Origin: Bacillota bacterium
GTDB taxonomy: Bacteria; Bacillota; Sulfobacillia; DUMF01
Direction: 5' to 3'
Assembly: GCA_012840015.1 (NCBI GenBank)
Contig: DUMF01000010.1
Location: 1 to 64,000 of the forward strand
DNA length: 64,000 bases
Positions 1 through 64,000 of this stretch are shown one piece after another; within the stretch, counting starts at the first letter, position 1; every line of letters starts with the position of its first letter. The position numbers were made by a program, and so were the translations under genes. Below the pieces are notes generated by a model. It was not told the origin of the DNA. It searched no databases and saw nothing but the letters and a program-made list of their open reading frames with translations.

Positions 1-650
1 AACCTAATGCCATGGATTGCTGCTGGTTAACTCGTTTGTAACCGGCCCAGGTTGGTTATTCCCTTGTCAAGGATCGATAAACACCATTTCACACTATTTG
101 GTCATTGACATTTCACCGTAGGTCTTCGATTAGGCCTGCCGGCCGGTGCTCTCCATTTACACACCCTTGTCCGCAGTAGCTTCATTCTCCTAACCACCGT
201 GGACTGGCTTCATCTTCTCGACGGCCAGGCCGTTATTAAAGGCAGTTCTTCCCCTGAAAACTCTTCCGGCTGCCGGGATGTTAAAGAAGGACAAATGACA
301 TCGAACCGGTAGCCCTTTCCGCAGCCCACATCTCTGTGCCAATCTAACGATCTCGCCATCAAACATCCAGCAAGAACTTTGACGGTCCATCGAACCGGAC
401 CTCGAAACCTAATAACCTCCTGCGCATAATGCCTCGGCCCGTTCCACTCTAAAATTACGACGCCACTCGGCCAAAACCTTCACCCTGTTGCCTCTCCAAG
501 GCCGCTATGCGCACTATCGGGCATGATCGAGCTCTTACCGATATTCTTCGTGACCTTGCCTCGAAGCATGGCTGGATCAAACTCGAGTACTTGACCTACA
601 TTTGTAAAGACAACTACGCTCTACCCCGGTAGGTACGAGGTAGAACTGGT
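1..650. other. Left edge, no supported gene
   Basis: No gene can be supported here. A short plus-strand frame at 507-632 (41 codons, starting MRTIGHDRALTD) has protein-like composition but no SD sequence and no recognisable domain, so it may be a gene scrap. The stretch adjoins a cluster of broken insertion sequences and is probably debris of the same kind. Confidence 0.4.
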
Positions 651-1954
651 CTAAATCCAAAGTGGTGTCGGGAGCTTGACTGCAACGTTTACGAAATTGC
701 GATAGCCCCGAAAAGAACGCTTCAACATGCTTATTATTTTCGGCGCCATGCACGCCAGATCCAGCTCTGCTCTCCCACAGGAACTCCCAGCTTTGCCCGC
801 GGCAAGGAACTTAGCCCCCCACGGCTTAAGCTGGGTGAGAAACTCCAGAACCATCCCGCCAGCACTCTTAGCCTTGCGAACAAGTTCCTGGAAGTACTTC
901 CCCAGCGCCCGGGTGTTGACAGATTTGCCGGATATCCTCTGCAGGGCACGGTAATAAAGATTCTCGAACTTGAACACGTTACCCATGCGCAGGGTCTCGT
1001 TCACCATCCTGCCGATAAGGCTCCTGCGGCGAGCAGCCAGCCTGCGGCCATATTTCTGCTAGGCGGGCCTGGGTCTTGAGGTACGTCCTGCTCTTCTTCC
1101 ACATGCTTCAGCCCTTTCTTTACCGTCCCGTCGGGGTTGTAACTTTTGCGGTTGTTAGCCCTGCGGGAGCGGTCGAGCTTACGCTGAAGCCCGCGTATTT
1201 CCGCTTCTTTCTCTGCAAGCTCCTCGCAAAAGCGATCCAGGCGCGCCTCCGTACCGTTGACCGGGGCAATAGTGGACGGACCAGCATCAGTGCCGACAAC
1301 ACCTTCTCCCATGGCATTTTCGGGTTTCTGGTAGGGCGTGCCCTCGCAGATGAGCTGGGCGTAAAACCTGTTGCGCACGTTTACCTTGCGCCTCACCAGG
1401 CGGACGTACTTGACCCGGCAGGAGAGGGCGTGACGGACTACCGGATCCTCGGGGTCGATGACGGCTGGTAGAACAAGGCCCTTCCAAACCACACAGCCAT
1501 TCCGCCACCGGATACCAGCCTTGTTGCTCTTGCCCTCTACGGCGTCCATCTGGTTTTTGCCTTTGAAACGCACCCTGCGGGCCTGTCCGAAGAGCACTTT
1601 TCTAGCGGCGCGGAAGGCCCTGCTACCTAGTTTCTGGGCAACGTGGACGCCCACGTGATCTCTTATCCAGCAGGAGCGCCGTATTTCTACAGCACAGTGC
1701 TGCAACGCGGCATCTGTAAAACCGTATTTGGAGCAAGCTTCCCGGATGAGAGCGTTTCTTAGGTCTTTGTCCTCTACTTTCCAGGTTTTTTGCCACAGTC
1801 TGGACTGCTGATCAGCTGTACCCGCTTCACGGTTTCCCAAAGCAGGCGTCGTAGGGCTGGCGAGCCGCCTCCAACCCGGCCAGCAAAGTCTTCTCCTGAG
1901 TGGGCGAGACCTGGAGGGGGATCTCACACACGAAACTAGGTGTCTCAGACGCAT
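651..1954 (-). pseudogene. tnpB: TnpB (OrfB) of an IS200/IS605 element, broken
   Basis: The main frame (1001-1954) reads as the body of an IS605-type TnpB, the RNA-guided nuclease-like accessory protein of these transposons. The segment GTDAGPSTIAPVN resembles the RuvC first-aspartate region (usually GIDxG), followed by a basic coiled region with KLDRSRRANN. The frame then breaks near 1001; the C-terminal part continues in another frame to about 651 (KYFQELVRKAKSAGG), and the expected CxxC zinc ribbon cannot be found. It lies directly downstream of the TnpA remnant on the same strand, the normal IS605 order. It is not functional as read. Confidence 0.75.
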
Positions 1955-1956
1955 TT

Positions 1957-2340
1957 CTGCTGCTCGACGTATTCGCGTAGGGCTGCAGGGGCACCCCCAA
2001 CCGTTGCTACGAAGTAGCTATTAGTCCAGAGGGTCGGTAGCGTCGACCTGAGCCACGGGAAATTCTACCGGAGGATGCGGGAGGAGCAGCCTTTCATGAG
2101 CTTCACAAGTCGGTGAATACCGAACTGGGGGCCACTTCCACCAGCAGGTGGACGTGGTCTGGCATTACCTCCAATTCAATAATTTCGGCCCTTCTCTCCC
2201 GTGCCACTTCAAAGAAGATCTCTTTGAGCTACACGTCCACCCCATCTTTCGGGACGGGACGCCGGTATTTCGGGTACCAGACTACATGGTATGTATTTGC
2301 AAGAATACACGATATTGTTGTTGGACTTAAATTGGCGCCC
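1957..2340 (-). pseudogene. tnpA: TnpA (HUH Y1 transposase) of IS200/IS605, broken
   Basis: Minus-strand translation across several frames gives the pieces of a Y1 transposase: YSCKYHVVWCPKYRRPV, then VMPDHVHLLVE with the HUH metal-binding motif near 2150-2175, then FGIHRLVKLMKG, and near 1965 the ALREYVEQQK piece carrying the nucleophilic tyrosine. At least two frameshifts and one stop separate the pieces. TnpA normally catalyses single-strand excision and insertion of the element. Here, together with the adjacent TnpB fragment, it marks a dead copy. Confidence 0.75.
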
Positions 2341-3060
2341 CATAAGACGGTCTCTGCGAAGTTCTTCTGTAAGCACCGGAATCGGCACTACCTTTGTTTC
2401 GAACATCTCGGAGTAGCGCGGTGGCCTTGCCAAAATGGCCGCCGCGCTGCACCTCCTTTCTCCTGTTACCAGGAGACGATCAACAATGCAGCCCAAGCTG
2501 CAAGCTCCAGCGCCAGCAGGCCACTCCCCTGGCAATAACAAATGATATCGGAACAACCCGTATCTCGGGGCTCTCACGTTCTGCCCGCAGTCATCCCATG
2601 GGCCGAGCCTTCTCTTTTAATTAAGAACTCTGTGAAAACGACATGCACAATGGCTGGAACTCCTGAAAGTCCCAGCCCTACAACTCTTGCCTCTCTGCCC
2701 TTCTGCCGGCGCTTTTCTCAACGCGCGAGTTCTGTTCCTGCCCGTGCTGCAAGTCCATCGCGCGCCACGCTTTTGACGGCCTTCGCTGAGTCTCCCGAGC
2801 CGTAGTGCCTCCTGGCAAGCACCGCATCTTTCACACGCAAGAGGGCTTTGCCCTATGCAGCGTCCGGCAGTTGATAATCAAGCACTCGGTAATACTACTG
2901 GCTGATGTTGCTGCAGGCCTGCAGGAGCAGCTGATTGCTCATGTTCCTCATTCGGTTCACTACCCCTGTAGGAACCACCGCAGCGTCAATACCAGCAGAT
3001 CTGCCCCACGGTCCGCGGCAGAGTTCCGCACCCAGGACTGCACTTGCAGTCGCTTCAGCT
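2341..3060. other. Unassigned debris between IS remnants
   Basis: Open frames exist on both strands, but none has an SD, a domain or an uninterrupted sensible protein. Codon-like composition switches frame often, as in a decayed gene. The minus strand may hold the decayed remainder of the membrane protein fragment that starts at 3249. Confidence 0.3.
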
Positions 3061-3249
3061 TTAGCCCTCAAGCCGCACATACTTCCAGTGGTACAGCCAC
3101 ACGGGCAGAGCAACCACAAGGTACGCCAATCCACGCCTCAAGTTCCGGTACACGGAGATAAGCTGGTTCTCTCTTGCCCTTGCCTTCTCGAAGGCTATCT
3201 GCTCATCCGTGATCTTTTTGCTTTTTAGCCCCCTAACTGATTTGGACAA
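3061..3249 (-). pseudogene. Fragment of a small membrane protein, DUF5671-like
   Basis: The 62-residue frame has a charged N-terminus (MSKSVRGLKSKKITDEQ) and then one membrane segment ending in VALPVWLYHWKYVRLEG. The 'PxWxxHW' ending of a helix is typical of DUF5671-type membrane domains, which usually carry several such helices. Only one is present, so this is probably a truncated remnant. It sits between two broken insertion sequences. Identification rests on one short motif. Confidence 0.35.
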
Positions 3250-4370
3250 GATGCTTTAAGGTTGGTAGATTGAGATGAGGGGGCAGTGGCTACCAAGCTG
3301 CAGATCGTGAGGGAAGTGCTCGAGACCGGGAGCGCGTTGGGCGAAGGAGCATTTGATAATGCAAGGCGTGGTGTAGAGGGCCGGGAATCGGCGGAGTACA
3401 GGGCTTTGCTACCGAGAATGAGCGGCTGAAGAGGTCGTTAGGCGAAAAAGGCCTGGAGATCGCCATTCTCAGGGATTTGGTAAAAAAACGGAGCGCAGTT
3501 GGTAGAAAAGTTAGAGCTAGCGGACAAGTGGATTCAGGATGGCCATAGGCCTGGGATATGCTACAGGGTTGATGGGGCGATCGTAAGCGATGAACAGGTC
3601 AAGGAATGGCTTTGCGAGCTGATCGAGAGCGAAGGGTACTCGTACGGCTACCTGAAACTTACGGTCTGCTTGCGGAGGAAATACGGCCTGGTAATCAACA
3701 AGAAGAAGGTTTACAGGCTATGCAAGGAACTACAGCTGTTGAGGCCACAGCGAAAGATAAGGCGTAAATACCAAAGAGATTGGCAAGGAACCTAGAAGTG
3801 ACCGGGCCGAACCAGTTGTAGCAGGCAGACGTGAAATATGGCTACATACAGGGAGAGAAGCGGTTCTTCTTCGTGCTGTCGTCATTAAATGTGTGTGACC
3901 GGTCGGTGGTCTACAATCACATCGGGCTTTCGGCGACTGCGGAGGACGAGCCGCAGCATTAGGCCATGCCCTGTGGAACAGGCAATTGGGCGGCAATGTG
4001 TCAAAGGCGGTGTTGAGGACGGATAACGGACCACAGGTTCATAGCCGGCGTATTCGAGGCTGCGTGCGAGCACTACGGCGTCGAGCATGAGAGGATACCG
4101 TGCAGGACGCCAAACAAGAACGCTCACATAGAGGCGTTTCATCGAATACTTGAGGATGAATGCCTGGCTGGGCAGGAGTTCGAAACGTTCACGGAGAAGC
4201 GTACCAGGCTGTGGCAGAGTTCACGGAATTCTACAATAAGAGGCGAATACACTCGAGCATCAATTATATGGCACCCGAGGAGTTCTACAAAACGTTCCAG
4301 GCTAACCTGCGAGATTGCTACCAATCAAGGTGTAATGTCTAAAATCCGGGGGTTAATCCGGGGGTTAATC
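3240..4370 (+). mobile_element. IS3-family insertion sequence remnant
   Basis: The outer ends show weakly similar inverted ends: ccctaactgatttggaca at about 3228-3246 and, on the other strand, ccggattttagaca at about 4336-4350. The right end is followed by a 15-bp tandem repeat (aatccgggggtt twice). Inside are an OrfA remnant (3290-3500, RSLGEKGLEIAILRDLVKK) and an OrfB remnant with HTH and integrase-core pieces, both interrupted. The element is dead. Confidence 0.6.
3499..4342 (+). pseudogene. IS3-family transposase OrfB, broken
   Basis: 3499-3795 encodes the N-terminal HTH_21-type region (SYGYLKLTVCLRRKYG, NKKKVYRLCKELQLL). The DDE integrase core follows in pieces: ADVKYGYIQGEKRFFFV at about 3830, DNGPQVH near 4025, NAHIEAFHRILEDECLAG near 4120, and AEFTEFYNKRRIHSSINYMAPEEFYKTF at 4160-4342. 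The three catalytic positions (ADVKY, DNGP, NxxIExFH) are visible, but frameshifts near 3795 and 4155 and stops between them destroy the reading frame. Confidence 0.8.
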
Positions 4371-4467
4371 CGATGGTAATTACATGGGGACGAAAAAGGA
4401 CAGACCTCACTAGGCAAGTTGTTGTAGAATGCACCGAGCAGTGCGCAATACGGAGGAGGTAACTTCC

Positions 4468-5694
4468 GTGGGACGCAGGCAGAAAACAACCATGACCCTG
4501 ATAACAGTTCTCGGTGTTACTGTGGTAGCTATCGGGCTGGTTGCTCTATGTGTGCTGGGACTAAGAATAGGCTATCCGGGTAACGCTCCCCTCTCCTATC
4601 GCATTAAGTGGCTGCTCACTAATAAGCCCTATTACACTGTAGAGAGAAGATTGCCAAACGGAACTATTGTAAACATTGATCCAGGTCGCGCTTACATAGA
4701 CAAGCAAGCAGAAGCAGCAGCGAGGGTACTTTCGGGCGTCAGCCCAGAAGACTTGCAGAGCGTAAACAGCTTCGTCCGGCAGGCCCATTTCCAGCTAAAC
4801 GATCTGGTTGCTTCAGGTCACCATAGGCGATTTACGGATAATTCAACGTGGGCTTCAAGTTCGAAAGAGTATCTGTGGGAAAGAAGAGTTAAGGAGTACG
4901 TGAGCGGCGAGGGTGAGATGAACCTTGTTGCCCGTGCTCGGGAGACAGCAGAAAAAGTTGGATCAAAGGACTTGAAGGCTGACTTGGAAACATTTTCTCG
5001 AACACTGCAACTTGCTTACGAGAAGAAGGACGTTCAGTTGCTGATACTAGCTCACCGCATCGTCCATGACCTTGACTATTGGGTGTTTGGTAACGAGACG
5101 TTCGAGTCTCGAGATTACTGGGGAGCCACCTTTACTCTTGAGGGTAAAAGCAACTCTGTCAATCGGCTGCTTGAAGGCATGCCTGACTACAGGGAGATAA
5201 TCCTACCAGATGACAGACAACTAGAGGACACCTCCCAAAGTTTGAACGACAAGAAACTCATTCAAGTCGTTGTAAAACGAGGCAATGACGTTTTCTCTTT
5301 TGGTACTCCATTCCAGTTCAGCGGTTTCGGAATTGTATCAGACATTCAACGCTTATTGTGGGTAGCCTCGAGGGGTGGTGCTGGCATAGAACCGGAAACC
5401 AGGCAAGTAGAGTCGAAAGAACTCGACACAGTCCTAGAAACCGGAGCTAAACTGAGGAAACCTTTTTGCTTCGTTCATCTCATTTATAAGCCATATCATC
5501 CGATGCAGGGAATGAACGATACAGCCCACAAGGACCTGATCGTCTATACAGATCCACGCAATGCAAACGACGCTTATTTAGCTGTCCAGAACCCAGATAA
5601 CGAAACTAGATGGAGTTTATACCGTTTACCGGATTACGCGCAATGGCTCAAAAAGGAGGTCGACCTCCTCTTACGGATACATACGGGACTGTAA
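4468..5694 (+). CDS. Membrane-anchored protein of unknown family
   Basis: About 408 residues. The start is taken as GTG at 4468, because GGAGGAGGT lies 9-10 bases upstream; a longer frame from 4429 lacks an SD. One N-terminal membrane segment (residues about 11-33) is followed by an extracytoplasmic domain. No known domain is recognised. The motifs HFQLNDLVASGHHRRFTDN and LILAHRIVHDLDYWVF recur in a truncated lipoprotein at 36281-36903, so these two form a family in this genome. The His/Asp-rich second motif could bind metal, but that is a guess. It stands alone, downstream of an IS3 wreck. Confidence 0.75.
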   Translation: MGRRQKTTMTLITVLGVTVVAIGLVALCVLGLRIGYPGNAPLSYRIKWLLTNKPYYTVERRLPNGTIVNIDPGRAYIDKQAEAAARVLSGVSPEDLQSVNSFVRQAHFQLNDLVASGHHRRFTDNSTWASSSKEYLWERRVKEYVSGEGEMNLVARARETAEKVGSKDLKADLETFSRTLQLAYEKKDVQLLILAHRIVHDLDYWVFGNETFESRDYWGATFTLEGKSNSVNRLLEGMPDYREIILPDDRQLEDTSQSLNDKKLIQVVVKRGNDVFSFGTPFQFSGFGIVSDIQRLLWVASRGGAGIEPETRQVESKELDTVLETGAKLRKPFCFVHLIYKPYHPMQGMNDTAHKDLIVYTDPRNANDAYLAVQNPDNETRWSLYRLPDYAQWLKKEVDLLLRIHTGL

Positions 5695-5947
5695 AGCGGC
5701 CGTCGGGTAAGCCCCATCTGGGCAGAAGAAAAGTGCAAATTTATCGGGGAGGATCTAACCTCCTGACAGCAGAGAGCAGATAAAGCCGGAGTTACTAGCT
5801 GTCTCTGCACTTTGACTTCGTCCCCAGAGCCAAAGCCCGGGGGACAAAGTTAATACCGCCAAAAGAGCAGGCTACGTCGACATCCGCCCACTATACAACC
5901 ACCCCGCCCGTCCAGGACGGTGACCCGGACCCTGCTTTTCTGCTAAC
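5695..5947. other. Convergent intergenic region
   Basis: Lies between convergent genes. It contains several short complementary segments (for example aagtgca near 5729 against tgcactt near 5807), but no hairpin with a T-run that would be a clear terminator. Nothing else is seen. Confidence 0.3.
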
Positions 5948-7228
5948 TCAAGGCCCTGTCCCTATGCACTCGATACGCCACCCGGTAGCATCCGTCTCAC
6001 GGCGCACTTCGATGAAGAACTGCTGCCGTCTGCTGTCGTACGCGATTGGCTCCTTAGGCTCCACGTCCACCACCACTTGGTAGCACTGAGTGCCAGCTGG
6101 AAGCCCGGACTCCAGATGCTTCGCTCTTGCTACGCTGATCACCCTGAAACCTGCGATATTACCTTCCCTCGGGTAACCTGAGTTGTACAGGCTGCGGTTG
6201 TCCATGTTCCGAAAGAGATACCCAGCCAGGGCACGGCGGCTCTCGCAGGCGTGCGCCCCTGCATGGTCGCCCGCGTTCACTGCCTGAAAGTACCTCCTGA
6301 TCAAACCATCGGGCGAGAGCCGCGACAGTTCCTTCTCCACAGGGTGCTCAGGATCGATGAGGAGCGGAATCCACTCCTCCCAAGTCTCCCCAGTCACCTC
6401 TTCGAACGACCGCCCCCTTAGCGAACAGGCAAAACCCCAGTGGCGGCCAGCATCCAGCCAGGCTCCAACAATCTCGCCCCGGTACCGGACGATAACAGCC
6501 CGCCCCGCCTCCCGCCGCGGGCCCATGAACTCGGGCAAGGCCTCCGCCACCTTGTACATCCGGACCTCCACCACCCGGCCCAGGGCAGGAGTGAGGTCCA
6601 ACCCCACGTCCCGGTTGAGCTCGTTGTTGTAGGCCCAGTAGAGGACCACGGGATATTCCCCCGCCCGGTGCCGGAACTCCGCAGGCAGGGTGACAGTCAG
6701 CGTGTTGATGCGAAAAGCCGGAGTCCACCCGTACCGCCGGAGGAATGCCTCGTCCTGGGGATCCACGTCTTCAGATCCGCCAGGGTACTCCGTCAGGGCC
6801 TCCATCAGGATGTTGAACTGCCCCGGCACCTCGTACCAGCCCTGAGGAAACTCGAGATAGCCGGGGTCGCAACGGGAGAGGTCACGCACCAGGTACCTCA
6901 GCCGCACCTTCCGGCCACCCCGGAGTTCGAAAGACAGGTTGTACTCCGCCCAGTTTTCTTTTCCGGGCAGCCCTGCCGCCTTGGCCTCCTTCAGATACCC
7001 GAGCAGGCATGCCAGGATCCGCGGGTTGGCCACCCTTCTTTGGGAAACTCGCTCACCGAAGCGCGTCAGCAGCTCCCACTCCACCACCGTCGTCTCTCCA
7101 GCAATGTCGCCCAGCGTCAGCGTGGCATCGGTTCTGACAATACCAGTACAGCCGTAAACAAGGAGGGCCAACGTTACCAAGGCGCAAGCTGTGAAGTGAC
7201 TCCTTGCGTGAATGATAACCCGCTCCAG
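5948..7228 (-). CDS. Lipoprotein of unknown function with NTF2-like C-terminus
   Basis: About 426 residues. A perfect GGAAGGAGGT precedes a CTG codon at 7228 with 9-base spacing; the upstream ATG at 7270 has no SD, so CTG is the preferred start. The N-terminus is a signal peptide ending in a lipobox-like LLVYGC, so the protein is probably a lipoprotein outside the membrane. The last 120 residues (IRRYFQAVNAGDHAGAHAC, then IAGFRVISV) resemble a DUF4829/NTF2-like domain. The next gene upstream (7343-7930) also ends in an NTF2-like domain, suggesting related secreted proteins. Confidence 0.7.
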   Translation of the reverse strand: MERVIIHARSHFTACALVTLALLVYGCTGIVRTDATLTLGDIAGETTVVEWELLTRFGERVSQRRVANPRILACLLGYLKEAKAAGLPGKENWAEYNLSFELRGGRKVRLRYLVRDLSRCDPGYLEFPQGWYEVPGQFNILMEALTEYPGGSEDVDPQDEAFLRRYGWTPAFRINTLTVTLPAEFRHRAGEYPVVLYWAYNNELNRDVGLDLTPALGRVVEVRMYKVAEALPEFMGPRREAGRAVIVRYRGEIVGAWLDAGRHWGFACSLRGRSFEEVTGETWEEWIPLLIDPEHPVEKELSRLSPDGLIRRYFQAVNAGDHAGAHACESRRALAGYLFRNMDNRSLYNSGYPREGNIAGFRVISVARAKHLESGLPAGTQCYQVVVDVEPKEPIAYDSRRQQFFIEVRRETDATGWRIECIGTGP

Positions 7229-7342
7229 CTCTGCGCACCTCCTTCCGACGTCAGGCCCCATCGCATTCATCAGGAAGAGAACAACTCCCCTCGGGGGTAC
7301 AACTGTTGCTCCAACAGCGCCAGTTGCTGGAATTGCCCGGGG

Positions 7343-7930
7343 TCACTGCCTGGGCAGCCACCTCACCTCCCACACGCCGTTTTCTTTCACGCAGGACCAG
7401 GGCTCCCGCTCAAAGGCGAGCACCTGACCGGTTGACCGGTACCTGAACTTGTGCGTCACGTACACCACTGCGTGCTCGCTGTCCACCAGCTCGTACCCCT
7501 CAACACCGTACCCCAACAATTCATCGTCAGCCCGCTCCATCTCCCACACGTATAACTCGAGGTCGATTTCATCCGGAACGGAACCAAGACACGCGAACGC
7601 CTTCGCCCACTCCTTCCTCCGGTGCGCCTCAAGATAGCGCCTCATCACCACGTCCGGTGTCTCACCCCGCGAATCGCGCTCGAACCTCTTGTTTATCTCC
7701 TGCTTAACCGGGCCCAGCTGCTGCTCTAACCTCCTGAACCTGGCCACCTCAGCGCCCAGCTCTTCCCTGAGGGCCCTGACCTCGCTTTGGAGTTCAGAAA
7801 CTCTGCGGCGCAGCTCTTCCACTCCCAACCTTGCCCTTGTCGCCTGGTATACTGCGCAACACAGGACAACCGCTGTGAACAGCAAAACAACGCCTGCCCC
7901 CGCGCACATTCTTCGTTTCAGCCCAGACAT
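7343..7930 (-). CDS. Membrane-anchored coiled-coil protein
   Basis: 195 residues: one N-terminal membrane segment (about 9-30), a heptad-rich coiled coil (about 35-80, EELRRRVSELQSEVRALREEL), then a small alpha+beta domain starting DVVMRRYLEAHRRKEWAKAFACL that resembles NTF2-like/DUF4878 domains. The start ATG has a GGGGGAG upstream. It is the upstream neighbour of the 5948-7228 lipoprotein on the same strand, 114 bases away, and may be co-transcribed. Substrate or partner cannot be inferred. Confidence 0.7.
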   Translation of the reverse strand: MSGLKRRMCAGAGVVLLFTAVVLCCAVYQATRARLGVEELRRRVSELQSEVRALREELGAEVARFRRLEQQLGPVKQEINKRFERDSRGETPDVVMRRYLEAHRRKEWAKAFACLGSVPDEIDLELYVWEMERADDELLGYGVEGYELVDSEHAVVYVTHKFRYRSTGQVLAFEREPWSCVKENGVWEVRWLPRQ

Positions 7931-7985
7931 GGCAAATCAAACTCCCCCGGGAGATCCCAACAGCGCTCAGATCTGCTCCTGCAAA

Positions 7986-8647
7986 TCATTGAAGCGCAAA
8001 TTCCGCGTCCACCACAGCAGTGATCTCTTTCTCCAGGGACGACGTGTCGTTGATGCCGTAATCCGATACCTCTGTGGAATTCTTCGGCGTTATCTGGAAC
8101 ACCCCCATCTTGGTAGACCTCAGATGGCCGATCTTTGCACCGGTTGAAGCAGCAATTTTTTGTGCCCTGTTCACGGCGTCCTTCGCCGCCTCAGCAAGCC
8201 TGTCGATCTTCAGCTCGTTCAACTTCGTGTAGTAGTACTGAGGCGGGTAAGACTCAAACTCAATGCCCTTCTCTATGAGCTCTGTTGATTCTCTGGATAT
8301 CGCCGTTACCTTGTCCACTTCCTTCGACCGGATCTCTATGCTCTGCCGCAGCACGTAGCCAGATATATCCCTGGTAATCATGCCCGTCTTGGGGTCGCTG
8401 GCGTAAATCGTCTCGGTAGTAACCGGCAGGTACACTATTTCGTTTTCGCTCACGCCCTTCTGGATGAGGTAATTCTTCACCACCGCCATGTCCTGCTTCA
8501 GCGGTGCGTACGCCCTCGTCAGGTGCTGACCACGCCTTGAGAAGGACGCGCGCCACACGATCAGGTCAGATCTGATCTCTCTTTGCAGACCCCGTAACCG
8601 TTATGGACTTCTTCGCGGTCACGAACTTTCCTACTGAACCTCTCCAT
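7986..8647 (-). pseudogene. SIMPL-domain (DUF541) protein, frameshifted
   Basis: 7986-8558 gives most of a SIMPL domain, a family of periplasmic or secreted proteins of poorly known role: LKQDMAVVKNYLIQKGVSENEI, then SGYVLRQSIEIRSKEVDKV and KIGHLRSTKMGVFQITP. The missing N-terminus is present upstream in two other frames: KKSITVTGSAKR at about 8585-8620, and an SD-led ATG at 8647 (gtgaggaggtttATG). Two one-base shifts therefore interrupt the gene between 8570 and 8640. It is either recently inactivated or affected by sequence error. Confidence 0.7.
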
Positions 8648-8758
8648 AAACCTCCTCACCCTTACAACGTCGTATTCTTGTTGCTCCTCCAGTTTTGACC
8701 AACCAGCTACGGCATTTGTTCTCAACCGGATGCCCGTTCAACACCCTGGTAACTGGCT

Positions 8759-10117
8759 TTAGGTCAACGAAATCCTCTCCCTGCCCGGTGTCTCGAGGTA
8801 TACGCCACTCAGCCCATTTGCTTGCAGGTACCTTACAAGGTTCCGGCGCATCTTCTCAATCAGGTCGTTATAGTTCATGTAATGTTTCAGCATCTCGTCT
8901 GCCACACCGGGCTTTGGCCTGCAGAACTCCCTTATCGAAGGCTCGAACAAAGCACCGTCCCTCGCCTCAACGTACTGGGAAAGCGCGTAACTACCATCAC
9001 CCAGCCTGCGGTACTTTATGGCAGCCGGTACCACGCCACCAGTGTTCTGAACGAGCTTCTCGCGCCCATAGAGCACATACTCCGAGTAGAACACAGTGGC
9101 CCATATGGTAAGCACATCGCCCTCTTCATGCTTGTCAAAAACGTGCGAGGCCACTAGCACTACCCCATTGGGGTGGTATCCCTTATAGTGCTCCAGAGCT
9201 GCCGCATCCACCAGGGCCTCAACGGTATTTCCTGAAGGCCTGTTCGCCGGCGGAAGCGGCGTAGTCTCAAGGGGCTTCAGCTTCGAATACCATTCTTCCC
9301 CGCTCTTCCAGCCCTTCGGCACGTTATTCCTGGGGCCAAGGATCCGTATACAGGCCTCTGCCATCAGGTCGCCCCGCTCACCTTTGCCGTTACCTTTGGC
9401 AAATTGGTCAAGCATGTAGGCGAGCGCCGGCTCCCCGTACTTCGCGATCTCCAGAAGCGTATTTTCCTTAAACGCGTTCTTGTTGTGTTCCGATTCATTC
9501 GACTTTTGCATGGCTATAATCGCATCAAGCTTCCGCTCAATAAGTGCTGCAAGTGACTCTCCCTCGGGTACTGTTGTGCCCACCTTCGAAAGAGACTCAT
9601 CAAAGCTCTTCGCAGTTCCGAGCATTTCAGCATCGGTGACCACTGCAGGGTCGAACCAAAAGTCGTAAGCAGCGTTCTTCTCTGGGAGCAGAATGAACAC
9701 GTGGTCCTGCCTAACTTCAGAAGTATCTCCAGATGCCGCAGGTTGCGTTCGGGCGACTCTTGCGTAGTACGTCCTGTGGGAAAAACCGCCCAGCTCCCTC
9801 TGCTCGAGTGTCTGCGAATGATTTGGCACGGGCAACAGGACGCCGGCTGACTTGGCTCCTCCGTCTGGATAACACCCAACCTTCACAAGCCCGCCGACTA
9901 CTTTCCCGCCAGCTCTGAACACCAGCTCCCCGTTTTCCTCCGATACCTGCCATACCCTCGGGACAGTGAAGGAGCAGCCGTCGTAAGCTGCCAGCCTCAC
10001 CACAGGAGGCTGCATTGTCCTGTTTGCCCTTGTGAGAGTGAGGGCCGAAACCACCGCAAGCGCAATAACAGCACACAGGAGCGTCATCTTCCGGAGCCTC
10101 GGGGTTGTAGCAATCAT
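8759..10117 (-). CDS. Membrane-anchored protein of unknown function
   Basis: About 452 residues. ATG at 10117 follows AAGGAG with 9 bases between; the longer frame to 10255 lacks support. One membrane segment (about 9-27, LLCAVIALAVVSALTL) precedes a large extracytoplasmic part. The middle (ENTLLEIAKYGEPALAYMLDQFAKG) is helical and HEAT-like. The C-terminal half contains VVLVASHVFDKHEEGDVLTIWATVFYSEYVLY and a conserved-looking YMNYNDLIEKMRRNLVRYL helix. No named family is recognised. It continues the block of minus-strand envelope proteins at 6-11 kb. Confidence 0.65.
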   Translation of the reverse strand: MIATTPRLRKMTLLCAVIALAVVSALTLTRANRTMQPPVVRLAAYDGCSFTVPRVWQVSEENGELVFRAGGKVVGGLVKVGCYPDGGAKSAGVLLPVPNHSQTLEQRELGGFSHRTYYARVARTQPAASGDTSEVRQDHVFILLPEKNAAYDFWFDPAVVTDAEMLGTAKSFDESLSKVGTTVPEGESLAALIERKLDAIIAMQKSNESEHNKNAFKENTLLEIAKYGEPALAYMLDQFAKGNGKGERGDLMAEACIRILGPRNNVPKGWKSGEEWYSKLKPLETTPLPPANRPSGNTVEALVDAAALEHYKGYHPNGVVLVASHVFDKHEEGDVLTIWATVFYSEYVLYGREKLVQNTGGVVPAAIKYRRLGDGSYALSQYVEARDGALFEPSIREFCRPKPGVADEMLKHYMNYNDLIEKMRRNLVRYLQANGLSGVYLETPGRERISLT

Positions 10118-10288
10118 CGCAATCCACTCCTTCGCAGTGCTCTTATGCAGGTTCACAGTCGTAGGCATGAAGCATGTTGACGCTGCCACAAGGTTGCCGC
10201 ACGAGGGAAAGCAACGTCCTGCCTGACTTGTGCACTCTTGTGCGCTCGCCCACACGGGGCAAGCCTTACCCCGCCCCGTAACACAAGG

Positions 10289-10974
10289 CTACTGTGGGAG
10301 GTACGCACCTTCGTAGGGATAGTTCACCTCTGAAACTAGCCATTTCCTGCAGCCTGCTACCTCGTCATCCCACTCGGTTACGACTACCCTTGCGCTGTAC
10401 TCCGCAGCATAGCCCGTTGAAGCCACCATCCGGAACCTGATTTCGTAAGTATAGATCCCATCCTTTGTCCCACGCACGTCACCGCATAGGACTCCACCCA
10501 CGGGCTAGACACCCCGGTGACCCAGCCGCAACGCTCGAAAGCAGACCTGCACCTGGCACGCAGTTCGGGCGAGAGCAAAGCAAACTGCAACGCGCCGTTG
10601 CGCTCCTTTGACAGCTCTCGCCCAGGTGTGCGCACCCATGCCGGGCTCTCGAGCCGAAGGCCCCTCTCCAGCATCACCGCCCTGCGCTCAGCAGCATCCA
10701 CAACGGCGCTCTTGGACTGCTGGCTTGCAACTATCACAGTGCGCGTGGTTTCATCCCACTCAACTCGAGCCCCCAGCGCCTCTGCCACCCACCTCAACGG
10801 CACCATCACGCGACCGTCGATCAGCCGCGGAGCCACATCGGGCAGGATCTCCCGCCCGTCAACCACAAGCCTGATACCTTCTTCCGCCATGGCTCCGGAC
10901 CCGGCAAAAACTACAAGCCCAACAATAACCATAGCTGCGACACCCAATGCCCGCAACCTTGCGCTTACAAGCAA
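10289..10974 (-). pseudogene. Copper-amine-oxidase-type stalk-domain protein, frameshifted
   Basis: The N-terminal part has a signal peptide (residues about 10-30) and then IRLVVDGREILPDVAPRLIDGRVMVPLRWVAEALGARVEWDETTRTVIV, the usual form of the copper amine oxidase N-terminal-like domain (Cu_amine_oxidN1). In Firmicutes this domain is common on secreted proteins and is not catalytic. A second domain follows (ALLSPELRARCRSAFERCGWV). Near 10500 the frame shifts and the remainder continues as IYTYEIRFRMVAST ... EWDDEVAGCRKWLVSEVNYPYEG to the stop at 10289. One indel repairs the gene. Confidence 0.7.
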
Positions 10975-11035
10975 CCCCTCCCCACCGCGGTATCCAGGTT
11001 TGATAGACGCCGGAAACGTGCTCGTGTTCCGATCA

Positions 11036-11227
11036 TCAGGTGCGCTTCAGGACCCGTCCGTACTGCGCTGTCATAATGCCCAGCATCGCACCCGTTATCA
11101 GAGGAGTCCTCCGCCGCTCGTTGAACTTGAGGCAAAACGAGCGCACCCAGCCACCTTGCACCTCCTGCAGTCTGGGGCTGGTCAGGAGGCACGTCCTCTG
11201 GCCGCGCGTAGGCGCAGACATACTCAT
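11036..11227 (-). CDS. Small ORF, unknown
   Basis: 63 codons. ATG at 11227 follows GGAGGGGG with 6-base spacing, the main argument for it. The product is basic (LKFNERRRTPLITGAMLGIMTAQYGRVLKRT at its end) and has no recognisable domain. Another frame over the same bases is also open, so the assignment is weak. It lies between the terminator at 11284-11321 and the stalk-domain gene. Confidence 0.3.
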   Translation of the reverse strand: MSMSAPTRGQRTCLLTSPRLQEVQGGWVRSFCLKFNERRRTPLITGAMLGIMTAQYGRVLKRT

Positions 11228-11283
11228 CTGTGTCCCCCTCCAGTCCTGCCGGCTCATGAGCATTTCTTTGCTATTCCCAAAAT

Positions 11284-11321
11284 CAAAAAAGCAGGACCGG
11301 AAAGGCGATCCCCCGGTCCCG
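11284..11321 (-). terminator. Rho-independent terminator
   Basis: On the minus strand the sequence forms a GGGACCGG/CCGGTCC stem with a 12-base loop, directly followed by TTTTTTGATTTTG. It lies downstream of the SPFH/DIP1984 gene group and would end that transcript. Confidence 0.8.
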
Positions 11322-11446
11322 CACCCATCTCCACCGCCAGCGCAAGGTAGTGCGCATTGCCCGGTGCGCCTTGACGGAAGTAGGACCTCCCACAGCCGCT
11401 ACCAGACCATCCCGGAAACAAGGCCCCCCAGGAGAAGGCCGAGCCC

Positions 11447-11912
11447 TCAGCAGTGGGAAACGAGCAAACCTAGCTCGGCCTGCCAGTTTACGGCCTGGAC
11501 CTGCACGTCGAGCTCGGGCAGGCCTTCGCCACTTCATCGGCACGCTTCCTCAAGGCGGCCACGTCCACGGTCGGGACGTACTTGATCTCCTGGCGGCCCA
11601 GCCCGAACTCGGTCCCGGGAGAGGGCACGGCGGCCTCCGCCAACGCCGTCAGGAAGCCGTGCCACAGCTTCAGAGGTCCCTCTCCGCTATGGCCTCCGTC
11701 AGCGTGCGCCCATCGGACAGGCACACCCGTGAATTGGCCCGGGTGATGGCCACCATCAGATCCTTCAGGTTCAAGCGCCGGCACAGGCCCTCCGCCTCGG
11801 AAAGCAGCTCCTCCGGGTCCTGGGCCGGACGGTCTCCCTCCTGCACCTTGGCGTCGGCAACCAGGCGCTTCAGAAGATCCTTCCGCTCAAGCAGAGCTTC
11901 GGCCAGCTTCAC
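11447..11912 (-). pseudogene. DIP1984-family protein, frameshifted
   Basis: The start is GTG at 11912 behind GGAGGTGAAGGAAC. The protein begins MKLAEALLERKDLLKRLV and continues AKVQEGDRPAQDPEELLSEAEGL ... ITRANSRVCLSDGRTLTEAIAERD, the characteristic N-terminus of the DIP1984 family (function unknown). It then shifts frame near 11670 (EFGLGRQEIKYVPTVDVAALRKRADE) and again near 11510 (ELDVQVQAVNWQAELG) to a stop at 11447. The N-terminal helix is about 15 residues shorter than usual. It overlaps the upstream membrane ORF by 26 bases. Confidence 0.75.
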
Positions 11913-12405
11913 GTTCCTTCACCTCCGGCACAGCAACGTCGGACGAGACGGAGGCCGGGCGGGCTCCGCACCCCCGCCGCCACCGCCGTCCTTCCATCCA
12001 CCACACAAAGGAAAAACACACGCTTCCTGCAAGGAAAAAGCCCAGCCCGAGCAGCACCGAACCCCACCAGGGCGGCCTGAGACAACAAACGGCGCCAATC
12101 CAGCCCCACATCACCAGCAGCGAAATAAGCATTGCACGCTCATCACACATGCTCTCCACCCACCCCGGCACATACACCGCCTGCCCACGGAACACAACCA
12201 CGGGTAACACATCCGCGGGGATGCGCGCCACTCACAAACCCAGCAGAGCCGCCTCTCCGCCAGCGTCCTCTCCCACAACCACGAGGGCTCGAGTACCAAA
12301 CACAACATCCGGCAGGCCCGGCGTGCCCCACCAAACCTGCATCACACATGTCCCCAATGCCTCCGAAATGTTCCGCGGCAGGAACACCATCAGACCGGTA
12401 CGCAC
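11887..12405 (-). CDS. Two-helix membrane protein, with an in-frame TGA upstream
   Basis: From GTG at 12231 the frame encodes about 114 residues with two membrane helices (AMLISLLVMWGWIGAVCCL and SVLLGLGFFLAGSVCFSFV) and a basic tail. The same frame is open upstream to a GTG at 12405 (AGGGG 4 bases before it), encoding 57 more sensible residues (VFLPRNISEALGTCVMQVWWG), separated only by TGA at 12232-12234. Either two short genes abut (TGAGTG), or a nonsense mutation splits one gene. It lies between the SPFH gene and DIP1984 in what looks like one transcript. Confidence 0.5.
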
Positions 12406-12483
12406 GTATCCCCTGAAAACACCGCCTCCCCGGGCAGAATGGCCAACGCGACCCCCAACGCCCGGGAAGGCGGCAAACCGGAA

Positions 12484-13286
12484 TCACCGCCCGGAGCCCT
12501 GCCCCGAGACCACCTGCAGGAACGGCACCGTACCCCCGGTCACTTGAGGCAGCTTTCCATCCCACTTCTCAATTGCCTTCAGCATAGCCTCAATCTCCCG
12601 CAGGCGCAGCAGTTCCGGCGTGACCTCCTGCTTCTGTATCCGCAGCGCTTCAGCCTCAGCACGCGGTTGGGTCAGCTTCTGCTCGGCCTCGATCTTCACC
12701 CGCTCCAAATCCCGCTGTGCCTTCAGGGCAAGCTGCTCGGCAGCCTGCTTCGCCTCGATCGCCTTATTGAATTCCTCAGAGAAGTCGAAGTTCACAACAT
12801 TGAACCCGTCCACCACGATTCCATAAGGCTGCAGGCGTTCGGTAACGAACTGCTCCGCCGTGTACTGCGCCGTTACCGCTTTCACGCATTCCTGCACTGC
12901 CGGAGCAATGATGGTGGCTGCGTACCGCATGCCAACCCGCTGGTACAGGTCCCCCACCGCGGGAAGATCGATGTGGTAGTTGACCGCGATCAGGCTCCGC
13001 ACCGTCTGCAGGTCCCGCGACACCGCCGCAGCCTCGGTCTCCGTCTTCTGTACGCGCACGTCCACGAGTTCGACCTTTTGCACCACGGGCAACAGGAAGT
13101 GCAGCCCCTCGCCCATAACTCCCTTTACGGCCCCAAACTGCAGAACCACACCCCGGTGCCCTGCCGGCACCACCACCCAGAAGCAGTGTGTAGAAAGCAG
13201 CAGGAGCACCGCTACTACTGCAGCGGCCAGCTTAAACCCCTCGACAGATGCATGAACTTTTCCCCGGTGTACCTCACCACATGCAT
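12484..13286 (-). CDS. SPFH/prohibitin-family membrane protein
   Basis: One N-terminal membrane segment (AAAVVAVLLLLST) is followed by the SPFH domain (VPAGHRGVVLQFGAVKGVMGEGLHF; VKAVTAQYTAEQFVTERLQPYGI), then a long charged coiled coil (FSEEFNKAIEAKQAAEQLALKAQRDLERVKIEAEQKL). Such proteins assemble membrane scaffolds and affect proteases such as FtsH. The best SD (GGGAGGAGG) precedes ATG at 13286, which is one base out of frame with the body, so either an indel lies near 13250 or a non-standard start is used. It is first in the group that ends at the 11284 terminator. Confidence 0.75.
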
Positions 13287-13717
13287 TCCTCCTCCCAACA
13301 ATCAGGCCAAGCGTTTGTCTCAGCGACCAGCTCAGGCACAAGGCGCAACCCACCGTTGTCCTTCGCTGGGTAATTCATAATGTTACCGATTCTGAGTGCT
13401 GTAGGGGCTCGGAGATGTGCTCGCCCCTTCCAGGTAACACCGAAACCAGAACGCAGGTGCCCGCCTCCCAACGGCTTTCTTGCGCCTCTCTCTGTCGTCG
13501 TCCCCTGCGACAGCGCTGCAGACCTGGGGGACCGACGACACTCCAGACGGGGCTCAGGACGGGGGGCCGGTAAACGCGGCCCCGCAGTACAACCCCCGGT
13601 CGCCGTCCATGGGAACGACCCTCCCCCTGAAGCCGAGCCGGGACCGACCCACACCTCCTTCAGCACGGCCCAGATGCCGACCTTGCGCAGGTTGGCCCGC
13701 CCGAAGGAACTCCCGTC
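13287..13717. other. GC-rich intergenic stretch
   Basis: Long open frames occur on both strands only because the GC content is high. None has an SD or a domain. The plus-strand DUF1670 reading begins at about 13718. Nothing else can be supported. Confidence 0.35.
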
Positions 13718-14402
13718 ATGGCACCCCTCACGCCTCACCCAGGGGATCTGCGCCGCATCGAAGCCGGCAGTCTCTTCTGGGACCGCAAGGGCGTGCTGCC
13801 CGCCCCCCAAAGAATCCCCGGGGCAGGAGCGGGAAGCCTTCTTGGCCCTGCTGGGGCAGCGGCACGGCTACACCCCCGCCTCCTCGGAGCGGTTCTGCCA
13901 TGAGGTGAGCGACCTCGCCTACCGGATCTCCCGCCGGCACCGGGCCTCAGGCCAGGTGGTGTACTTCGGGGTGTCGAGCGCAGAGCCCCCGGGGAAGAGC
14001 CTGCGCGACTGCACCCTGTGGGAGGTCATCCCGGACTACGTCACCCCGGAGGACTGGGCCCTGGTGAACCAGGAGAGTCCCCAGGCGCTCAAGTGGGCGC
14101 GGCTGCAGCGTCTTGCCACCTCCGCCTATGCACAGGGCGTGGCCCTGTCGCTGGCCGACCTCGCCTTCCTGCTGGGGTTGTCCACCGACGCGGTGGCGAA
14201 CTGCACGAAGGAGCACCCCAAGGTGGTGCTGCCCATCCGGGGCCGCGTGGCCGACATGGGCCCCACGCTGTCGCACGCGGAGAAGATGATCCGGCTGTTC
14301 ATGGACGGGTACACGGAGACGGACATCGTGCGCCGCACCGGCCACAGCTACGAAAGCATCGAGCGGTACCTGATCGACTTGCCCGCGTCACCTACTGCCT
14401 GA
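13718..14402 (+). pseudogene. DUF1670 protein (first copy), frameshifted
   Basis: The N-terminus reads from ATG 13718 (MAPLTPHPGDLRRIEAGSLF) and shifts frame near 13835 into the body: VSDLAYRISRRHRASGQVVYFGVS, TLWEVIPDYVTPEDWALVNQ, LADLAFLLGLSTDAVANCTKEHP, GPTLSHAEKMIRLFMDGYTETDIVRRTGHSYESIERYL. This is the order of a DUF1670 protein, with two helix-turn-helix-like segments at the end. The function of DUF1670 is unknown; the HTH pattern suggests DNA binding or a transposon origin. A second copy lies 270 bases downstream. Confidence 0.7.
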
Positions 14403-14430
14403 ACCTCGGGATGCCGTACCCGCGGTGAGG

Positions 14431-14589
14431 ATGGCCGTGGGCAGGTCGCGCAGGCTGGTGGAAAAGTACGCGGCCCTCTACCGGGAGTTCACGGCCACGG
14501 ACGACTACATCTTCCGCATGGCCAGGATCCGCCGGATGGCCGAGGCCCACCCCCCGGAGAAAAAGGGGCCCCCCAAGGAGATACAGTGA
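14431..14589 (+). CDS. 52-residue ORF between the DUF1670 copies
   Basis: The frame MAVGRSRRLVEKYAALYREF ... DDYIFRMARIRRMAEAHPPEKKG is mostly charged helix. GTG at 14425 (two codons earlier, GTGAGGATG) is an alternative start. There is no strong SD. It runs in the same direction as, and between, the two DUF1670 genes, so it may belong to the same mobile or regulatory unit. No family is recognised. Confidence 0.45.
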   Translation: MAVGRSRRLVEKYAALYREFTATDDYIFRMARIRRMAEAHPPEKKGPPKEIQ

Positions 14590-14670
14590 CCCGAGAGCGG
14601 AAGGGGAGCGAAAGGTACGCGACCCTTCCCGCAAGAGATCTTCTGCCAGTCCAGGTGTCCCCACCTAAGG

Positions 14671-15851
14671 GTGCGGTTCGAACTGGCTCCCCAGTCATAC
14701 CTCGCGGAAGCCGTGGCCCGGATGACCAACGAGGCCATGGAGGCTTGGGAGAAGCAGCACGGGGTCGAGCGGGTCAGGCCGGGCGAGATGCTCGTCACCT
14801 ACCAGGGCAAGAATGTGAGGCTGCCCCTGTTCGATCCCTGGACCATCTCCCGCCTGGGGGAACTGAGGGTGGAGGCGGTGAAGCGCCAGATCGAGCACCT
14901 GGAACTGGAGCGGCTGCAGGCGGAAAACCCTGGCGCCACCGTGCAGGACGTGTGGCAACTCCTGGACCAGGGCGAACTGGCTAGGCAGCGGGGAGCCAAG
15001 GGTAAGGACTTTCTCCCCGAGGAGCCCATCTCCGCCGACCAGTTGCCCCAGGTGCCCAGGAGGCCGGAGGCCGCCGACCCGCCCAGGGAGGTCCTCACCC
15101 TCCTGTTCAGCAAGCTCGAGTCGGAGTACGGGTGCAAGCCCGCCCAGGCCGAGGGACTGGTCAGGACGGCGGCCGAGGTCCGGGCCTGGTGCTGCCCGGA
15201 GGTGTCGGAGCTACAGCCCGGGCAGGTGGTGTGGCTGGCCCACGGCACCCACCGCAGCCGCCGCACCAACCCCCGCCTGTTCGTCCCCGTGGTGCTCACG
15301 CTCCTCACCCGCGAGGAGATGGAGCGCCCGCCGTCGAGCAGGGCGGAACTGAAGCGGCTCAAGATGAGACAGCTCGAGCGCATCACGGCCGAGGCGTGGC
15401 GGCAGGACGGAGTGCTCACCACCGTGGACCTGGAGTGGATATTGCACATCAGCCCGGGGCTCATCCGCGAACTCCTTGACGCGTACCAGGAGCGCTTCGG
15501 GGGGTGCTGCTGCCCACGGCCGGCACGGTGCTGGACATGGGCAGGACGCTGACGCACAAGACGATCGTGGTGGAGCTGGCCCTGCAGGGTCTTTCCACCA
15601 CCGAGATCGCGCGCAGGATATACCACGCCCCGTCCTCAGTGGACGCCTACCTGCGCCTGTTCGACCGGGTGCTGATGCTGGTGTACTACCGCATCCCCGA
15701 AAAGGCCATGCACCGCATCACCGGCACCAGCCCCGGTCTCGTGAAGGAGCACCTGGAACTGGCGAAGAAACACTTCCCCGACCCCGACGCCATCAAGAAC
15801 TACCTGGTCAGCCGCGGCGTCAAGGTCGAGGAGCTTGCTTCGGGAGTTTAG
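14671..15851 (+). pseudogene. DUF1670 protein (second copy), frameshifted
   Basis: Begins at GTG 14671 (MRFELAPQSYLAEAVARMTNEAMEAW). Body: LQPGQVVWLAHGTHRSRRTN, LFVPVVLTLLTREEMERPPSS, LKRLKMRQLERITAEAWRQDGVLTTVDLEWIL. At a run of six G near 15500 the frame shifts by one, and the domain continues as LLPTAGTVLDMGRTLTHKTIVVELALQGLSTTEIARRIYHAPSSVDAYL to KHFPDPDAIKNYLVSRGVKVEEL and a stop at 15851. It is the more complete of the two copies; a single-base change in the G-run restores about 390 residues. Confidence 0.75.
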
Positions 15852-16065
15852 CTGTAATCCCTAGAAGGGCCGGGAACGTGTCGAGTCCGAGGTGCTCCCC
15901 GGCAGGGTGAGGTAGCCCACCGGCAACCCCTCCCCCGCGTGGTCATTACCCCCAGCACCAGCTGCCTCGAGTCAGGCCTCCTGTCCCGGCTGTGGCCGAA
16001 GGCGCAAAGCTGCTCGGGACCATCCCCCTCGAAGTACACGCTGGTGGTGTCAAAGACGCATCAGG
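15848..16065 (-). mobile_element. IS1634/IS4-type transposase fragment
   Basis: The minus-strand frame gives VFDTTSVYFEGDGPEQLCAFGHSRDRRPDSRQLVLGVMTTRGRG. This is the region around the first catalytic aspartate of IS1634-like (IS4-superfamily) transposases, where a DxTSxYFE...FGYSRDxRPD pattern is usual. It is cut off on both sides and ends at a stop at 15848, so it is only a scrap. It lies between the DUF1670 pair and the repeat protein gene. Confidence 0.65.
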
Positions 16066-16112
16066 GGCTTCGCCAAAGATGAAATAGCAAGGATAGCGCC
16101 GGATAACCGGTG

Positions 16113-18077
16113 CTATCCGCTGTAAGGTTGAGAAGTGTCTATTCTTATGGCGTTGTTCTCTCCATCCCAGATGACTGCAAAGTTGAGCACCTTAGCTAGG
16201 TCCCTTAGCTTAAAGTAGTTGTATCCGTCTACATTGTACGCCACAAACTTTACTTCCTGACCGTTCACATAGACCTTAGATTCTGTAGCTTTCGCCAGCT
16301 TGGGTCCCTGCGCGTTGCCTGTTTTGAGCTCGCCGCCCACCGCAGTGTAGTTCCTGTTTGAGACAATGGTTACGGAATTTGTTCGGCTGTCGTAATTAAC
16401 CTCAAACCGCTTATTTGTGCCGGCCAGGGCCATGGCAACATCCCTTAACTTGAAGTAGTTGTACCCCTGGATATTATACGCTTCGAAGCTGATCTGCTTG
16501 CCATTCACCATGACCGCTGAACTCGTTGGTTTGGCTTCGACGCTTTCTGCCTCAGTTGCCGATGTTTCTTTCTTTGAGGAATCGGTAATCAGTTTTTTCC
16601 CTGAACTGTCTAGGGTAAAACGCAGGCTTTCGCTTGCCCAGCTAAGGTCGGGCGTACCAACGTAACTCCCGTTTGGCACTGGGGTTGGATCGAACTTGAG
16701 CGTAGGTTTTGGTTCTGGCCTTTCCGGCCACCCGTTAAATTCTCGGCCGTATTTTATTAGCACAGCGTCTTGAACGCCTTCGCCGATATTATTGTTTTCG
16801 TCTATCGGTATCAGATGACCGCCGATAAGAATGCTTCCATCTGTTAGCTGGGTTGCAGCGTAAATATCGAGATCGTTAGGCCAGAGGAAGAATTTCTTCC
16901 ACTCTACAGTGCCATCGCCCCGGTACTTAATAGTGATTGCGGCATTGAAAGTAAGGCCTGTCCCTTGCATGTCTTGGTCAGGCGACCAACTTTTTCCTGT
17001 GGCTACCACGCCCCCATCACTCGTGGCTGTCACTGCATTAAATGAATCCCCCTGAAATCCACCAAAGCTTTGTTTCCACTCCATTTCTCCGTTGGGCCTA
17101 TACTTTACTATCACAGCATCGAACCATCCTTTGAACAACCCCTGCATATCGCCGTCGCGCGAGTAGGAGTTCCCAACGGCTACAATGCCGCCATCTGCAG
17201 TACTGGTTACTGCGTTAAATGCGTCCGCACCTTCGATACTGCCAAAATACCTAACCCATTCCACTTGACCATTGGTGTTGTACTTTACAACTGTCGCCCG
17301 CACATCGTCGATGATTCCCTGTGCAAGCAAATTGTCGGTAGTTGAATACCCGACAGCAACTGCGCCTCCATCCGAAGTTGTGACTACGCCATTGTAGCAG
17401 TCGTTGTTCTTGTTCCCAAGGCTCTCTTTCCACTCAATGTCGCCGTTGGGCTTGTATTTTACTATTACAGCATCGAATCCGCCTTTGCCTTTAGAGAGCC
17501 CCTGCATGTCTCCGTCATTTGAGTTTCCTTTGCCTACAGCCAAATAGCCACCGTCGGCTGTTTCGGTGACACCGTAAAAGTACTCGTAGGAACTTCCGCC
17601 GAAACTTCTTTTCCACTCTAATTGTCCGGCCGCGTTGTATTTCACTATTATGCCATCGTAACAGCCTTTGTTCATACCGCTCATATCGCCGTCTTTGGAG
17701 CATGAGTCGCCAACCACTATGCAGCCACCGTCTCGAGTAGCAGCAACGCTGCAGAACTCATCTTCAGCGCTGCCACCAAAACTTCTTTTCCATTCAATTT
17801 TGCCGTCTGAGTCGTACTTGATGATAATTGCTGTATCACTACCGTTGTTTAAGCCCTGCATGTCTCCGTCTTCAGAAAGAGAATGCCCCACCATGACGAA
17901 CCCGCCATCCCTGGTTGCGGCTAGTCCACAGCAATAATCCCAGCTATTTCCGCCAAACGTTTTCGCACTCTGAGGAAGATTAACCACTTCAGCCGAGGCT
18001 ACGCCAAATGGAACAAACTGAAACAGCACGGCCAAGATGAGGACCATCGTTCCTGCCTTTTTTGCTTTTCTTGGCAT
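16113..18077 (-). CDS. Secreted seven-repeat protein with two stalk domains
   Basis: About 654 residues. The start ATG 18077 follows AGGGAG; the frame to 18338 is not supported. After a signal peptide (to about residue 30, VASA) come seven repeats of about 57 residues with the pattern FGGSxxDxFxxVxxTxDGG ... VGxSxSxDGDMQGL ... VIVKYxxNGxxEWK. This is a beta-propeller-like arrangement; the seventh blade is divergent. A linker and then two copper-amine-oxidase N-terminal-type domains follow (NIQGYNYFKLRDVAMAL and NVDGYNYFKLRDLAKVL). Such domains are commonly non-catalytic surface modules. Probably secreted or wall-associated; ligand unknown. Confidence 0.75.
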   Translation of the reverse strand: MPRKAKKAGTMVLILAVLFQFVPFGVASAEVVNLPQSAKTFGGNSWDYCCGLAATRDGGFVMVGHSLSEDGDMQGLNNGSDTAIIIKYDSDGKIEWKRSFGGSAEDEFCSVAATRDGGCIVVGDSCSKDGDMSGMNKGCYDGIIVKYNAAGQLEWKRSFGGSSYEYFYGVTETADGGYLAVGKGNSNDGDMQGLSKGKGGFDAVIVKYKPNGDIEWKESLGNKNNDCYNGVVTTSDGGAVAVGYSTTDNLLAQGIIDDVRATVVKYNTNGQVEWVRYFGSIEGADAFNAVTSTADGGIVAVGNSYSRDGDMQGLFKGWFDAVIVKYRPNGEMEWKQSFGGFQGDSFNAVTATSDGGVVATGKSWSPDQDMQGTGLTFNAAITIKYRGDGTVEWKKFFLWPNDLDIYAATQLTDGSILIGGHLIPIDENNNIGEGVQDAVLIKYGREFNGWPERPEPKPTLKFDPTPVPNGSYVGTPDLSWASESLRFTLDSSGKKLITDSSKKETSATEAESVEAKPTSSAVMVNGKQISFEAYNIQGYNYFKLRDVAMALAGTNKRFEVNYDSRTNSVTIVSNRNYTAVGGELKTGNAQGPKLAKATESKVYVNGQEVKFVAYNVDGYNYFKLRDLAKVLNFAVIWDGENNAIRIDTSQPYSG

Positions 18078-18441
18078 GTCCCCTGTTCTCCCTTCTCTTA
18101 ATGTACCTTTTCGCAACAATTGCCCTGGAGGCGATGTCCCAAAGATCGTGGAAATTGAAAGTGGCGGCCCCTCGATCCCCTGTGGTATAACAGGGGTGAC
18201 GAACAAATCCAGAAAAGAGGCAGCCGCCGCTAATGAAAGTATATCAGAAGGTGACGACCAGAGGCTATACCCGTGAGGTGCTTGGATAGTGTCAAGTAAT
18301 TGTAGCGTGATCTCTGAAGATCGCAGTTCTACCTTCAACTGGAAGCAATTCGTGGCACTACTCGGTCAGTCGTGATTGGAGGCACCGTTTACCCCTTCGT
18401 GCTATCCCTTCGAGGACCTTCATCTTCCCAGTTCGTACCTC
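18078..18441. other. Upstream region of the repeat protein
   Basis: Contains the SD of the repeat protein gene. The region 18160-18220 includes short inverted segments (cccctgtggtataacaggggtg, 18177-18198), a possible hairpin CCCCTGT/ACAGGGG. No promoter can be assigned with confidence. Confidence 0.35.
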
Positions 18442-18873
18442 TTAGCCCGTTTGAGGGCATACTTCCCCCTTTGAGCTCAGCCACTTGGCAAGCTTCTTCG
18501 CGTTACTCACTATCAGCGTCATGATCACCTGTATAGTCACTTTCTCCAAACCCCGATACCTTGCTCTTGCCATCCTGTGCCAGGTCTTCACTTCACCAAA
18601 CAGCCGCTCTATCGTCTTCCGCACTTTCATTGCTCTCTTCAGCCCACTCGCCCTGTGCTCGAAAACCTCAGGCTTCACATACACGCTCCACAGCACACCC
18701 TGTCCACCGGGGCGGGAACCTAAAGCCTGCCAATACATCTTCTGTCTCTTTGCAAAGGCCAGGCTGGAATCCCAGCCGCTGAAAGATGTGGTTGAAAGAC
18801 TGCAGGCTTACGGCTACAGAATACCTCATGCATCCATCAGACGCCTCATGAAGGTTTGTCCTGGGCCGTGTTA
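18442..18873 (-). mobile_element. DDE transposase C-terminal fragment
   Basis: Minus frame 18442-18738 ends with KVRKTIERLFGEVKTWHRMARARYRGLEKVTIQVIMTLIVSNAKKLAKW, the C-terminal catalytic-glutamate helix of IS5/IS1182-type (DDE_Tnp_1) transposases. The N-terminal two thirds are absent. Just beyond, the plus strand has a separate HTH-like scrap (PLKDVVERLQAYGYRIPHASIRRLM, about 18775-18850), perhaps from another element. Nothing here is functional. Confidence 0.6.
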
Positions 18874-19017
18874 AATTTCAGTAGGTAGCGGCAGTAAAAC
18901 GGATTTGTCAAAAAGAGACCCGACTTCTTGAGAACACGGGAAGGCTAGTCCCTGGTAACGAGGGACGACCTTCCCTGATGGCAAATTCCTTCGCACAAAG
19001 GAATCGCCGTGCACTCC

Positions 19018-19374
19018 TTAACTAGGCTCTCCGCCCTGGAGCCTTATCGCATCTACTTCGTTAAGGTAGCGGCGAAGAGCCTGAATGTACTCCTCGAAGG
19101 CTTGGCGCCCCCGACTTGTTGCTTCGATCCATGTGACAGGCCGCTTCCCGCGAAAGGTTTTCTCCGTCCTCACGTAGCCGGCTTGCTCCAGCCGTGCCAG
19201 GCAAGTGCTCAGGTTTCCCGCCGATAAGGCCAAAAGCTCCTGAAGCCTGGTAAAGGCGATGCGATCACGTTCCGGCAACCCGCAAAGCACGGTCATGATC
19301 TGCAGTCGTGCTGGCTGGTGGATGATTTCGTCGAGATGTGGCAAGGTAACAGGGCCACCAATCTTATCCATCAT
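19018..19374 (-). CDS. Winged-helix transcriptional regulator
   Basis: 118 residues. The fold IIHQPARLQIMTVLCGL, FTRLQELLALSAGNLSTCLARLEQAGYVRTEKTFRGKRPVTWIEATSRGRQAFEEYIQAL is a MarR/ArsR-like winged helix (HTH_34 type): recognition helix around residues 50-65, then the wing. Such proteins are usually autoregulators and often sit beside a small membrane protein. It overlaps the end of the 201-residue membrane protein gene by 4 bases (ATGA), so the two are co-translated, and it is the downstream gene of the pair. Confidence 0.85.
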   Translation of the reverse strand: MMDKIGGPVTLPHLDEIIHQPARLQIMTVLCGLPERDRIAFTRLQELLALSAGNLSTCLARLEQAGYVRTEKTFRGKRPVTWIEATSRGRQAFEEYIQALRRYLNEVDAIRLQGGEPS

Positions 19375-19973
19375 CGCGGCTCCCCGTAGTCCCTGCCAGC
19401 GCGAATCCGGTCGTGGAGCAATCCTGCCACAATCAGCCCGCCTCCCCCTAGCAACGCCATGGCCAAATCGTAGACCCCCTCACCCAGCCGCGCGGCAAAC
19501 AGGTTAGCAAGCCCGAGCCACAAACCGGTACACATCTGCAGGTTATCAAAGTACAGTGCCCCCATCATAAGATAGAGAATGCTGACGGTGTAGACAGCCC
19601 AGATGCCTACTAGCCAGTTAAAGGAACCTGTTAGGCCAACGGTTAGGAGCAGGAGCAAAATACTGATCATCCAGACCAACCAGATACGCCGTCCCGCCGG
19701 AGACGAAACGCCCCGTAGACTGGCGTAGTGGCGATAAGTGTAGCCCATTGCAACCAGGGTGGCAACCATCCAGATTGATCCAATAGTCACACCCGTCCAC
19801 GTCCCGACCCGGTCTCTATGGGACACTACCAGGTGGGTGAGGGCGAAAGCGATGCCCACCGCAAAACCCCAGCACCTGTAGACAGGACCGTCGGGAGAAA
19901 AAAACTCCCGCCGCGCCTTGACCAAGGTTTCCTGGATTAGTGCTAGGCTTTGGTGGACGTCTTCAGGCTTCAT
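19371..19973 (-). CDS. Multi-pass membrane protein paired with the regulator
   Basis: About 200 residues. The start is ATG 19973 (or TTG 19976) after AAAGGAGG. After a soluble N-terminus (EDVHQSLALIQETLVKARREF) there are five or six membrane segments (VGIAFALTHLVV, GSIWMVATLVAMGY, IWLVWMISILLLLLTVGL, LVGIWAVYTVSILYLMM, near the end LLGGGGLIVAGLL). No transporter motif is recognised. The ATGA overlap with the winged-helix gene, and the repeats in the promoter, suggest that the regulator controls this gene. Confidence 0.75.
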   Translation of the reverse strand: MKPEDVHQSLALIQETLVKARREFFSPDGPVYRCWGFAVGIAFALTHLVVSHRDRVGTWTGVTIGSIWMVATLVAMGYTYRHYASLRGVSSPAGRRIWLVWMISILLLLLTVGLTGSFNWLVGIWAVYTVSILYLMMGALYFDNLQMCTGLWLGLANLFAARLGEGVYDLAMALLGGGGLIVAGLLHDRIRAGRDYGEPR

Positions 19974-20007
19974 CAAGTGTATTCCTCCTTTAGATTAGTT
20001 TGCACTG

Positions 20008-20040
20008 CAAAGTATATCATATTTCAAAGTATTTTGTTAA
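20008..20040 (-). promoter_or_regulatory. Promoter with two ATACTTTG direct repeats
   Basis: On the minus strand TTAACA (20035-20040) and TATACT (20011-20016) are spaced by 18 bases, upstream of the SD at 19984-19990. Two exact copies of CAAAGTAT in plus orientation (20008-20015 and 20025-20032; ATACTTTG on the transcribed sense), 17 bases apart, overlap the -10 element and the spacer. This is a good position for repression by the winged-helix protein of the same operon. Confidence 0.55.
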
Positions 20041-20210
20041 GTGGACAGTATCAGCCTCTCCCCACCAAATCTTCGATGGCTCTACTATGGTGCATCACTA
20101 GCGGTGCCAACTTTCATCAACAGTGGATGCAAGCGTGCAGCCTCACAGTTACGGAATACGCCATGGTACTATAATGACGGAATTTCACCAAGCGGTAGCC
20201 TTCCCAGGGC

Positions 20211-21300
20211 TTAGGCACTGAGGAGTGAGTCAATCGAAGGCCCATATGCGGATCTTGAAGAACTTTTCTCAGGAATCACCTGGTAGATGCTCCCGTCCCG
20301 GCCAACATTAAGAAGCCTCGAGGTCCACACGGAGTAGTGGCAATCGCCATCAGAAAAAAACAGGGAGCCGAGTAGCTTCCCCTCTTCCGAAAACTTCACC
20401 ACTCCCAGCCTGACGCTTCTTCCCGGCAGTGCCTCTTCAACCCGCACACACACGTTCTCAAGACCGTCCTCCCCAACAAGGCCCGCACCGGCAATGGTTC
20501 TCTCACTCGTGTATCGCCCTACCCAAACGATAGCGCCGTCTTCAAGCCGGGAGACTTCTAGAATCCTCTCGCTTTTTCTCTCAACACGGTAGCAGTACTT
20601 CATGAACTCCCCGGCCCTGAAGGAGTAAAAGCGTTCTCTTTTTCGGTAGCCACAAAACCACTTGCCCTTCTCGAGTCATGACAAGTTTATCCAGCCCAAA
20701 ACCACAGGCGGGCTCTCCACCACCTCTCCCGGGATCGGATAGACTGCCTGCACGTTGCTAGCATCGTCAAACGCAACTGCGCGCATAGTCCAGTCGGGAG
20801 CAATTGCCAATATTAAACAATTCCGTTTTCGTCGACCGCAAGATCGGCAAGGTCGGTGCCCGAGCCGATTACCTCGCTGGGGAGCTCCACCACCTTCATG
20901 AAGGGCGGCATCGGTTCTCCGCAGAACCTTGACGTTGCAGTTGACCACATCAAGGACATACAGGTTCCCCTCCGCGCCTCCAGCGGAAACCCGCCGTGTG
21001 CAATGCCGCCGGAAATCCGATCTATCGCGAAACTGTCCGGGTCAGACCCATAAAGATAATCCTTACATACCACAAGGCGGTTCCCGCTCCCAAGGCCTTT
21101 CTCATCGAGCAACGAAGAAGCGGAATCGGTGGAACCCTTTTCATCACGTTTTAAGATCCAGGCCATGAACCAAGGCCCGCGTTGGCTGTTTGCCGTCACC
21201 CATGCCGCCCGCTCCGGGAACTCCCAAGACGCCCCCGGAGCCACGATTCTACCTCGCCAAAACTCCCTTCATGCCCGCCAGCGAAAAATAGTTCAGCCAG
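20211..21300 (-). pseudogene. NHL/beta-propeller-type protein, multiply frameshifted
   Basis: Three minus-strand pieces in different frames read as one protein. About 21240-20813: MAWILKRDEKGSTDSASSLLDEKGLGSGNRL, with DLADLAVDENGIV. An overlapping frame has NLYVLDVVNCNVKVLRR, an NHL-repeat-like strand set. 20603-20211: VERKSERILEVSRLEDGAIVWVGRYTSE and LLNVGRDGSIYQVIPEKSS. Repeated 'DGSIYxV' and 'GNLYVLD' turns are typical of beta-propellers. At least three frame breaks occur. The original protein was probably extracytoplasmic, but no signal peptide is visible. Confidence 0.5.
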
Positions 21301-21369
21301 CCACAAAGCTACGAGTTGATCCGCGCGATTCGTTCGTCCATGCTGACCCCACACGTGCGTGAAAACCCT

Positions 21370-22619
21370 TGTAAAAACTAAAGCCCGGGAACTCCCGATT
21401 CCATGCCCGGTCCACGGCGCTCTTTTGCTGGTTCACCTTCAGCCTCAGTCGCCTCTCGAGAACCCGGCTCGCCGGCTCCGTACGTGAATGTTAACATCGC
21501 CCGCATAGCGTACGAACCGGTGGCCGCGCTTCTCCAGCTCCAGTCGAGGTCGTCCAACAGGATGTTGGCAAGCAGCAGGCTCAGGGGGCCGCCCTGCGGC
21601 GTCCCTTCCCCCCGCTCCACTACCACCCCGTTGACCATCACCCCCGCCTGGACCCGCTCGTCCTGAACACTGCGGGCCACCCGGGCCATGAGAATTCGTG
21701 GTTGACCCGGTCGAAAAACTTCTCCAGGTCCACCACCCAGTCAAAGCCCGCCTCCGTGTACAGGCGCGCCATCCGAACCGCCTCCCCGGCACTCCGGTTG
21801 CGTCGATACCCATAGCTCCCCCCGAGAATGTCGGGTCAAAGATCGACGTCAGCACCTGCAACACTGCCTGCTGGATCAGGCGGCCTAAAACGCTCGGTAT
21901 CCCCAACTGCCGCACGCCTCCCCCGGGTTTCGGGATTCCGACCCGGCGTACCGGCGCGGGCTTATAGCTCCCCTCAAGCAGTCGCCTGCCGATTTCAGGC
22001 CAAACACCCCGCAGCTGTCCGCGGAGTCCTTCCACCCTCATTCCGTCCACGGCCCGCAGCGCCTTTGTTCTGCTCCACCCGCTTAAGCGCGAAAATCATG
22101 TTCTCGCGGACCACCACCTGTTCCATTAGGTCGCTACATGTTACCTCGCGGGATGATCCTCCGGTCCCCTCCCAGGGTTTCCCGCTCTCCTCGCCCGCCA
22201 CTCGAACGCACCGGCTCACCCATTCCTTCGTGTTCGGCCCTTCACGTCAGGTCATAGCCCCGCCGGTACTACGGCCTCCGCTGACGTCTGCCGGCTCAAT
22301 CGGGCCTTGCAGCCCGGCTTACCAGCCTTGCTGGCCTTCCCGGCAGACCTCCCCGGGTGAGAACGAGCACTTTCCCCGTACACCCGCCACGCCTACACCG
22401 CCGCCCTTCGGCCAATCTCGGGCTTCGCCTTGTATTGCAGGCTCACCCAGGCGACGTTGCCTCCCTCGTGGTTCGTGTTCCTCGGGTCGCGGCTTTGCCT
22501 CCGGCTCCCTTCGGATTCCGCGTTCGCCGCACACACCCTTGCACTCGGGCTAACGGTTCTACGTGGCCACTGCCCGTAAGGGACTTCCACCCTCTAGCAC
22601 TCGCCCATGCCGGGCGCAC
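21370..22619 (-). mobile_element. Group II intron remnant
   Basis: The 5' end on the minus strand is GTGCG at 22619, matching the GUGYG intron start. About 490 bases of structured leader follow, with typical intron segments (GGTGGAAGTCCC, GTGTGCGGCGAACGCGGAATCCGAAGGGAGCC, CGACCCGAGGAACACGAACC in pieces), before the reverse transcriptase frame at about 22126. The RT is cut off near 21378 and no domain V/VI 3' end is seen, so the intron is truncated and not mobile on its own. Confidence 0.75.
21378..22126 (-). pseudogene. ltrA: Group II intron reverse transcriptase/maturase, broken
   Basis: Begins near ATG 22126 (MEQVVVRENMIFALKRVEQNKGAAG), then shifts frame into DGMRVEGLRGQLRGVWPEIGRRLLEGSYKPAPVRRVGIPKPGGGVRQLGIPSVLGRLIQQAVLQVL, the RT fingers (RT0-RT2). 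Later pieces: FDWVVDLEKFFDRVNHEF in another frame, GTPQGGPLSLLLANILLDDLD (RT4), and RYAGDVNIHV where the catalytic YADD should be (D changed to G). Maturase and endonuclease domains are missing. Non-functional. Confidence 0.8.
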
Positions 22620-22660
22620 AATAATACGCCACCTCCGGGAGGAAGGAGGCGAGGAAATAC

Positions 22661-22717
22661 AAAAAACCCTCGACCGGTGCGTGAGCCACATCATTCTTTA
22701 CGACTACCGGTGCGAGG
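22661..22717 (-). terminator. Rho-independent terminator upstream of the intron
   Basis: On the minus strand CCTCGCACCGGT and ACCGGTCGAGG form an 11-bp stem (one bulged base) with a loop of about 27 bases, followed by GTTTTTTG. It lies 42 bases before the intron 5' boundary and just downstream of the partial tRNA copy at 22740. Class C group II introns are known to insert next to such hairpins. Confidence 0.6.
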
Positions 22718-22739
22718 TTGTCCTGATTTTCGGATATGG

Positions 22740-22799
22740 TGGTGTCGGGAGCGGGACTTGAACCCGCACGGTGTTCACCATACGCCCCTCAAACGTACG
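22740..22799 (-). repeat. Attachment-site copy: 60 bp of the tRNA-Leu(GAG) 3' part
   Basis: 60 bases identical to 29192-29251, running from the CCA end through the T arm and variable arm into the anticodon arm of tRNA-Leu(GAG). The D arm and 5' acceptor strand are missing, so this is not a tRNA gene. A direct repeat of a tRNA 3' end with an integrase gene beside the intact tRNA is the signature of a site-specifically integrated element; the two copies bound about 6.45 kb. Confidence 0.85.
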
Positions 22800-22943
22800 G
22801 GCAAACCGCACTTACCAACATCGCCCGCTTGTGGGCAGTTTTGCTTTGCCGCTGCCCTGCCAAGACCACACGCCTCTCACTTTTAACTTTTCATCTGCGG
22901 CGAATCGTGTGGTATACTCCGACGCCACTGGACAGAATCCTGC

Positions 22944-23171
22944 TCAAGCGAGAAGGTTTTTGAACTCGTCAACGGTTAGTCCAGCCTGTCTTAAGATAGA
23001 CCTCAAAACCTCCTGCTTTATGTCCCTGTTACCGTGATAAGGAACAACAGTCCTTCTGCCGTCTGGGTGGCGGAGAATGTAATGGCTGCCGGTCACATGG
23101 TCAACCTCAAAGCCAAGTTTCTGCAGGGCGGCAATGACTTCCCTCGCCTTAAGAACAGGTAGCTTCACCAT
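22944..23171 (-). CDS. hicA: HicA-type mRNA interferase toxin
   Basis: 75 residues with the HicA double-stranded-RNA-binding-like fold: VKLPVLKAREVIAALQKLGFEVDHVTGSHYILRHPDGRRTVVPYHGNRDIKQEVLRSILRQAGLTVDEF. The histidine in GSHYILRH is the expected active-site residue. It starts two bases after the end of hicB, so the pair is one operon with antitoxin first. HicA cleaves mRNA and is neutralised by HicB. The pair lies just inside the left attachment site and could stabilise the island. Confidence 0.93.
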   Translation of the reverse strand: MVKLPVLKAREVIAALQKLGFEVDHVTGSHYILRHPDGRRTVVPYHGNRDIKQEVLRSILRQAGLTVDEFKNLLA

Positions 23172-23173
23172 AT

Positions 23174-23401
23174 TTAGGCTACGTCCACTGTAATAGTCTC
23201 TACTTCCGCTTTCTCAAAGCCAAAGGGTAGCGGCTCTCCATGTTTTTTCAGACTCTCGATGTACCCTCTTATGGCGTCCTCAGCCATTGCCAAAGCTTCT
23301 TCCTTAGTCTCCCCCTGCGTGACGCAACCCGGTAGTGCCGGTACAGAAGCAATATAGCCTCCTTCTTCGGCGGGTTCGATGTAGACAATAAAGCGGGCCA
23401 C
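23174..23401 (-). CDS. hicB: HicB-type antitoxin
   Basis: About 75 residues from GTG 23401 (AGGAGGGG five bases upstream; the longer frame to 23419 is not supported). The sequence FIVYIEPAEEGGYIASVPALPGCVTQGETKEEALAMAEDAIRGYIESLKKHGEPLP is the RNase H-like HicB fold. It lacks the C-terminal DNA-binding helix of longer HicB proteins, so autoregulation may be weaker. It pairs with hicA, two bases downstream. Confidence 0.93.
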   Translation of the reverse strand: MARFIVYIEPAEEGGYIASVPALPGCVTQGETKEEALAMAEDAIRGYIESLKKHGEPLPFGFEKAEVETITVDVA

Positions 23402-23460
23402 GTGCTCCCCTCCTAACACGTATTCCAGTCGCTACATAGTATGCCTTGGTTAAGTAAGTC

Positions 23461-24591
23461 TTAGCTTTCCTGTGGGCAAAATCCTGCACAGGTTTTAGGT
23501 TTTCGGAGTGACTTCTCCTCACGGAGCTGGTTACTCTGGTCTGTAAAACAGTCGCTGGCGTGCGGTCCCCGTATTCTCTTCATGACGTCGAAATAGGCCT
23601 TCTTCGCACCATTCCAGGTGCGAAGGGGCTTATCTGGATGCCGCTGATTGAATTCGTTCCGAATCGTCTCCCAGAAAACCGATGCACCCTCCTGACCTTT
23701 CGACGGCGGACCTCCGCAGTCGTTGACCAGCCTCCATATGGTGGCGTGGCAATCATTGAACGCTTTCTTTTTGATCTTTCCAAAGAACTCATTCAGTTGG
23801 CCTCTAAGGCTCGTCCATTCAGCTTGAGACAAATTCGCTCTGAACGTGACGGTTAGCTGCTTGGCTGTCAAGCCTGGAACTGTAACCCCTTCGTATTCAA
23901 GCTCATTACAGCAACAGAGAGACGTACGGGTGGTAACTGGCGGTACCAACGGTTTTCTGCCTGTTAGAATCCAGCCCACAACCCCAGCTTGAGAGAAACC
24001 TGTCCCCTCGCTGACCCTGCGGCTCCAATACTCGAGTAAGCTGAGAGGGGTTTTTGCCCAAATTGGGACACGATGGACCCAACCATCTTCTCCGGGATAC
24101 GGCAATGAGCGGGTCTCGAGCCATACACCAAGGTCGTACTTCAGGCTGAGTTCCCTGACTAACTCATACGCTTTACGTCGCTCCTCCCCGTACTCCGCTA
24201 GCTTTCGCTGGCGTTCTTGTTCGGCCGTCCTCTCTATCCACTCTCCTGCCTCGCGGATTGAAGAGAACGGCGGTTCTTCAGTGGAGAACAGTTTCTTGCG
24301 TAGTACCTTACATAATGGCAATAGGTCCGCCAGCAGCATCTCGCTATTGATGATTGCTGAAAAGGCCAGTGACTTGTGCAGGGGGCTACCATCCGCGGCA
24401 TCTTCATCATCATTTATGTACCGTTCCTGGTACTTCCTCGCTTGTTCTATCACTGCTGAAACATCAGAGCGATAAACCTGCCCGCCCTTCAACGAGCAAA
24501 TATCTTCGCATGCCCACTTGAGATACTCCGACCCTCTCAAATCAGGAGGTGCTTTTTCTTCCGAAAGCCTCATCAGTTCTTGTTTAGTCAT
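23461..24591 (-). CDS. 376-residue protein of unknown function in the island
   Basis: No family recognised. The protein is soluble, Glu/Lys/Arg rich in the first 150 residues with a helical ERTAEQERQRKLAEYGEERRKAYELVREL segment, and has a CCC stretch near residue 225 (TSLCCCNELEYEG). The last third (RTWNGAKKAYFDVMKRIRG) looks like a DNA-binding helix pair but is not diagnostic. It is divergent from the XRE gene at 24686 and next to hicAB. Position suggests an accessory or control gene of the integrated element. Confidence 0.7.
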   Translation of the reverse strand: MTKQELMRLSEEKAPPDLRGSEYLKWACEDICSLKGGQVYRSDVSAVIEQARKYQERYINDDEDAADGSPLHKSLAFSAIINSEMLLADLLPLCKVLRKKLFSTEEPPFSSIREAGEWIERTAEQERQRKLAEYGEERRKAYELVRELSLKYDLGVWLETRSLPYPGEDGWVHRVPIWAKTPLSLLEYWSRRVSEGTGFSQAGVVGWILTGRKPLVPPVTTRTSLCCCNELEYEGVTVPGLTAKQLTVTFRANLSQAEWTSLRGQLNEFFGKIKKKAFNDCHATIWRLVNDCGGPPSKGQEGASVFWETIRNEFNQRHPDKPLRTWNGAKKAYFDVMKRIRGPHASDCFTDQSNQLREEKSLRKPKTCAGFCPQES

Positions 24592-24685
24592 AAGTCAGCC
24601 CCCCGTGAACAGTCTGCACTTTTCTTTTGTTCACTATTCCATGATCATTGGCACGAGCACAATCACTAAAGCAGGAGGGGAAGAC

Positions 24686-24901
24686 ATGCTTACAAATCTT
24701 CGAGTGCTGCGGGTCCGGTCAGGCCTCAAGGCATCAGAGCTGGCCAGGAGGCTGGGACTCGCAGAAACCATGCTGATTCGGATCGAGCTGGCCCAGGCGT
24801 ATGTTCCGCCCAAGTGGCGTCGTCCTCTGGCGGAGGCCCTGGGAGTAGAACCGGAGGCGATTATGGACCCCGCGACGGGGTGGCCGAAGTTGGCCGCCTA
24901 A
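24686..24901 (+). CDS. XRE-type helix-turn-helix regulator
   Basis: 71 residues from ATG 24686 behind GGAGGGG. The whole protein is one Cro/CI-type domain: LRVLRVRSGLKASELARRLGLAETMLIRIELAQAYVPPKWRRPLAEALGVEPEAIM, with recognition helix around residues 27-36. It is transcribed divergently from the 376-residue gene, and the 94-base gap between the genes would hold its operators. It heads the plus-strand replication group (24935-27085) and is likely its regulator. Confidence 0.88.
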   Translation: MLTNLRVLRVRSGLKASELARRLGLAETMLIRIELAQAYVPPKWRRPLAEALGVEPEAIMDPATGWPKLAA

Positions 24902-24934
24902 ACGTAACCTAACCACAAAAAAGAAGAGGCCGGG

Positions 24935-25333
24935 TTGCCGCCCGGCTTGGAGGAGAGCCTAAATGGAGAGATCACCAAAAAGATTCCTGTCCATGCTTGT
25001 GTTGCCGGTCGTTGGGTCGTCGTCGGATCCCTCACCCCCGGCGACCCGCCGGTCTTCACCCAGAAGGTTGGCCCCAGCGATATTCTCCGCATCCGGGGCA
25101 GTGCGGGGATCGATCTCCGATATGATCCCCCTCTGCCTGAAAGCTGCCTGATCCGCCACATCGTCGGCAGCACGGCCTACGAGATCCGGCTCAGTGCACT
25201 CAAAAATCATCCGAAGACCTCCATTGCCCAAATCGGCCCGATGCACCCACGTAGAGCCTATCTGCCATACCGGTACTGGCGTTGCCTAGGCGAACCCGAA
25301 CAGCTCTCGTTCTTCGGGGGGTTTGCGTCATGA
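24935..25333 (+). CDS. Unknown protein upstream of the primase-like gene
   Basis: Frame of about 130 residues: IPVHACVAGRWVVVGSLTPGDPPVFTQKVG, DILRIRGSAGIDLRYDPP, YRYWRCLGEPEQLSFFGG. No family recognised. The best SD (GGAGGAG) precedes an ATG at 24963 that is in a different frame, so either a TTG (24935 or 24947) is used or one base is missing. Its stop overlaps the ATG of the next gene (ATGA at 25330), pointing to translational coupling with the replication gene. Confidence 0.5.
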   Translation: MPPGLEESLNGEITKKIPVHACVAGRWVVVGSLTPGDPPVFTQKVGPSDILRIRGSAGIDLRYDPPLPESCLIRHIVGSTAYEIRLSALKNHPKTSIAQIGPMHPRRAYLPYRYWRCLGEPEQLSFFGGFAS

Positions 25334-27085
25334 GTGCCGTTGCCCCGTGCGACCTCCCCCGCGGTCGTGTCACATACCGCGGTCCTTGGTGGACACCCAG
25401 GCGTTCCGCCGTCCGCACAAAACGGAAAGTGGATCAACCTCCATGATCAGTATGTCCTGAAGGTCATGGAAGGTCAAACCCTGAACGTTTCGCCTGTGGA
25501 TGCGAAGGGAAGATGTCACGCACTAGTTTGGGACATAGACGCCGGTGAAGAAGGGAACGTGCAAAAACTCCTCTCCGTGCTTCCCGAGGGTTGCCGTCCC
25601 CTCGTGTCGCTCAGCGGGAAAAAAGGCTGGCACGTCTGGTTACTTCCCGAACGGCCCATCTCGGTCAGTGATGCCCTCATCATCGGAAAGGGACGTTCGA
25701 GAAAGAAGCGGTGTCAAATGCGAATTCTTCCCAACCGGCAGAAACTCAAGACTGATAAAGTGGCCGGGGTCCCTACATCCCGAAACAAGAGTGCGGGAAG
25801 TGTTCGTGCCCCCGGATGTATTAAACGGCGAAGAAACATTTGACACGGCGTTAGTCTTCCAACTCTTGTCCGAAGGGAAGTACCGAACCCCCGTCAAGTC
25901 TCTTGTCGTATCTCGCTCGACGACTATTCGACGACTATTCGACGAATCGTCAACCGGTTGCCAGCAAAGCGAAAGTGATCCCATGCCTACAGAGCCCGAA
26001 GAGACGGTCCTGGGCAAGCCACTGCCTCCATCTGTCGCAGATGATACTCCGGTCATGCTCGTGGAAAGCCTTGGGGCTCTCACTCGGAGCGAAACAGTTG
26101 TCAACGCGTTGATGCAGCTGGCGGGAAGAGAGCTCGTGCGTTTGGGCAAGAGTTTCAGGTGCATACTCCACAAGGAAAGCAGCCCTTCTGCATCGTGGTA
26201 CAGGGAACCCAAAAACGGGACCATTGTTTATCGTGACTGGCATGCCTCAAAGTATGGTACTCCAGAGGTTCTGCTCCTCGGTGAGGTCTTTTGCGCCTTG
26301 TGCACCGGCGAGGTAAAGAAACTGAAACCACATGAAACTGGGAGGTGGCTGGCGAAACTGGCATTGAGACTCGGATACAGGACACCTCTGGCACTTGAAG
26401 TTGAAGCATTGATGGCGACAGCGACGACCAAAATTGACGCACTCTCCCTCAAAAAGCCTAAAACCCCCCGCCCGAACAATATATTTACCAGTTGTTTGTA
26501 CAACCCGAAGTGGAGATTGAGAAAGGAGATGACGGGGATCCCCAGGTCATTGAGAAAGTATGGCGGGTTTTCTGTGATGAAGCCCTTCTCTCCGCCATGT
26601 CAGGCTTCGGTGAAGTGAAACTAGCCGGCAGGTGGCTTTCAAAACGTGCACGGGTCCCCTTGGATATGGCTAACCGTGCGGTGAACCTCCTGTGTGCCTT
26701 AGGCATCCTCTCAAAAGTGCCGGGGACAGGAGGAATGCGTGGAGACAGGTTTATTTTCGGAGACGCTGATATCAGCGAGGTCGAGAGACGTTGGAAAGCC
26801 TTGGGTAAGCCGTCCCTCAGACGTTTTAACCGAACCCTGGTAATCGAAAGGCTTGGTGAGGACATAGCAAATAGCCTCTTCAGGAGAACTCCCGATGGCA
26901 AACTGATTCGGCCCAAGGCCGTTCGCGATCAACCGGCATCAGGCGATGTCACGCGGGAAGATACCGTCATACCCTCCGAGGACATACCAAGGCTTTCCGT
27001 CTTGGTCCCGGCGGCCACCGGAAAGGTCCTGAATAGTTTTGGTGAGACACTGGTAAGGGTCCGCCATGGGTTTGCTATGGGTTAA
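25330..27085 (+). pseudogene. Primase-polymerase (AEP-like) replication protein, frameshifted
   Basis: Read across three frame breaks (near 25440, 25690 and 26500) this is one protein of about 580 residues. AEP core: HALVWDIDAGEE (hDhD motif), LVSLSGKKGWHVWLLPE (sGxxGxHxW motif), EFFPTGRNSRLIKWPGSLHPET (third motif). A CHC2-like zinc region follows: FRCILHKESSPSASW, TIVYRDWHAS, FCALC. Then a winged-helix-like end: FGEVKLAGRWLSKRARVPLDMANRAVNLLCALGILSK. This order is known from plasmid and phage-satellite primase-polymerases. Whether the breaks are real or sequence errors decides if the island can still replicate. Confidence 0.65.
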
Positions 27086-27088
27086 GTG

Positions 27089-27127
27089 ACCGTTCCCGAA
27101 CGGTTTGCCAAACTGTTCGGGAACGGT
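27089..27127. repeat. 39-bp near-perfect inverted repeat made of two 16-bp palindromes
   Basis: The arms of 19 bases match in 18 positions around a centre at 27108. Each arm contains its own palindrome: ACCGTTCCCGAACGGT (27089-27104) and ACTGTTCGGGAACGGT (27112-27127), centres 23 bases (about two helical turns) apart. It starts 4 bases after the replication gene stop and has no T-run. It looks like a double operator or replication-protein site rather than a terminator. Confidence 0.6.
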
Positions 27128-27613
27128 TGTACGAACGCTTAAGCTAACCGTGTGCAACTCAGATGCACTCCTTCTGCACCCCTTATGATCTCAATAGACT
27201 ATGTGAAGTCATCGGACGCAAAGCGTACCCCCCCCTTTGCGGAAACTTGCGGCCGCGTACGCGTGACTGGCCGCACGGTCTCGGAAGGCTGAGCTCCAGA
27301 GTTTTTGTATCCCCCATATTCCCAGGAGTAACCACTCCTCTAAAATGCCCTGAGAAAGGCTTTTTCAAGAGCGGCTGAAAAAGGGGCTCTTACCCCATCA
27401 CGGAAACCGAATCTAGACCCCTCTGCGTGGGTTCTGGACGGCTTAGAGGTTGCGGTGAGGCTGAATTCCTGATCGTTTTTTACATTCATTTCTCCAATCT
27501 TTCCGCTATTTTGGGGAAGGCTTTCTCCAGACCTTTTGTTCGTCCTTATCGGGTAGGAGGCGGTGTCTCTCCAAGGACACCGCCTCCCCCGCTTACCAAT
27601 CCTCAAGCGAACC
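27128..27613. other. Non-coding part of the island
   Basis: No supportable gene in 486 bases. It contains a 12-bp perfect hairpin at 27556-27587 (GGAGGCGGTGTC / GACACCGCCTCC, 8-base loop) just downstream of the 27614-27916 gene, without a T-run. Together with the inverted repeat at 27089, this gap is a candidate site for the element's origin. Confidence 0.4.
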
Positions 27614-27916
27614 TCAAGCGTCTTCCGCCTTGACGTTGGGAAAGGCTTCTTCAAACGGGACCTTTTTCTCGGGAGGGTCTTCGAACAGCCTGATGGCCTC
27701 CTCCTGGCTGACTGGTTCGAGGTAGTCCCTCTCACCCTGCCAGCAGTGTTGATGTTGGACGAAGTAGTTTCCCCTGGGAGTCTTGAAAAGGAACGTGTTC
27801 CTGCCTTGTCGTTCCCAATTGTGGCCGTCCCAGTAAGCATCCGAAGCAAGGAGTGTAGCTGTCTCCGTCTTATAACGCTTCCCGCCGATTACCACATTCA
27901 TCATGATGGGGTTCAT
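27614..27916 (-). CDS. Small island protein, unknown
   Basis: 100 residues from ATG 27916 after GGGAGG. Sequence such as GGKRYKTETATLLASDAYWDGHNWERQGRNTFLFKTPRGNYFVQHQHCWQGERDYLEPVSQEEAIRLFED is a compact beta-rich fold with a closing helix, like small proteins common on phages and integrated elements, but no named family is certain. It lies between the non-coding part and the integrase, on the integrase strand. Confidence 0.7.
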   Translation of the reverse strand: MNPIMMNVVIGGKRYKTETATLLASDAYWDGHNWERQGRNTFLFKTPRGNYFVQHQHCWQGERDYLEPVSQEEAIRLFEDPPEKKVPFEEAFPNVKAEDA

Positions 27917-28083
27917 CTTCTATGCCTCCCTTCCCGGGCCCTGCCGGGTTTAGTCGGAACGGAACCATGCCGTAACTGCTCGTTGCCTAGGTGCTCTTTT
28001 CCTTCAATCCTTCCACCTCTCTTGAGAAACCCTGCTTCGATAACAGCCATAGTGCTTCCGTTTACACCTCCTTTTAGTAAGCG

Positions 28084-29006
28084 TCAATAGAGACCCCCTT
28101 TTATCTTGCGGACCCGGTTTCTCCGGGGTAGCAACGCGTTCACGGGTGATGCCAGCGAGTGCTGCTGCCTCAGGTCGTCCTGAGTTATGGCAATGTAACA
28201 ATGCTGAGGTCCGAATGGCCCATTATCCGCTGCAACGCAAAAGCGTTCCCTCCACAACGGAGGAATTGCAGTGCAAAGGCGTGCCGTAGGTCGTAAGGGT
28301 GGATGCGGATACCCAGGGCCTTGCTGTACTTCTCCAGCCTGTCGTCCCAGGTATCGTTGCGTAGCGGGGTTCCTTCCGAAGAGCAGAAGACTGGGACATG
28401 CTCTCCCCACGAAAGGTGCCTCGCAGCAAGCAGCAGGCGTAGGGCCTCTGCTGTCGCAGTGGATACCGGCAAAGTTCTGGAGACTTTGGTCTTGGCAACG
28501 TCTGAACGGACATAGACTTCCATTGAACGGAGGTTTATGTCGTCCTGAAGGAGCGAAAACGCCTCCTTAGGACGAATGCCGGTATCCAGCGTAAGCAGAA
28601 TCAAGGCATAATCCCTGAGGCCGGCAAAAGTATTCTTGTTGGGGAGGCTGATGAGCCTGGAGAGGGTCTCGGCGTCGAGAGGTACGATTCTGCCCTCGTC
28701 TTTCCGCTTCTTGAAACCGTCCAGAGGGTTATCGGCGAAGAATCCCTCCTTAACGCACCAGTCAAAGAATTGCTTCAAGTAGTTACGCCGGATGTTGTAG
28801 GTGGCGGGCTTTATATCCTCCCCGAAAAAGCAATACACCGCTTGCTGGAGTTTTTGCCCTCCCTGCCACGCTTCGGGGTGACGCCTGAAGAAAAGTCTTG
28901 TCACGTCTCCATGTCCCTTGAGAGTGATAGGCCTCAGGCCTTGTGCCTGCTTGAACTGAAGGTACAGCTGCACGGCTTCTTCCCAGGTGGCAGGGACGCG
29001 TTGCAA
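28084..29006 (-). pseudogene. int: Tyrosine recombinase (integrase), frameshifted before the active tyrosine
   Basis: N-terminal SAM-like domain (TWEEAVQLYLQFKQAQGLRPITLKGHGDVTRLFF) and catalytic domain with the first Arg in LDTGIRPKEAFSLLQDDI, HPYDLRHAFALQFLR, and GHSDLSIV. The frame stops at 28185; one base over, the C-terminus resumes as CYIAITQDDLRQQHSLASPVNALL with the nucleophilic Tyr, ending at 28084. The N-terminus may also be shifted: the best SD (AGGAGG) precedes an ATG near 29031 in another frame. It lies 186 bases from tRNA-Leu(GAG), its presumed attachment gene. Confidence 0.85.
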
Positions 29007-29191
29007 AGCGGATTACTCTTGCCCTTGGCATGAAACATTCCTCCTGCGATCCTGTCACCGCAGGAGACGTGTGGTGTTTGGGGATCTCGCCACCACCATA
29101 CGTCTGGAATGTTCCCAGCGAGCTGGCACGATTCTTGCGTGGAGAATAATTGAACCCGCAATCCTTGGCAGGAGCGGGTTTTCGCTCGTTA

Positions 29192-29251
29192 TGGTGTCGG
29201 GAGCGGGACTTGAACCCGCACGGTGTTCACCATACGCCCCTCAAACGTACG
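29192..29251 (-). repeat. Attachment site within tRNA-Leu(GAG)
   Basis: The 60-base segment identical to 22740-22799. Identity ends in the anticodon arm on one side and exactly at the CCA end on the other, the usual extent of crossover sequence for integrases that target tRNA 3' ends. Confidence 0.85.
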
Positions 29252-29276
29252 CGTCTGCCAGTTCCGCCATCCCGAC
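29192..29276 (-). tRNA. tRNA-Leu (anticodon GAG)
   Basis: 85 bases including an encoded CCA. Acceptor stem GTCGGGA/TCCCGAC, discriminator A, long variable arm (GGCGTATGGTGAACACCGT region), anticodon stem TACGT/GCGTA with loop TTGAGGG, so anticodon GAG. The 3' 60 bases are repeated at 22740-22799, which makes this the attachment site of the island. The gene is complete after integration. Confidence 0.95.
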
Positions 29277-29413
29277 ACGCATTTTATTACTTTCTGTGAC
29301 TAAGCCTTAAACCGTCGTAGCAGTTCTTCATTATAAACGGATCCTGGTGCCATGTCAATCAGCACAGCTCTCAGTTGCTGCGGCTCGCTGCGCTGCTGCC
29401 GACTCGCTGCGAA

Positions 29414-31333
29414 TCAGCTTGCCGGAACAGGACTAGGCAAGCACGTCACGCCGGCCTCCTCGCCCTTGCGGCCGGGCCCCTTTTCTCCGTTGCCCGTATT
29501 CTGGCCGGTCGGCGCCTGACCAACCATCCCTCCGGTTTCACCAGCTTCCACTTGCTTGAGGAGCTCCTCCAATTCGTCGCCTTCCAACGACTCCTTCTCC
29601 ATCAGCACCTGCGCGATCCGGTCTAACTTTTCCCTGTTAGCCTCCAATACCGCATGGGCTTTCTGGTAACATTGCATCACGGTGTCTTTGACGTCCTTGT
29701 CAATGGCCGCCGCCACTTCCTCGCTATAGTTACGGTCCCTCGCTATGTCGCGTCCGAGAAATACCAGGTCTTGCTTATTGCCGAAGGTGAGCGGGCCGAG
29801 TCTCGAGCTCATCCCAAATTCCATAACCATCTTCCGTATCATCTTCGTAGCCTTCTCGAGATCGTCTGAAGCCCCGCTCGAAACCTCCTTAAACACCATT
29901 TCTTCAGCTACACGTCCCGCCAGAGCAACCGTAACTCGGTCGAGGATCTCACTGCGTGTGACCAAGTACCGATCTTCGATTGGCAGCTGCAACACATACC
30001 CCAAAGCGGCTCCACGGGGTATTATGGAAACCTTATGCACTGGGTCGCTGTTGGGCAGGCTCTTCGCCACCAGGGCGTGCGCGGCCTCGTGATAGGCAAT
30101 CATCCGTTTCTCTTTTTCGCTGATTACCCTGCTCTTCCGTTCCGGCCCAGCTACCACACGGTCGATGGCCTCTTCAAGCTCCTCCATCCCTATCCTCTTC
30201 TTGCGCTTCCGCGCCGCCAACAGAGCAGCTTCGTTAACCGTATTCTCTATGTCCGCTCCGGTAAAGCCAGGAGTGCGCTTGGCCAGCGTCTCGAGATTCA
30301 CGTCCTTTTCCAAGGGTTTGCCTCGAACGTGTACCTTAAATATGGCCACGCGCCCCTTCAAATCGGGCTTGTCTATAACTATCTGTCTGTCAAAACGACC
30401 AGGCCTTAGCAACGCCGGGTCCAAAACGTCCGGCCGGTTGGTTGCCGCCATGACTATGATTCCCTCGTTGACCGAAAACCCGTCCATCTCCACCAGCAGT
30501 TGGTTCAATGTTTGTTCCCGTTCGTCATGCCCGCCGCCGTAGCCTGCACCTCGCTGCCGCCCAACTGCATCGATTTCGTCTATAAACACTATGCACGGAG
30601 CATTCTTCTTCGCTTGGTCGAAAAGATCCCGCACTCTCGAGGCTCCGACACCTACGAACATCTCCACGAAATCGGACCCGCTGATTGAGAAGAACGATAC
30701 GCCCGCTTCCCCCGCAACTGCCCTCGCCACGAGGGTCTTGCCGGTTCCCGGGGCACCGTAAAGCAGCACGCCCTTGGGTATACGAGCGCCCATTTCCAAG
30801 TACCGCTTGGGGTGTTTCAAGAAATCGACGATTTCCTGAAGCTCTTCCTTCACCTCATCGCAACCAGCTACGTCTTCAAAGGTCACCTTGCGTTTGTCTC
30901 CCGTATACAGGCGTGCGCGCGCTTTTCCGAACTGCAATACCCGATTTCCGCCGCCTTGTGTCTGCTGCATGATGAAGTAGAACGCTCCAAGCATCAAGAC
31001 GGCAGGTAATACCGACGATATCATCGATGTCCACCAGGGGGTCTGCTGATACTCGAATACCGCCTTAACCCCGTGGCTTTCAAGCCTGCTGTAGAAGCCC
31101 GGGTCTTCTGGCACTCCCGCCTTCACCTCGGAACCATCATCTAGCGTGGCGATCGCCATCGTCTTGTCCACAATCGTGACTGACTTCACCTTGCCCTGAT
31201 CTATCAGGTTAAGGAGGTCGGTGTAAGCGATACTCTTGCGCGAAAACCCCTGGGAGGGCAGCATCTGCGCGAACATGAGCGTTAAAATTAAAAGAAAAGC
31301 ATAGAACAAAAGGCTGCGAGTATTTTTGCTCAT
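29414..31333 (-). CDS. ftsH: FtsH membrane ATP-dependent zinc metalloprotease
   Basis: About 639 residues; ATG 31333 follows AAAGGAGGGGG. Two membrane segments (about 7-25 and 105-123) flank an external domain. AAA core: Walker A GAPGTGKT (about 193-200), Walker [13 protein letters not shown], second region of homology [20 protein letters not shown]. Zinc protease motif HEAAH lies in the C-terminal half, with the third-ligand region near [12 protein letters not shown]. FtsH degrades misassembled membrane proteins and some regulators. It overlaps tilS by 4 bases (ATGA); the hpt gene often found between them is absent. All key residues are intact. Confidence 0.98.
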
Positions 31334-32742
31334 GTTCCCCCTCCTTTGATACATTCGAGAACAAGCACCTCTGTGGTACTCGGTAACACCTTGAACCTAT
31401 CGTCAAGAGTGTGTTCGACAACCCAAACGATCTTTCCACTCGCCGTAGTTATTATCGGCACTCGATCTCTGCTTTCACTCTCAGTCTTTTTCTCTCTAAA
31501 AATGTCGCCTAGTTTCTTAGAGCCGCTCATACCGAGCGGCTGCATACGATCGCCTTTTCTTCTAGCACGAGCTACCAATGGCATTTCTAAGCTATTATAG
31601 TCAAGATAGGCTACCCTAGCAAGTTCGTTTTCGAGGGGTTGATTCCCTAGCGCTTCCCTCGGAACGATGATGGCAGAAATCGTACAGTTAGCCCATGGAA
31701 TCTTCGTCGTACCCGGTATTTCAAGCCTTACGGCCAGGGGCTCCTCTGCCTTAGAAACATGCGCGAAACCGATCCCGCTGAAGATAAGCTCGTCGCCGTC
31801 CCTCCACACGCATGACTTCCCTGGCAACATGAGTCGCCATTTTCGTCCCTCTTTTTCTAGAGCCGCCAATATTTCAGAAACGTGGTGGAAATCTAAGAAC
31901 GGAGGTCCGCCTGCCCTGGATACCGCGAACCTTACAACGCGCCGCCTTATCGGCAATTCCAACTGCGCAAGTGCATTTGCAGGCAAAACCACCGACCCAG
32001 TAGCTTCTACTGCTATCTCGAAATACTTTTTTCTTGCTATTGCAGACATGTAGGCGTTTTCTTCTCTCATGAGTTCTGCAGTCCTTGCGAGAATCCGAGA
32101 TATGTTGGGGTTGTACTCGCTCTGAAGCAACGGTATAAGCTGTCTCCTTATCCTGTTTCTGAAATACACCTCTTCCAGGTTGGTAATGTCAAGTCGCGTA
32201 TCTAGGTTCCAGCTACGGCAGTAAGCCTCAATATCCGACCTAGGAGTCTCGATCAGCGGCCGCACTATCTTCCCTCTGACCGGCGGAATACCTCCCAATC
32301 CTTCCGTACCGGCGCCCCTTATCAGCCGCATCAGCACTGTCTCGGCCTGGTCATCCATGTTGTGTCCAAGCGCTATCCGGGTACAACCGTTCTCCTTCGC
32401 TGCTCTATAAAAGAAGCCATATCTGGCCATGCGCCCTGCCACTTCTTCGCCTACGCCCAGACGTTTGCCGAGCTGTCTCACATCGCACCTCTCCATTACG
32501 AAAGCAGCACCCAGCTTGAGGGCGAATTGCCGTACGTACTCCGCATCCGACTCGGCATCGGGCCTGATCAGGTGATTAAGGTGGGCGACGTACAGATTCA
32601 GCTCATATTCGTCCCGGAGCTGACTCAATATGTGTAGCAGCGCGATTGAATCCGGTCCACCCGAGACTCCTACGAGCACTCTGTCGCCCTTTTGGAGCAT
32701 CTGGTATTTTTCTATAGTCTTGCGAACCTTAAAGACGAGCAT
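31330..32742 (-). CDS. tilS: tRNA(Ile)-lysidine synthase
   Basis: About 470 residues from ATG 32742 (AGGTGG upstream; ATG 32760 is an alternative). PP-loop ATP pyrophosphatase motif [14 protein letters not shown] near residue 25, then [28 protein letters not shown] and [25 protein letters not shown]. The C-terminal substrate-binding domain ends with [26 protein letters not shown]. TilS modifies C34 of tRNA-Ile(CAU) to lysidine, an essential step for reading AUA. It is translationally coupled to ftsH. Confidence 0.97.
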
Positions 32743-32780
32743 AGATCCACCTAATCCCATTTTAGTCTTTCCGCGCCCGC

Positions 32781-32807
32781 AAAAAAAGGTGTGGCAATTG
32801 CCACACC
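32781..32807 (-). terminator. Terminator after spoIIE
   Basis: A perfect 20-bp palindrome GGTGTGGCAATTGCCACACC is followed on the minus strand by TTTTTTT. It lies 30 bases after the spoIIE stop and separates spoIIE from tilS-ftsH, which therefore need their own promoter or readthrough. Confidence 0.85.
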
Positions 32808-32836
32808 AAGTGCAGGGGTTGGGAGAGGCAAGATTA

Positions 32837-35062
32837 TTAAAGATTGACCTTAGCAACTAGCACAGTCATATCGTCGGGAATGTCCTGCAACCCGGATCTC
32901 CGCCAGTTCTCTAAGGCTTTATCGAGAACTCGCTTAGCGATATCCTGTGGATTCTCGCTTTTTAGTCTGGAAAGAAAAACGCATATCCATTGTTCCGGGG
33001 GGTCGATGTCTTTCCTTGAATCTACGACCCCATCAGTTGCCATCAGTATTATGTCGCCATTGCTGATTAGCTTCTGTATTGTTTCCACCTCAATATTGGA
33101 TACTATGCCCATCGGCAGGGTCTGCGATTTGATCGCCGTTACCTCGTGGGATCTCTTGAGGAAGCTCGGTGCCGCCCCGATCTTCATGAACTCCGCCTCG
33201 CCAGCTTGGAGGTTTATTATAGCTATGTCCAGAGTGGCAAACACCTCATCCGGCGAACGCATTACCATGATCGAATTTGCCGTGCGCAACGCGGATTCCC
33301 TGTCGAATCCTGCGTCGAGCAACTTCTCCAGCAAGGCGATGGTCGCCCTGGACTCCATGGCAGCTCTTGGCCCACTGCCCATTCCGTCACTCAGCACCAG
33401 AAGCGTGCGGGCCTTATCAAGCTCCTTCACGAGGTAGCTATCTCCCGATACGACACCTCCGCTTCGCGTAACCCTCGCTACACCGGTAACGCACCTTGGC
33501 AAGGTTCCGGTGGAGGGCTCCTGGGCTTCCTCCGGCTGCTTGATTTCGGCCGCAAGCCTGTCAATAGCTACGGCAACCCCCTTAGCTTGGCTAACAAGCG
33601 CTGCCCGGCCTTCCTTGAGCCTTTCCCGCCAACCTGCATTTAGTTTATTCAACTCCAGTACGTAATTGACGGCCGCTGTCAGCTCTGGTAAACGCCTGCA
33701 ATTCAGCCTGATCTCGTTGGGGATTTCGTCCATGATCAGCCCACCTGCTGTCTCACCTACCGTCATCATGTCGAGCAAAGAGCGGTATGTTTTAAAGAAT
33801 TCTTTTTCCCAACACGCCGTATATCCAGGACAGGATCGGCATACTCGTGATGCCAGATCAGCGAACGCCGGTGGCACTGAATCCTTTTCAATAGAAGCCG
33901 TCGGGGCCACCTGTTCGTATGCTCGAGACAATTCCCTCACCACCATGGCCAATTGCCGCAAGCGTCCGCTCAACTCTTCCCGCAGCTTCTGTTCGCGCAC
34001 ACCTAGAAATTCCGCGGAAGCCGGTCGCACAGATGGTATGGCCAGCGCCACCATCTCCAGCACGGTATGAGGCACGAGGAACAGCACGGCGCTACCCAAC
34101 GCTGCCGCGGCAATATCCCGCCCTGCCTCTCCTATTGGTGCAGCATATATGGATATAGTTCCCGAGCCAAGCAAGAACCCGAGAACCGCCCCTGCCTTCC
34201 CTGCCTGCCGGAAACTGCCCCCAACCAGCCCACCAAAGGCATATCTGGCCATCGCAGTGGTCAGCCTACTCCCGTTCAGCAGGGGTACGGTGCCAGCCAA
34301 AACCCCCGTAATCGCCCCAAAACCCGGACCACCTGCAGCAGACGCTATCGTCGTCAAACATGAGGACAGGCTATCGCGGAAACCAACCCCGAACACACTC
34401 AAGCCGTTCGTACCGGAGAGCAAGCTGATCGCCAGCACGCCCAGTGAGCTTGCTTCAGCAGAGTCCACTGGCCCCATTTGAGGCTTACCTCGCGCCCAGC
34501 GATCCCAGAAGCTTATGCCAGGAGCATACAGCACTGATAATATTCCTGCGCACAAAGCTTCGGCGGCACAGCTGACCACTTGCCCAGGGGGGACAAAAGT
34601 AAACGCATTTTGCATTATGCTCACGGACCCGGAGGCCGCGGCAATAACCACTGCCTGCCAAAGGCTGAAATCACCCTCGCCCCGCTGGCCCCGTTTTTTC
34701 CTGGCGGTCACTACCGAATATCCCTTTACGCCGGGACCGGAACGTGCTCTGTTTCTCAGGTCCAGCGCATATAGCCCGGCAGCAGCGAAGCATAGAATCG
34801 CGCCTGCTCTGACTAGCCCCCTCCATCCGTCCCTGATCATTGTCCCTACCAACACGCCGAAAAGGGCGGCCAGCCTTGCGCCCGGCAGCGCACTCCAGCT
34901 CGCCGCAAAAAACGCGGGCCCTTGAGGAGCTATTCCCGAGAATAGGGCCGCCTTTCCCATGACTATAGAAAACAAAAGCACCAGAGCGAGCTGCCCCGCG
35001 GCAACCGCTTGAGTCCTTAAGACGCGTTCCGCTACATTTGCTTTTAGCCCTGTTTTAATCAC
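32837..35062 (-). CDS. spoIIE: Stage II sporulation protein E (PP2C phosphatase)
   Basis: About 741 residues from GTG 35062. The frame continues upstream to 35287, but the promoter for this gene and part of the opposite promoter lie inside that extension. The N-terminal third has about ten hydrophobic helices (LALVLLFSIVMGKAALF, RLAALFGVLVGTMI, LSLLSGTNGL region). The middle has a Cys-rich stretch (SRVCRSCPGYTACWEKEF). The C-terminal PP2C-type domain has VLSDGMGSGPRAAMES, FATLDIAIINL, LMATDGVVDSRK and DDMTVLVAKV with the metal aspartates. SpoIIE dephosphorylates SpoIIAA to activate sigma F and acts at the polar septum. Confidence 0.96.
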   Translation of the reverse strand: MIKTGLKANVAERVLRTQAVAAGQLALVLLFSIVMGKAALFSGIAPQGPAFFAASWSALPGARLAALFGVLVGTMIRDGWRGLVRAGAILCFAAAGLYALDLRNRARSGPGVKGYSVVTARKKRGQRGEGDFSLWQAVVIAAASGSVSIMQNAFTFVPPGQVVSCAAEALCAGILSVLYAPGISFWDRWARGKPQMGPVDSAEASSLGVLAISLLSGTNGLSVFGVGFRDSLSSCLTTIASAAGGPGFGAITGVLAGTVPLLNGSRLTTAMARYAFGGLVGGSFRQAGKAGAVLGFLLGSGTISIYAAPIGEAGRDIAAAALGSAVLFLVPHTVLEMVALAIPSVRPASAEFLGVREQKLREELSGRLRQLAMVVRELSRAYEQVAPTASIEKDSVPPAFADLASRVCRSCPGYTACWEKEFFKTYRSLLDMMTVGETAGGLIMDEIPNEIRLNCRRLPELTAAVNYVLELNKLNAGWRERLKEGRAALVSQAKGVAVAIDRLAAEIKQPEEAQEPSTGTLPRCVTGVARVTRSGGVVSGDSYLVKELDKARTLLVLSDGMGSGPRAAMESRATIALLEKLLDAGFDRESALRTANSIMVMRSPDEVFATLDIAIINLQAGEAEFMKIGAAPSFLKRSHEVTAIKSQTLPMGIVSNIEVETIQKLISNGDIILMATDGVVDSRKDIDPPEQWICVFLSRLKSENPQDIAKRVLDKALENWRRSGLQDIPDDMTVLVAKVNL

Positions 35063-35095
35063 TGGCTCATGCCTGCCCGATTCTCTCTGTACTAA

Positions 35096-35128
35096 ATTGT
35101 ATGAACATAACACCGCGCCTCTTGTCGA
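35096..35128 (-). promoter_or_regulatory. spoIIE promoter with Spo0A-type layout
   Basis: TCGACA (35123-35128) and TACAAT (35096-35101) are separated by 21 bases. A 21-22 bp spacer with a 0A box overlapping the -35 region is the known layout of Spo0A-activated sigma A promoters such as B. subtilis spoIIE and spoIIG. ATCGACA here differs from the TTCGACA 0A box by one base. The GTG start lies 33 bases downstream of the -10. Confidence 0.55.
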
Positions 35129-35264
35129 TGAATGGAGAGAACATGCTCGTTCACACGCGACGTATATCGACTGCCCTCGTTCGTATTCGGATCCCCGGCC
35201 TCCGAGAGCAAATCCTTGGCTAATTAGTTTTACTTCCTGAACAGTCACGCTGGCCTTAAGTTTA

Positions 35265-35294
35265 TTGACACCCTTTCGAGCACTCACGTATAAT
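35265..35294 (+). promoter_or_regulatory. Promoter of the S1-domain gene
   Basis: Consensus TTGACA (35265-35270) and TATAAT (35289-35294) with an 18-base spacer, 69 bases before the ATG at 35364. It points away from spoIIE. Confidence 0.8.
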
Positions 35295-35363
35295 GATCGT
35301 GGTCAAGTAGCCTCGGATCATTTGGGGCAAGTTTATGAATATCATGGGAGGAATCCTGGATAC

Positions 35364-35768
35364 ATGGCGATCGAAGTTGGCAGCATCATCGAGGGAGTAG
35401 TTACCGGCATCACGCATTTTGGCGCATTTGTGATGCTGCCAGACGGCAAAACAGGCCTCGTTCATATTTCTGAAGTTGCAGATGCGTATGTCAAAGACAT
35501 CAAAGACTACGTCAAAGAAAATGACCGGGTAATGGTAAAAGTACTGTCAATGGACGAAAAGGGCAAGGTAGGCCTTTCAATCAAGCAAGCTCGGCCGGAC
35601 TACGTGCCGCGGCCCCGCGATGTTCGGAAGAACCGTAACTCCTTCGAGGAAAAGCTTGCGCGCTTTATGAAAGAGAGCGATGAGCGTCTGCAGGACCTGC
35701 GCAAGAGTGCCGAATCCAAGCGTGGTGGCCGAGGTAGCAGTCGTAGGAACGAGATGGCCTGGGACTAA
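35364..35768 (+). CDS. S1 RNA-binding domain protein (YabR-like)
   Basis: 134 residues; ATG 35364 follows GGGAGG at 12 bases. The first 75 residues are one S1/OB fold: VGSIIEGVVTGITHFGAFVMLPDGKTGLVHISEVADAYVKDIKDYVKENDRVMVKVLSMDEKGKVGLSIKQA. The tail is basic and helical (EEKLARFMKESDERLQDLRKSAESKRGGRG). In related genomes this gene follows divIC and precedes spoIIE on the same strand. Here it has its own consensus promoter, points away from spoIIE and is far from divIC, so the locus has been rearranged. Confidence 0.93.
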   Translation: MAIEVGSIIEGVVTGITHFGAFVMLPDGKTGLVHISEVADAYVKDIKDYVKENDRVMVKVLSMDEKGKVGLSIKQARPDYVPRPRDVRKNRNSFEEKLARFMKESDERLQDLRKSAESKRGGRGSSRRNEMAWD

Positions 35769-35914
35769 AGGTTCTCTTTTATGTATTGACAATGCCGCGC
35801 GCTCGTTATAGTCTCTGCGAGAAAACGATGTGCGCGTTTTGTTTTCCTCAAGCTGGATGCATCGATCGTTTTGCGCTATACTATGAGTACTGCGATAATA
35901 CCTCAGCACGACGT

Positions 35915-36002
35915 GCCGGGGTGTCGGAACAGGCAGACGATGGGGACTTAAAATCCTCTGGGCCTTCAGCCCGTGCGGGTTCGAGCCCCGCCCCCGGCAC
36001 CA
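35915..36002 (+). tRNA. tRNA-Leu (anticodon TAA)
   Basis: 88 bases with encoded CCA. Acceptor GCCGGGG/CCCCGGC, discriminator A, anticodon stem GGGGA/TCCTC with loop CTTAAAA, so anticodon TAA; long variable arm CTGGGCCTTCAGCCCGT. It lies downstream of the S1 gene and upstream of a terminator. Confidence 0.95.
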
Positions 36003-36073
36003 TGTTAATTAGCAAAGCTTTCTGGCTGGAGGAAGATACCACACGCGATTAGTAAAACACCTCGTAGGATCCA

Positions 36074-36118
36074 CCTCTTTCGGTAACCCGTTAGGACGGC
36101 GAAAGAGGCGATTTGTTT
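36074..36118 (+). terminator. Rho-independent terminator after tRNA-Leu(TAA)
   Basis: CCTCTTTCG (36074-36082) pairs with CGAAAGAGG (36100-36108), followed by CGATTTGTTTT. It ends the tRNA transcript. Confidence 0.8.
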
Positions 36119-36280
36119 TGGCTAAAGGCAAAGCGCATTTCAGAAGTGATATACGGGCCACTGGGAAAACGCACTGCAATTTCTACTGGAAGCACTCCGG
36201 GAAATTCTTTTGTTAGGCTCTTGTAAAAAACCCCGTAAACTTACAGGCGCGTGGATCGTTACCCTGGGAGGAACTTACCG

Positions 36281-36903
36281 ATGACTAATGTTAAACTATT
36301 CCTACTATTCCTCGTCCTCTCCTTGTTCCTCACCGCCTGTAGAGAACAGACGGGAAATCGAATACTACCTGATGGAAGCAAAGTTCAGGTAGACGCGAAA
36401 GCTAACGTTGTGAAAGATAAGCGGACGGAAGCAGCGGAGAAAGCAATCTCCAGCATCAAACCGGAAGACCTTCAAGCAGTAAAGGGAGAGATTCGTTGCT
36501 TCCATTTTCAACTGAACGACTTAATTGCGTGGGGTCACTACCGGAGGTTCAAGGACAACGGAAACTACTTGTGGGAAGAGTAAAAGAGTACGTACGTGGC
36601 CAAGGTGAGATGAGCCTGGCTGCACGCGCTCGAGATGCAGCATCGAAAGTAGAGTCCGGGTCTCTCAAGCGGGACCTCGAAGCCTTCGCTCGAGCAATTG
36701 AACTCGCATACGAAAGGAAGGATGTCAAGCTGTTGATACTGGCTCACAGAATCGTCCATGACCTTGACTATTGGGTGTTTAATCACGAGACGTTTTACAG
36801 CAGTAGTAACGAATTTCTAAGAGGTTCACGTGATTACTGGAGAGCTACAGTGACGTTGGAAGGGAAGGAAGTTAACTCCTCACTTGAAAGTTCCAGGTGG
36901 TGA
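36281..36903 (+). pseudogene. Truncated lipoprotein paralogous to the 4468-5694 protein
   Basis: ATG 36281 follows GGGAGG. The N-terminus is a lipoprotein signal (FLLFLVLSLFLTAC). Then come the motifs of the 4.4 kb protein: EDLQAVKGEIRCFHFQLNDLIAWGHYRRFKDNGNYLWEE. A stop at 36581 results from one missing base; in the next frame the similarity continues as VKEYVRGQGEMSLAARARDAASKVESG and LILAHRIVHDLDYWVFNHETF to a premature stop at 36903. The C-terminal half of the family protein is missing. The intact copy uses a membrane anchor without a lipobox, so the anchors differ. Confidence 0.75.
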
Positions 36904-37114
36904 ACCAGCACTGCGATGAGATAGACTTCCGGCAACCACGTGCAGATTGAGCGGCTGAAGGCAAGGTCCGGGCCTGGCAGCCTGGAAGTGGTCCGTCTGG
37001 TGGACGGCCTCGTTAACGTGGCCACGCTGGAGATAGAACACCCTAAACCTCCGGCAGGTCGGATGCCCTGAAGCTCCTGTCCAAAATGCTTATCGGGCTC
37101 TGAGCAGGATTCCG
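36904..37114 (+). other. Gene scrap between the lipoprotein relic and tupC
   Basis: A 42-codon plus frame from about 36944 (VQIERLKARSGPGSLEVVRLVDGLVNVATLEIEHPKP) looks coding but starts and ends abruptly, with no SD and no known domain. It is probably another fragment. No terminator for tupC is recognised. Confidence 0.3.
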
Positions 37115-37786
37115 TTAACGAGGCACAGTACCAACATCCAGAAGAGTACCTGCATTCATGCGTATGATCGTTTGCCCCATCGCCTCGGCTTCTTCGCGGT
37201 CGTGAGTCACCGTGATTAAGCCAGCCCCAGTCTGCTCGACCCATTTGAGCAAGTCCTGCATTATGTCAGCCTTCGCTTGTCCGTCTACCGAAGCGAAGGG
37301 TTCGTCAAGCAAAAGGGCCTCCGGCTCGAGCGCAAAGGCCCTCGCAAGCGCTACCCGCCTTGCCTCGCCGCCGGAAATCTGCCAGGCGTGCCTCCGTGCT
37401 AGGTGTGCGATCCCAAACCTCTCCAGCCATTTATCCACCCTTGTCCGCACTTCCCTCGGATCCATTTTCCTCAGCCTCAGTCCTAGCGCCACGTTATCCC
37501 AAACTGAGCCATCGATCAGCAGGTTCTCCTGGAACACTAAAGCCAGCCGCCTCCGAAACGATACGAGGCGCCGGCCATAGTCTACCTTCTCGCCGCCGAC
37601 CCATATCGTCCCGGAAGACGGCCTCAGGACTAACCCGAGCAAGCTCAGCAGGGTGGATTTCCCGGCACCATTAGGCCCAACGATGGTCAAACGCTCCCCC
37701 CTACGGAGGCTAATGTTTATGCTGTCTACAATACGTCTCCCGTTGACACAATATGAGAGATTCTCAGCGGCCAGACACTCTCGCAT
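37115..37786 (-). CDS. tupC: Tungstate ABC transporter, ATP-binding protein
   Basis: 223 residues. Walker A GPNGAGKST (about 37-45), Q-loop VFQEN, signature ISGGEARR, Walker B EALLLDEPF, switch histidine VTHDREEA. This is a short ABC ATPase of the molybdate/tungstate type. It overlaps tupB by 23 bases and is last in the tupA-tupB-tupC operon. The tungstate assignment follows from the tupA product. Confidence 0.92.
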   Translation of the reverse strand: MRECLAAENLSYCVNGRRIVDSINISLRRGERLTIVGPNGAGKSTLLSLLGLVLRPSSGTIWVGGEKVDYGRRLVSFRRRLALVFQENLLIDGSVWDNVALGLRLRKMDPREVRTRVDKWLERFGIAHLARRHAWQISGGEARRVALARAFALEPEALLLDEPFASVDGQAKADIMQDLLKWVEQTGAGLITVTHDREEAEAMGQTIIRMNAGTLLDVGTVPR

Positions 37787-38480
37787 GGAAACTCCTTCTC
37801 TGCTGGATGGAAGTCAGCACATAGCTCGCCGAATATGATAGGGCCAAGAGCACGAAACTCAACGCCATTGCCATTTCGAATTCCCCCCGAGAGACTTCCA
37901 TAGAAATGGCTGTAGTAAGTACCCGCGAATAACCTAAGATATTGCCCCCAACCATCATTGAGGCCCCCACCTCGGACACAGCTGCCCCAAAACCAGCCAT
38001 CAATGCAGCCAATAGCGAAAGTCTCGACTCCCGAAGTGCGAGCCACATCAGTTGTGATCTGGTCGCACCCAGAGACTGCAGCTGCATGATCAGCTTCGGG
38101 TTTATCTGCTGGATGCCTGCCAGCGTCACCCCGGCAACCACAGGTGCTGCGATTATGAATTGGGCGATGATCATGGCAGCCGGTGTGAACATGAGTCCCA
38201 GGAAACCTAAAGGGCCGTTTCGCCACAAGAAAATGGAAACCCAGAGTCCCACCACAACCGGCGGGAGACCCATAGCGGCATTTATGACACTCACTAGTAG
38301 CTTGCGTCCCGGAAAATCGTACAAACCTAAATAAGCCCCTACGGGTACCCCCACGATCAAAGCCAGAAAAGTGGCCGTGCCGGACACTTTTCCTGTCAGG
38401 GCAGTAATCCGTAGGATTTCCGGGTCCATGACCCAGAGTAAGCGGCAAGCTCCTGCAATGCCTCGCCAGATTAGATTCAA
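37764..38480 (-). CDS. tupB: Tungstate ABC transporter, permease
   Basis: 238 residues from TTG 38480, immediately after the tupA stop. Five or six membrane helices (GTATFLALIVGVPVGAYLGL, AAMGLPPVVVGLWVSIFLW, AAMIIAQFIIAAPVVAGVTLAG, then AAVSEVGASMMVGGNI, MAMALSFVLLALSYSASYVL). The coupling loop SLGATRSQLMWLALRESRLSLLAALMAGFGAAVSEVG is the EAA-like motif of the family. TupB-type permeases carry tungstate into the cell with TupC. Confidence 0.93.
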   Translation of the reverse strand: MNLIWRGIAGACRLLWVMDPEILRITALTGKVSGTATFLALIVGVPVGAYLGLYDFPGRKLLVSVINAAMGLPPVVVGLWVSIFLWRNGPLGFLGLMFTPAAMIIAQFIIAAPVVAGVTLAGIQQINPKLIMQLQSLGATRSQLMWLALRESRLSLLAALMAGFGAAVSEVGASMMVGGNILGYSRVLTTAISMEVSRGEFEMAMALSFVLLALSYSASYVLTSIQQRRSFHARVSGR

Positions 38481-38481
38481 A

Positions 38482-39321
38482 TCAGTTGAACTCCTTCTTG
38501 CCAGCGTCTGGGATAAAAAGCGGACTCCCGAACTTATCCATGCCGAATTCGCCTACGATCTTCTGGCCTTCTGGAGACACGATAAAATCTGCGAAAGCCT
38601 TTCCGCCAGCAGCGTTTATCTTTTTGAACTTCTCCGGATTGACCTCCATGACGTGGTAAATGTTGAGCAGTATCGGATCACCCTCAACTAAGACTTCAAG
38701 GGAAAGCGATTTCCGCTGCGCAAGGAAAGTACCCCTATCGGTCAGCGTGTATCCCGATTTCTCAGAAGCAATTCTAAGCGTCTGCCCCATTCCCGCACCT
38801 GCGCTGAGGTACCATGAGCCCTCGGGTTTGAGCTTCGCTTGCGCCCAGATCTCTTGTTCTTTCTTATGGGTCCCAGAATCGTCGCCTCTTGACACGAATA
38901 CGCTCTTAGTCTGGGCTATTTTAACGAAAGCCTCGCTGGCCCGTTTGAGCCCCTTTATCCCAGCAGGATCCGAGGAGGGCCCGACAATTACGAAGTCATT
39001 GTGCATCACGAGTCTGCGATTGATAGCGGCGCCTGACTCCACCAGCTTTTCTTCCGAGCTTGGAGCGTGAACCAGAAGAACGTCCGCCTCGCCTTTTTCC
39101 CCCATGGCAAGAGCCTGGCCAGTTCCCACTGCGACCACTTTGAGAAGATAACCCGTCTTCTTTTCGAAAGCGGGCTTCAAAACGTCCAAAAGGCCGGTGT
39201 CCTGAGTGCTGGTCGTAGTGGCCAGTATGACCTCTTTCTTCTTGGAAGAGCACGCGCTGACCAGAGGAATTAGCGACAATCCCACGACTACCACAGCAAT
39301 GAGCCTGAAAATCCGTTGCAC
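38482..39321 (-). CDS. tupA: Tungstate ABC transporter, substrate-binding lipoprotein
   Basis: About 279 residues from GTG 39321, which has GAGGAGGC 9 bases upstream; ATG 39342 would place the SD inside the gene. Lipoprotein signal ending PLVSAC. The mature protein begins with ILATTTSTQDTGLLDVLKPAF, the TTTSTQDTGL motif diagnostic of TupA, and includes GTGQALAMGEKGEADVLLVHAP and RGDDSGTHKKEQEIW. TupA binds tungstate with very high affinity. The nearby AFOR gene gives a use for the metal. Confidence 0.95.
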   Translation of the reverse strand: MQRIFRLIAVVVVGLSLIPLVSACSSKKKEVILATTTSTQDTGLLDVLKPAFEKKTGYLLKVVAVGTGQALAMGEKGEADVLLVHAPSSEEKLVESGAAINRRLVMHNDFVIVGPSSDPAGIKGLKRASEAFVKIAQTKSVFVSRGDDSGTHKKEQEIWAQAKLKPEGSWYLSAGAGMGQTLRIASEKSGYTLTDRGTFLAQRKSLSLEVLVEGDPILLNIYHVMEVNPEKFKKINAAGGKAFADFIVSPEGQKIVGEFGMDKFGSPLFIPDAGKKEFN

Positions 39322-39424
39322 CGCGAACCGCCTCCTCTGCATTTTAATTATGTTCGGGGAAGCATAGCGACTATATTATATACCAGTCCATCGCTCCTGG
39401 AAGGAGAAAGGGCTCTCTGGGTAG

Positions 39425-39497
39425 AATAGACTTATCACCACATTGTAGTGGTAATAGCTACAAGGGAGTAGCCACTTCACGGAGGTGGCTTCCTTTT
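39425..39497 (+). promoter_or_regulatory. Leader of the cupin gene with alternative hairpins
   Basis: Three hairpins can form: ACCACATTGTAGTGGT, overlapping TTGTAGTGGTAATAGCTACAA (mutually exclusive with the first), and AGCCACTTCACGGAGGTGGCT, which holds the only SD (GGAGG, 12 bases before the ATG) in its loop and 3' arm. The arrangement suggests translational control. No known riboswitch class is recognised. Confidence 0.4.
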
Positions 39498-39932
39498 ATG
39501 GAAAAGAGCGAGCTGGAGCAGGTAGTCCGCAACGTCGTGCAAAACGTGTTGGGCCAAAAGCAAGAGGAAAGAAAGGATGTGAAGAAAGCCTGCGTTACGC
39601 TGGTCAAGGGCACTGAAGTCGGTCTCAAGCTGTTCGAGGCGGTTCCGGGCGTAGACGCTCGGTTGGCGGACTATATCAATTCGCGCCACGGCTGTTCCAT
39701 GGCGGCAGGCCTCATGGAACTGCGTAACTGCACGTTCGACTGGACTCTTAATTACGAAGAAGTAGATTTCGTCGTTGAAGGGACCTTGGACATCATCGTC
39801 GGGGATAAGACTTACCGTGGCCACAAAGGCGATGTCGTCTATATACCGAAGGGCACCAGCATTAAATTTAGCACACCCGACAGAGCCCTATTCTTCTACG
39901 TGACCTATCCAGCGGACTGGGCTAACCAGTGA
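39498..39932 (+). CDS. EutQ-like cupin protein
   Basis: 144 residues. A helical N-terminus (MEKSELEQVVRNVVQNVLG) resembles EutQ/microcompartment-targeting peptides. The cupin domain follows: MELRNCTFDWTLNYEEVDFVVEGTLDIIVGDKTYRGHKGDVVYIPKGTSIKFSTPDRALFFYVTYPADW. EutQ-family cupins accompany ethanolamine use, where an acetate kinase role has been reported, but no other eut or shell genes are present here. It overlaps the methyltransferase by 4 bases (GTGA) and has its own structured leader. Confidence 0.85.
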   Translation: MEKSELEQVVRNVVQNVLGQKQEERKDVKKACVTLVKGTEVGLKLFEAVPGVDARLADYINSRHGCSMAAGLMELRNCTFDWTLNYEEVDFVVEGTLDIIVGDKTYRGHKGDVVYIPKGTSIKFSTPDRALFFYVTYPADWANQ

Positions 39933-40693
39933 GAGGTCGCAACACATCCTGGGACCGTTTCGCGGGTTGGTACGACGATCTTCTCGAAAACCGCGAAGGC
40001 ACATACCAGGAAGAGCTGATCCTGCCCAATCTATTGAGGCTGCTTAGGGTCAAGAAAGGCCAGGTGGTACTGGACCTGGCCTGCGGGCAGGGTTTCTTTT
40101 GCCGAGGATACCAGCAAACCGGCGCTACAGTGATCGGTGCAGATATCTCGAAGAGGCTCATTCAGCTCGCGCGCGCCCGTTCGCCTGAAGGGATACGGTT
40201 TGAGGTGGCCCCTGCAGACCGGCTTTCGTTCCTCGAAAACGAGACCATAGACGTCGTTACCATCGTGCTAGCCATACAAAATATCGAAAACGTTCATGGC
40301 ACATTCGCCGAATGCAGCAGGGTGCTCAAACCGTGGGGCCGCTTGCTCATGGTACTGAACCACCCTGCCTTCCGCATACCCGGAGCGAGTGACTGGGGCT
40401 GGGATGAAAATGGGAAACAATATCGTCGAGTATACCGATATATGTCGGAAACGAGAGTAAAGATCCGCATGCATCCCGGGATAGACCCGGAGGCTTATAC
40501 CATTTCCTTTCACAGGCCCCTGCAATATTACTTTAAGCTGCTGGCAAAGTATGGTTTCTACGTTTCTCGCTTAGAAGAGTGGATTTCCCACAAACGGAGT
40601 CAGCCGGGCCCCAGGGCTGAAGCTGAAAACACCGCGAGGAAAGAGATCCCTTTGTTTCTTTTCATCGAGGGCACAAAAATGGGGCCACACTAG
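39929..40693 (+). CDS. SAM-dependent class I methyltransferase
   Basis: 254 residues from GTG 39929, overlapping the cupin stop. Rossmann-fold methyltransferase: motif I VVLDLACGQGFFCRGYQ (about 47-63), motif II VIGADISKRLIQLAR, motif IV DVVTIVLAIQNIENV, then LKPWGRLLMVLNHPAFRIPG, as in Methyltransf_11 enzymes. The substrate is unknown. Co-translation with the EutQ-like cupin suggests a shared small-molecule pathway or a stable pair. Confidence 0.85.
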   Translation: MRGRNTSWDRFAGWYDDLLENREGTYQEELILPNLLRLLRVKKGQVVLDLACGQGFFCRGYQQTGATVIGADISKRLIQLARARSPEGIRFEVAPADRLSFLENETIDVVTIVLAIQNIENVHGTFAECSRVLKPWGRLLMVLNHPAFRIPGASDWGWDENGKQYRRVYRYMSETRVKIRMHPGIDPEAYTISFHRPLQYYFKLLAKYGFYVSRLEEWISHKRSQPGPRAEAENTARKEIPLFLFIEGTKMGPH

Positions 40694-40705
40694 GTAGCCC
40701 CAAAA
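40676..40705 (-). terminator. Terminator after abgT-like gene 1
   Basis: On the minus strand GGGGCTAC/GTGGCCCC (8-bp stem, CTAGT loop) is followed by ATTTTTG. It overlaps the last codons of the opposing methyltransferase gene. Confidence 0.7.
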
Positions 40706-40713
40706 GAAAACAA

Positions 40714-42252
40714 TCAGAGGAAAATCGAGCCTCCTGGCCCCAGTGGAAGGCCGAGCAGCGTCCAGATCGTGAATAGCACACACCACACGATCAAAAACAC
40801 TATGCTGTAAGGCAACATACCCGCGATCAAAGTGCCCATGCCGATGTTTTCATCGTACTTCTTGGCGAACCCCAGCAGGATGACGAAATATGGTAATAGC
40901 GGTGTGATCGCGTTGGTGCAGGAATCGCCAATCCTGTATGCCACTTGCGTGAATGCCGGTGAATAGCCCAACAACATTAGCATTGGCACGAATACCGGTC
41001 CGAGTACCGACCACTTGGCAGAAGCGCTCCCGACGAACAGGTTGATTAACGTTGACAGCACAATAAACCCAAGCATAAGTGGCAGGCCGGTTAACCCGAT
41101 GCTCTTTAGGAAGTTGGCACCGCTAATGGCGAGGATCAAACCGAGGTTACTCCAGTTGAAGTATGCAATGAACTGACCGATTACGAAAGCCAGAACGATA
41201 TAACCACCCATGGTGGCCATGGACTGGTTCAGTAGCTTAGCCAAGTCGTGGTCAGTTTTTATGGTTCCCGCTTTCTTACCGTAAACGTAGCCGGGAATAA
41301 AGAATAACAGTGTGACAAGCGGAACAAGGCCGTTCATCAACCCGCTATCGACGATAAGAGAACCAGTCTTCGGATTTCTCAGCAACCCGTTTGGCGGTAT
41401 GCACAATGCCACTATTATTGCGATGTAAACCAGTGTCCAGATACCAGCCGCCTTGAGAGCTTTCTCCTCTTCAGGTTTCAAGGGTTCGAGCTTTTCACTT
41501 GATCCCTGATAGCGCCCAAACCTTGGCTCCACTATCCTTTCAGTAACCAGAACCCCAGCCACCGTAAGCACAAAGGACGATACCGCAAGGAAATACCAGT
41601 TAACCGCCGGGTTCACAACAATATTGGGATCCAGCAGCCTGGCCGAACTCTGAGTGATCCCAGCGATCAGTGCATCTAAGGAGTTCACCGTTAAGTTCGC
41701 CGAGAAGCCTGCCGCCACGGCTGCGTAGCCGGCCATCATTCCTACGAGCGGGTGCCGCCCAAAGGAGGCATACACCGCGCCTGCAACAGGGGGAAGCACC
41801 ACGAAGCCGGAGTCTCCGGCAGCGTTGAGTTGGATCCCCATGAACACGATCACCCAGGTGGCCAACCATGTAGGGGTTGATAGCACCACCTTGCGCAGCA
41901 AGGCGGCGAACAAGCCGGATCCCTCAGCAAGGCCTACGCCAAGCACTATCACCAGCACGAGGCCCAACGGGGGGAATCCAGTAAAGTTCGTAACTGCGCT
42001 CGCTAGAATCTTGCGGATTCCATCCGCCGTCAATAGGTTGACTGCTGCTACGGGTTTCCCGGTACCTGGGTGTATTACAGATAGGCCCGCTCTACCGGCA
42101 AAATAAGAAATGATGAGTACAGCCACCGCTAGAATCGCGAACAGGGTCAAAGGATCAGGGAGTTGATTTCCGACACGCTCGATGAAGTCTAGAAACCGGA
42201 AGAAAAGGCTTTTTCGCTCCGGCCCGGTCTGTCGGGGTATTTCCAGGCTCAT
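40714..42252 (-). CDS. AbgT-family transporter 1
   Basis: 512 residues; ATG 42252 follows AAGGAGG. About eleven membrane helices with family signatures: NQLPDPLTLFAILAVAV, GLVLVIVLGVGLAEGSGLFAALLRK, NAAGDSGFVVLPPVAGAVYASFGRHPLVGMMAGYAAVAAGFSANL, and SASAKWSVLGPVFVPMLMLLGYSPAFTQVAYRIGDSCTNAITPLLPYF near the C-terminus. AbgT carriers take up p-aminobenzoyl-glutamate in E. coli, and some export sulfonamides. It is 15 bases downstream of an M20 peptidase gene, as in abgAB-abgT, which supports import of an N-acyl amino acid. Confidence 0.93.
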   Translation of the reverse strand: MSLEIPRQTGPERKSLFFRFLDFIERVGNQLPDPLTLFAILAVAVLIISYFAGRAGLSVIHPGTGKPVAAVNLLTADGIRKILASAVTNFTGFPPLGLVLVIVLGVGLAEGSGLFAALLRKVVLSTPTWLATWVIVFMGIQLNAAGDSGFVVLPPVAGAVYASFGRHPLVGMMAGYAAVAAGFSANLTVNSLDALIAGITQSSARLLDPNIVVNPAVNWYFLAVSSFVLTVAGVLVTERIVEPRFGRYQGSSEKLEPLKPEEEKALKAAGIWTLVYIAIIVALCIPPNGLLRNPKTGSLIVDSGLMNGLVPLVTLLFFIPGYVYGKKAGTIKTDHDLAKLLNQSMATMGGYIVLAFVIGQFIAYFNWSNLGLILAISGANFLKSIGLTGLPLMLGFIVLSTLINLFVGSASAKWSVLGPVFVPMLMLLGYSPAFTQVAYRIGDSCTNAITPLLPYFVILLGFAKKYDENIGMGTLIAGMLPYSIVFLIVWCVLFTIWTLLGLPLGPGGSIFL

Positions 42253-42267
42253 TTTCAGTTCCTCCTT

Positions 42268-43422
42268 TCATTGATTCAGGTAATCTTCGACTATTTGGAC
42301 CAACACTGATACGGCAGCTGGAATAGCGTCCTCACACACGTCGAAATTGGGGCTGTGCAATGGATACGACGGCCTTTGCTTGGAGGGGTCTGACACTCCG
42401 ATCCGGAAGAAAGCGCCGGGAATTTTCTGCGTAAAGTACGAAAAGTCCTCTCCTCCCATAGACGGGTAACGGCTCCACAGCGCTTTCCCAGGCCCGAGCG
42501 CCTTTTCCGCGGCCTTCAATACCATTTGCGCAACCTTCGGATCGTTTATCGTAGGAGGATAAAGGTTATAGTAATCCATTTCGTAAGTCGCGCCATAAGC
42601 AGACGTGACTCCTTTTACAACCTGTTCGATGATCCTCGGCAACTTCTCATGGGTTTCAGGTGAAAGAGACCTTATGCTGCCTTTCATCAAGACCTCTTGC
42701 GCGATAACGTTTGGTGCAGTGCCTCCGCTGATAGAGCCTATCGTCAGTACGACCGGGTCAAGCGGATCGCTCATTCGGGATACTACCTGCTGCAAAGCCA
42801 CGCCCACCTGGAACGCTACGGCAATCGCGTCTACAGTAGTATGAGGCATTGCACCATGGCCGCCTTTGCCTATGATTTTCAGGGTAAGTACATCCGGAGC
42901 GGCCATGACAGGCCCTTCCCCTACCTCGATACAGCCAGCAGGCAACCCAGGCCAGCAATGCCCGCCCACAATTACATCCACCTTGGGATCTTCAAGCACC
43001 CCCTCTTCTATCATGGGTTTCGCCCCGCCCGGAGCCTCTTCCGCCGGCTGAAAGATGAACTTAACGTTCCCACGCAGCGCATTTCTGCGGTTGGACAGCA
43101 CTATGGCAGCACCTAACAGGCAGGTCACATGCACGTCATGGCCGCAGGCGTGCATCTTCCCGGGGATCTTGGAAGCGTACTCCACTTGATTAAGCTCCTG
43201 GATGGGCAGGGCATCCATGTCAGCCCGGAGCGCGATCGTTCTCTCTCCGTTTCCCCTCAGCAGGCCGACAACTCCCGTCTTGGCCAGACGCTTTGTTTCG
43301 ATACCGTACTTCCTCAGCGTCTCCTCGATAAGCTTAGCGGTTTCAAACTCCTCAAAACCGAGCTCCGGATGCTGGTGGATCCTTCTTCTGATTTCGATTA
43401 GCTGCTGCTTCAATTGCATCAC
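42268..43422 (-). CDS. M20D-family aminoacylase/carboxypeptidase
   Basis: 384 residues starting at tandem GTG-ATG 43422. The two-zinc amidohydrolase pattern is complete: LRADMDALPI (metal Asp region), KMHACGHDVHVTCLL (Cys/His ligands), IFQPAEEAPGGAKPMIEEG (catalytic Glu), and YPLHSPNFDV with the last His. The dimerisation domain is in the middle (KIIGKGGHGAMPHTTVDAI). It hydrolyses N-acyl amino acids or peptides; AbgA/B and hippuricase belong here. It forms a two-gene operon with AbgT 1. Confidence 0.93.
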   Translation of the reverse strand: MMQLKQQLIEIRRRIHQHPELGFEEFETAKLIEETLRKYGIETKRLAKTGVVGLLRGNGERTIALRADMDALPIQELNQVEYASKIPGKMHACGHDVHVTCLLGAAIVLSNRRNALRGNVKFIFQPAEEAPGGAKPMIEEGVLEDPKVDVIVGGHCWPGLPAGCIEVGEGPVMAAPDVLTLKIIGKGGHGAMPHTTVDAIAVAFQVGVALQQVVSRMSDPLDPVVLTIGSISGGTAPNVIAQEVLMKGSIRSLSPETHEKLPRIIEQVVKGVTSAYGATYEMDYYNLYPPTINDPKVAQMVLKAAEKALGPGKALWSRYPSMGGEDFSYFTQKIPGAFFRIGVSDPSKQRPSYPLHSPNFDVCEDAIPAAVSVLVQIVEDYLNQ

Positions 43423-43599
43423 CTATTGCGTCACCTCACGATGCTCCGGATATTAGGGAGGATTTTTCGCTAAGACTCCTAATAAATCCTGCTAAAGCGC
43501 TAAATTGGTAATTGCCTTACTTGTCGCAATACGATGGCAAGCCTCACCATGACGGTAAATGGTGGCTGTGAACGGGGTAAAAGAAGGGAGGACTCTATC

Positions 43600-44922
43600 T
43601 TACGATTGGCCCGCTACAGTAACTATCTGAGGCTTTGGTTGGTAGACGTCGACGCTCAGGAGTTCTCTGGACACTTCCTGACCGTCGATCAAGACAATTC
43701 GGTAGGCCCGGGACTTATAGCCAGGGATGCCCTTGTCCACACTGCTATACCCTTGAGGCTTAGATGGATCTACCACCGTTTTCACTGGGAAATCTTTGCG
43801 CTCGAGTATTTCGGAGACGATTTTCACTGTCTGGCCTTGCGGCGCATCGCCAAATACCTTTACAGTGATCACTCCGTTGGAGGCGCTCGCCTTAAACATT
43901 ACGTGGTGACTCAATGAGTTCTTTAAGACCAGGTCCGGGCCATTCCAGGCTACCGTGGCGTCTCTGCTGAGAGGCACATAATCCACTGCGAAATAGTGGT
44001 TATACCGTTGAACCACTTTAAGATTGGCCAATAGGGCGGCATTGTACAACGTCGAGGAAACCTGGCAGACCCCGCCGCCGATACCGGGAACTATCTTCCC
44101 ATTGATAAAGACATTCGCTTCCTGGTAGCCACCAGTTTCATCTCTCGGACCAACTACCTCGTTGAAGCTGAACGTTTCTCCGGGGCTGAGCAGCAGGCCA
44201 TCTATTTTGGAGCATGCCAGTTTTATGTTACCAGATCTCTTCCCATCCTCCACGTAACGGGTAGAATACGAGCCTATCAACTTCTTTATGCCTAGCATAG
44301 AAATCGACTTCTCCGTAACGAGAGGAGCCACCGAACGTAATGGAACCGTGATTTCCGAAGGAATCTCGGTCCAAACACCTTTGTTCAGGAGCAGCTCCCT
44401 CAAGCCGTTCTGGTCTACCCGCTGTCCCGGGGTTTCCTTCTTTATGAGCACTCTGTCATTATTGTCGATCTCCAACCTGGCTGGTACTGGCTCTATTTGG
44501 ACGTCATGTCCGATACCCGCCACAGCAGAAGCAAATACATCTTCCTTAATAGTCACATAGAGCGGCAACCTCCTCGGCGACTTCGCCAGCTTCCACCACA
44601 CGACGGCTGGAGCCTGCGCTATCGTCTCGGGTATCATGGGTTCCACTCCGAGGGCAGAGAGCTTCAGGTTATACTTCTTCTCCGCTACCCGTACCGTGAC
44701 AGTGCGTAAGTCCCACTTCAGCCACGAAGCGAGCTTTTGCTCGGCTTCCTCGGGCGTAAGACCTCCGACTTCGAGGTCAAGCACCGTAGTTCCAGATGGG
44801 ATCCGGCTACCCCCGGCAGTCGCAATCGCACCGGCAGTTGTCACACTCACCAGGATGAGGCTGGCAATCAGCAGCGTGAGCCGCCGTTTCTTACGGTTCC
44901 GTTCTACTCTACTACCTGTCAT
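43600..44922 (-). CDS. VanW-family cell-envelope protein
   Basis: About 440 residues; ATG 44922 has GAGGAG 6 bases upstream. One N-terminal membrane segment (LLIASLILVSVTTAGAIATA), then PG_binding_4-like repeats (LDLEVGGLTPEEAEQKL). The VanW core is at about 240-340: LLSPGETFSFNEVVGPRDETGGYQEANVFINGKIVPGIGGGVCQVSSTLYNAALLANLKVVQRYNHYFAVDYVPL. A G5-like end follows (VKTVVDPSKPQGYSSVDKGIPG). Role in the wall is suspected only. It follows the ECF sigma gene by a few bases, where an anti-sigma factor might be expected. Confidence 0.9.
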   Translation of the reverse strand: MTGSRVERNRKKRRLTLLIASLILVSVTTAGAIATAGGSRIPSGTTVLDLEVGGLTPEEAEQKLASWLKWDLRTVTVRVAEKKYNLKLSALGVEPMIPETIAQAPAVVWWKLAKSPRRLPLYVTIKEDVFASAVAGIGHDVQIEPVPARLEIDNNDRVLIKKETPGQRVDQNGLRELLLNKGVWTEIPSEITVPLRSVAPLVTEKSISMLGIKKLIGSYSTRYVEDGKRSGNIKLACSKIDGLLLSPGETFSFNEVVGPRDETGGYQEANVFINGKIVPGIGGGVCQVSSTLYNAALLANLKVVQRYNHYFAVDYVPLSRDATVAWNGPDLVLKNSLSHHVMFKASASNGVITVKVFGDAPQGQTVKIVSEILERKDFPVKTVVDPSKPQGYSSVDKGIPGYKSRAYRIVLIDGQEVSRELLSVDVYQPKPQIVTVAGQS

Positions 44923-44950
44923 ACTCGTCTCCTCGTCGCCCTTCACTCAG

Positions 44951-45571
44951 CTAAGCAAGGGCTTCCATCCTGTGTAAGGAGGCCTTGGGTCTTACGTCAG
45001 TTTGGACGTATCCAGCCTCCATGAGTTTCATTCGCAATGCCATCCGCGCTCGGTTTAGCCGCGATTTCACGGTTCCCACAGGGCATCCCAGGGCCTCTGC
45101 AATCTCCTTGTACTTCATCTCGTGTACGTCATGCATCACGAGCAACACCCGATATCTCGGCTGCACCTGCATAAGTGCCTGCTCGACCATGGTACGCAAT
45201 TCCCTTCGCTGTACCAAATCACAAGGATCGCTTTCAACGGAGACAGGATCCACAAAGGGCTTGCTGTCTCTGCCAGGTTCGGTATCGTCTAAAGAAAAGA
45301 ACTTCAACCTCGCTTTACGTCTGAGCTTATCTATAAACACGTTATTCGCGATCTTAAATACCCATGAAGAAAACGGACAGTCACCGCGAAAATTTTTTAT
45401 CGAGGATATTACACGAAGTAGTACTTCCTGAGACAGGTCGCGCGCATCGTCGGCATTCCCAGTCAGGTGATATGCGAAGGAGTAGACCTTGCCTTCATAC
45501 GCCTGGATCAATACTTCAAGAGCTCCGGAGTCTCCATCAACAGCTCTATTCAGTGCCTCCTCTAGACTCAC
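44951..45571 (-). CDS. ECF-type RNA polymerase sigma factor
   Basis: About 206 residues; GTG 45571 is preferred over GTG 45577, which is too close to GGGAGGGGA. Sigma region 2: EGKVYSFAYHLTGNADDARDLSQEVLLRVISSIKNFRGDCPFSSWVFKIANNVFIDKLRRK. Region 4: LPRY-like MQVQPRYRVLLVMHDVHEMKYKEIAEALGCPVGTVKSRLNRARMAL, with the HTH. It resembles SigW/SigE-type factors for envelope stress. A zinc-finger anti-sigma gene is not seen next to it; the next gene encodes VanW. Confidence 0.93.
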   Translation of the reverse strand: MSLEEALNRAVDGDSGALEVLIQAYEGKVYSFAYHLTGNADDARDLSQEVLLRVISSIKNFRGDCPFSSWVFKIANNVFIDKLRRKARLKFFSLDDTEPGRDSKPFVDPVSVESDPCDLVQRRELRTMVEQALMQVQPRYRVLLVMHDVHEMKYKEIAEALGCPVGTVKSRLNRARMALRMKLMEAGYVQTDVRPKASLHRMEALA

Positions 45572-45643
45572 CAGCACTCCCCTCCCACCTATACCTTACG
45601 ACGCTGGGGAGCCTGGTACTATTGGCTTCTTAGCTTAGTAGAG

Positions 45644-47236
45644 CTAAGCATTTTGACTTAGTGGCACGCTCGCCGAGACTCTCGTGCCGCCACCTTTCAC
45701 CGAATGTAGCTCCAGCTTTCCTCCGGCGATTTCGGCCCGCTCCATCATCCCCGCGATACCCAGCTTACCCATTCTCCGCAACTCTACGTTTGAGGCCGGC
45801 ACGTCGAAGCCGCATCCGTCGTCCTGGATGGTTAGGACAGCCATGCCATCTTTGACATTGAGACTAACAACTACGTTAGCTGCGGAGGAATGCCTGCCCG
45901 CATTGTTGAGAGCTTCTTGGGCTATTCGAAAGAGAGTTACTTCCACCGTCGAAGGGAGCCTCCCGACTCCTTCGTCCACGTCCAGTTTCACTTTGAAGCC
46001 GAAGTTGCGCGCGGCCTGCTTGGTCAAAAGATCAAGTGCGGCACCCAGACCCAAATCATCCAGCACAGAGGGCCTTAAAGCGCGTATGAACTCTCTGAGG
46101 TTCCTTATAGTCTGGCTGAGAAGATCCTCAAGCTCGCCCAGCCTGCGTGTGAGAATCGCCTGGTTACCCATCGCGCTCTTGCACAACTCCACCTTTCTGG
46201 AAAGAGCGATGAGGGCCTGTGCAGTATCGTCATGGAGCTCCCGTGCAATCCGGCGTCGTTCCTCTTCTTGCACTTCGGTCACGAGGGCTAGATAATCCTT
46301 CATTTCACTGACCCGACGCTTAGTAGCTCTGACTTCGGTGATATCTCGAGCTATCCCGTACTGCCCGATGAACTGTCCTCCTGCGTAACTAAGAGCTGCT
46401 CTCACATCGAGTATCACTGACCGCCCGTCTTTTGCACGGGCCTCCCACTCATATCCTGCTGTACTCCGTGCAGACCGGCGGCACTCCTCTAGCACTTGCA
46501 TAGTAGCCTGCCAGCTTTCCTGCGTAACGATTTCGCTGAAATACTTGCCCAGGAGTTCCTCCGGCAAGTACCCCAGCGTCTCGTAAATGCGGGAGTTCAA
46601 AAATGTAAACCGGCCTACCCTATCCAAACTGAACACCACATCTAGAACGTTCTCAGTCATGGTCCTGTATTTAGCTTCGGAAAGCTCCAGTTCATGGAAT
46701 AGGCGCGCTTTGGCGATCACGACGGCAGCCTGGTCCGCAGCCGCAATCAGCAGCCGCTCCCTCGACTTGTCCAGCCAGTTCGTTTTTGTGGTCCTCACGC
46801 CTAGAACTATTAAGCCAACCACACCGTCATCGGAACGCATGGGCACCGCAGCAAGCTCAGATAAGCCTGAAAAATCGATGATATCGCTGCCTGTCTTGCT
46901 ACAGTCTACCCGCAGCACGCTACCATGCGCCTCTAGGCAACGAGCGAATAGACTCTGAGGGCCCATTCTCAAAGTGATCTTTTCAGATACTAGAGGCACG
47001 TCCTTGCGTCTGGATGCCATTGCCTCGAGGGTGACGCTCTTGAACCCCTCACTGCAAAGGAAGATGGCAACCGTGTCTGCACCGAAGACGCTCAAAAAAT
47101 AACGCGCAACCCTGTTCAGCAGCTGCTCCAAGGTGGGTTTCCCCGAAGAGGTTATCCGGGCCAACCCGAGCAACACGCTTTCCGCACCTAGCTGCCAGTA
47201 CTTCGAACTACTTTTCTTTTCGTTCAGGTCCTCCAC
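45644..47236 (-). CDS. Soluble NarL-type histidine kinase with GAF and PAS domains
   Basis: 530 residues from GTG 47236, overlapping the response-regulator gene by 29 bases. No membrane segment. GAF domain (about 20-180: LLNRVARYFLSVFGADTVAIFLCSEG), PAS domain (about 195-310: YRTMTENVLDVVFSLDRVGRFTFLNS), HisKA_3 with EVQEEERRRIARELHDDTAQALIALS (phospho-His), and the HATPase end IAQEALNNAGRHSSAANVVVSL with DDGCGFD. It senses a cytoplasmic signal and phosphorylates the adjacent regulator. The upstream FMN-binding gene suggests a redox link. Confidence 0.95.
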   Translation of the reverse strand: MEDLNEKKSSSKYWQLGAESVLLGLARITSSGKPTLEQLLNRVARYFLSVFGADTVAIFLCSEGFKSVTLEAMASRRKDVPLVSEKITLRMGPQSLFARCLEAHGSVLRVDCSKTGSDIIDFSGLSELAAVPMRSDDGVVGLIVLGVRTTKTNWLDKSRERLLIAAADQAAVVIAKARLFHELELSEAKYRTMTENVLDVVFSLDRVGRFTFLNSRIYETLGYLPEELLGKYFSEIVTQESWQATMQVLEECRRSARSTAGYEWEARAKDGRSVILDVRAALSYAGGQFIGQYGIARDITEVRATKRRVSEMKDYLALVTEVQEEERRRIARELHDDTAQALIALSRKVELCKSAMGNQAILTRRLGELEDLLSQTIRNLREFIRALRPSVLDDLGLGAALDLLTKQAARNFGFKVKLDVDEGVGRLPSTVEVTLFRIAQEALNNAGRHSSAANVVVSLNVKDGMAVLTIQDDGCGFDVPASNVELRRMGKLGIAGMMERAEIAGGKLELHSVKGGGTRVSASVPLSQNA

Positions 47237-47903
47237 CTATATCTATCCAACCCTTCTGAGCCGCCTTGATGACGGCCTCCGTTCTCGAATCTACATCCAG
47301 CTTGCTGAAGATGTTGTAAAGGTGTACCTGTACCGTCCTGGCACTTATACCCAGCTGGCTGGCGATCTCCTTATTTCCCAGGCCGCTTGCTACCAGCCGC
47401 AGCACCTGAACTTCACGCGTGCTGAGCCGCACCTGGGGTTCCTCCCTGGAAGCTCCCCGATTCAAGGCGCGCTTCACTACTTTGGCAGTTATGACTTTAT
47501 CGAGCACGGTCTCGCCTCTGGCCACTGCTCGAATGGCCGAGACCAGTTCCGAACCGCTTGCGCTCTTCAGCAAATACCCAGCCACACCCGCATCCAACAG
47601 CGCAAACACGTAAGGATCGTCATCGTACGCGGTGAGGGCCAGCACTGCAACCCCGGGGCAAGCCTGTTTGATCTTAGCCGTGGCCTCGATGCCGTTCATC
47701 CCAGGCATCGAGACGTCCATCGTGACGACCTTGGGTAGCAAGGAAGCCGCCAGGCGTACGGCCTCTTCTCCGTCGGCGGCTTCACCAACAACCTTTATGT
47801 CCGATTCTTGTTCGAGCAACTCCCTGGTGCCTTCCCTAACCAGGGCATGATCGTCCACCAACAAAACTGTTATCGGTTTAGTCCATTCCTGCACAGGCCT
47901 CAC
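47208..47903 (-). CDS. NarL/LuxR-type response regulator
   Basis: 231 residues. Receiver domain with [20 protein letters not shown] (acidic pair), phospho-Asp in [16 protein letters not shown], conserved Thr/Lys in LALTAYDDD and [11 protein letters not shown]. LuxR-type HTH at the end: [52 protein letters not shown]. It overlaps the FMN-binding gene end (GTGA) and the kinase start, so all three are translated together. Confidence 0.96.
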
Positions 47904-48724
47904 TTACCCTGCAGCGCATTTTTAACCGCTTCCATTATGCCCTTGGAAGTGAAAGTGGCTCCGGTCACCGCATCTACGGACGTCGACTGTTTAGCGATTA
48001 TTGCCTCAGGTATCCTGCTTAAAGCCGGGTCAGATATTATCGGGGTCTCCTTATGCTCCAGGATTTTCACTTCGGTAATCTTACCGCCCTTGACAGTTAC
48101 GCTCACCTTAATGCTGCCGTTCATCCCCTGGCCTTCCCCTTCATATGTCCCGTCTTTGGGAACCCCGGCAATCGGAGCTGCCTTCCCGGGGCCGATACCC
48201 AACACGCCCTGCAACTCAGTTAGAGCAGCCTTCACGGCCGCTGTAAATGCCCTGGACGAAATCGTAGCGCCTGAGATAGCGTTAATGTCCTTGCCCACGC
48301 TAACGGCATCTTGAGCGGTCTTGCCGATAAACTGATCCTGGAAAGCCTTGCTATCGACACGTGCACCCAAGCCCGGGGTTTCGGAATGGCTCACTACTTT
48401 TACGCCGGTGAGCTTACCTTCGTTGTCTGTCCCAACCACTATAACCATAGGCTGCGAGCCATATCCTCTCGCTTCGGTAACGGCGGCCGCTCCCACCTGC
48501 TTACCGCCTTTTATGGCCTTGTAATACGTTTTCCCGCCCGACTGGACCTTTTCAAACGTCTCAGCCTCAGGTACCACCGTTCTCAGCGAAGCGTTAAACT
48601 CCTCTACAGCTCTCTTTTCGATAACCGGCCGGGTAACCCCGTACACCCACGCAAGGCTCCCCGCCGCAATCCCGCACACCAATGCGAGTGTTATGGCAAG
48701 CTTCGTAGTTTCTCGCACGGCCAC
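47900..48724 (-). CDS. Membrane-anchored protein with two FMN-binding domains
   Basis: 274 residues. One N-terminal membrane segment (LAITLALVCGIAAGSLAWVYG). The first FMN_bind domain resembles RnfG/NqrC (SETPGLGARVDSKAFQDQFIGK, ISGATISSRAF). The second has KETPIISDPALSRIPEAIIAKQSTSVDAVTGATFTSKGI. The SGAT and TGAT segments match the site where FMN is bound covalently by phosphoester. It is probably an extracytoplasmic electron carrier. Leading an operon with a two-component system, it may feed redox state to the kinase; no other rnf genes are seen. Confidence 0.9.
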   Translation of the reverse strand: MAVRETTKLAITLALVCGIAAGSLAWVYGVTRPVIEKRAVEEFNASLRTVVPEAETFEKVQSGGKTYYKAIKGGKQVGAAAVTEARGYGSQPMVIVVGTDNEGKLTGVKVVSHSETPGLGARVDSKAFQDQFIGKTAQDAVSVGKDINAISGATISSRAFTAAVKAALTELQGVLGIGPGKAAPIAGVPKDGTYEGEGQGMNGSIKVSVTVKGGKITEVKILEHKETPIISDPALSRIPEAIIAKQSTSVDAVTGATFTSKGIMEAVKNALQGK

Positions 48725-48827
48725 CCCCCCATTCCATCCGACTTATTATAACTCACCGTTGCTAGGATTTTAGAGTTTCGTCGTCATAATGCGCCAGCCC
48801 CGGGTAAAACGTTGAACCAAAAGTGGG

Positions 48828-49226
48828 TTATAGTATCGCTACATTGATCTGCGCTTTCCAGAACACCTTTGAGCCTACATCCAAAGACCCGCCCAGTGCA
48901 CGCCCGTCCTTATCCGTTACAGCAATATGAACGTGCACTTTACCGTGTACTGTATCGCCCTTGACGGCAACTTCCCCGATCGTTCCCGTAATAGCTACCA
49001 TTTCATAGGGCCCGGTCCCTTTGGTGGATGCCATAGGGGGAGGGAAATTTCCTCCAACAGGATTCTTGACAGAGAGCGTGGAAAGTGAGCCGAAACCCGA
49101 TAATATGAGGCCGTTTGAGACTCCGCGCTCTTCAGCCATCGTCTTCAAACCCTCTAGCAGGTCCTCACCTGCATCGAGCAGCCAAACCTCCATGCCTTTT
49201 ACCTTTAACGGAACAGCATGCCCCAT
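48828..49226 (-). CDS. DUF296 (PPC/PCC-domain) protein 1
   Basis: 132 residues from ATG 49226 (GGGGGG upstream). Single DUF296 domain: LLDAGEDLLEGLKTMAEERGVSNGLILSGFGSLSTLSVKNP, YEMVAITGTIGE, GKVHVHIAVTDKDGRALGGSLDVGSKVFWKAQINVAIL. The conserved GxG and HxH(I/V) positions are present. In plants the domain is part of AT-hook proteins; free-standing bacterial versions form trimers of unknown function. A second copy at 52369 belongs to the catabolic operon just upstream. Confidence 0.9.
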   Translation of the reverse strand: MGHAVPLKVKGMEVWLLDAGEDLLEGLKTMAEERGVSNGLILSGFGSLSTLSVKNPVGGNFPPPMASTKGTGPYEMVAITGTIGEVAVKGDTVHGKVHVHIAVTDKDGRALGGSLDVGSKVFWKAQINVAIL

Positions 49227-49352
49227 AACAAGCCCCCCGTTGAATGAGTTGTCGCGTGCATACGGGTGAGATGTGGCTAATATCTTTTAATCAAGGTTGC
49301 TTCGGGCCCTGGAGCTGCAAACACGGCGCCGACGGGCCACGATTCTACATCC

Positions 49353-50078
49353 ATGATAATTATAATCGACCTTGACGCCCTACGCAGAAGGCTCCACAAC
49401 CTCTTGTGGCTAGTCGTGAGCGCGCTCACGTTAAGCCTCGCACTCGTGCGGCCATTTCTAACTGTCTGGGTGACCAGCTTGCAGGACCAGCCCATTCGTC
49501 GAGGCAATCCCGACCGGCCATATGTAGCACTTATGTTCAATGTGGACTGGGGTAATGAGTATGTGCCCCAACTCTTGGAGATCTTAAGACAAAGCCACGC
49601 CAAAGCCACGTTCTTTGTCACGGGAAGATGGGCTGGGGAAAACCCCGACCTTCTGAGGCTGATCGCCAAGAACGAGCAGGAAATCGCCACTCACGGGCAG
49701 GAGCACCTGCTTCCGTCAAAACTACCTGACCAGGAAGTCGACTGGCTTATTCGTGAGGGAATCGCCACCCTGCGAGACATCCTGGGGAGAGAACCTGCTC
49801 TTCTTTTCTCGCCTCCTTCCGGTGACTGGGATGAACGAACTATAAGGGCCGCCAGTCGTTATGGCTGCAAGACTATCCTTTGGACCGTCGACACCGTAGA
49901 CTGGCGGTGCCCCTCACCCGACAAAATCGTGGCCAGAGCCACCGAGTCCGTCAAGCCTGGTTCCTTAATTCTTATGCACCCGACCGCCCCCACGGTACTC
50001 GCCTTACCCAAGATCATAGAGCTGCTACGCCGCGCAGGGTTGGAACCCACCACCGTTTCCCAGGCCATCGGAGCGTAG
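49353..50078 (+). CDS. Polysaccharide deacetylase-family protein
   Basis: 241 residues with an N-terminal membrane anchor (LLWLVVSALTLSLALV). NodB domain: VALMFNVDWGNEYVPQLLEILRQSHAKATFFVTGRWAGENPDLL, ATHGQEHLLPSKL, ILGREPALLFSPPSGDWDERTI, LIIMHP-like LILMHPTAPTVLALP. The usual metal motifs are altered: TFDDG is FNVDWG and HSxxH is HGQEH, so one Asp remains and the two His are kept. Related sporulation proteins (PdaB/YlxY types) show such changes. Activity on peptidoglycan is possible but unproven. Confidence 0.85.
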   Translation: MIIIIDLDALRRRLHNLLWLVVSALTLSLALVRPFLTVWVTSLQDQPIRRGNPDRPYVALMFNVDWGNEYVPQLLEILRQSHAKATFFVTGRWAGENPDLLRLIAKNEQEIATHGQEHLLPSKLPDQEVDWLIREGIATLRDILGREPALLFSPPSGDWDERTIRAASRYGCKTILWTVDTVDWRCPSPDKIVARATESVKPGSLILMHPTAPTVLALPKIIELLRRAGLEPTTVSQAIGA

Positions 50079-50085
50079 CCCGTTC

Positions 50086-51201
50086 TCAAGCCACCCGGAA
50101 CTGTTCTACGATCTTCTCGTTCAATTCGATGCCAAGCCCGGGCCCCTCAGGCACCCGCACGTATCCATCAACGCACTCGATGGGGTCCTTCGCTACGAAG
50201 CGTCTCAGAGGAGTTGGCCATACGCAGAACTCCAAGTACGGTATTTCGGGTTGACTCACAATAAAATGTAGTGTACTCGCCACGAGGATATCAGTACTCC
50301 AACAATGGGGAATGCACAGAGCCCCTTTGGCACTGGCCAGAGATGCTATTTTCTTGGCCTCGGTGAAACCGCCGACCCGGGAAATATCTGGTTGGATCAC
50401 GTCTACTTTGCCCCGCTCAATCAAATCGCGAAAACCAAAATAAGTAGTTTCCTTTTCCCCTGTGGCTATCCTTATATCGACCCTGCTGCTGAGCTCGGCA
50501 AAGCCGTCAAGGTCGTCTGGGCTAAGAGGTTCTTCAAGAAAGTATATGTTTAGCTCTTCCAAGAGCCGGGCGAGTTCGAAGGCTTTACGCCTGTCTCCGC
50601 CATACCCTATGTCCACCATGAGATCGACATCATCGCCCACCGCTTTGCGGCATGCCTTCATGAACCGGTAATCCTGTTCTACTGAATGGCCAAGCGGCCC
50701 CCATCCCACCTTCACCGCCTTGAACCCCTTCTCAACCCATCTGATGACCTCTTTTACGGCTTCCTCTTCAGCTTCCGGCATGAGGGTGCTCGCGTAGGCC
50801 TTTACCTTATCCCTGAACTTTCCGCCCAACAATTTATAGACAGGTATACCCAGAGCCTTCCCCATAATATCGTAGAGCGCCATATCTATGGCACTCATGG
50901 CATGGATGACGACTCCCCTCCGCCCGTACACGGAAGTCTCGGAATACATCTTTTGCCAGATTCTCTCCACGTTGAAGGGGTCTTCCCCTAGTATGATACG
51001 GGCCAAGCCCCTGCTCCGGACATGGGAATCAGGGGCATCGATTATCGCCTTTATAACGAAAGGAGAGGTCTGGGATTCGCCAATCCCCACTATCCCTTCG
51101 TCGGTCTTCACTTTGACTATGCAGCAGTCTTGAGTCCCGTCACCGATTAGCCTGACCTCCGGCTGGCGCAGCACCATCGCTTCAACCTCTACGATTTTCA
51201 A
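50086..51201 (-). CDS. Mandelate racemase/enolase-superfamily enzyme 1
   Basis: 371 residues. N-terminal capping domain (IVEVEAMVLRQPEVRLIG ... ILGEDPFNVERIWQKMYSETSVYGRRG) and TIM-barrel domain. Metal ligands: MVDIGYG (Asp), FLEEPLSPDD (Glu), IATGEKE (Glu). Possible catalytic residues: Lys in FKAVKVGWG (an AVKVG rather than KxK form), Asp in VIQPDIS, His in IPHCWSTD. This combination suggests an acid-sugar dehydratase or racemase of the mandelate racemase group. Last gene of the 55.9-50.1 kb operon. Substrate unknown. Confidence 0.9.
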   Translation of the reverse strand: MKIVEVEAMVLRQPEVRLIGDGTQDCCIVKVKTDEGIVGIGESQTSPFVIKAIIDAPDSHVRSRGLARIILGEDPFNVERIWQKMYSETSVYGRRGVVIHAMSAIDMALYDIMGKALGIPVYKLLGGKFRDKVKAYASTLMPEAEEEAVKEVIRWVEKGFKAVKVGWGPLGHSVEQDYRFMKACRKAVGDDVDLMVDIGYGGDRRKAFELARLLEELNIYFLEEPLSPDDLDGFAELSSRVDIRIATGEKETTYFGFRDLIERGKVDVIQPDISRVGGFTEAKKIASLASAKGALCIPHCWSTDILVASTLHFIVSQPEIPYLEFCVWPTPLRRFVAKDPIECVDGYVRVPEGPGLGIELNEKIVEQFRVA

Positions 51202-51222
51202 AGCTTACACCTCCGGCTAGTC

Positions 51223-52347
51223 TCAGAATGCGGTACTACCCTTGTATGCGTAATGCTTTACCGCATCTTCGTCCAATTCCAAACCGTGCCCCGGCCCATC
51301 GGGTGGACGGACGAATCCATCGGACGCCTTCACCGGGTTCTTAAGTAAGCGCTGAAAATTGAATACATCACTTTCGAGTTCGAAGTATTCTATGTACAAT
51401 ACCTCGGGTCTAGCAGCGCCAACCTGGACGTTGAGATCGTGCGTCCAGTGCGGAGCCAGAATCAAACCATATGTTGCGGCCACACCTGCCAGATTTAGCC
51501 ATTCCGTGATGCCTCCCATCAGGGTAGGGTCGCCCTGAAGTATGCTGGCCGCCTTTCTGTCCACGATCTCTCGGAAATCCCACCTGGTGAAATGATTCTC
51601 TCCGATAGCCACCGGCATCGGGACGTTTGCAGCCACCCTGGCACAACCGACCAAATCGTCGATCGCAACGGGCTCCTCCAGCCACCTAATCCGGTACTTT
51701 TCCAATTGCCGCGCTATGGCGATCGCGGTGTCAGGGTCCCAAACGTTGTTCGCATCTATCATGAGATCGGCCTCGTCACCGATAATCTTTCGTGCGAGCT
51801 CAATCCTTTTCAAGTCGAGGCTCAGTGACACCCCTCCTACTTTCATTTTGAATGCCTTGAAGCCCTTCTGTACGTATGTGCTGAACTCTTTCTCTAGATA
51901 CCCCAGAAGCTCCGCATCAGTGCTGCAATTAACAGGATAATAGCCCCCACTGTAATACGCAGGTACCTTATCTCTGAATCCGCCCAGCAATCGGTATATC
52001 GGCATGCCACACGCCCTACCGAGTAGGTCCCAAAGAGCGATGTCAATCGCAGCTATGGCCCGACTCGAAATCCCACGCCGGTCCCACACAGCCATTGCCT
52101 TATACATCTTGTTCCACAAGCGGTTGATTGCGAACGGATCTTCTCCAATTAGTACTTCTCTCAACAACTCCTCGATCGCAATGCTCACGAGGAGCGTCCC
52201 CCAGCAGTAGCCCCATCCCACAAGCCCCTCGTCTGTAAAGACAGTGGCTATTGTATAGTCCCTGTAGCTTACGGTCCTTGTGGCGAAACGCTTGGGCACT
52301 TTAAGGGGTATCCTCACCGTCACAACTCGAACATCAGAGATTTTCAT
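51223..52347 (-). CDS. Mandelate racemase/enolase-superfamily enzyme 2
   Basis: About 374 residues; ATG 52347 follows AGGAGG. Capping domain, then barrel with FKMKVGG (KxK), MIDANNVWD (metal Asp), RWLEEPVAIDD (Glu), AIGENHF (Glu), ILQGDPTLMGGI (Asp) and LAPHWTHDLNVQVGAA (His). The KxK and His-Asp pairs are those of mandelate racemase-type and galactonate dehydratase-type enzymes. It is 22 bases upstream of enzyme 1; the two differ in their catalytic lysine motif and probably act on successive or stereoisomeric substrates. Confidence 0.9.
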   Translation of the reverse strand: MKISDVRVVTVRIPLKVPKRFATRTVSYRDYTIATVFTDEGLVGWGYCWGTLLVSIAIEELLREVLIGEDPFAINRLWNKMYKAMAVWDRRGISSRAIAAIDIALWDLLGRACGMPIYRLLGGFRDKVPAYYSGGYYPVNCSTDAELLGYLEKEFSTYVQKGFKAFKMKVGGVSLSLDLKRIELARKIIGDEADLMIDANNVWDPDTAIAIARQLEKYRIRWLEEPVAIDDLVGCARVAANVPMPVAIGENHFTRWDFREIVDRKAASILQGDPTLMGGITEWLNLAGVAATYGLILAPHWTHDLNVQVGAARPEVLYIEYFELESDVFNFQRLLKNPVKASDGFVRPPDGPGHGLELDEDAVKHYAYKGSTAF

Positions 52348-52368
52348 TGCGCGCCTCCTCGGTCTCAC

Positions 52369-52839
52369 TCAGCGGAAGAACAGCTCGAGTCCCTGGGTTT
52401 CAGGGTCTTTTAGCCTTAAGAGCTCTATCCCATCGAGCCTAGCGATAGCGATCTCGGCCGTAGAAAGCACTTCGCATCCCTCTACGAGATGTCCACCATA
52501 GGAACGCCCATTTTCGGCCCCCGACGATACGCAAATATGCGCGTGAACCCAAACCCTCCCCTCAAATGTAGAGATGTTGCCATTTAGAGAAAGCATCTCA
52601 AGAGGACTACCTTCGATCTTTACGAACTGCCTATCTGCATCAGTAATTGGAAAGTTCGGAAAGCGCGCGAGGTTTCTGAGCACCGCCTTCCGGAGACTGG
52701 CTGCTCCCCCCAGAATAAGGCCTGACCGAATCCCGTGTTGCTCCACTATCATTCGGATGGAATTGTAAACATCACTTCCGGGGGCCAACCTCGCGACGAT
52801 GACCTCACCTAGCCTTCCTGTTCCCGACCTCATTTTCAT
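52369..52839 (-). CDS. DUF296 (PPC/PCC-domain) protein 2
   Basis: About 156 residues; ATG 52839 follows AAGGGAGGGG. DUF296 domain: VIVARLAPGSDVYNSIRMIVEQHGIRSGLILGGAASLRKAVLRN, LEMLSLNGNISTFEGRVWVHAHICVSS, YGGHLVEGCEVLSTAEIAIARLDG. It carries the HAHI position matching the HVHI of the first copy. It lies between the AbgT 2 and enolase genes in one operon, which supports a metabolic or substrate-binding role rather than DNA binding. Confidence 0.88.
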   Translation of the reverse strand: MKMRSGTGRLGEVIVARLAPGSDVYNSIRMIVEQHGIRSGLILGGAASLRKAVLRNLARFPNFPITDADRQFVKIEGSPLEMLSLNGNISTFEGRVWVHAHICVSSGAENGRSYGGHLVEGCEVLSTAEIAIARLDGIELLRLKDPETQGLELFFR

Positions 52840-52857
52840 GTATGTCCCCTCCCTTTT

Positions 52858-52885
52858 AAGAGGAGCCCGACACCGGGCTCCTCTC
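52858..52885 (-). terminator. Strong hairpin inside the catabolic operon
   Basis: An 11-bp perfect stem (AGAGGAGCCCG / CGGGCTCCTCT, 4-base loop) lies 22 bases after the AbgT 2 stop and 18 bases before the DUF296 start. Only CTTAAAA follows on the minus strand, so it is a weak or partial terminator, or an mRNA-stabilising processing hairpin. Confidence 0.5.
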
Positions 52886-52907
52886 AAGTGCGTTAAAAAC
52901 CATGGCC

Positions 52908-54449
52908 TTACGGAAGGTAAACAGGCCCCCCGGGTCCGAGAGGTATTCCCAATGCGGTCCAGATGAGGAAGAGGATTGTCCAGCCTATCAAGTTTGCGAT
53001 CGAGTACGGCACAAGTGCTGCCAACATAGGGCCAACTTCCTCTCGGCCCGAGTAGCGTTTAACATAGCCCAGCAGGATGGGGTAATAATTGAACAAAGGA
53101 CTAATGCCGTTGGTCACAGAGTCACCTATCCTATATGCCATTGTGGTCGTGGCAGGATGGTACCCCAAGGCCATGAGCATCGGCACGAAAATCGGAGCAA
53201 ATGCGAACCATTTCGTATTGGAGCTACCGATGAGCAGGTTTAGGAGCGTGGTAAAAAGGATGAATACCGTCCACAACGGAGCCCCCGTGAAACCAACGCT
53301 CTTTAGGAACTCAGCTCCTTTCACGGCGAGAATCGTTGGAATGTTGGAGTAGTTGAATAGAGCGAGGAATTGGCCGACGATCAAGCACATCAGTATGAAC
53401 GGTGCCATACTCTCAATCGCTTTGTAGATGTACTTTGGGGCATCGCCCTGCTTCTTAATAGTACCGACTACCCGACCGTAAACGTAAGACGGAATGAAGA
53501 ACAAGAACATCATGATGGCCACGAGCCCATCAATGAAGGGCGAAGGCATGATAGTACCGGTTTTCGGGTTGCGGAGAGGGGCATTGGGCGGGAGTAAGAG
53601 TATTAGAATGACTGCGATATATACGAGAGCCGCGATTCCCGCGTACTTGAGTCCTTTGGATTCCAACTCGGTTACCTGCCCCGACTTGTTGTCCAGTGCA
53701 TCTTTGACGTAAGGTTCGTTCTGAAGTCTGGGTTCAACGTATTTGCGTGTCACAAAAGTAGCCGTAATAGCTGTGAGGATGGCAGCGGCAACATTGAAAT
53801 ACCAGTTGGCCACCACGGGTACAGCCACAGGTTTGAACGGTTTAGCCACTTGCTCCGCAAAACCTAGAAGCACTACGTCGTTGGTCGCAGATATGCCCAG
53901 GTTCGCCGCCCACGCGGTACAAGTCACCCCGTATCCTAGTGCGACCCCTATCAGCGGGTTCTTATCCTGTGCTGCAAAGATTGAGGCGAATAAAGCTGGC
54001 AGAAGAACTATTGCTGGATCGCTGGCCGCATTGCCACATACCGCCACCAGGCAAGCCACCGGTATAAACAGGTTGGCTGGAACGGCAAGAATGGTCTTTC
54101 TCATCAACGCGCCCAGAAGACCGGTCCCTTCGGCCAAACCTACACCCACCATCATCGAGAGAATATTGGTGAGGGGTAGGAAATCTCGGAAGTTCTTCAC
54201 GAAATCCCTCGTCACAATGCGTAAACCTTCCGCAGAAATCAAAGGCATGGCTTGCACGACTTTATTGTTAGAAGGGTTGACAGCAGAAACACCAAGGGCA
54301 GCCAAAATGTTTGAGATGATCAATAGAATTGCGATGATATACAGGAACAGCCAGAACGGGTGTGGCAGCTTGTTCCCCATCACTGCAATCCAGTCAAGCA
54401 TCCCCATCCTTTTACGTGAGGGGCCTACTTGGTTTGGATGGTCGCTCAC
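52908..54449 (-). CDS. AbgT-family transporter 2
   Basis: 513 residues with the same family features as the first copy: GNKLPHPFWLFLYIIAIL, ILSMMVGVGLAEGTGLLGALMRK, CGNAASDPAIVLLPALFASIFAAQDKNPLIGVALGYG, and SSNTKWFAFAPIFVPMLMALGYHPATTTMAYRIGDSVTNGISPLFNYYPILLGY. Overall clearly diverged from copy 1, so not a recent duplication. It is 19 bases downstream of the amidohydrolase gene and likely imports that enzyme's substrate. Confidence 0.93.
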   Translation of the reverse strand: MSDHPNQVGPSRKRMGMLDWIAVMGNKLPHPFWLFLYIIAILLIISNILAALGVSAVNPSNNKVVQAMPLISAEGLRIVTRDFVKNFRDFLPLTNILSMMVGVGLAEGTGLLGALMRKTILAVPANLFIPVACLVAVCGNAASDPAIVLLPALFASIFAAQDKNPLIGVALGYGVTCTAWAANLGISATNDVVLLGFAEQVAKPFKPVAVPVVANWYFNVAAAILTAITATFVTRKYVEPRLQNEPYVKDALDNKSGQVTELESKGLKYAGIAALVYIAVILILLLPPNAPLRNPKTGTIMPSPFIDGLVAIMMFLFFIPSYVYGRVVGTIKKQGDAPKYIYKAIESMAPFILMCLIVGQFLALFNYSNIPTILAVKGAEFLKSVGFTGAPLWTVFILFTTLLNLLIGSSNTKWFAFAPIFVPMLMALGYHPATTTMAYRIGDSVTNGISPLFNYYPILLGYVKRYSGREEVGPMLAALVPYSIANLIGWTILFLIWTALGIPLGPGGPVYLP

Positions 54450-54468
54450 TAAAAATACCCCCCTGCTT

Positions 54469-55890
54469 TCAGAATCGGTTTTCTCTCCGGTAAAGCATAC
54501 TTTGACCCAGGTCTACGACCTGATAGGGTATCCCCCGCTCCTTGCAGGCCGTTACCCCGCGCTCGGTGCAAAGTATCGTACCGCCCCGCCCCGTAACAAC
54601 CCCGTTACTACATACCACTTCACCTCCTACTATGGTGGCTACCGCCTGTCGCTTCTCGAGGTCGGCAATAGTTATATCGGCGTCAGCTCCTGGCGACAGG
54701 TGGCCCTTGTTTACCAGACCCAACATCTGGGCTGGAGCTCTGCTAGTACGCTCGACGAACTCGCTCAGAGTCCAGGAGCCCCACTCAACTAAAAGAAGTC
54801 CGAACTTCAACAAGAAGTTGCGTGGAATACCTCCCCCGTCAGTACCCAGTGCGTCGATTACGAACTTACCCTCACTGTCTCTGCCCGTGGCACACAAGAA
54901 AGCAGTGGTACGATTATTAACTGGGAATCCTACCGTGCAGTCACCCCCGCGAGACTCCCAGTATTCAAGCGCTTCGCGTCCTGTTAGATATACGTTTTCG
55001 CCGTCAATATTTTCACCAGTACAATAGCCCCAACCACCTATGAAGGCGCTTTTCAGCCCTTCCTCCGTAGGTGGGTACCCTCCCATCTTAAGTGCGGTCC
55101 TGGTGATGTGGCTCTCTGGTTCACCGTTAATACATTTGCCACTTGTCCCGTTAATGATCGCGAGATGAAACTCGGAAATGATCTGAGGGTTTCGTTCCAA
55201 AGCCTCCAGTAGCTGTATAACCTCTACGATTGGGTCTCCCAGCACTAGCCCTCGGCAATAGGCGTTTACGTGAGCAAGGTGAAATGGCCGCCCCTCAGAA
55301 AACTCGATGGCATCCATGGCACCTCTTATATTTGAGCCATTTTTCTTGCTCCCAGCATGAAAGGCGACGTAAGCACGTTGTTCATTCGCCGCCCTGATGA
55401 CATTTCGCGTGGCCTCTGGCGTCAGAGGATAATGGCCTCCAAGCACCTTAACTCCAAGTGCCCCTGCTTCGAGAGACTTTTTTACCATGTCCTGTAGCTC
55501 CGCAAATGAAGGGTTGTCACTTGAGACCGTATTGCCAGGGTGTACCGCATTCAAAACGGCCATATTTATGCCCGATCCACGCGTCTTCATGTTCTCGATT
55601 ACATCGGTGACTGGCCCGGCCAGATCGACTGCTGTCGTTACGCCCGCTTTCGCCAGCATCCCGAAGCCCAGCGAACCGCCAAGCCAGGAAGAACAATGCA
55701 CGTGTATATCGATCATGCCAGGTATGAGCAACTTGCCCGGGAAGCGCAAGACTCGCATTGCGTCACTACCATCCAGATCCGGCGCGACCTCAACGACCTT
55801 GCCCTGCTTGATGCCCACACACGCCGGGCCGTCTAGCCGGTTTTCAGGGTCTACGACGTGACAGCCCTTGATCACCAGGTCGTATTTCAT
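54469..55890 (-). CDS. Amidohydrolase-superfamily enzyme
   Basis: 473 residues; SD AAAGGAAAGGG upstream. Composite amidohydrolase: N-terminal beta-sandwich (YDLVIKGCHVVDPENRLDGPACVGIKQGKVVEV), LIPGMIDIHVHCSSWLG (HxH), GALGVKVLGGH (candidate Lys), VAFHAG and FHLAHVNAYCRG (His ligands), VIDALGTDGGG (Asp), and the closing ADADITIADLEKRQAVATIVGGEVV. It is nearest to dihydroorotase, hydantoinase and N-acyl-D-amino-acid deacylase types. First gene of the operon with AbgT 2, DUF296 and two enolase-superfamily enzymes. Confidence 0.9.
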   Translation of the reverse strand: MKYDLVIKGCHVVDPENRLDGPACVGIKQGKVVEVAPDLDGSDAMRVLRFPGKLLIPGMIDIHVHCSSWLGGSLGFGMLAKAGVTTAVDLAGPVTDVIENMKTRGSGINMAVLNAVHPGNTVSSDNPSFAELQDMVKKSLEAGALGVKVLGGHYPLTPEATRNVIRAANEQRAYVAFHAGSKKNGSNIRGAMDAIEFSEGRPFHLAHVNAYCRGLVLGDPIVEVIQLLEALERNPQIISEFHLAIINGTSGKCINGEPESHITRTALKMGGYPPTEEGLKSAFIGGWGYCTGENIDGENVYLTGREALEYWESRGGDCTVGFPVNNRTTAFLCATGRDSEGKFVIDALGTDGGGIPRNFLLKFGLLLVEWGSWTLSEFVERTSRAPAQMLGLVNKGHLSPGADADITIADLEKRQAVATIVGGEVVCSNGVVTGRGGTILCTERGVTACKERGIPYQVVDLGQSMLYRRENRF

Positions 55891-56197
55891 TGCCGCTCAC
55901 CCTTTCCTTTTAAATGCGTAACAGTACCTCCGTCACTCATTCTCACATGATGCATTTCATCCACCACCCGGGATATTGGGGTATTAATACGCTAACGTGT
56001 TCAATAATCCTTCAAGATTTTTAAGATTTTTTACTTTTAATGCTTTACAGTTTTATCCGGCCCAGCTTCTTGACATCACACCTATTCCCACTTCAGGCCC
56101 TCCCACTGATATCCGTTCCCCCTTTCAAAAGCACAATAAACCCCGAGCAGACATACGATGGGGCAGCATGAGTTATGTAAAGACAGGAGATAAGGGC

Positions 56198-56914
56198 ATG
56201 GATGCAAAAAAGAAGCTCGTGGGATACGTATTCGATATAGCTTCTTTACCGGCCAACAGGATTGAAGAGATCTACTCTCTAAGGAATCGGTTCTTTTCCC
56301 CTATTTCGCGAATAAACTTTGACGCCGACCTGGCCAAAAAGCATTGGGTCATTCTGCTCGTCGATGTCCTTACCGGTCGAGCCCGCGGGTTTTCTACCAT
56401 ACGGAAGGTTGATGTCGATTTTGAGAGGGAAAGCTCCATAGTTTTCATCTCTGGGGAAACCATTATTGACCCGGACTTCTGGGGGCAATTGGAGTTGCCC
56501 CGCATTTGGGGACGTTACGTACTTCAGATGGCCATGCGCCAAAAAGACGCAAAAGCTTACTGGCTTCTCATAACTTCCTCCTATCGCGTGTACCGTTTTC
56601 TTCCCCTTTTCTTTCGGGAATATTATCCACGCCGTGACCGTCCGACTCCCCCCAAAATCAAAAGGCTGCTCGACTACCTGGCTTCGCGGGAATTCGGGAG
56701 TGAATATGACCCAGGACGAGGTATCGTCCGCTTTTCCGAACCGGCACCTTTAAGACGCGACCTAATTAGCATCAGTAAGCGCCACCTAAAGGACCCAGAG
56801 GCAGTATTCTTTGCCAATGCTAATCCTCACTATGCCGAAGGCGACGAGCTAGTGTGCCTCGCAGCGCTGAACAAGCAGAATCTGACAGCCGCTGCTTTAC
56901 GCATTCTAGAATGA
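56198..56914 (+). CDS. Conserved protein of unknown function, GNAT-like
   Basis: About 238 residues from ATG 56198 behind GGAGAT (ATG 56168 possible). Segments EEIYSLRNRFFSPISRINFDADLAKKHWVILLVDVLTGRARGFSTI, IVFISGETIIDPDFWGQLELPRIWGRYVLQMAMRQ and YWLLITSSYRVYRFLPLFFREYYPR resemble a GNAT acyltransferase fold read as strand-helix pairs, but no acetyl-CoA P-loop motif is clear. Monocistronic, divergent from the amidohydrolase operon. A role cannot be given. Confidence 0.7.
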   Translation: MDAKKKLVGYVFDIASLPANRIEEIYSLRNRFFSPISRINFDADLAKKHWVILLVDVLTGRARGFSTIRKVDVDFERESSIVFISGETIIDPDFWGQLELPRIWGRYVLQMAMRQKDAKAYWLLITSSYRVYRFLPLFFREYYPRRDRPTPPKIKRLLDYLASREFGSEYDPGRGIVRFSEPAPLRRDLISISKRHLKDPEAVFFANANPHYAEGDELVCLAALNKQNLTAAALRILE

Positions 56915-57119
56915 GCCTCCAGATCATTCAGAGGCAAAACCCACCGGCTGCTATGCCGTCAACGTGGCTCACGAGTGGCTAACCTTTAGCGTAATTCTGC
57001 TCGGTCAGGCCGAAGTGTGCTCGAAAAGAAGATACAAAGGATAGATAAAGGCCGATAACCGGCGGCCTTTCCGGCATGGACATCTGGATATCCTTTCACG
57101 AACCCAGGAAGCACAAGCC
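56915..57119. other. Intergenic region, no gene seen
   Basis: Contains a possible hairpin aaggccgataaccggcggcctt at 57046-57067 (AAGGCCG/CGGCCTT), followed by tccgg rather than a T-run. No gene can be supported. Confidence 0.35.
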
Positions 57120-57281
57120 TCACGTCAATGTCTCAATGATCATTTCGCTGACATAATGCATCAATTCCCCGTAGACCGAGCCTTTTTCAATGTGACCCAT
57201 GTGATCGGCAATGCTCGCGATAAACAACGCGAACTCTCCGTCTGAGCCTGGTAAAGCACGGGCTGTAAACAAGTCTTGATC
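57120..57281 (-). CDS. Small ORF downstream of tRNA-Lys, uncertain
   Basis: A frame of about 54 codons from a TTG near 57281: DQDLFTARALPGSDGEFALFIASIADHMGHIEKGSVYGELMHYVSEMIIETL. The composition is protein-like and helical, but there is no SD and the frame runs back into the tRNA-Lys gene. It could be a genuine short protein or a relic. No family recognised. Confidence 0.3.
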   Translation of the reverse strand, partial: DQDLFTARALPGSDGEFALFIASIADHMGHIEKGSVYGELMHYVSEMIIETLT

Positions 57282-57292
57282 AGGCAATAAAA

Positions 57293-57368
57293 TGGTGGGC
57301 CATACAGGACTCGAACCTGTAACCGCCCGATTAAGAGTCGGAAGCTCTACCAATTGAGCTAATGGCCC
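57293..57368 (-). tRNA. tRNA-Lys (anticodon CTT)
   Basis: 76 bases with encoded CCA; acceptor GGGCCAT/ATGGCCC, anticodon stem CCGA/TCGG region with loop CTCTTAA, so CTT. It follows tRNA-Met on the same strand with a 22-base gap. Confidence 0.95.
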
Positions 57369-57390
57369 ACGAACTTATTTCCTTATTAAT

Positions 57391-57467
57391 TGGTAGCGGC
57401 GGCTGGATTCGAACCAGCGACACTGCGGGTATGAACCGCATGCTCTGACCAACTGAGCTACGCCGCC
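57391..57467 (-). tRNA. tRNA-Met (anticodon CAT)
   Basis: 77 bases with encoded CCA; acceptor GGCGGCG/CGCCGCT (terminal G-U pair), anticodon stem TGCGG/CCGCA with loop TTCATAC. The 5' end pairs with its partner (G-U), unlike initiator tRNA, so it is the elongator or an Ile2-type (CAT, lysidine-modified) tRNA; these cannot be separated by eye. Confidence 0.9.
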
Positions 57468-57803
57468 ATGCAGGTTGTATTCTAGCACCAATTTTGAGCG
57501 TAATCAATATGGTGCACTGTTTACATCGTGTGAGATACTTATATTCCGATTACGGTATATTTTGCTACTCCCGGAGCGAGGAGAACTATAATGCACCGTT
57601 AACTCCGAATACCAGTTGCGTTAAACGAATCTACTATTGGCCTCGAATTCGATAGACTTCATGGCAGGAAAGATGGGTTCGTCATCTGAACCAAAGGATA
57701 AATCCCTTCGCGAAATACCAGCAAGATCTATCTCTTGGCTTGAATTCAATAATAACCTCCTCGGCGTTCGCTAGTTTGCCATCTCCAGCGCGCCTGAGTA
57801 CTG
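57468..57803. other. Gap between tRNA-Met and the flavoprotein gene
   Basis: No confident gene in 336 bases. On the minus strand a frame from within the end of the flavoprotein gene runs to a TGA at 57682 (EIEITVLRRAGDGKLANAEEVIIEFKPRD). It looks like the start of a beta-rich protein but ends abruptly, and may be a relic. A tRNA promoter is expected near 57480-57520 but is not clear. Confidence 0.35.
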
Positions 57804-59276
57804 TTATTTCGATTTCGCAGTTGCAGCGGCGTTTTGCCCAGCAATCCGCCCGAACACGATGATATCCGCAACGGCATTACCTCCGAGACGATTACCTCCG
57901 TGTACGCCGCCCGTGACCTCGCCTGCAGCGAACAGGCCCGGTATCGCTGTTCCGTCTTCTTTTAGCACCTCAGCCCTAGTATTGATTCGGACCCCTCCCA
58001 TGGTATGGTGCACTGCAGGAGTAACCTCAACTGCGTAGAACTTGCTCTTGGTCAACGCCCCTTTCATGTGTTTCCGCCCGAATTCGGCATCCTTCTTGGC
58101 TTTAACGAATCCGTTATACGCAGTTACTGTGGCGGCCAGGGCTTTCTCGTCGATCTTTAGCGCTTTGGCCAGCTCCTCGACCGAGTTGGCTTCTGTGATT
58201 AATCCCTGTTTGACATACGTCTCTATCGCCTTGAGGTTATCCCTCACCTGCTGGTCGAATACCAGGAACGCCGTTCCGCCTTCCTGCTTCAAGATCGCCT
58301 CCGATACCACGTCACGCGTCTGAAGCTCGTCCACGAATCGCTTACCCTGACGGTTTACAAGAATAGCACCTTCACCACGTACTCCTTCGGTGATCATAAT
58401 GCCCTTCTTCGGCACAACCGTGGGGTGCGTTTGGATTTCTTCCATCTGGATCAAGGCGGCACCGACAGCTTGTGCCATGGTAATGCCATCGCCCGTGGCC
58501 CCGGGCTGGTTGGTGGTGTCAAACCCCTTCAGTCGGGGTTGGTACTTGGCTACCATGTCGGGGTTTGCACCGAAGCCACCGGTCGCCAATATCACGGCTT
58601 TGGCATTCACTTGAATCTCGCCGTTCTTGCCCTGTGCCTTGATGCCCACCGCCTTGCCGTCTTTCATCAGGATTTCGGTTGCCCTGGTCTCGAGTAGGAT
58701 CTCGATTTGGTCCTTCTTGGCGTCGGCCGCGGCCTTTAGTGCCTTCATGATTTCCGGACCGACTGCAGATCCGTCTTTGGGTCCATGCGATCGGGCATTC
58801 GTCGAACCGCCAGAGATACCCACGCGTGTTAAGTCAGCGCCGAGCGAGATCAACCAGTCGACTGCCTTCGGTGCTTCGTTAACCATGGTGCGAACGAGCT
58901 CCGGTATGTTCTTGTTATAGCCGCCCTTCATCGTGTCCTGGTAGTGAATCTCGGGCGAGTCGCTGATGCCCATGGCCTGCTGGTATTTCGTCCCTGCAGC
59001 GTTAACGCCACCGGTAGCTCTGAGGGTGTTCCCACCTATCATGGGCATCTTCTCCACTACAATCACTCTGGCACCGTTTTCCGCGGCGGTGACCGCTGCG
59101 GCGAGCCCCGCGCCGCCAGCGCCTACAACCACCACGTCAGCCTCCTTGACCTCTACCCGGGGCTGTGCTTCTGGTTTTTGAGGTTTAGGTTGTCTGGCAC
59201 AAGCGCTTAAACCCATCGCAGCGACGAGTAAGATCCCCGCCACACACGATATAAGGCTTTTGTGTCTGTGCTTCAG
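57804..59276 (-). CDS. Secreted flavocytochrome c/fumarate-reductase-type flavoprotein
   Basis: About 490 residues. The signal peptide is complete only if translation starts at CTG 59276 (KHRHKSLISCVAGILLVAAMGLSAC, lipobox LSAC), and that CTG has a perfect GGAGGTG 8 bases upstream; GTG 59243 would remove the positive N-terminus. FAD-binding VVVVGAGGAGLAAAVTAAENGARVIVVEKMPMIGGNT near residue 50; capping domain; catalytic-type arginine region RGEGAILVNRQGKRFVDE; TPAVHHTMGGVRINTRAEVL; GNRLGGNAVADIIVFGR at the end. Unlike Shewanella enzymes it has no heme-binding CxxCH, so another electron donor is needed. Substrate may be fumarate or another enoate. Confidence 0.9.
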   Translation of the reverse strand: MKHRHKSLISCVAGILLVAAMGLSACARQPKPQKPEAQPRVEVKEADVVVVGAGGAGLAAAVTAAENGARVIVVEKMPMIGGNTLRATGGVNAAGTKYQQAMGISDSPEIHYQDTMKGGYNKNIPELVRTMVNEAPKAVDWLISLGADLTRVGISGGSTNARSHGPKDGSAVGPEIMKALKAAADAKKDQIEILLETRATEILMKDGKAVGIKAQGKNGEIQVNAKAVILATGGFGANPDMVAKYQPRLKGFDTTNQPGATGDGITMAQAVGAALIQMEEIQTHPTVVPKKGIMITEGVRGEGAILVNRQGKRFVDELQTRDVVSEAILKQEGGTAFLVFDQQVRDNLKAIETYVKQGLITEANSVEELAKALKIDEKALAATVTAYNGFVKAKKDAEFGRKHMKGALTKSKFYAVEVTPAVHHTMGGVRINTRAEVLKEDGTAIPGLFAAGEVTGGVHGGNRLGGNAVADIIVFGRIAGQNAAATAKSK

Positions 59277-59444
59277 CCTTTTTTCACCTCCATTTATTCC
59301 GTTTATCTCTTTCTATTATATAGGCAATTTTTACAAAAATCTCGTCCCGGGTCCGAATTTAGGTCCGTAAATATGTCCTGAAAGGAATTCTCGTCAGACA
59401 AAGCGAACTATAGGTCTAACCCATGAAAGGAAGGCGGCTCAAGG

Positions 59445-60617
59445 ATGGAAAAGCTTTTTCAGCAATTCACGTTTTCACTGCCCACACGCATAGAGTTCGG
59501 TGCGGGTGCGATCAAGCGCACCGCCAGCCTAATGAGTGAGACAGTCAAGGGTACTAGGACCTTCGTAGTGACGGATCCAGGGCTCGAAAAGGCAGGGCTT
59601 GTCGAACCTGTAGTCAAGCAGCTTTCCGAGGCAGGCTATAAAGTCCGAGTATTCGACGAGGTCCAACCCAATCCGAAAGACATAGATTGTGAACGTGGAG
59701 GTGTTGTGGCCCGCGAGTTCGGCGCTGATCATATTTTAGCGCTGGGCGGAGGCTCGGTAATCGATTCGGCCAAAGCTATTGCCCTTTTGAACACTCACGA
59801 AGGGGCCATAGCCCAATATGCCGGGCGCGGCAAAGTGTCGAGGGAGGTTACTCCCGTGGTGGCTATCCCCACCACCGCAGGCACTGGCTCAGAAGTGACA
59901 CGTTCTGCGGTGATCACTGATACCGTAAAGAAGTTGAAGTTTACCGTCAAGGACATCCGTCTGGCTCCAAAACTCGCCATCATTGATCCTGAGACCACAT
60001 ACTCACTGCCAGAAAGCCTCACTGCTTCCACGGGCATGGATGCCTTGGTACACGCAATCGAGGCTTTCACCTGTAAAGCCGCGACTCCGTTTTCTGATGT
60101 CTGGGCTAAGGAAGCCATAAGGCTCATCTTCTCAAGTCTGAGGGCAGCGGTGCACCGAGGTACACCCGCAGCGCGTACCGCGATGATGCTTGGGTCCGTC
60201 ATGGCGGGCATCGCCTTCTCGCATGCAGATGTGGCCGCCGTCCATTGCATGGCGGAGGCACTAGGCGGGCTCTATGATACTCCGCACGGCGTAGCCAATT
60301 CGATATTCTTGCCTGTAGTCACACAGTTCAACGCAGAAGCAGCTCCTTCGAAGCATGCAGAAGTGGCAAGGCTTTGTGGGCTGCCGGTGAACGGTCTGTC
60401 TGAAGCGGAAAGCGCTCGGCTACTGGTTTCGGAGCTGGAGCAGCTCGCTCGCGATATTGGCATCCCTCGCTTTAGCGAACTAGGATATGTTAACCCTGCG
60501 GACTTTCAAGCACTAGCCCAGGTCTCGTTTGAAAACGGGTCAACGCCGACCAACTGCCGCGATATAACATGCGAAGATTACCTGGCCCTTTTCCGCAAGG
60601 CGTATCAGAGCGCTTGA
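59445..60617 (+). CDS. Iron-containing (group III) alcohol dehydrogenase
   Basis: 390 residues; SD AAGGAAGG upstream. NAD(P)-binding ILALGGGSVIDSAKAIA (about 100-116), IPTTAGTGSEVTRSAV, and the metal site: Asp/His in STGMDALVHAIEAF, then His in FSHADVAAVHCMAEALGGLYDTPHGVANSI. The family oxidises or reduces primary alcohols and aldehydes in the cytoplasm. Divergent from the flavoprotein and convergent with the AFOR operon; together with AFOR it could link carboxylic acids, aldehydes and alcohols. Confidence 0.95.
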   Translation: MEKLFQQFTFSLPTRIEFGAGAIKRTASLMSETVKGTRTFVVTDPGLEKAGLVEPVVKQLSEAGYKVRVFDEVQPNPKDIDCERGGVVAREFGADHILALGGGSVIDSAKAIALLNTHEGAIAQYAGRGKVSREVTPVVAIPTTAGTGSEVTRSAVITDTVKKLKFTVKDIRLAPKLAIIDPETTYSLPESLTASTGMDALVHAIEAFTCKAATPFSDVWAKEAIRLIFSSLRAAVHRGTPAARTAMMLGSVMAGIAFSHADVAAVHCMAEALGGLYDTPHGVANSIFLPVVTQFNAEAAPSKHAEVARLCGLPVNGLSEAESARLLVSELEQLARDIGIPRFSELGYVNPADFQALAQVSFENGSTPTNCRDITCEDYLALFRKAYQSA

Positions 60618-60636
60618 GCGCTAGAGCGTACCCGGT

Positions 60637-60882
60637 TCAGCCTCCGACCGCGGGCGGTAGGATATCGAGTACATCTCCGTCCTTCAGAGTTTGATCGAGC
60701 TGGGCTATTCGGTAGTTCACCGTGATGATACACTGGTCCGGTAGGGCAGAAAGCCCATACCCGGACCAGGAACCTGCAACCAGCTCTCTTAGCGTAGTAC
60801 CCTGACGGAGTCCATTTATCTCAAAGGCGTTTTCCCTGAACTTGTCTTCCAGGTAGCCATGCACTCTTACTGATACCTTCAT
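60637..60882 (-). CDS. MoaD/ThiS-family sulfur-carrier-like protein
   Basis: 81 residues with a ubiquitin-like beta-grasp: VSVRVHGYLEDKFRENAFEI, GTTLRELVAGSWSG, CIITVNYRIAQLDQTLKDGDVLDILPPAVGG. The C-terminal GG is the thiocarboxylation site of MoaD. Its start overlaps the AFOR stop by 4 bases (ATGA). MoaD-like genes next to tungsten oxidoreductases are common and are thought to help build or load the tungstopterin cofactor. Confidence 0.9.
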   Translation of the reverse strand: MKVSVRVHGYLEDKFRENAFEINGLRQGTTLRELVAGSWSGYGLSALPDQCIITVNYRIAQLDQTLKDGDVLDILPPAVGG

Positions 60883-62714
60883 GCCAGGCCCAGCTCCTTG
60901 AGCTTCTCAGGCTTGGGCACTCCGAACTCATCCCAACCACGATGCTCGTAGTACTGACTAAGCAACTCGCCCAGAGGCGGAAGGTTCGTCGCAGCACCGC
61001 CTTCTTTACGCCGCGAGGTTAAGATCCGGTAAGGCAATGTATCGTCTTTCCGGCTTGTCCCGTGTTTCACGTTATACATTCGTTTCATGTTGAAAAGCCT
61101 TTCGCCAGTTCTCATAAATTCTTCCGCGCTCACGTCCCAGCCTGTCACTATATTGAGCCACTCTACACATTGGGTCAGTTTGATCCCGGCACTGAGCGAA
61201 AACTTACATAGCTTAAGAGAGTCCATCATGCACATGAGATCTTGAAGGAGCGCTGTAAACCTCCCTTTGCCTTCAACGCCGAACCTGTCTTGCACTTCGG
61301 GGTAACCCAGTTCTGGCATATTGAGGGTTTTCTCGAAATTGTGGGTGAATCCCGAAAGATGACAAGCCCCTCTGGCGGAGGTGGCATAAGCAAGCCCCAC
61401 GCTGTTGTATGCGCGCGGATCATGGGCCGGGAAATCCAGCCCTTTGGTCTCGACGGCGAACTCGATAGCCCGAGGCCCTAGACTCCTGGCAAAAGCTCTG
61501 GTCCCTTCTGCCATCCGGTCACCCAGCCCCTCTCTTCGAGCAATCTTATCAATCAGGGACAGCAAGACGTCCGCCGAACCCCATTCCAATCGAAGCCCGT
61601 CCGTATCTTCGATCGTTAGAAAACCGCGCTCGAAGGCCTCGAAGGCGTAGCCAATCACGCCGCCAGTGGAAATAGTATCCAACCCGTAACGGTTACACAT
61701 TTCGTTTGCCTTGCAGATAGCCTCCAAGTCATCCACTAATACGTTGGCCCCAAGCATTGCCAGCGTTTCATATTCCGGCCCGGCACCTTCCACTGGAGCG
61801 TATTTGCCCGAGTCAATCCTCACTTCGCGGCCACAGCCTATGGGGCAGGCAGCACAGTGGTACCTTCCCGTAAGCATCCTTTCAGCCACCGCCTGTCCGG
61901 AGATCCTTTTCGCCTGCTCTTCCCATTTGCCCAAGGACCAGTTCTTTATGGGAAAGTCGCCCAAGAACTCCATAGTCGGTAACCCGCCAGCAGTACCGTA
62001 AGTGCTCAGTCCCTTGGCGTTTTGCACCATCTTGGGTACGACTTCCTTGAGGGAACGTGTCAGAGCTTCCTCGTCAGCGCATTTCACACGACTATTTCCC
62101 CGCACGGCTATAGCTTTGAGTTTCTTCGATCCCATAACAGCGCCCATACCGCACCTTCCAGCCGCTCTAGCATCCTTGCCGTCGGTCATTACAGCCGCGA
62201 ACTTGACCAGCCGCTCCCCGGCCTGTCCGATACATGCCGTCACGGCTTTCTCTCCGTGAAGGTGTTTAATGGCTTTATCCGTCTCGTAAGTATCCTTGCC
62301 CCACAGCTCCCGTGCGTCCAGGATCTGGGTACCGTCCTCATCAATCAGGAGGTAAACTGGAGTATCTGAAATACCACTCACGATGATGCCGTCGAAGCCT
62401 GCCCGTTTCAGAGTCGCGCCCCATGTACCTCCTACGTCAGATTCTCCCCAAATCCCGGTGAGAGGCGATTTCGCCACGATCGCATGCCGTCCTGACGTAG
62501 GTACTCGTGTACCGGTCAAAGGCCCTGCCATCATAATCAGGAGGTTTTCGGGCCCGAGAGGATCGGTTTCAACACCGGTCTCGTTAACCAAAAAATATCC
62601 TGCAAGCCCGCTACCTCCGATGTATTTCCTTGCCGTCCCTTCGTCTAGGCTCTCTATCTCTATCTTTCGATCACTGAGATTAACCCGAAGCAATCTGCCG
62701 GCGTAACCGAACAT
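60879..62714 (-). CDS. aor: Tungsten aldehyde:ferredoxin oxidoreductase
   Basis: 611 residues, full length for the family. N-terminal domain GYAGRLLRVNLSDRKIEIESL, tungstopterin-binding segments (AGPLTGTRVPTSGRHAIVAKSPLTGIWGESDVGG, AAGRCGMGAVMGSKKLKAIAVRG), [4Fe-4S] ligands CAACPIGC near residue 290 plus the distal Cys in DSLKLCKFSL, and the DxxGLD/C-like pterin motif ETKGLDFPAHDPRAYNSVGLAYATS. It reversibly oxidises aldehydes to acids with ferredoxin. Start ATG 62714 has AGGAAAT upstream, next to a hairpin. The tupABC operon in the same window supplies tungstate. Confidence 0.96.
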   Translation of the reverse strand: MFGYAGRLLRVNLSDRKIEIESLDEGTARKYIGGSGLAGYFLVNETGVETDPLGPENLLIMMAGPLTGTRVPTSGRHAIVAKSPLTGIWGESDVGGTWGATLKRAGFDGIIVSGISDTPVYLLIDEDGTQILDARELWGKDTYETDKAIKHLHGEKAVTACIGQAGERLVKFAAVMTDGKDARAAGRCGMGAVMGSKKLKAIAVRGNSRVKCADEEALTRSLKEVVPKMVQNAKGLSTYGTAGGLPTMEFLGDFPIKNWSLGKWEEQAKRISGQAVAERMLTGRYHCAACPIGCGREVRIDSGKYAPVEGAGPEYETLAMLGANVLVDDLEAICKANEMCNRYGLDTISTGGVIGYAFEAFERGFLTIEDTDGLRLEWGSADVLLSLIDKIARREGLGDRMAEGTRAFARSLGPRAIEFAVETKGLDFPAHDPRAYNSVGLAYATSARGACHLSGFTHNFEKTLNMPELGYPEVQDRFGVEGKGRFTALLQDLMCMMDSLKLCKFSLSAGIKLTQCVEWLNIVTGWDVSAEEFMRTGERLFNMKRMYNVKHGTSRKDDTLPYRILTSRRKEGGAATNLPPLGELLSQYYEHRGWDEFGVPKPEKLKELGLA

Positions 62715-62723
62715 GAGATTTCC

Positions 62724-62739
62724 TGGCTTCTGCCAGGCC
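62724..62739 (-). promoter_or_regulatory. Hairpin at the AFOR ribosome-binding site
   Basis: On the minus strand CCTGGCAGAAGCCAGG folds into a 6-bp stem with a 4-base loop directly before AAATCTCATG; the AGG of its 3' arm is the only SD-like sequence. It may control initiation. A known molybdenum/tungsten-cofactor riboswitch structure could not be recognised around it. Confidence 0.35.
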
Positions 62740-62811
62740 TACCCCCTTTCACGCGGCTCCTTTGGGCCAACTTTATTAAAGTATCTCATGGCCTGGATCC
62801 CTTTGAAAAGA

Positions 62812-62871
62812 AGAGGCGAACCCACCTAAAGGCGGAGCGCAAAGGCATGGATCTATGAGCGGTACCTCCCA
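62812..62871 (+). promoter_or_regulatory. GEMM-I-like (c-di-GMP riboswitch-like) element, tentative
   Basis: The plus strand reads GAGGCGAACC, then CACCTAAAGGCG, GAGCGCAAAGG, CATGGATCTATG, and GCGGTACCTC. This follows the order of c-di-GMP-I aptamers (GGGCAAACC, GAAA-loop stem, GACGCAAAGC, GGGUCUA, GGUUGCC), with GAGG/CCTC and CC/GG pairing closing the element. Several conserved bases differ (GCGAACC for GCAAACC; a TAAA loop), so it is a variant, a relic or a coincidence. A CCTCCC/GGGAGG hairpin follows. Confidence 0.3.
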
Positions 62872-63296
62872 ATGGAATACCAAGGGAGGGAGGAGACCTG
62901 CAAAAGCGCAAATTTTCGCGCCATCATGTAAAGGTGAGGGTAAATCGACCACTTTCGGACAGCAGCGAGTACCTTCGTCGTTACTGGCACGATAAAAGCC
63001 AACACGCTCAACATTTCACCCGCCGCTATGATCCGGCAAAGTTGGTCGACATCGACCTTCGCCACCGCTACCCTCCAGTCCCTTTGAACATAACATGGTC
63101 GGCATCGTCGCCTGGCCAAGTACACTAATAAATTAGGCCCATCGCTACCGGAAAACTGCCAAGTATAGCCCTTCAGCGTAATCGTTTTTCTTTTTCTGTT
63201 CCCTACAGGTCTGTTACAAGAGAGGCATATATGTCTATCTGCAGTAGAAGGCAGACCAACCCCATACCCCGGGAAAGTTGACTCAAACGAGCCCAC
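62853..63296 (-). CDS. Possible zinc-ribbon protein, uncertain
   Basis: Frame of 147 codons from a GTG. It contains two CxxC pairs 43 residues apart (HICLSCNRPVGNRKRK and RRRCRPCYVQRDWRV), as in a zinc ribbon, then KVDVDQLCRIIAAGEMLSVLAF. No SD at a proper distance, and a plus-strand frame of 64 codons (62934-63128) also covers part of it, so both are uncertain. If real it would lie immediately upstream of the AFOR operon. The region 62715-63331 otherwise holds only the elements listed separately. Confidence 0.3.
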   Translation of the reverse strand: MGSFESTFPGYGVGLPSTADRHICLSCNRPVGNRKRKTITLKGYTWQFSGSDGPNLLVYLARRRCRPCYVQRDWRVAVAKVDVDQLCRIIAAGEMLSVLAFIVPVTTKVLAAVRKWSIYPHLYMMARKFALLQVSSLPWYSIGRYRS

Positions 63297-63331
63297 GCTC
63301 CGATAATTAGGATTGAAGAGGGGTTCAGCAA

Positions 63332-63886
63332 ATGTCCAATCCGCCTACATACAGCATTGTCATCATTCCGCCTCAGTCAGTTCGAAATCAACTTATCCGT
63401 TTGAGACGAATGAGCCTGTTGATGGATGGGATGTATCCTCCTCATATTACGGTAAAATCGCCCTTCTTCCTAAGGCAGACTGGGGCGAGGGTACTAGACC
63501 AAATCCAGCTCATCAGCCGCAACCACAGTCCGTTTCCGTTGGTGCTCAGCGGCCTGGCCAGCTTCGATGAGAGTGTAATCTATGTGCCGGTGGCAAATAA
63601 TCCATCCCTAAAGAAACTGCACGAAGAACTGGTAGAAGGGCTAGCCGGCTACGTTGAGACTATATCGGAGGATTTCGACGGTCCAAACTATTCCCCTCAC
63701 CTGACATTGGCACACAGGTTGACCCAATCAGAGTTTGCACGGATCTGGCCCCGGTTGATAACGCAAAATTTCCATTGGGAGTTTTTGGTGGACAAACTAT
63801 ATGTATTGGGGAGTATGCCCAAGTCCAAGCTCCAGTGGAAAATAGAATTGAATGGTTCCTCGTGCTTTAGTTCTGAACCTCTTTGA
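63332..63886 (+). CDS. 2'-5' RNA ligase/2H phosphoesterase-family protein
   Basis: 184 residues from ATG 63332 (GAAGAGGGG upstream). Two HxTx motifs of the 2H superfamily: PPHITVKSPF (about residue 37) and SPHLTLAHRL (about 125). The family contains RNA ligases and cyclic phosphodiesterases acting on 2',3'- or 2',5'-linked phosphates. Proteins of this length (YjcG/LigT-like) are usually cytoplasmic RNA-processing enzymes. It ends 20 bases inside the opposing divIC gene. Confidence 0.88.
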   Translation: MSNPPTYSIVIIPPQSVRNQLIRLRRMSLLMDGMYPPHITVKSPFFLRQTGARVLDQIQLISRNHSPFPLVLSGLASFDESVIYVPVANNPSLKKLHEELVEGLAGYVETISEDFDGPNYSPHLTLAHRLTQSEFARIWPRLITQNFHWEFLVDKLYVLGSMPKSKLQWKIELNGSSCFSSEPL

Positions 63887-64000
63887 TGATGAACTGTATT
63901 TCTCCAGGTTTAACCAGCCCTAGCTGCTGGCGCGCTTCTTTTTCTATAAACTCCGCTGAATTAACCTCGTCTATCTTGGCTTTGAGCTGCTTTACTTGTT
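63867..64000 (-). CDS. divIC: DivIC/FtsB-type septum-formation protein, C-terminal part
   Basis: Only the last 43 codons are in the window: QVKQLKAKIDEVNSAEFIEKEARQQLGLVKPGEIQFIIKE and a stop at 63867. The coiled-coil end followed by EKEARxxLGxVKPGE is the signature of the DivIC/FtsL/FtsB family, small bitopic proteins of the cell-division complex. In related genomes divIC precedes the S1 gene and spoIIE. The gene is cut by the window edge, and its 3' end overlaps the convergent 2H phosphoesterase gene. Confidence 0.88.
   Translation of the reverse strand, partial: QVKQLKAKIDEVNSAEFIEKEARQQLGLVKPGEIQFIIKEVQN

Follow-up and report, generated by a model that had tools for sequence, protein, structure and literature searches.

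A frame-broken AEP primase gene in a small tRNA-integrated element of Bacillota, probably a replication-initiation gene of the helicase-less type

Introduction

How elements that depend on a primase and lack a helicase open their DNA is an open question for RepE/RepS and for the PrimHYQ-type primases (PMC5862659). The same question is raised by a locus in the window studied here, a stretch of 64,000 nucleotides from contig DUMF01000010.1 of a Bacillota bacterium (assembly GCA_012840015.1). A first-pass annotation of the window, made from the letters alone, had proposed that positions 25330–27085 encode a compact replication protein, in which an AEP core, a CHC2-like zinc region and a winged helix follow one another in pieces scattered over three reading frames. 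We asked whether these pieces are one gene, what its product could do in the absence of a helicase, and whether the copy in the window is still in use. The family to which the gene belongs offers small, precisely bounded natural elements with intact copies for the question of helicase-free opening; the window genome itself carries a broken remnant.

Results

The primase gene and its relatives

All of the motif strings quoted in the first-pass annotation were found in the order given within 25330–27085 of the plus strand. The gene, comprising the AEP primase part, a degenerate CHC2-like domain and a winged helix, is interrupted by frame changes at about 25.42, 25.69 and 26.49 kb. The N-terminus (MSAVA...YRGPWWTPRRSAVRT, from 25330 to about 25419) occupies a frame of its own, and its sequence MSAVAPCDLPRGRVTYRGPWWTPRRSAVRT lies in a frame that the first-pass annotation did not list; because of this separate N-terminal frame the number of frame changes is three. 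AEP motifs I and II are found in a second frame, motifs III and IV together with the CHC2-like region in a third, and the winged-helix stretch (26558–26761) is back in the frame of motifs I and II. There are no internal stop codons within the long segments. Directly 3' of the gene lies an imperfect palindrome, CCGTTCCCGAAC...GTTCGGGAACGG (27090–27126), possibly a protein-binding or regulatory site, which we regard as a lead only.

When 61 related genomes were searched, intact relatives were found in G053 (65% identity, E 4e-132) and G035 (49%, E 1e-79), and wider searches added G062, G398, G311 and a G548 copy split into two pieces on two contigs. The match to the G053 protein, which is encoded by one uninterrupted ORF, is far above chance. 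In all five of the Bacillota genomes G053, G035, G062, G398 and G311 the whole protein, 503–628 aa long, is encoded by a single ORF, thus confirming that the pieces in the window belong to one gene and not to separate, unrelated genes that happen to be neighbours. Programmed frameshifting that joins the three frames would fit with the constraint retained in every frame (see below), but the full-length relatives are all single-frame and three separate events would be required; we rejected this explanation as extremely improbable. No relative of the window protein was found in the phage and plasmid collections, where the G062 protein gave one weak match only, to a phage primase (E 0.02). IMG/VR contained neither an encoded relative nor an exact DNA match, and the G053 copy was the only match when GTDB contigs were searched.

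In a maximum-likelihood tree of AEP domains the members of the family form a single clade (100/98) that is separate from the TOTE-type proteins; one outgroup row in this tree is long-branched and unreliable. The branching departs from host class, with G035, from the same class as the window, pairing with G398 from another class, which fits horizontal movement as expected for mobile DNA. The profile that recovered the family also recovered a reverse transcriptase fused to an AEP (RT-Prim-Pol type) in G595 (L049/L066), and L025 of G202 groups with this RT-AEP protein in the tree.

The AEP core

The motifs that define the AEP superfamily are all present, also in the window copy. Motif I (DID, 25532–25540, plus strand as are the other motifs) contains the DxD that is invariant in all relatives, motif II (SGKKGWH, 25613–25633) carries the histidine of the sxH pattern, and the acidic residue of motif III is the invariant E of CEFF (25719–25730). 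In motif IV (KWPGSLH, 25758–25778) a lysine is followed six residues on by a histidine, completing the 'HKH' signature. In the numbering of the G053 protein the invariant residues are D67, D69, S94-G95...H100, E130, K142 and H148. The combination of the motif II histidine with a K/H pair six residues apart, together with the name ProkHKH, has been described previously (PMC5862659), and H100 with K142/H148 corresponds to it, so we assign the family to the AEPs of the HKH type.

Profile searches agree with this. The Pfam model AEP-TOTE (PF22548) matches six of six members (best E 1.6e-11), the G053 protein scoring 26.3 bits, slightly below the cut-off of 27 bits. PrimPol_Msp, the CAPP model of NCBIfam, picks up five of the six (best 2.4e-10); for the G053 protein the score is 21.8 bits, far below the equivalog cut-off of 200 bits. 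Additionally, a PHROG phage primase matches five members (7.4e-8), the CAPP structure 7nqf was recovered by a sequence profile (5e-6), and PADLOC PrimPol models match the AEP core. An AlphaFold model of the G053 protein built from 24 sequences reached a pLDDT above 90 across the AEP core, and its top Foldseek match was the CAPP Prim-Pol 7nqe (E 5.8e-7, TM 0.67 on the target), followed by the phage S-2L PrimPol and then by LigD and RepB'; the top matches are all AEPs. An earlier model from six sequences had a pLDDT of 59 and no Foldseek match under E 0.001. The complete set of motifs, the AEP fold in the relative's model and the profile matches thus bear out the proposed AEP core, and the similarity holds for the frame-corrected protein.

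The middle domain and the winged helix

The middle domain (26160–26243, plus strand) was delimited in an alignment of ten sequences and contains C-x2-H (CILH, 26160–26171) and RDWH (26232–26243). With few exceptions the pattern C-x2/4-H, PSA, H-D-[WF]-H holds across all ten; in the window copy an Arg replaces the first His of H-x2-H, giving RDWH where the relatives have HD[WF]H. The CHC2 domain (PF01807) has the ligands C-x2-H...C-x2-C; here the first pair is retained as C-x2/4-H and the second is H-x2-H, corresponding to C262/H265 and H285/H288 of the G053 protein. Weak matches to the Pfam model Zn_ribbon_DnaG were obtained for two members (E 0.004 and 0.015), and a profile of the domain run against the PDB gave no CHC2 match. 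The FCALC string at 26289–26303, which the first pass had put forward as part of the zinc region, is YHALC, YHAIA, YCALK, YHALK or YAALE in the relatives; since the residues vary at its cysteines, it is no conserved zinc site and these cysteines are ruled out as ligands. The idea of a CHC2-like region therefore stands as far as the spacing and the weak Zn_ribbon_DnaG matches are concerned and falls for FCALC, and the domain appears to be only a degenerate CHC2-like one, with conserved C/H and H-x2-H residues.

The predicted winged helix (26558–26761, plus strand) is seen in the relative's model with a pLDDT of about 90. Its Foldseek matches are MarR-type regulators with a wHTH; their E-values are weak because the comparison covers only part of the model. 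In addition, the Pfam model MarR_2 matches this end of the protein with E 0.02. The winged-helix C-terminus of the original proposal is in agreement with this prediction.

A profile of the middle domain also found proteins in G078, G075, G130 and G131 (E 2e-37 to 8e-17/6e-17). The G078 and G075 proteins begin with another Prim-Pol, PF09250 (E 1e-19), after which come the same middle domain and then a similar winged-helix end. Judged by these matches, the zinc-like and winged-helix half looks like a module common to two AEP families. As it occurs on two unrelated Prim-Pol cores, a test of its modularity is feasible.

The integrated element

The primase gene lies in an element bounded by tRNA sequence. 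A tRNA-Leu(gag) gene is located at 29192–29276 on the minus strand, and the 60 bp of its 3' part (29192–29251), the right att repeat, recur as an exact direct repeat at 22740–22799, the left att repeat. With this repeat at both borders the window element measures 6.45 kb. Similarly, a 72-bp tRNA-Glu repeat bounds 8.27 kb in G035 and an 80-bp tRNA-Leu(taa) repeat bounds 5.60 kb in G062, so that the window, G035 and G062 each have direct repeats of a tRNA 3' end together with an integrase. In G398 the integrase adjoins a tRNA-Sec, and in each of these elements a tyrosine integrase adjoins an intact tRNA. Two different element copies are held by G311, L040 on contig C83 and L039 on contig C104; the C83 copy, cut by the contig end, is near spoIIE-tilS-ftsH, a gene block also present in the window and G053.

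Reading from the left border of the window element, a HicA toxin (22944–23171, minus strand; Pfam HicA_toxin, E 4e-22) and a HicB antitoxin (23174–23419, minus; HicB_lk_antitox, E 2.5e-11) are followed by a gene for 376 aa (23461–24591, minus) without a Pfam, NCBIfam or PADLOC match. HicAB is also found beside the second G311 copy. No homologue of the 376-aa gene was found in the relatives' elements; the slot that it occupies is variable and holds unrelated or CGNR-like zinc-finger proteins in the relatives, the slot gene being divergent. The conserved part is a cassette on the plus strand, which begins with a Cro/CI-type HTH protein of 71 aa (24686–24901; Pfam HTH_31), with homologues in five other element copies (41–63% identity to the G053 copy). 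It continues with a protein of 122–127 aa (24953–25333; 49–78% identity between elements) and the primase, and this order is conserved between elements. The stop and start codons of the 122-aa gene and the primase overlap as ATGA at five of the six loci (the window, G053, G035 and both in G311; not G062). On the other side of the primase lie a conserved gene for 100 aa (27614–27916, minus; 90% identical in G053 and 75% in G035) and the broken tyrosine integrase (28108–29006, minus; Pfam Phage_integrase, E 1e-26).

Among the ORFs of the delimited elements (window, G035 and G062), neither Pfam nor reading recognised a helicase, relaxase, transfer, terminase or capsid gene; the elements thus differ from conjugative or mobilizable elements and from prophages, and the suggestion that the island has no separate helicase gene extends to its relatives. 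Judged by gene content, the intact copies show the primase, without an adjoining helicase, as the only recognisable replication gene of these elements.

In G053 and G311 the primase gene carries 21-bp tandem repeats within its 3' end (L006 9539–9601; L039 10598–10663), a degree of repetition reached by none of 500 codon shuffles. Their GGYATATCC core is exact in G053 and G311 only, and in the window, G035 and G062 iteron-like repeats were absent or not above codon shuffles. The 21-bp repeats are candidate origin iterons, and could alternatively reflect a repeated peptide.

Two of the elements contain repeats of another kind. The G035 element (L036 13391–13490) contains GTTTCAATCCACGCCCCC twice, at a distance of 66 bp; the copies resemble a CRISPR repeat and may form a one-spacer mini-array; this 18-mer occurs nowhere else in the G035 genome. 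In G398 (L038 4697–4813) two 48-bp repeats, GTTTCTATTCC...GCAGTGGGTGCGGTAATAC, lie 69 bp apart in a CRISPR-like layout.

State of the copy in the window

Between the pieces of the window gene and the G053 gene, dN/dS was 0.23–0.27 in all pieces, as between intact copies. Unique changes at conserved sites were similar in number too, 14 for the window copy against 15 for G053. These values show no sign of relaxed selection on the window copy, which means that the breaks are either recent or errors of the assembly. If they were assembly errors, the gene would be intact and active in the cell, and the unrelaxed constraint, the segments free of internal stop codons and the position of two of the three frame changes in short homopolymers would be accounted for. 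This explanation nevertheless has to contend with the chromosomal neighbours at 29.4–64 kb (ftsH, tilS, spoIIE and others), which are intact, and with the integrase, whose match divides into two frames at 28197: about seven bases are missing and the frame changes at about 28.2 kb, before the region of the catalytic Tyr, which is unlike a homopolymer slip. Further mobile genes nearby, at 21.4–22.2 kb and 13.4–15.9 kb, also look broken. We consider assembly errors unlikely; they would bear on the state of the window copy and are compatible with a replication role of the family. It is quite likely that the window element is real and was recently inactivated, and the primase copy probably does nothing now, because it and the integrase both appear broken.

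At the first of the two nearby loci (21378–22219) there are fragments of a reverse transcriptase of the group II intron type, matched by the Pfam model RVT_1 with E 0.001. At the second (13374–15910) one or more genes are spread over several frames, which looks like another broken mobile gene and which we take to be DUF1670-like in appearance.

Discussion

We conclude that the gene probably encodes the replication initiator of a small tRNA-integrated element and appears broken in the window genome. The most likely way for such a protein to act is as a helicase-less, origin-binding primase working like ColE2 Rep or RepE/RepS. For the intact copies we infer a cycle in which the protein would bind zinc and an origin, prime DNA synthesis and rely on a host helicase, the element replicating after its excision. 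The integrase would excise the element as a small circle, whose origin would be bound by the C-terminal winged helix; the CHC2-like middle domain may help to contact or open the DNA, and the AEP core would lay down the first primer. Copying of this circle would then fall to a helicase and a polymerase of the host, and its return to a tRNA gene to the tyrosine integrase.

The main functional rival, suggested by analogy with the Ppol of ICETh2, is that the protein is not the element's replicase and serves in defence or DNA interference, priming or filling in incoming ssDNA, as proposed for that Ppol or, in adaptation, for CRISPR-associated Prim-Pols. The AEP core is closest to CAPP by fold and profile and is matched by the PADLOC PrimPol models, and in Thermus the loss of the ICETh2 Ppol raises transformation and does not lower replication of the element (PMC7693054). 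The chief warning against a role in replication comes from the same comparison, as ICETh2, the best-studied comparable element that we found, replicates without needing its Ppol. On the other hand, neither cas1 or cas2 nor an argonaute or any further defence gene was recognised in the element, and the neighbouring genes have no PADLOC match. The winged helix and the cassette of HTH protein, 122-aa protein and primase fit a replication module, and so does the 5.6-kb G062 element, where no enzyme other than the primase and the integrase could be recognised. A defence function seems rather improbable to us for these reasons.

If the protein is a replication initiator, a different AEP family with a different C-terminal module appears to perform a job like that of RepE/RepS and PrimHYQ. 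We further propose, tentatively and with somewhat less than even confidence, that the tiny elements (5.6–8.3 kb) integrated in tRNA genes represent a separate lineage, whose entire replication system would be a single protein without a helicase, in which a CAPP-like AEP is joined to a winged helix and to a C/H/H/H domain derived from CHC2, and that the C-terminal half, which recurs on PF09250 Prim-Pols, serves as an exchangeable module for origin binding that would open the origin without an ATPase.

The family resembles several known systems and differs from each of them. It shares the AEP fold, the motif set and the sequence-profile matches with CAPP of Marinitoga (PDB 7nqe/7nqf/7p9j), whereas its members are only about 20% identical to CAPP, have the CHC2-like and winged-helix C-terminal half and reside in tRNA-integrated elements. 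CAPP is associated with CRISPR, cas1 and cas2, and no cas gene was recognised in the window element or the element neighbourhoods that were read. The AEP domain is homologous to that of the AEP-TOTE (PF22548) primases (best E 1.6e-11), but the family forms its separate clade (100/98), and the TOTE helicase, nuclease and other conflict-system domains are missing from the full-length proteins and from the elements. The PF09250 Prim-Pols of G078 and G075 have in common with it the zinc-like and winged-helix half, and belong to an unrelated family in their N-terminal part.

ICETh2 of Thermus thermophilus HB27 is likewise a small element at a tRNA site with a tyrosine integrase and a Prim-Pol, and in some strains with HicAB (PMC7693054). 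However, ICETh2 measures 11 kb and a helicase gene adjoins its Ppol, in contrast to the helicase-less elements described here; its replication does not depend on the Prim-Pol, which restricts the uptake of DNA (PMC7693054). The PrimQH family of PrimPol-PV1 has an AEP, a zinc-binding or PriCT domain, a C-terminal winged helix and a place in integrated elements in common with our family (PMC5862659), yet in most PrimQH proteins a helicase-type ATPase, lacking here, is inserted between the two. A precedent for elements without a helicase is given by RepE/RepS, PrimHYQ and the ColE2-type Rep, which are also single proteins of an AEP and a C-terminal DNA-binding part, with no helicase in protein or element, and for which DNA opening by the C-terminal domains has been demonstrated or suggested (PMC5862659). 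They have PriCT-1 and an HTH, in contrast to the CHC2-like domain and winged helix on another AEP family that we describe, in which Pfam gave no PriCT match. The family is thus not CAPP, since the association with cas genes is lacking, not a TOTE system, since the linked domains are absent, and not RepE/RepS or ColE2, since there is no PriCT-1. It is best read as a distinct lineage of helicase-less primases, a type that is already known.
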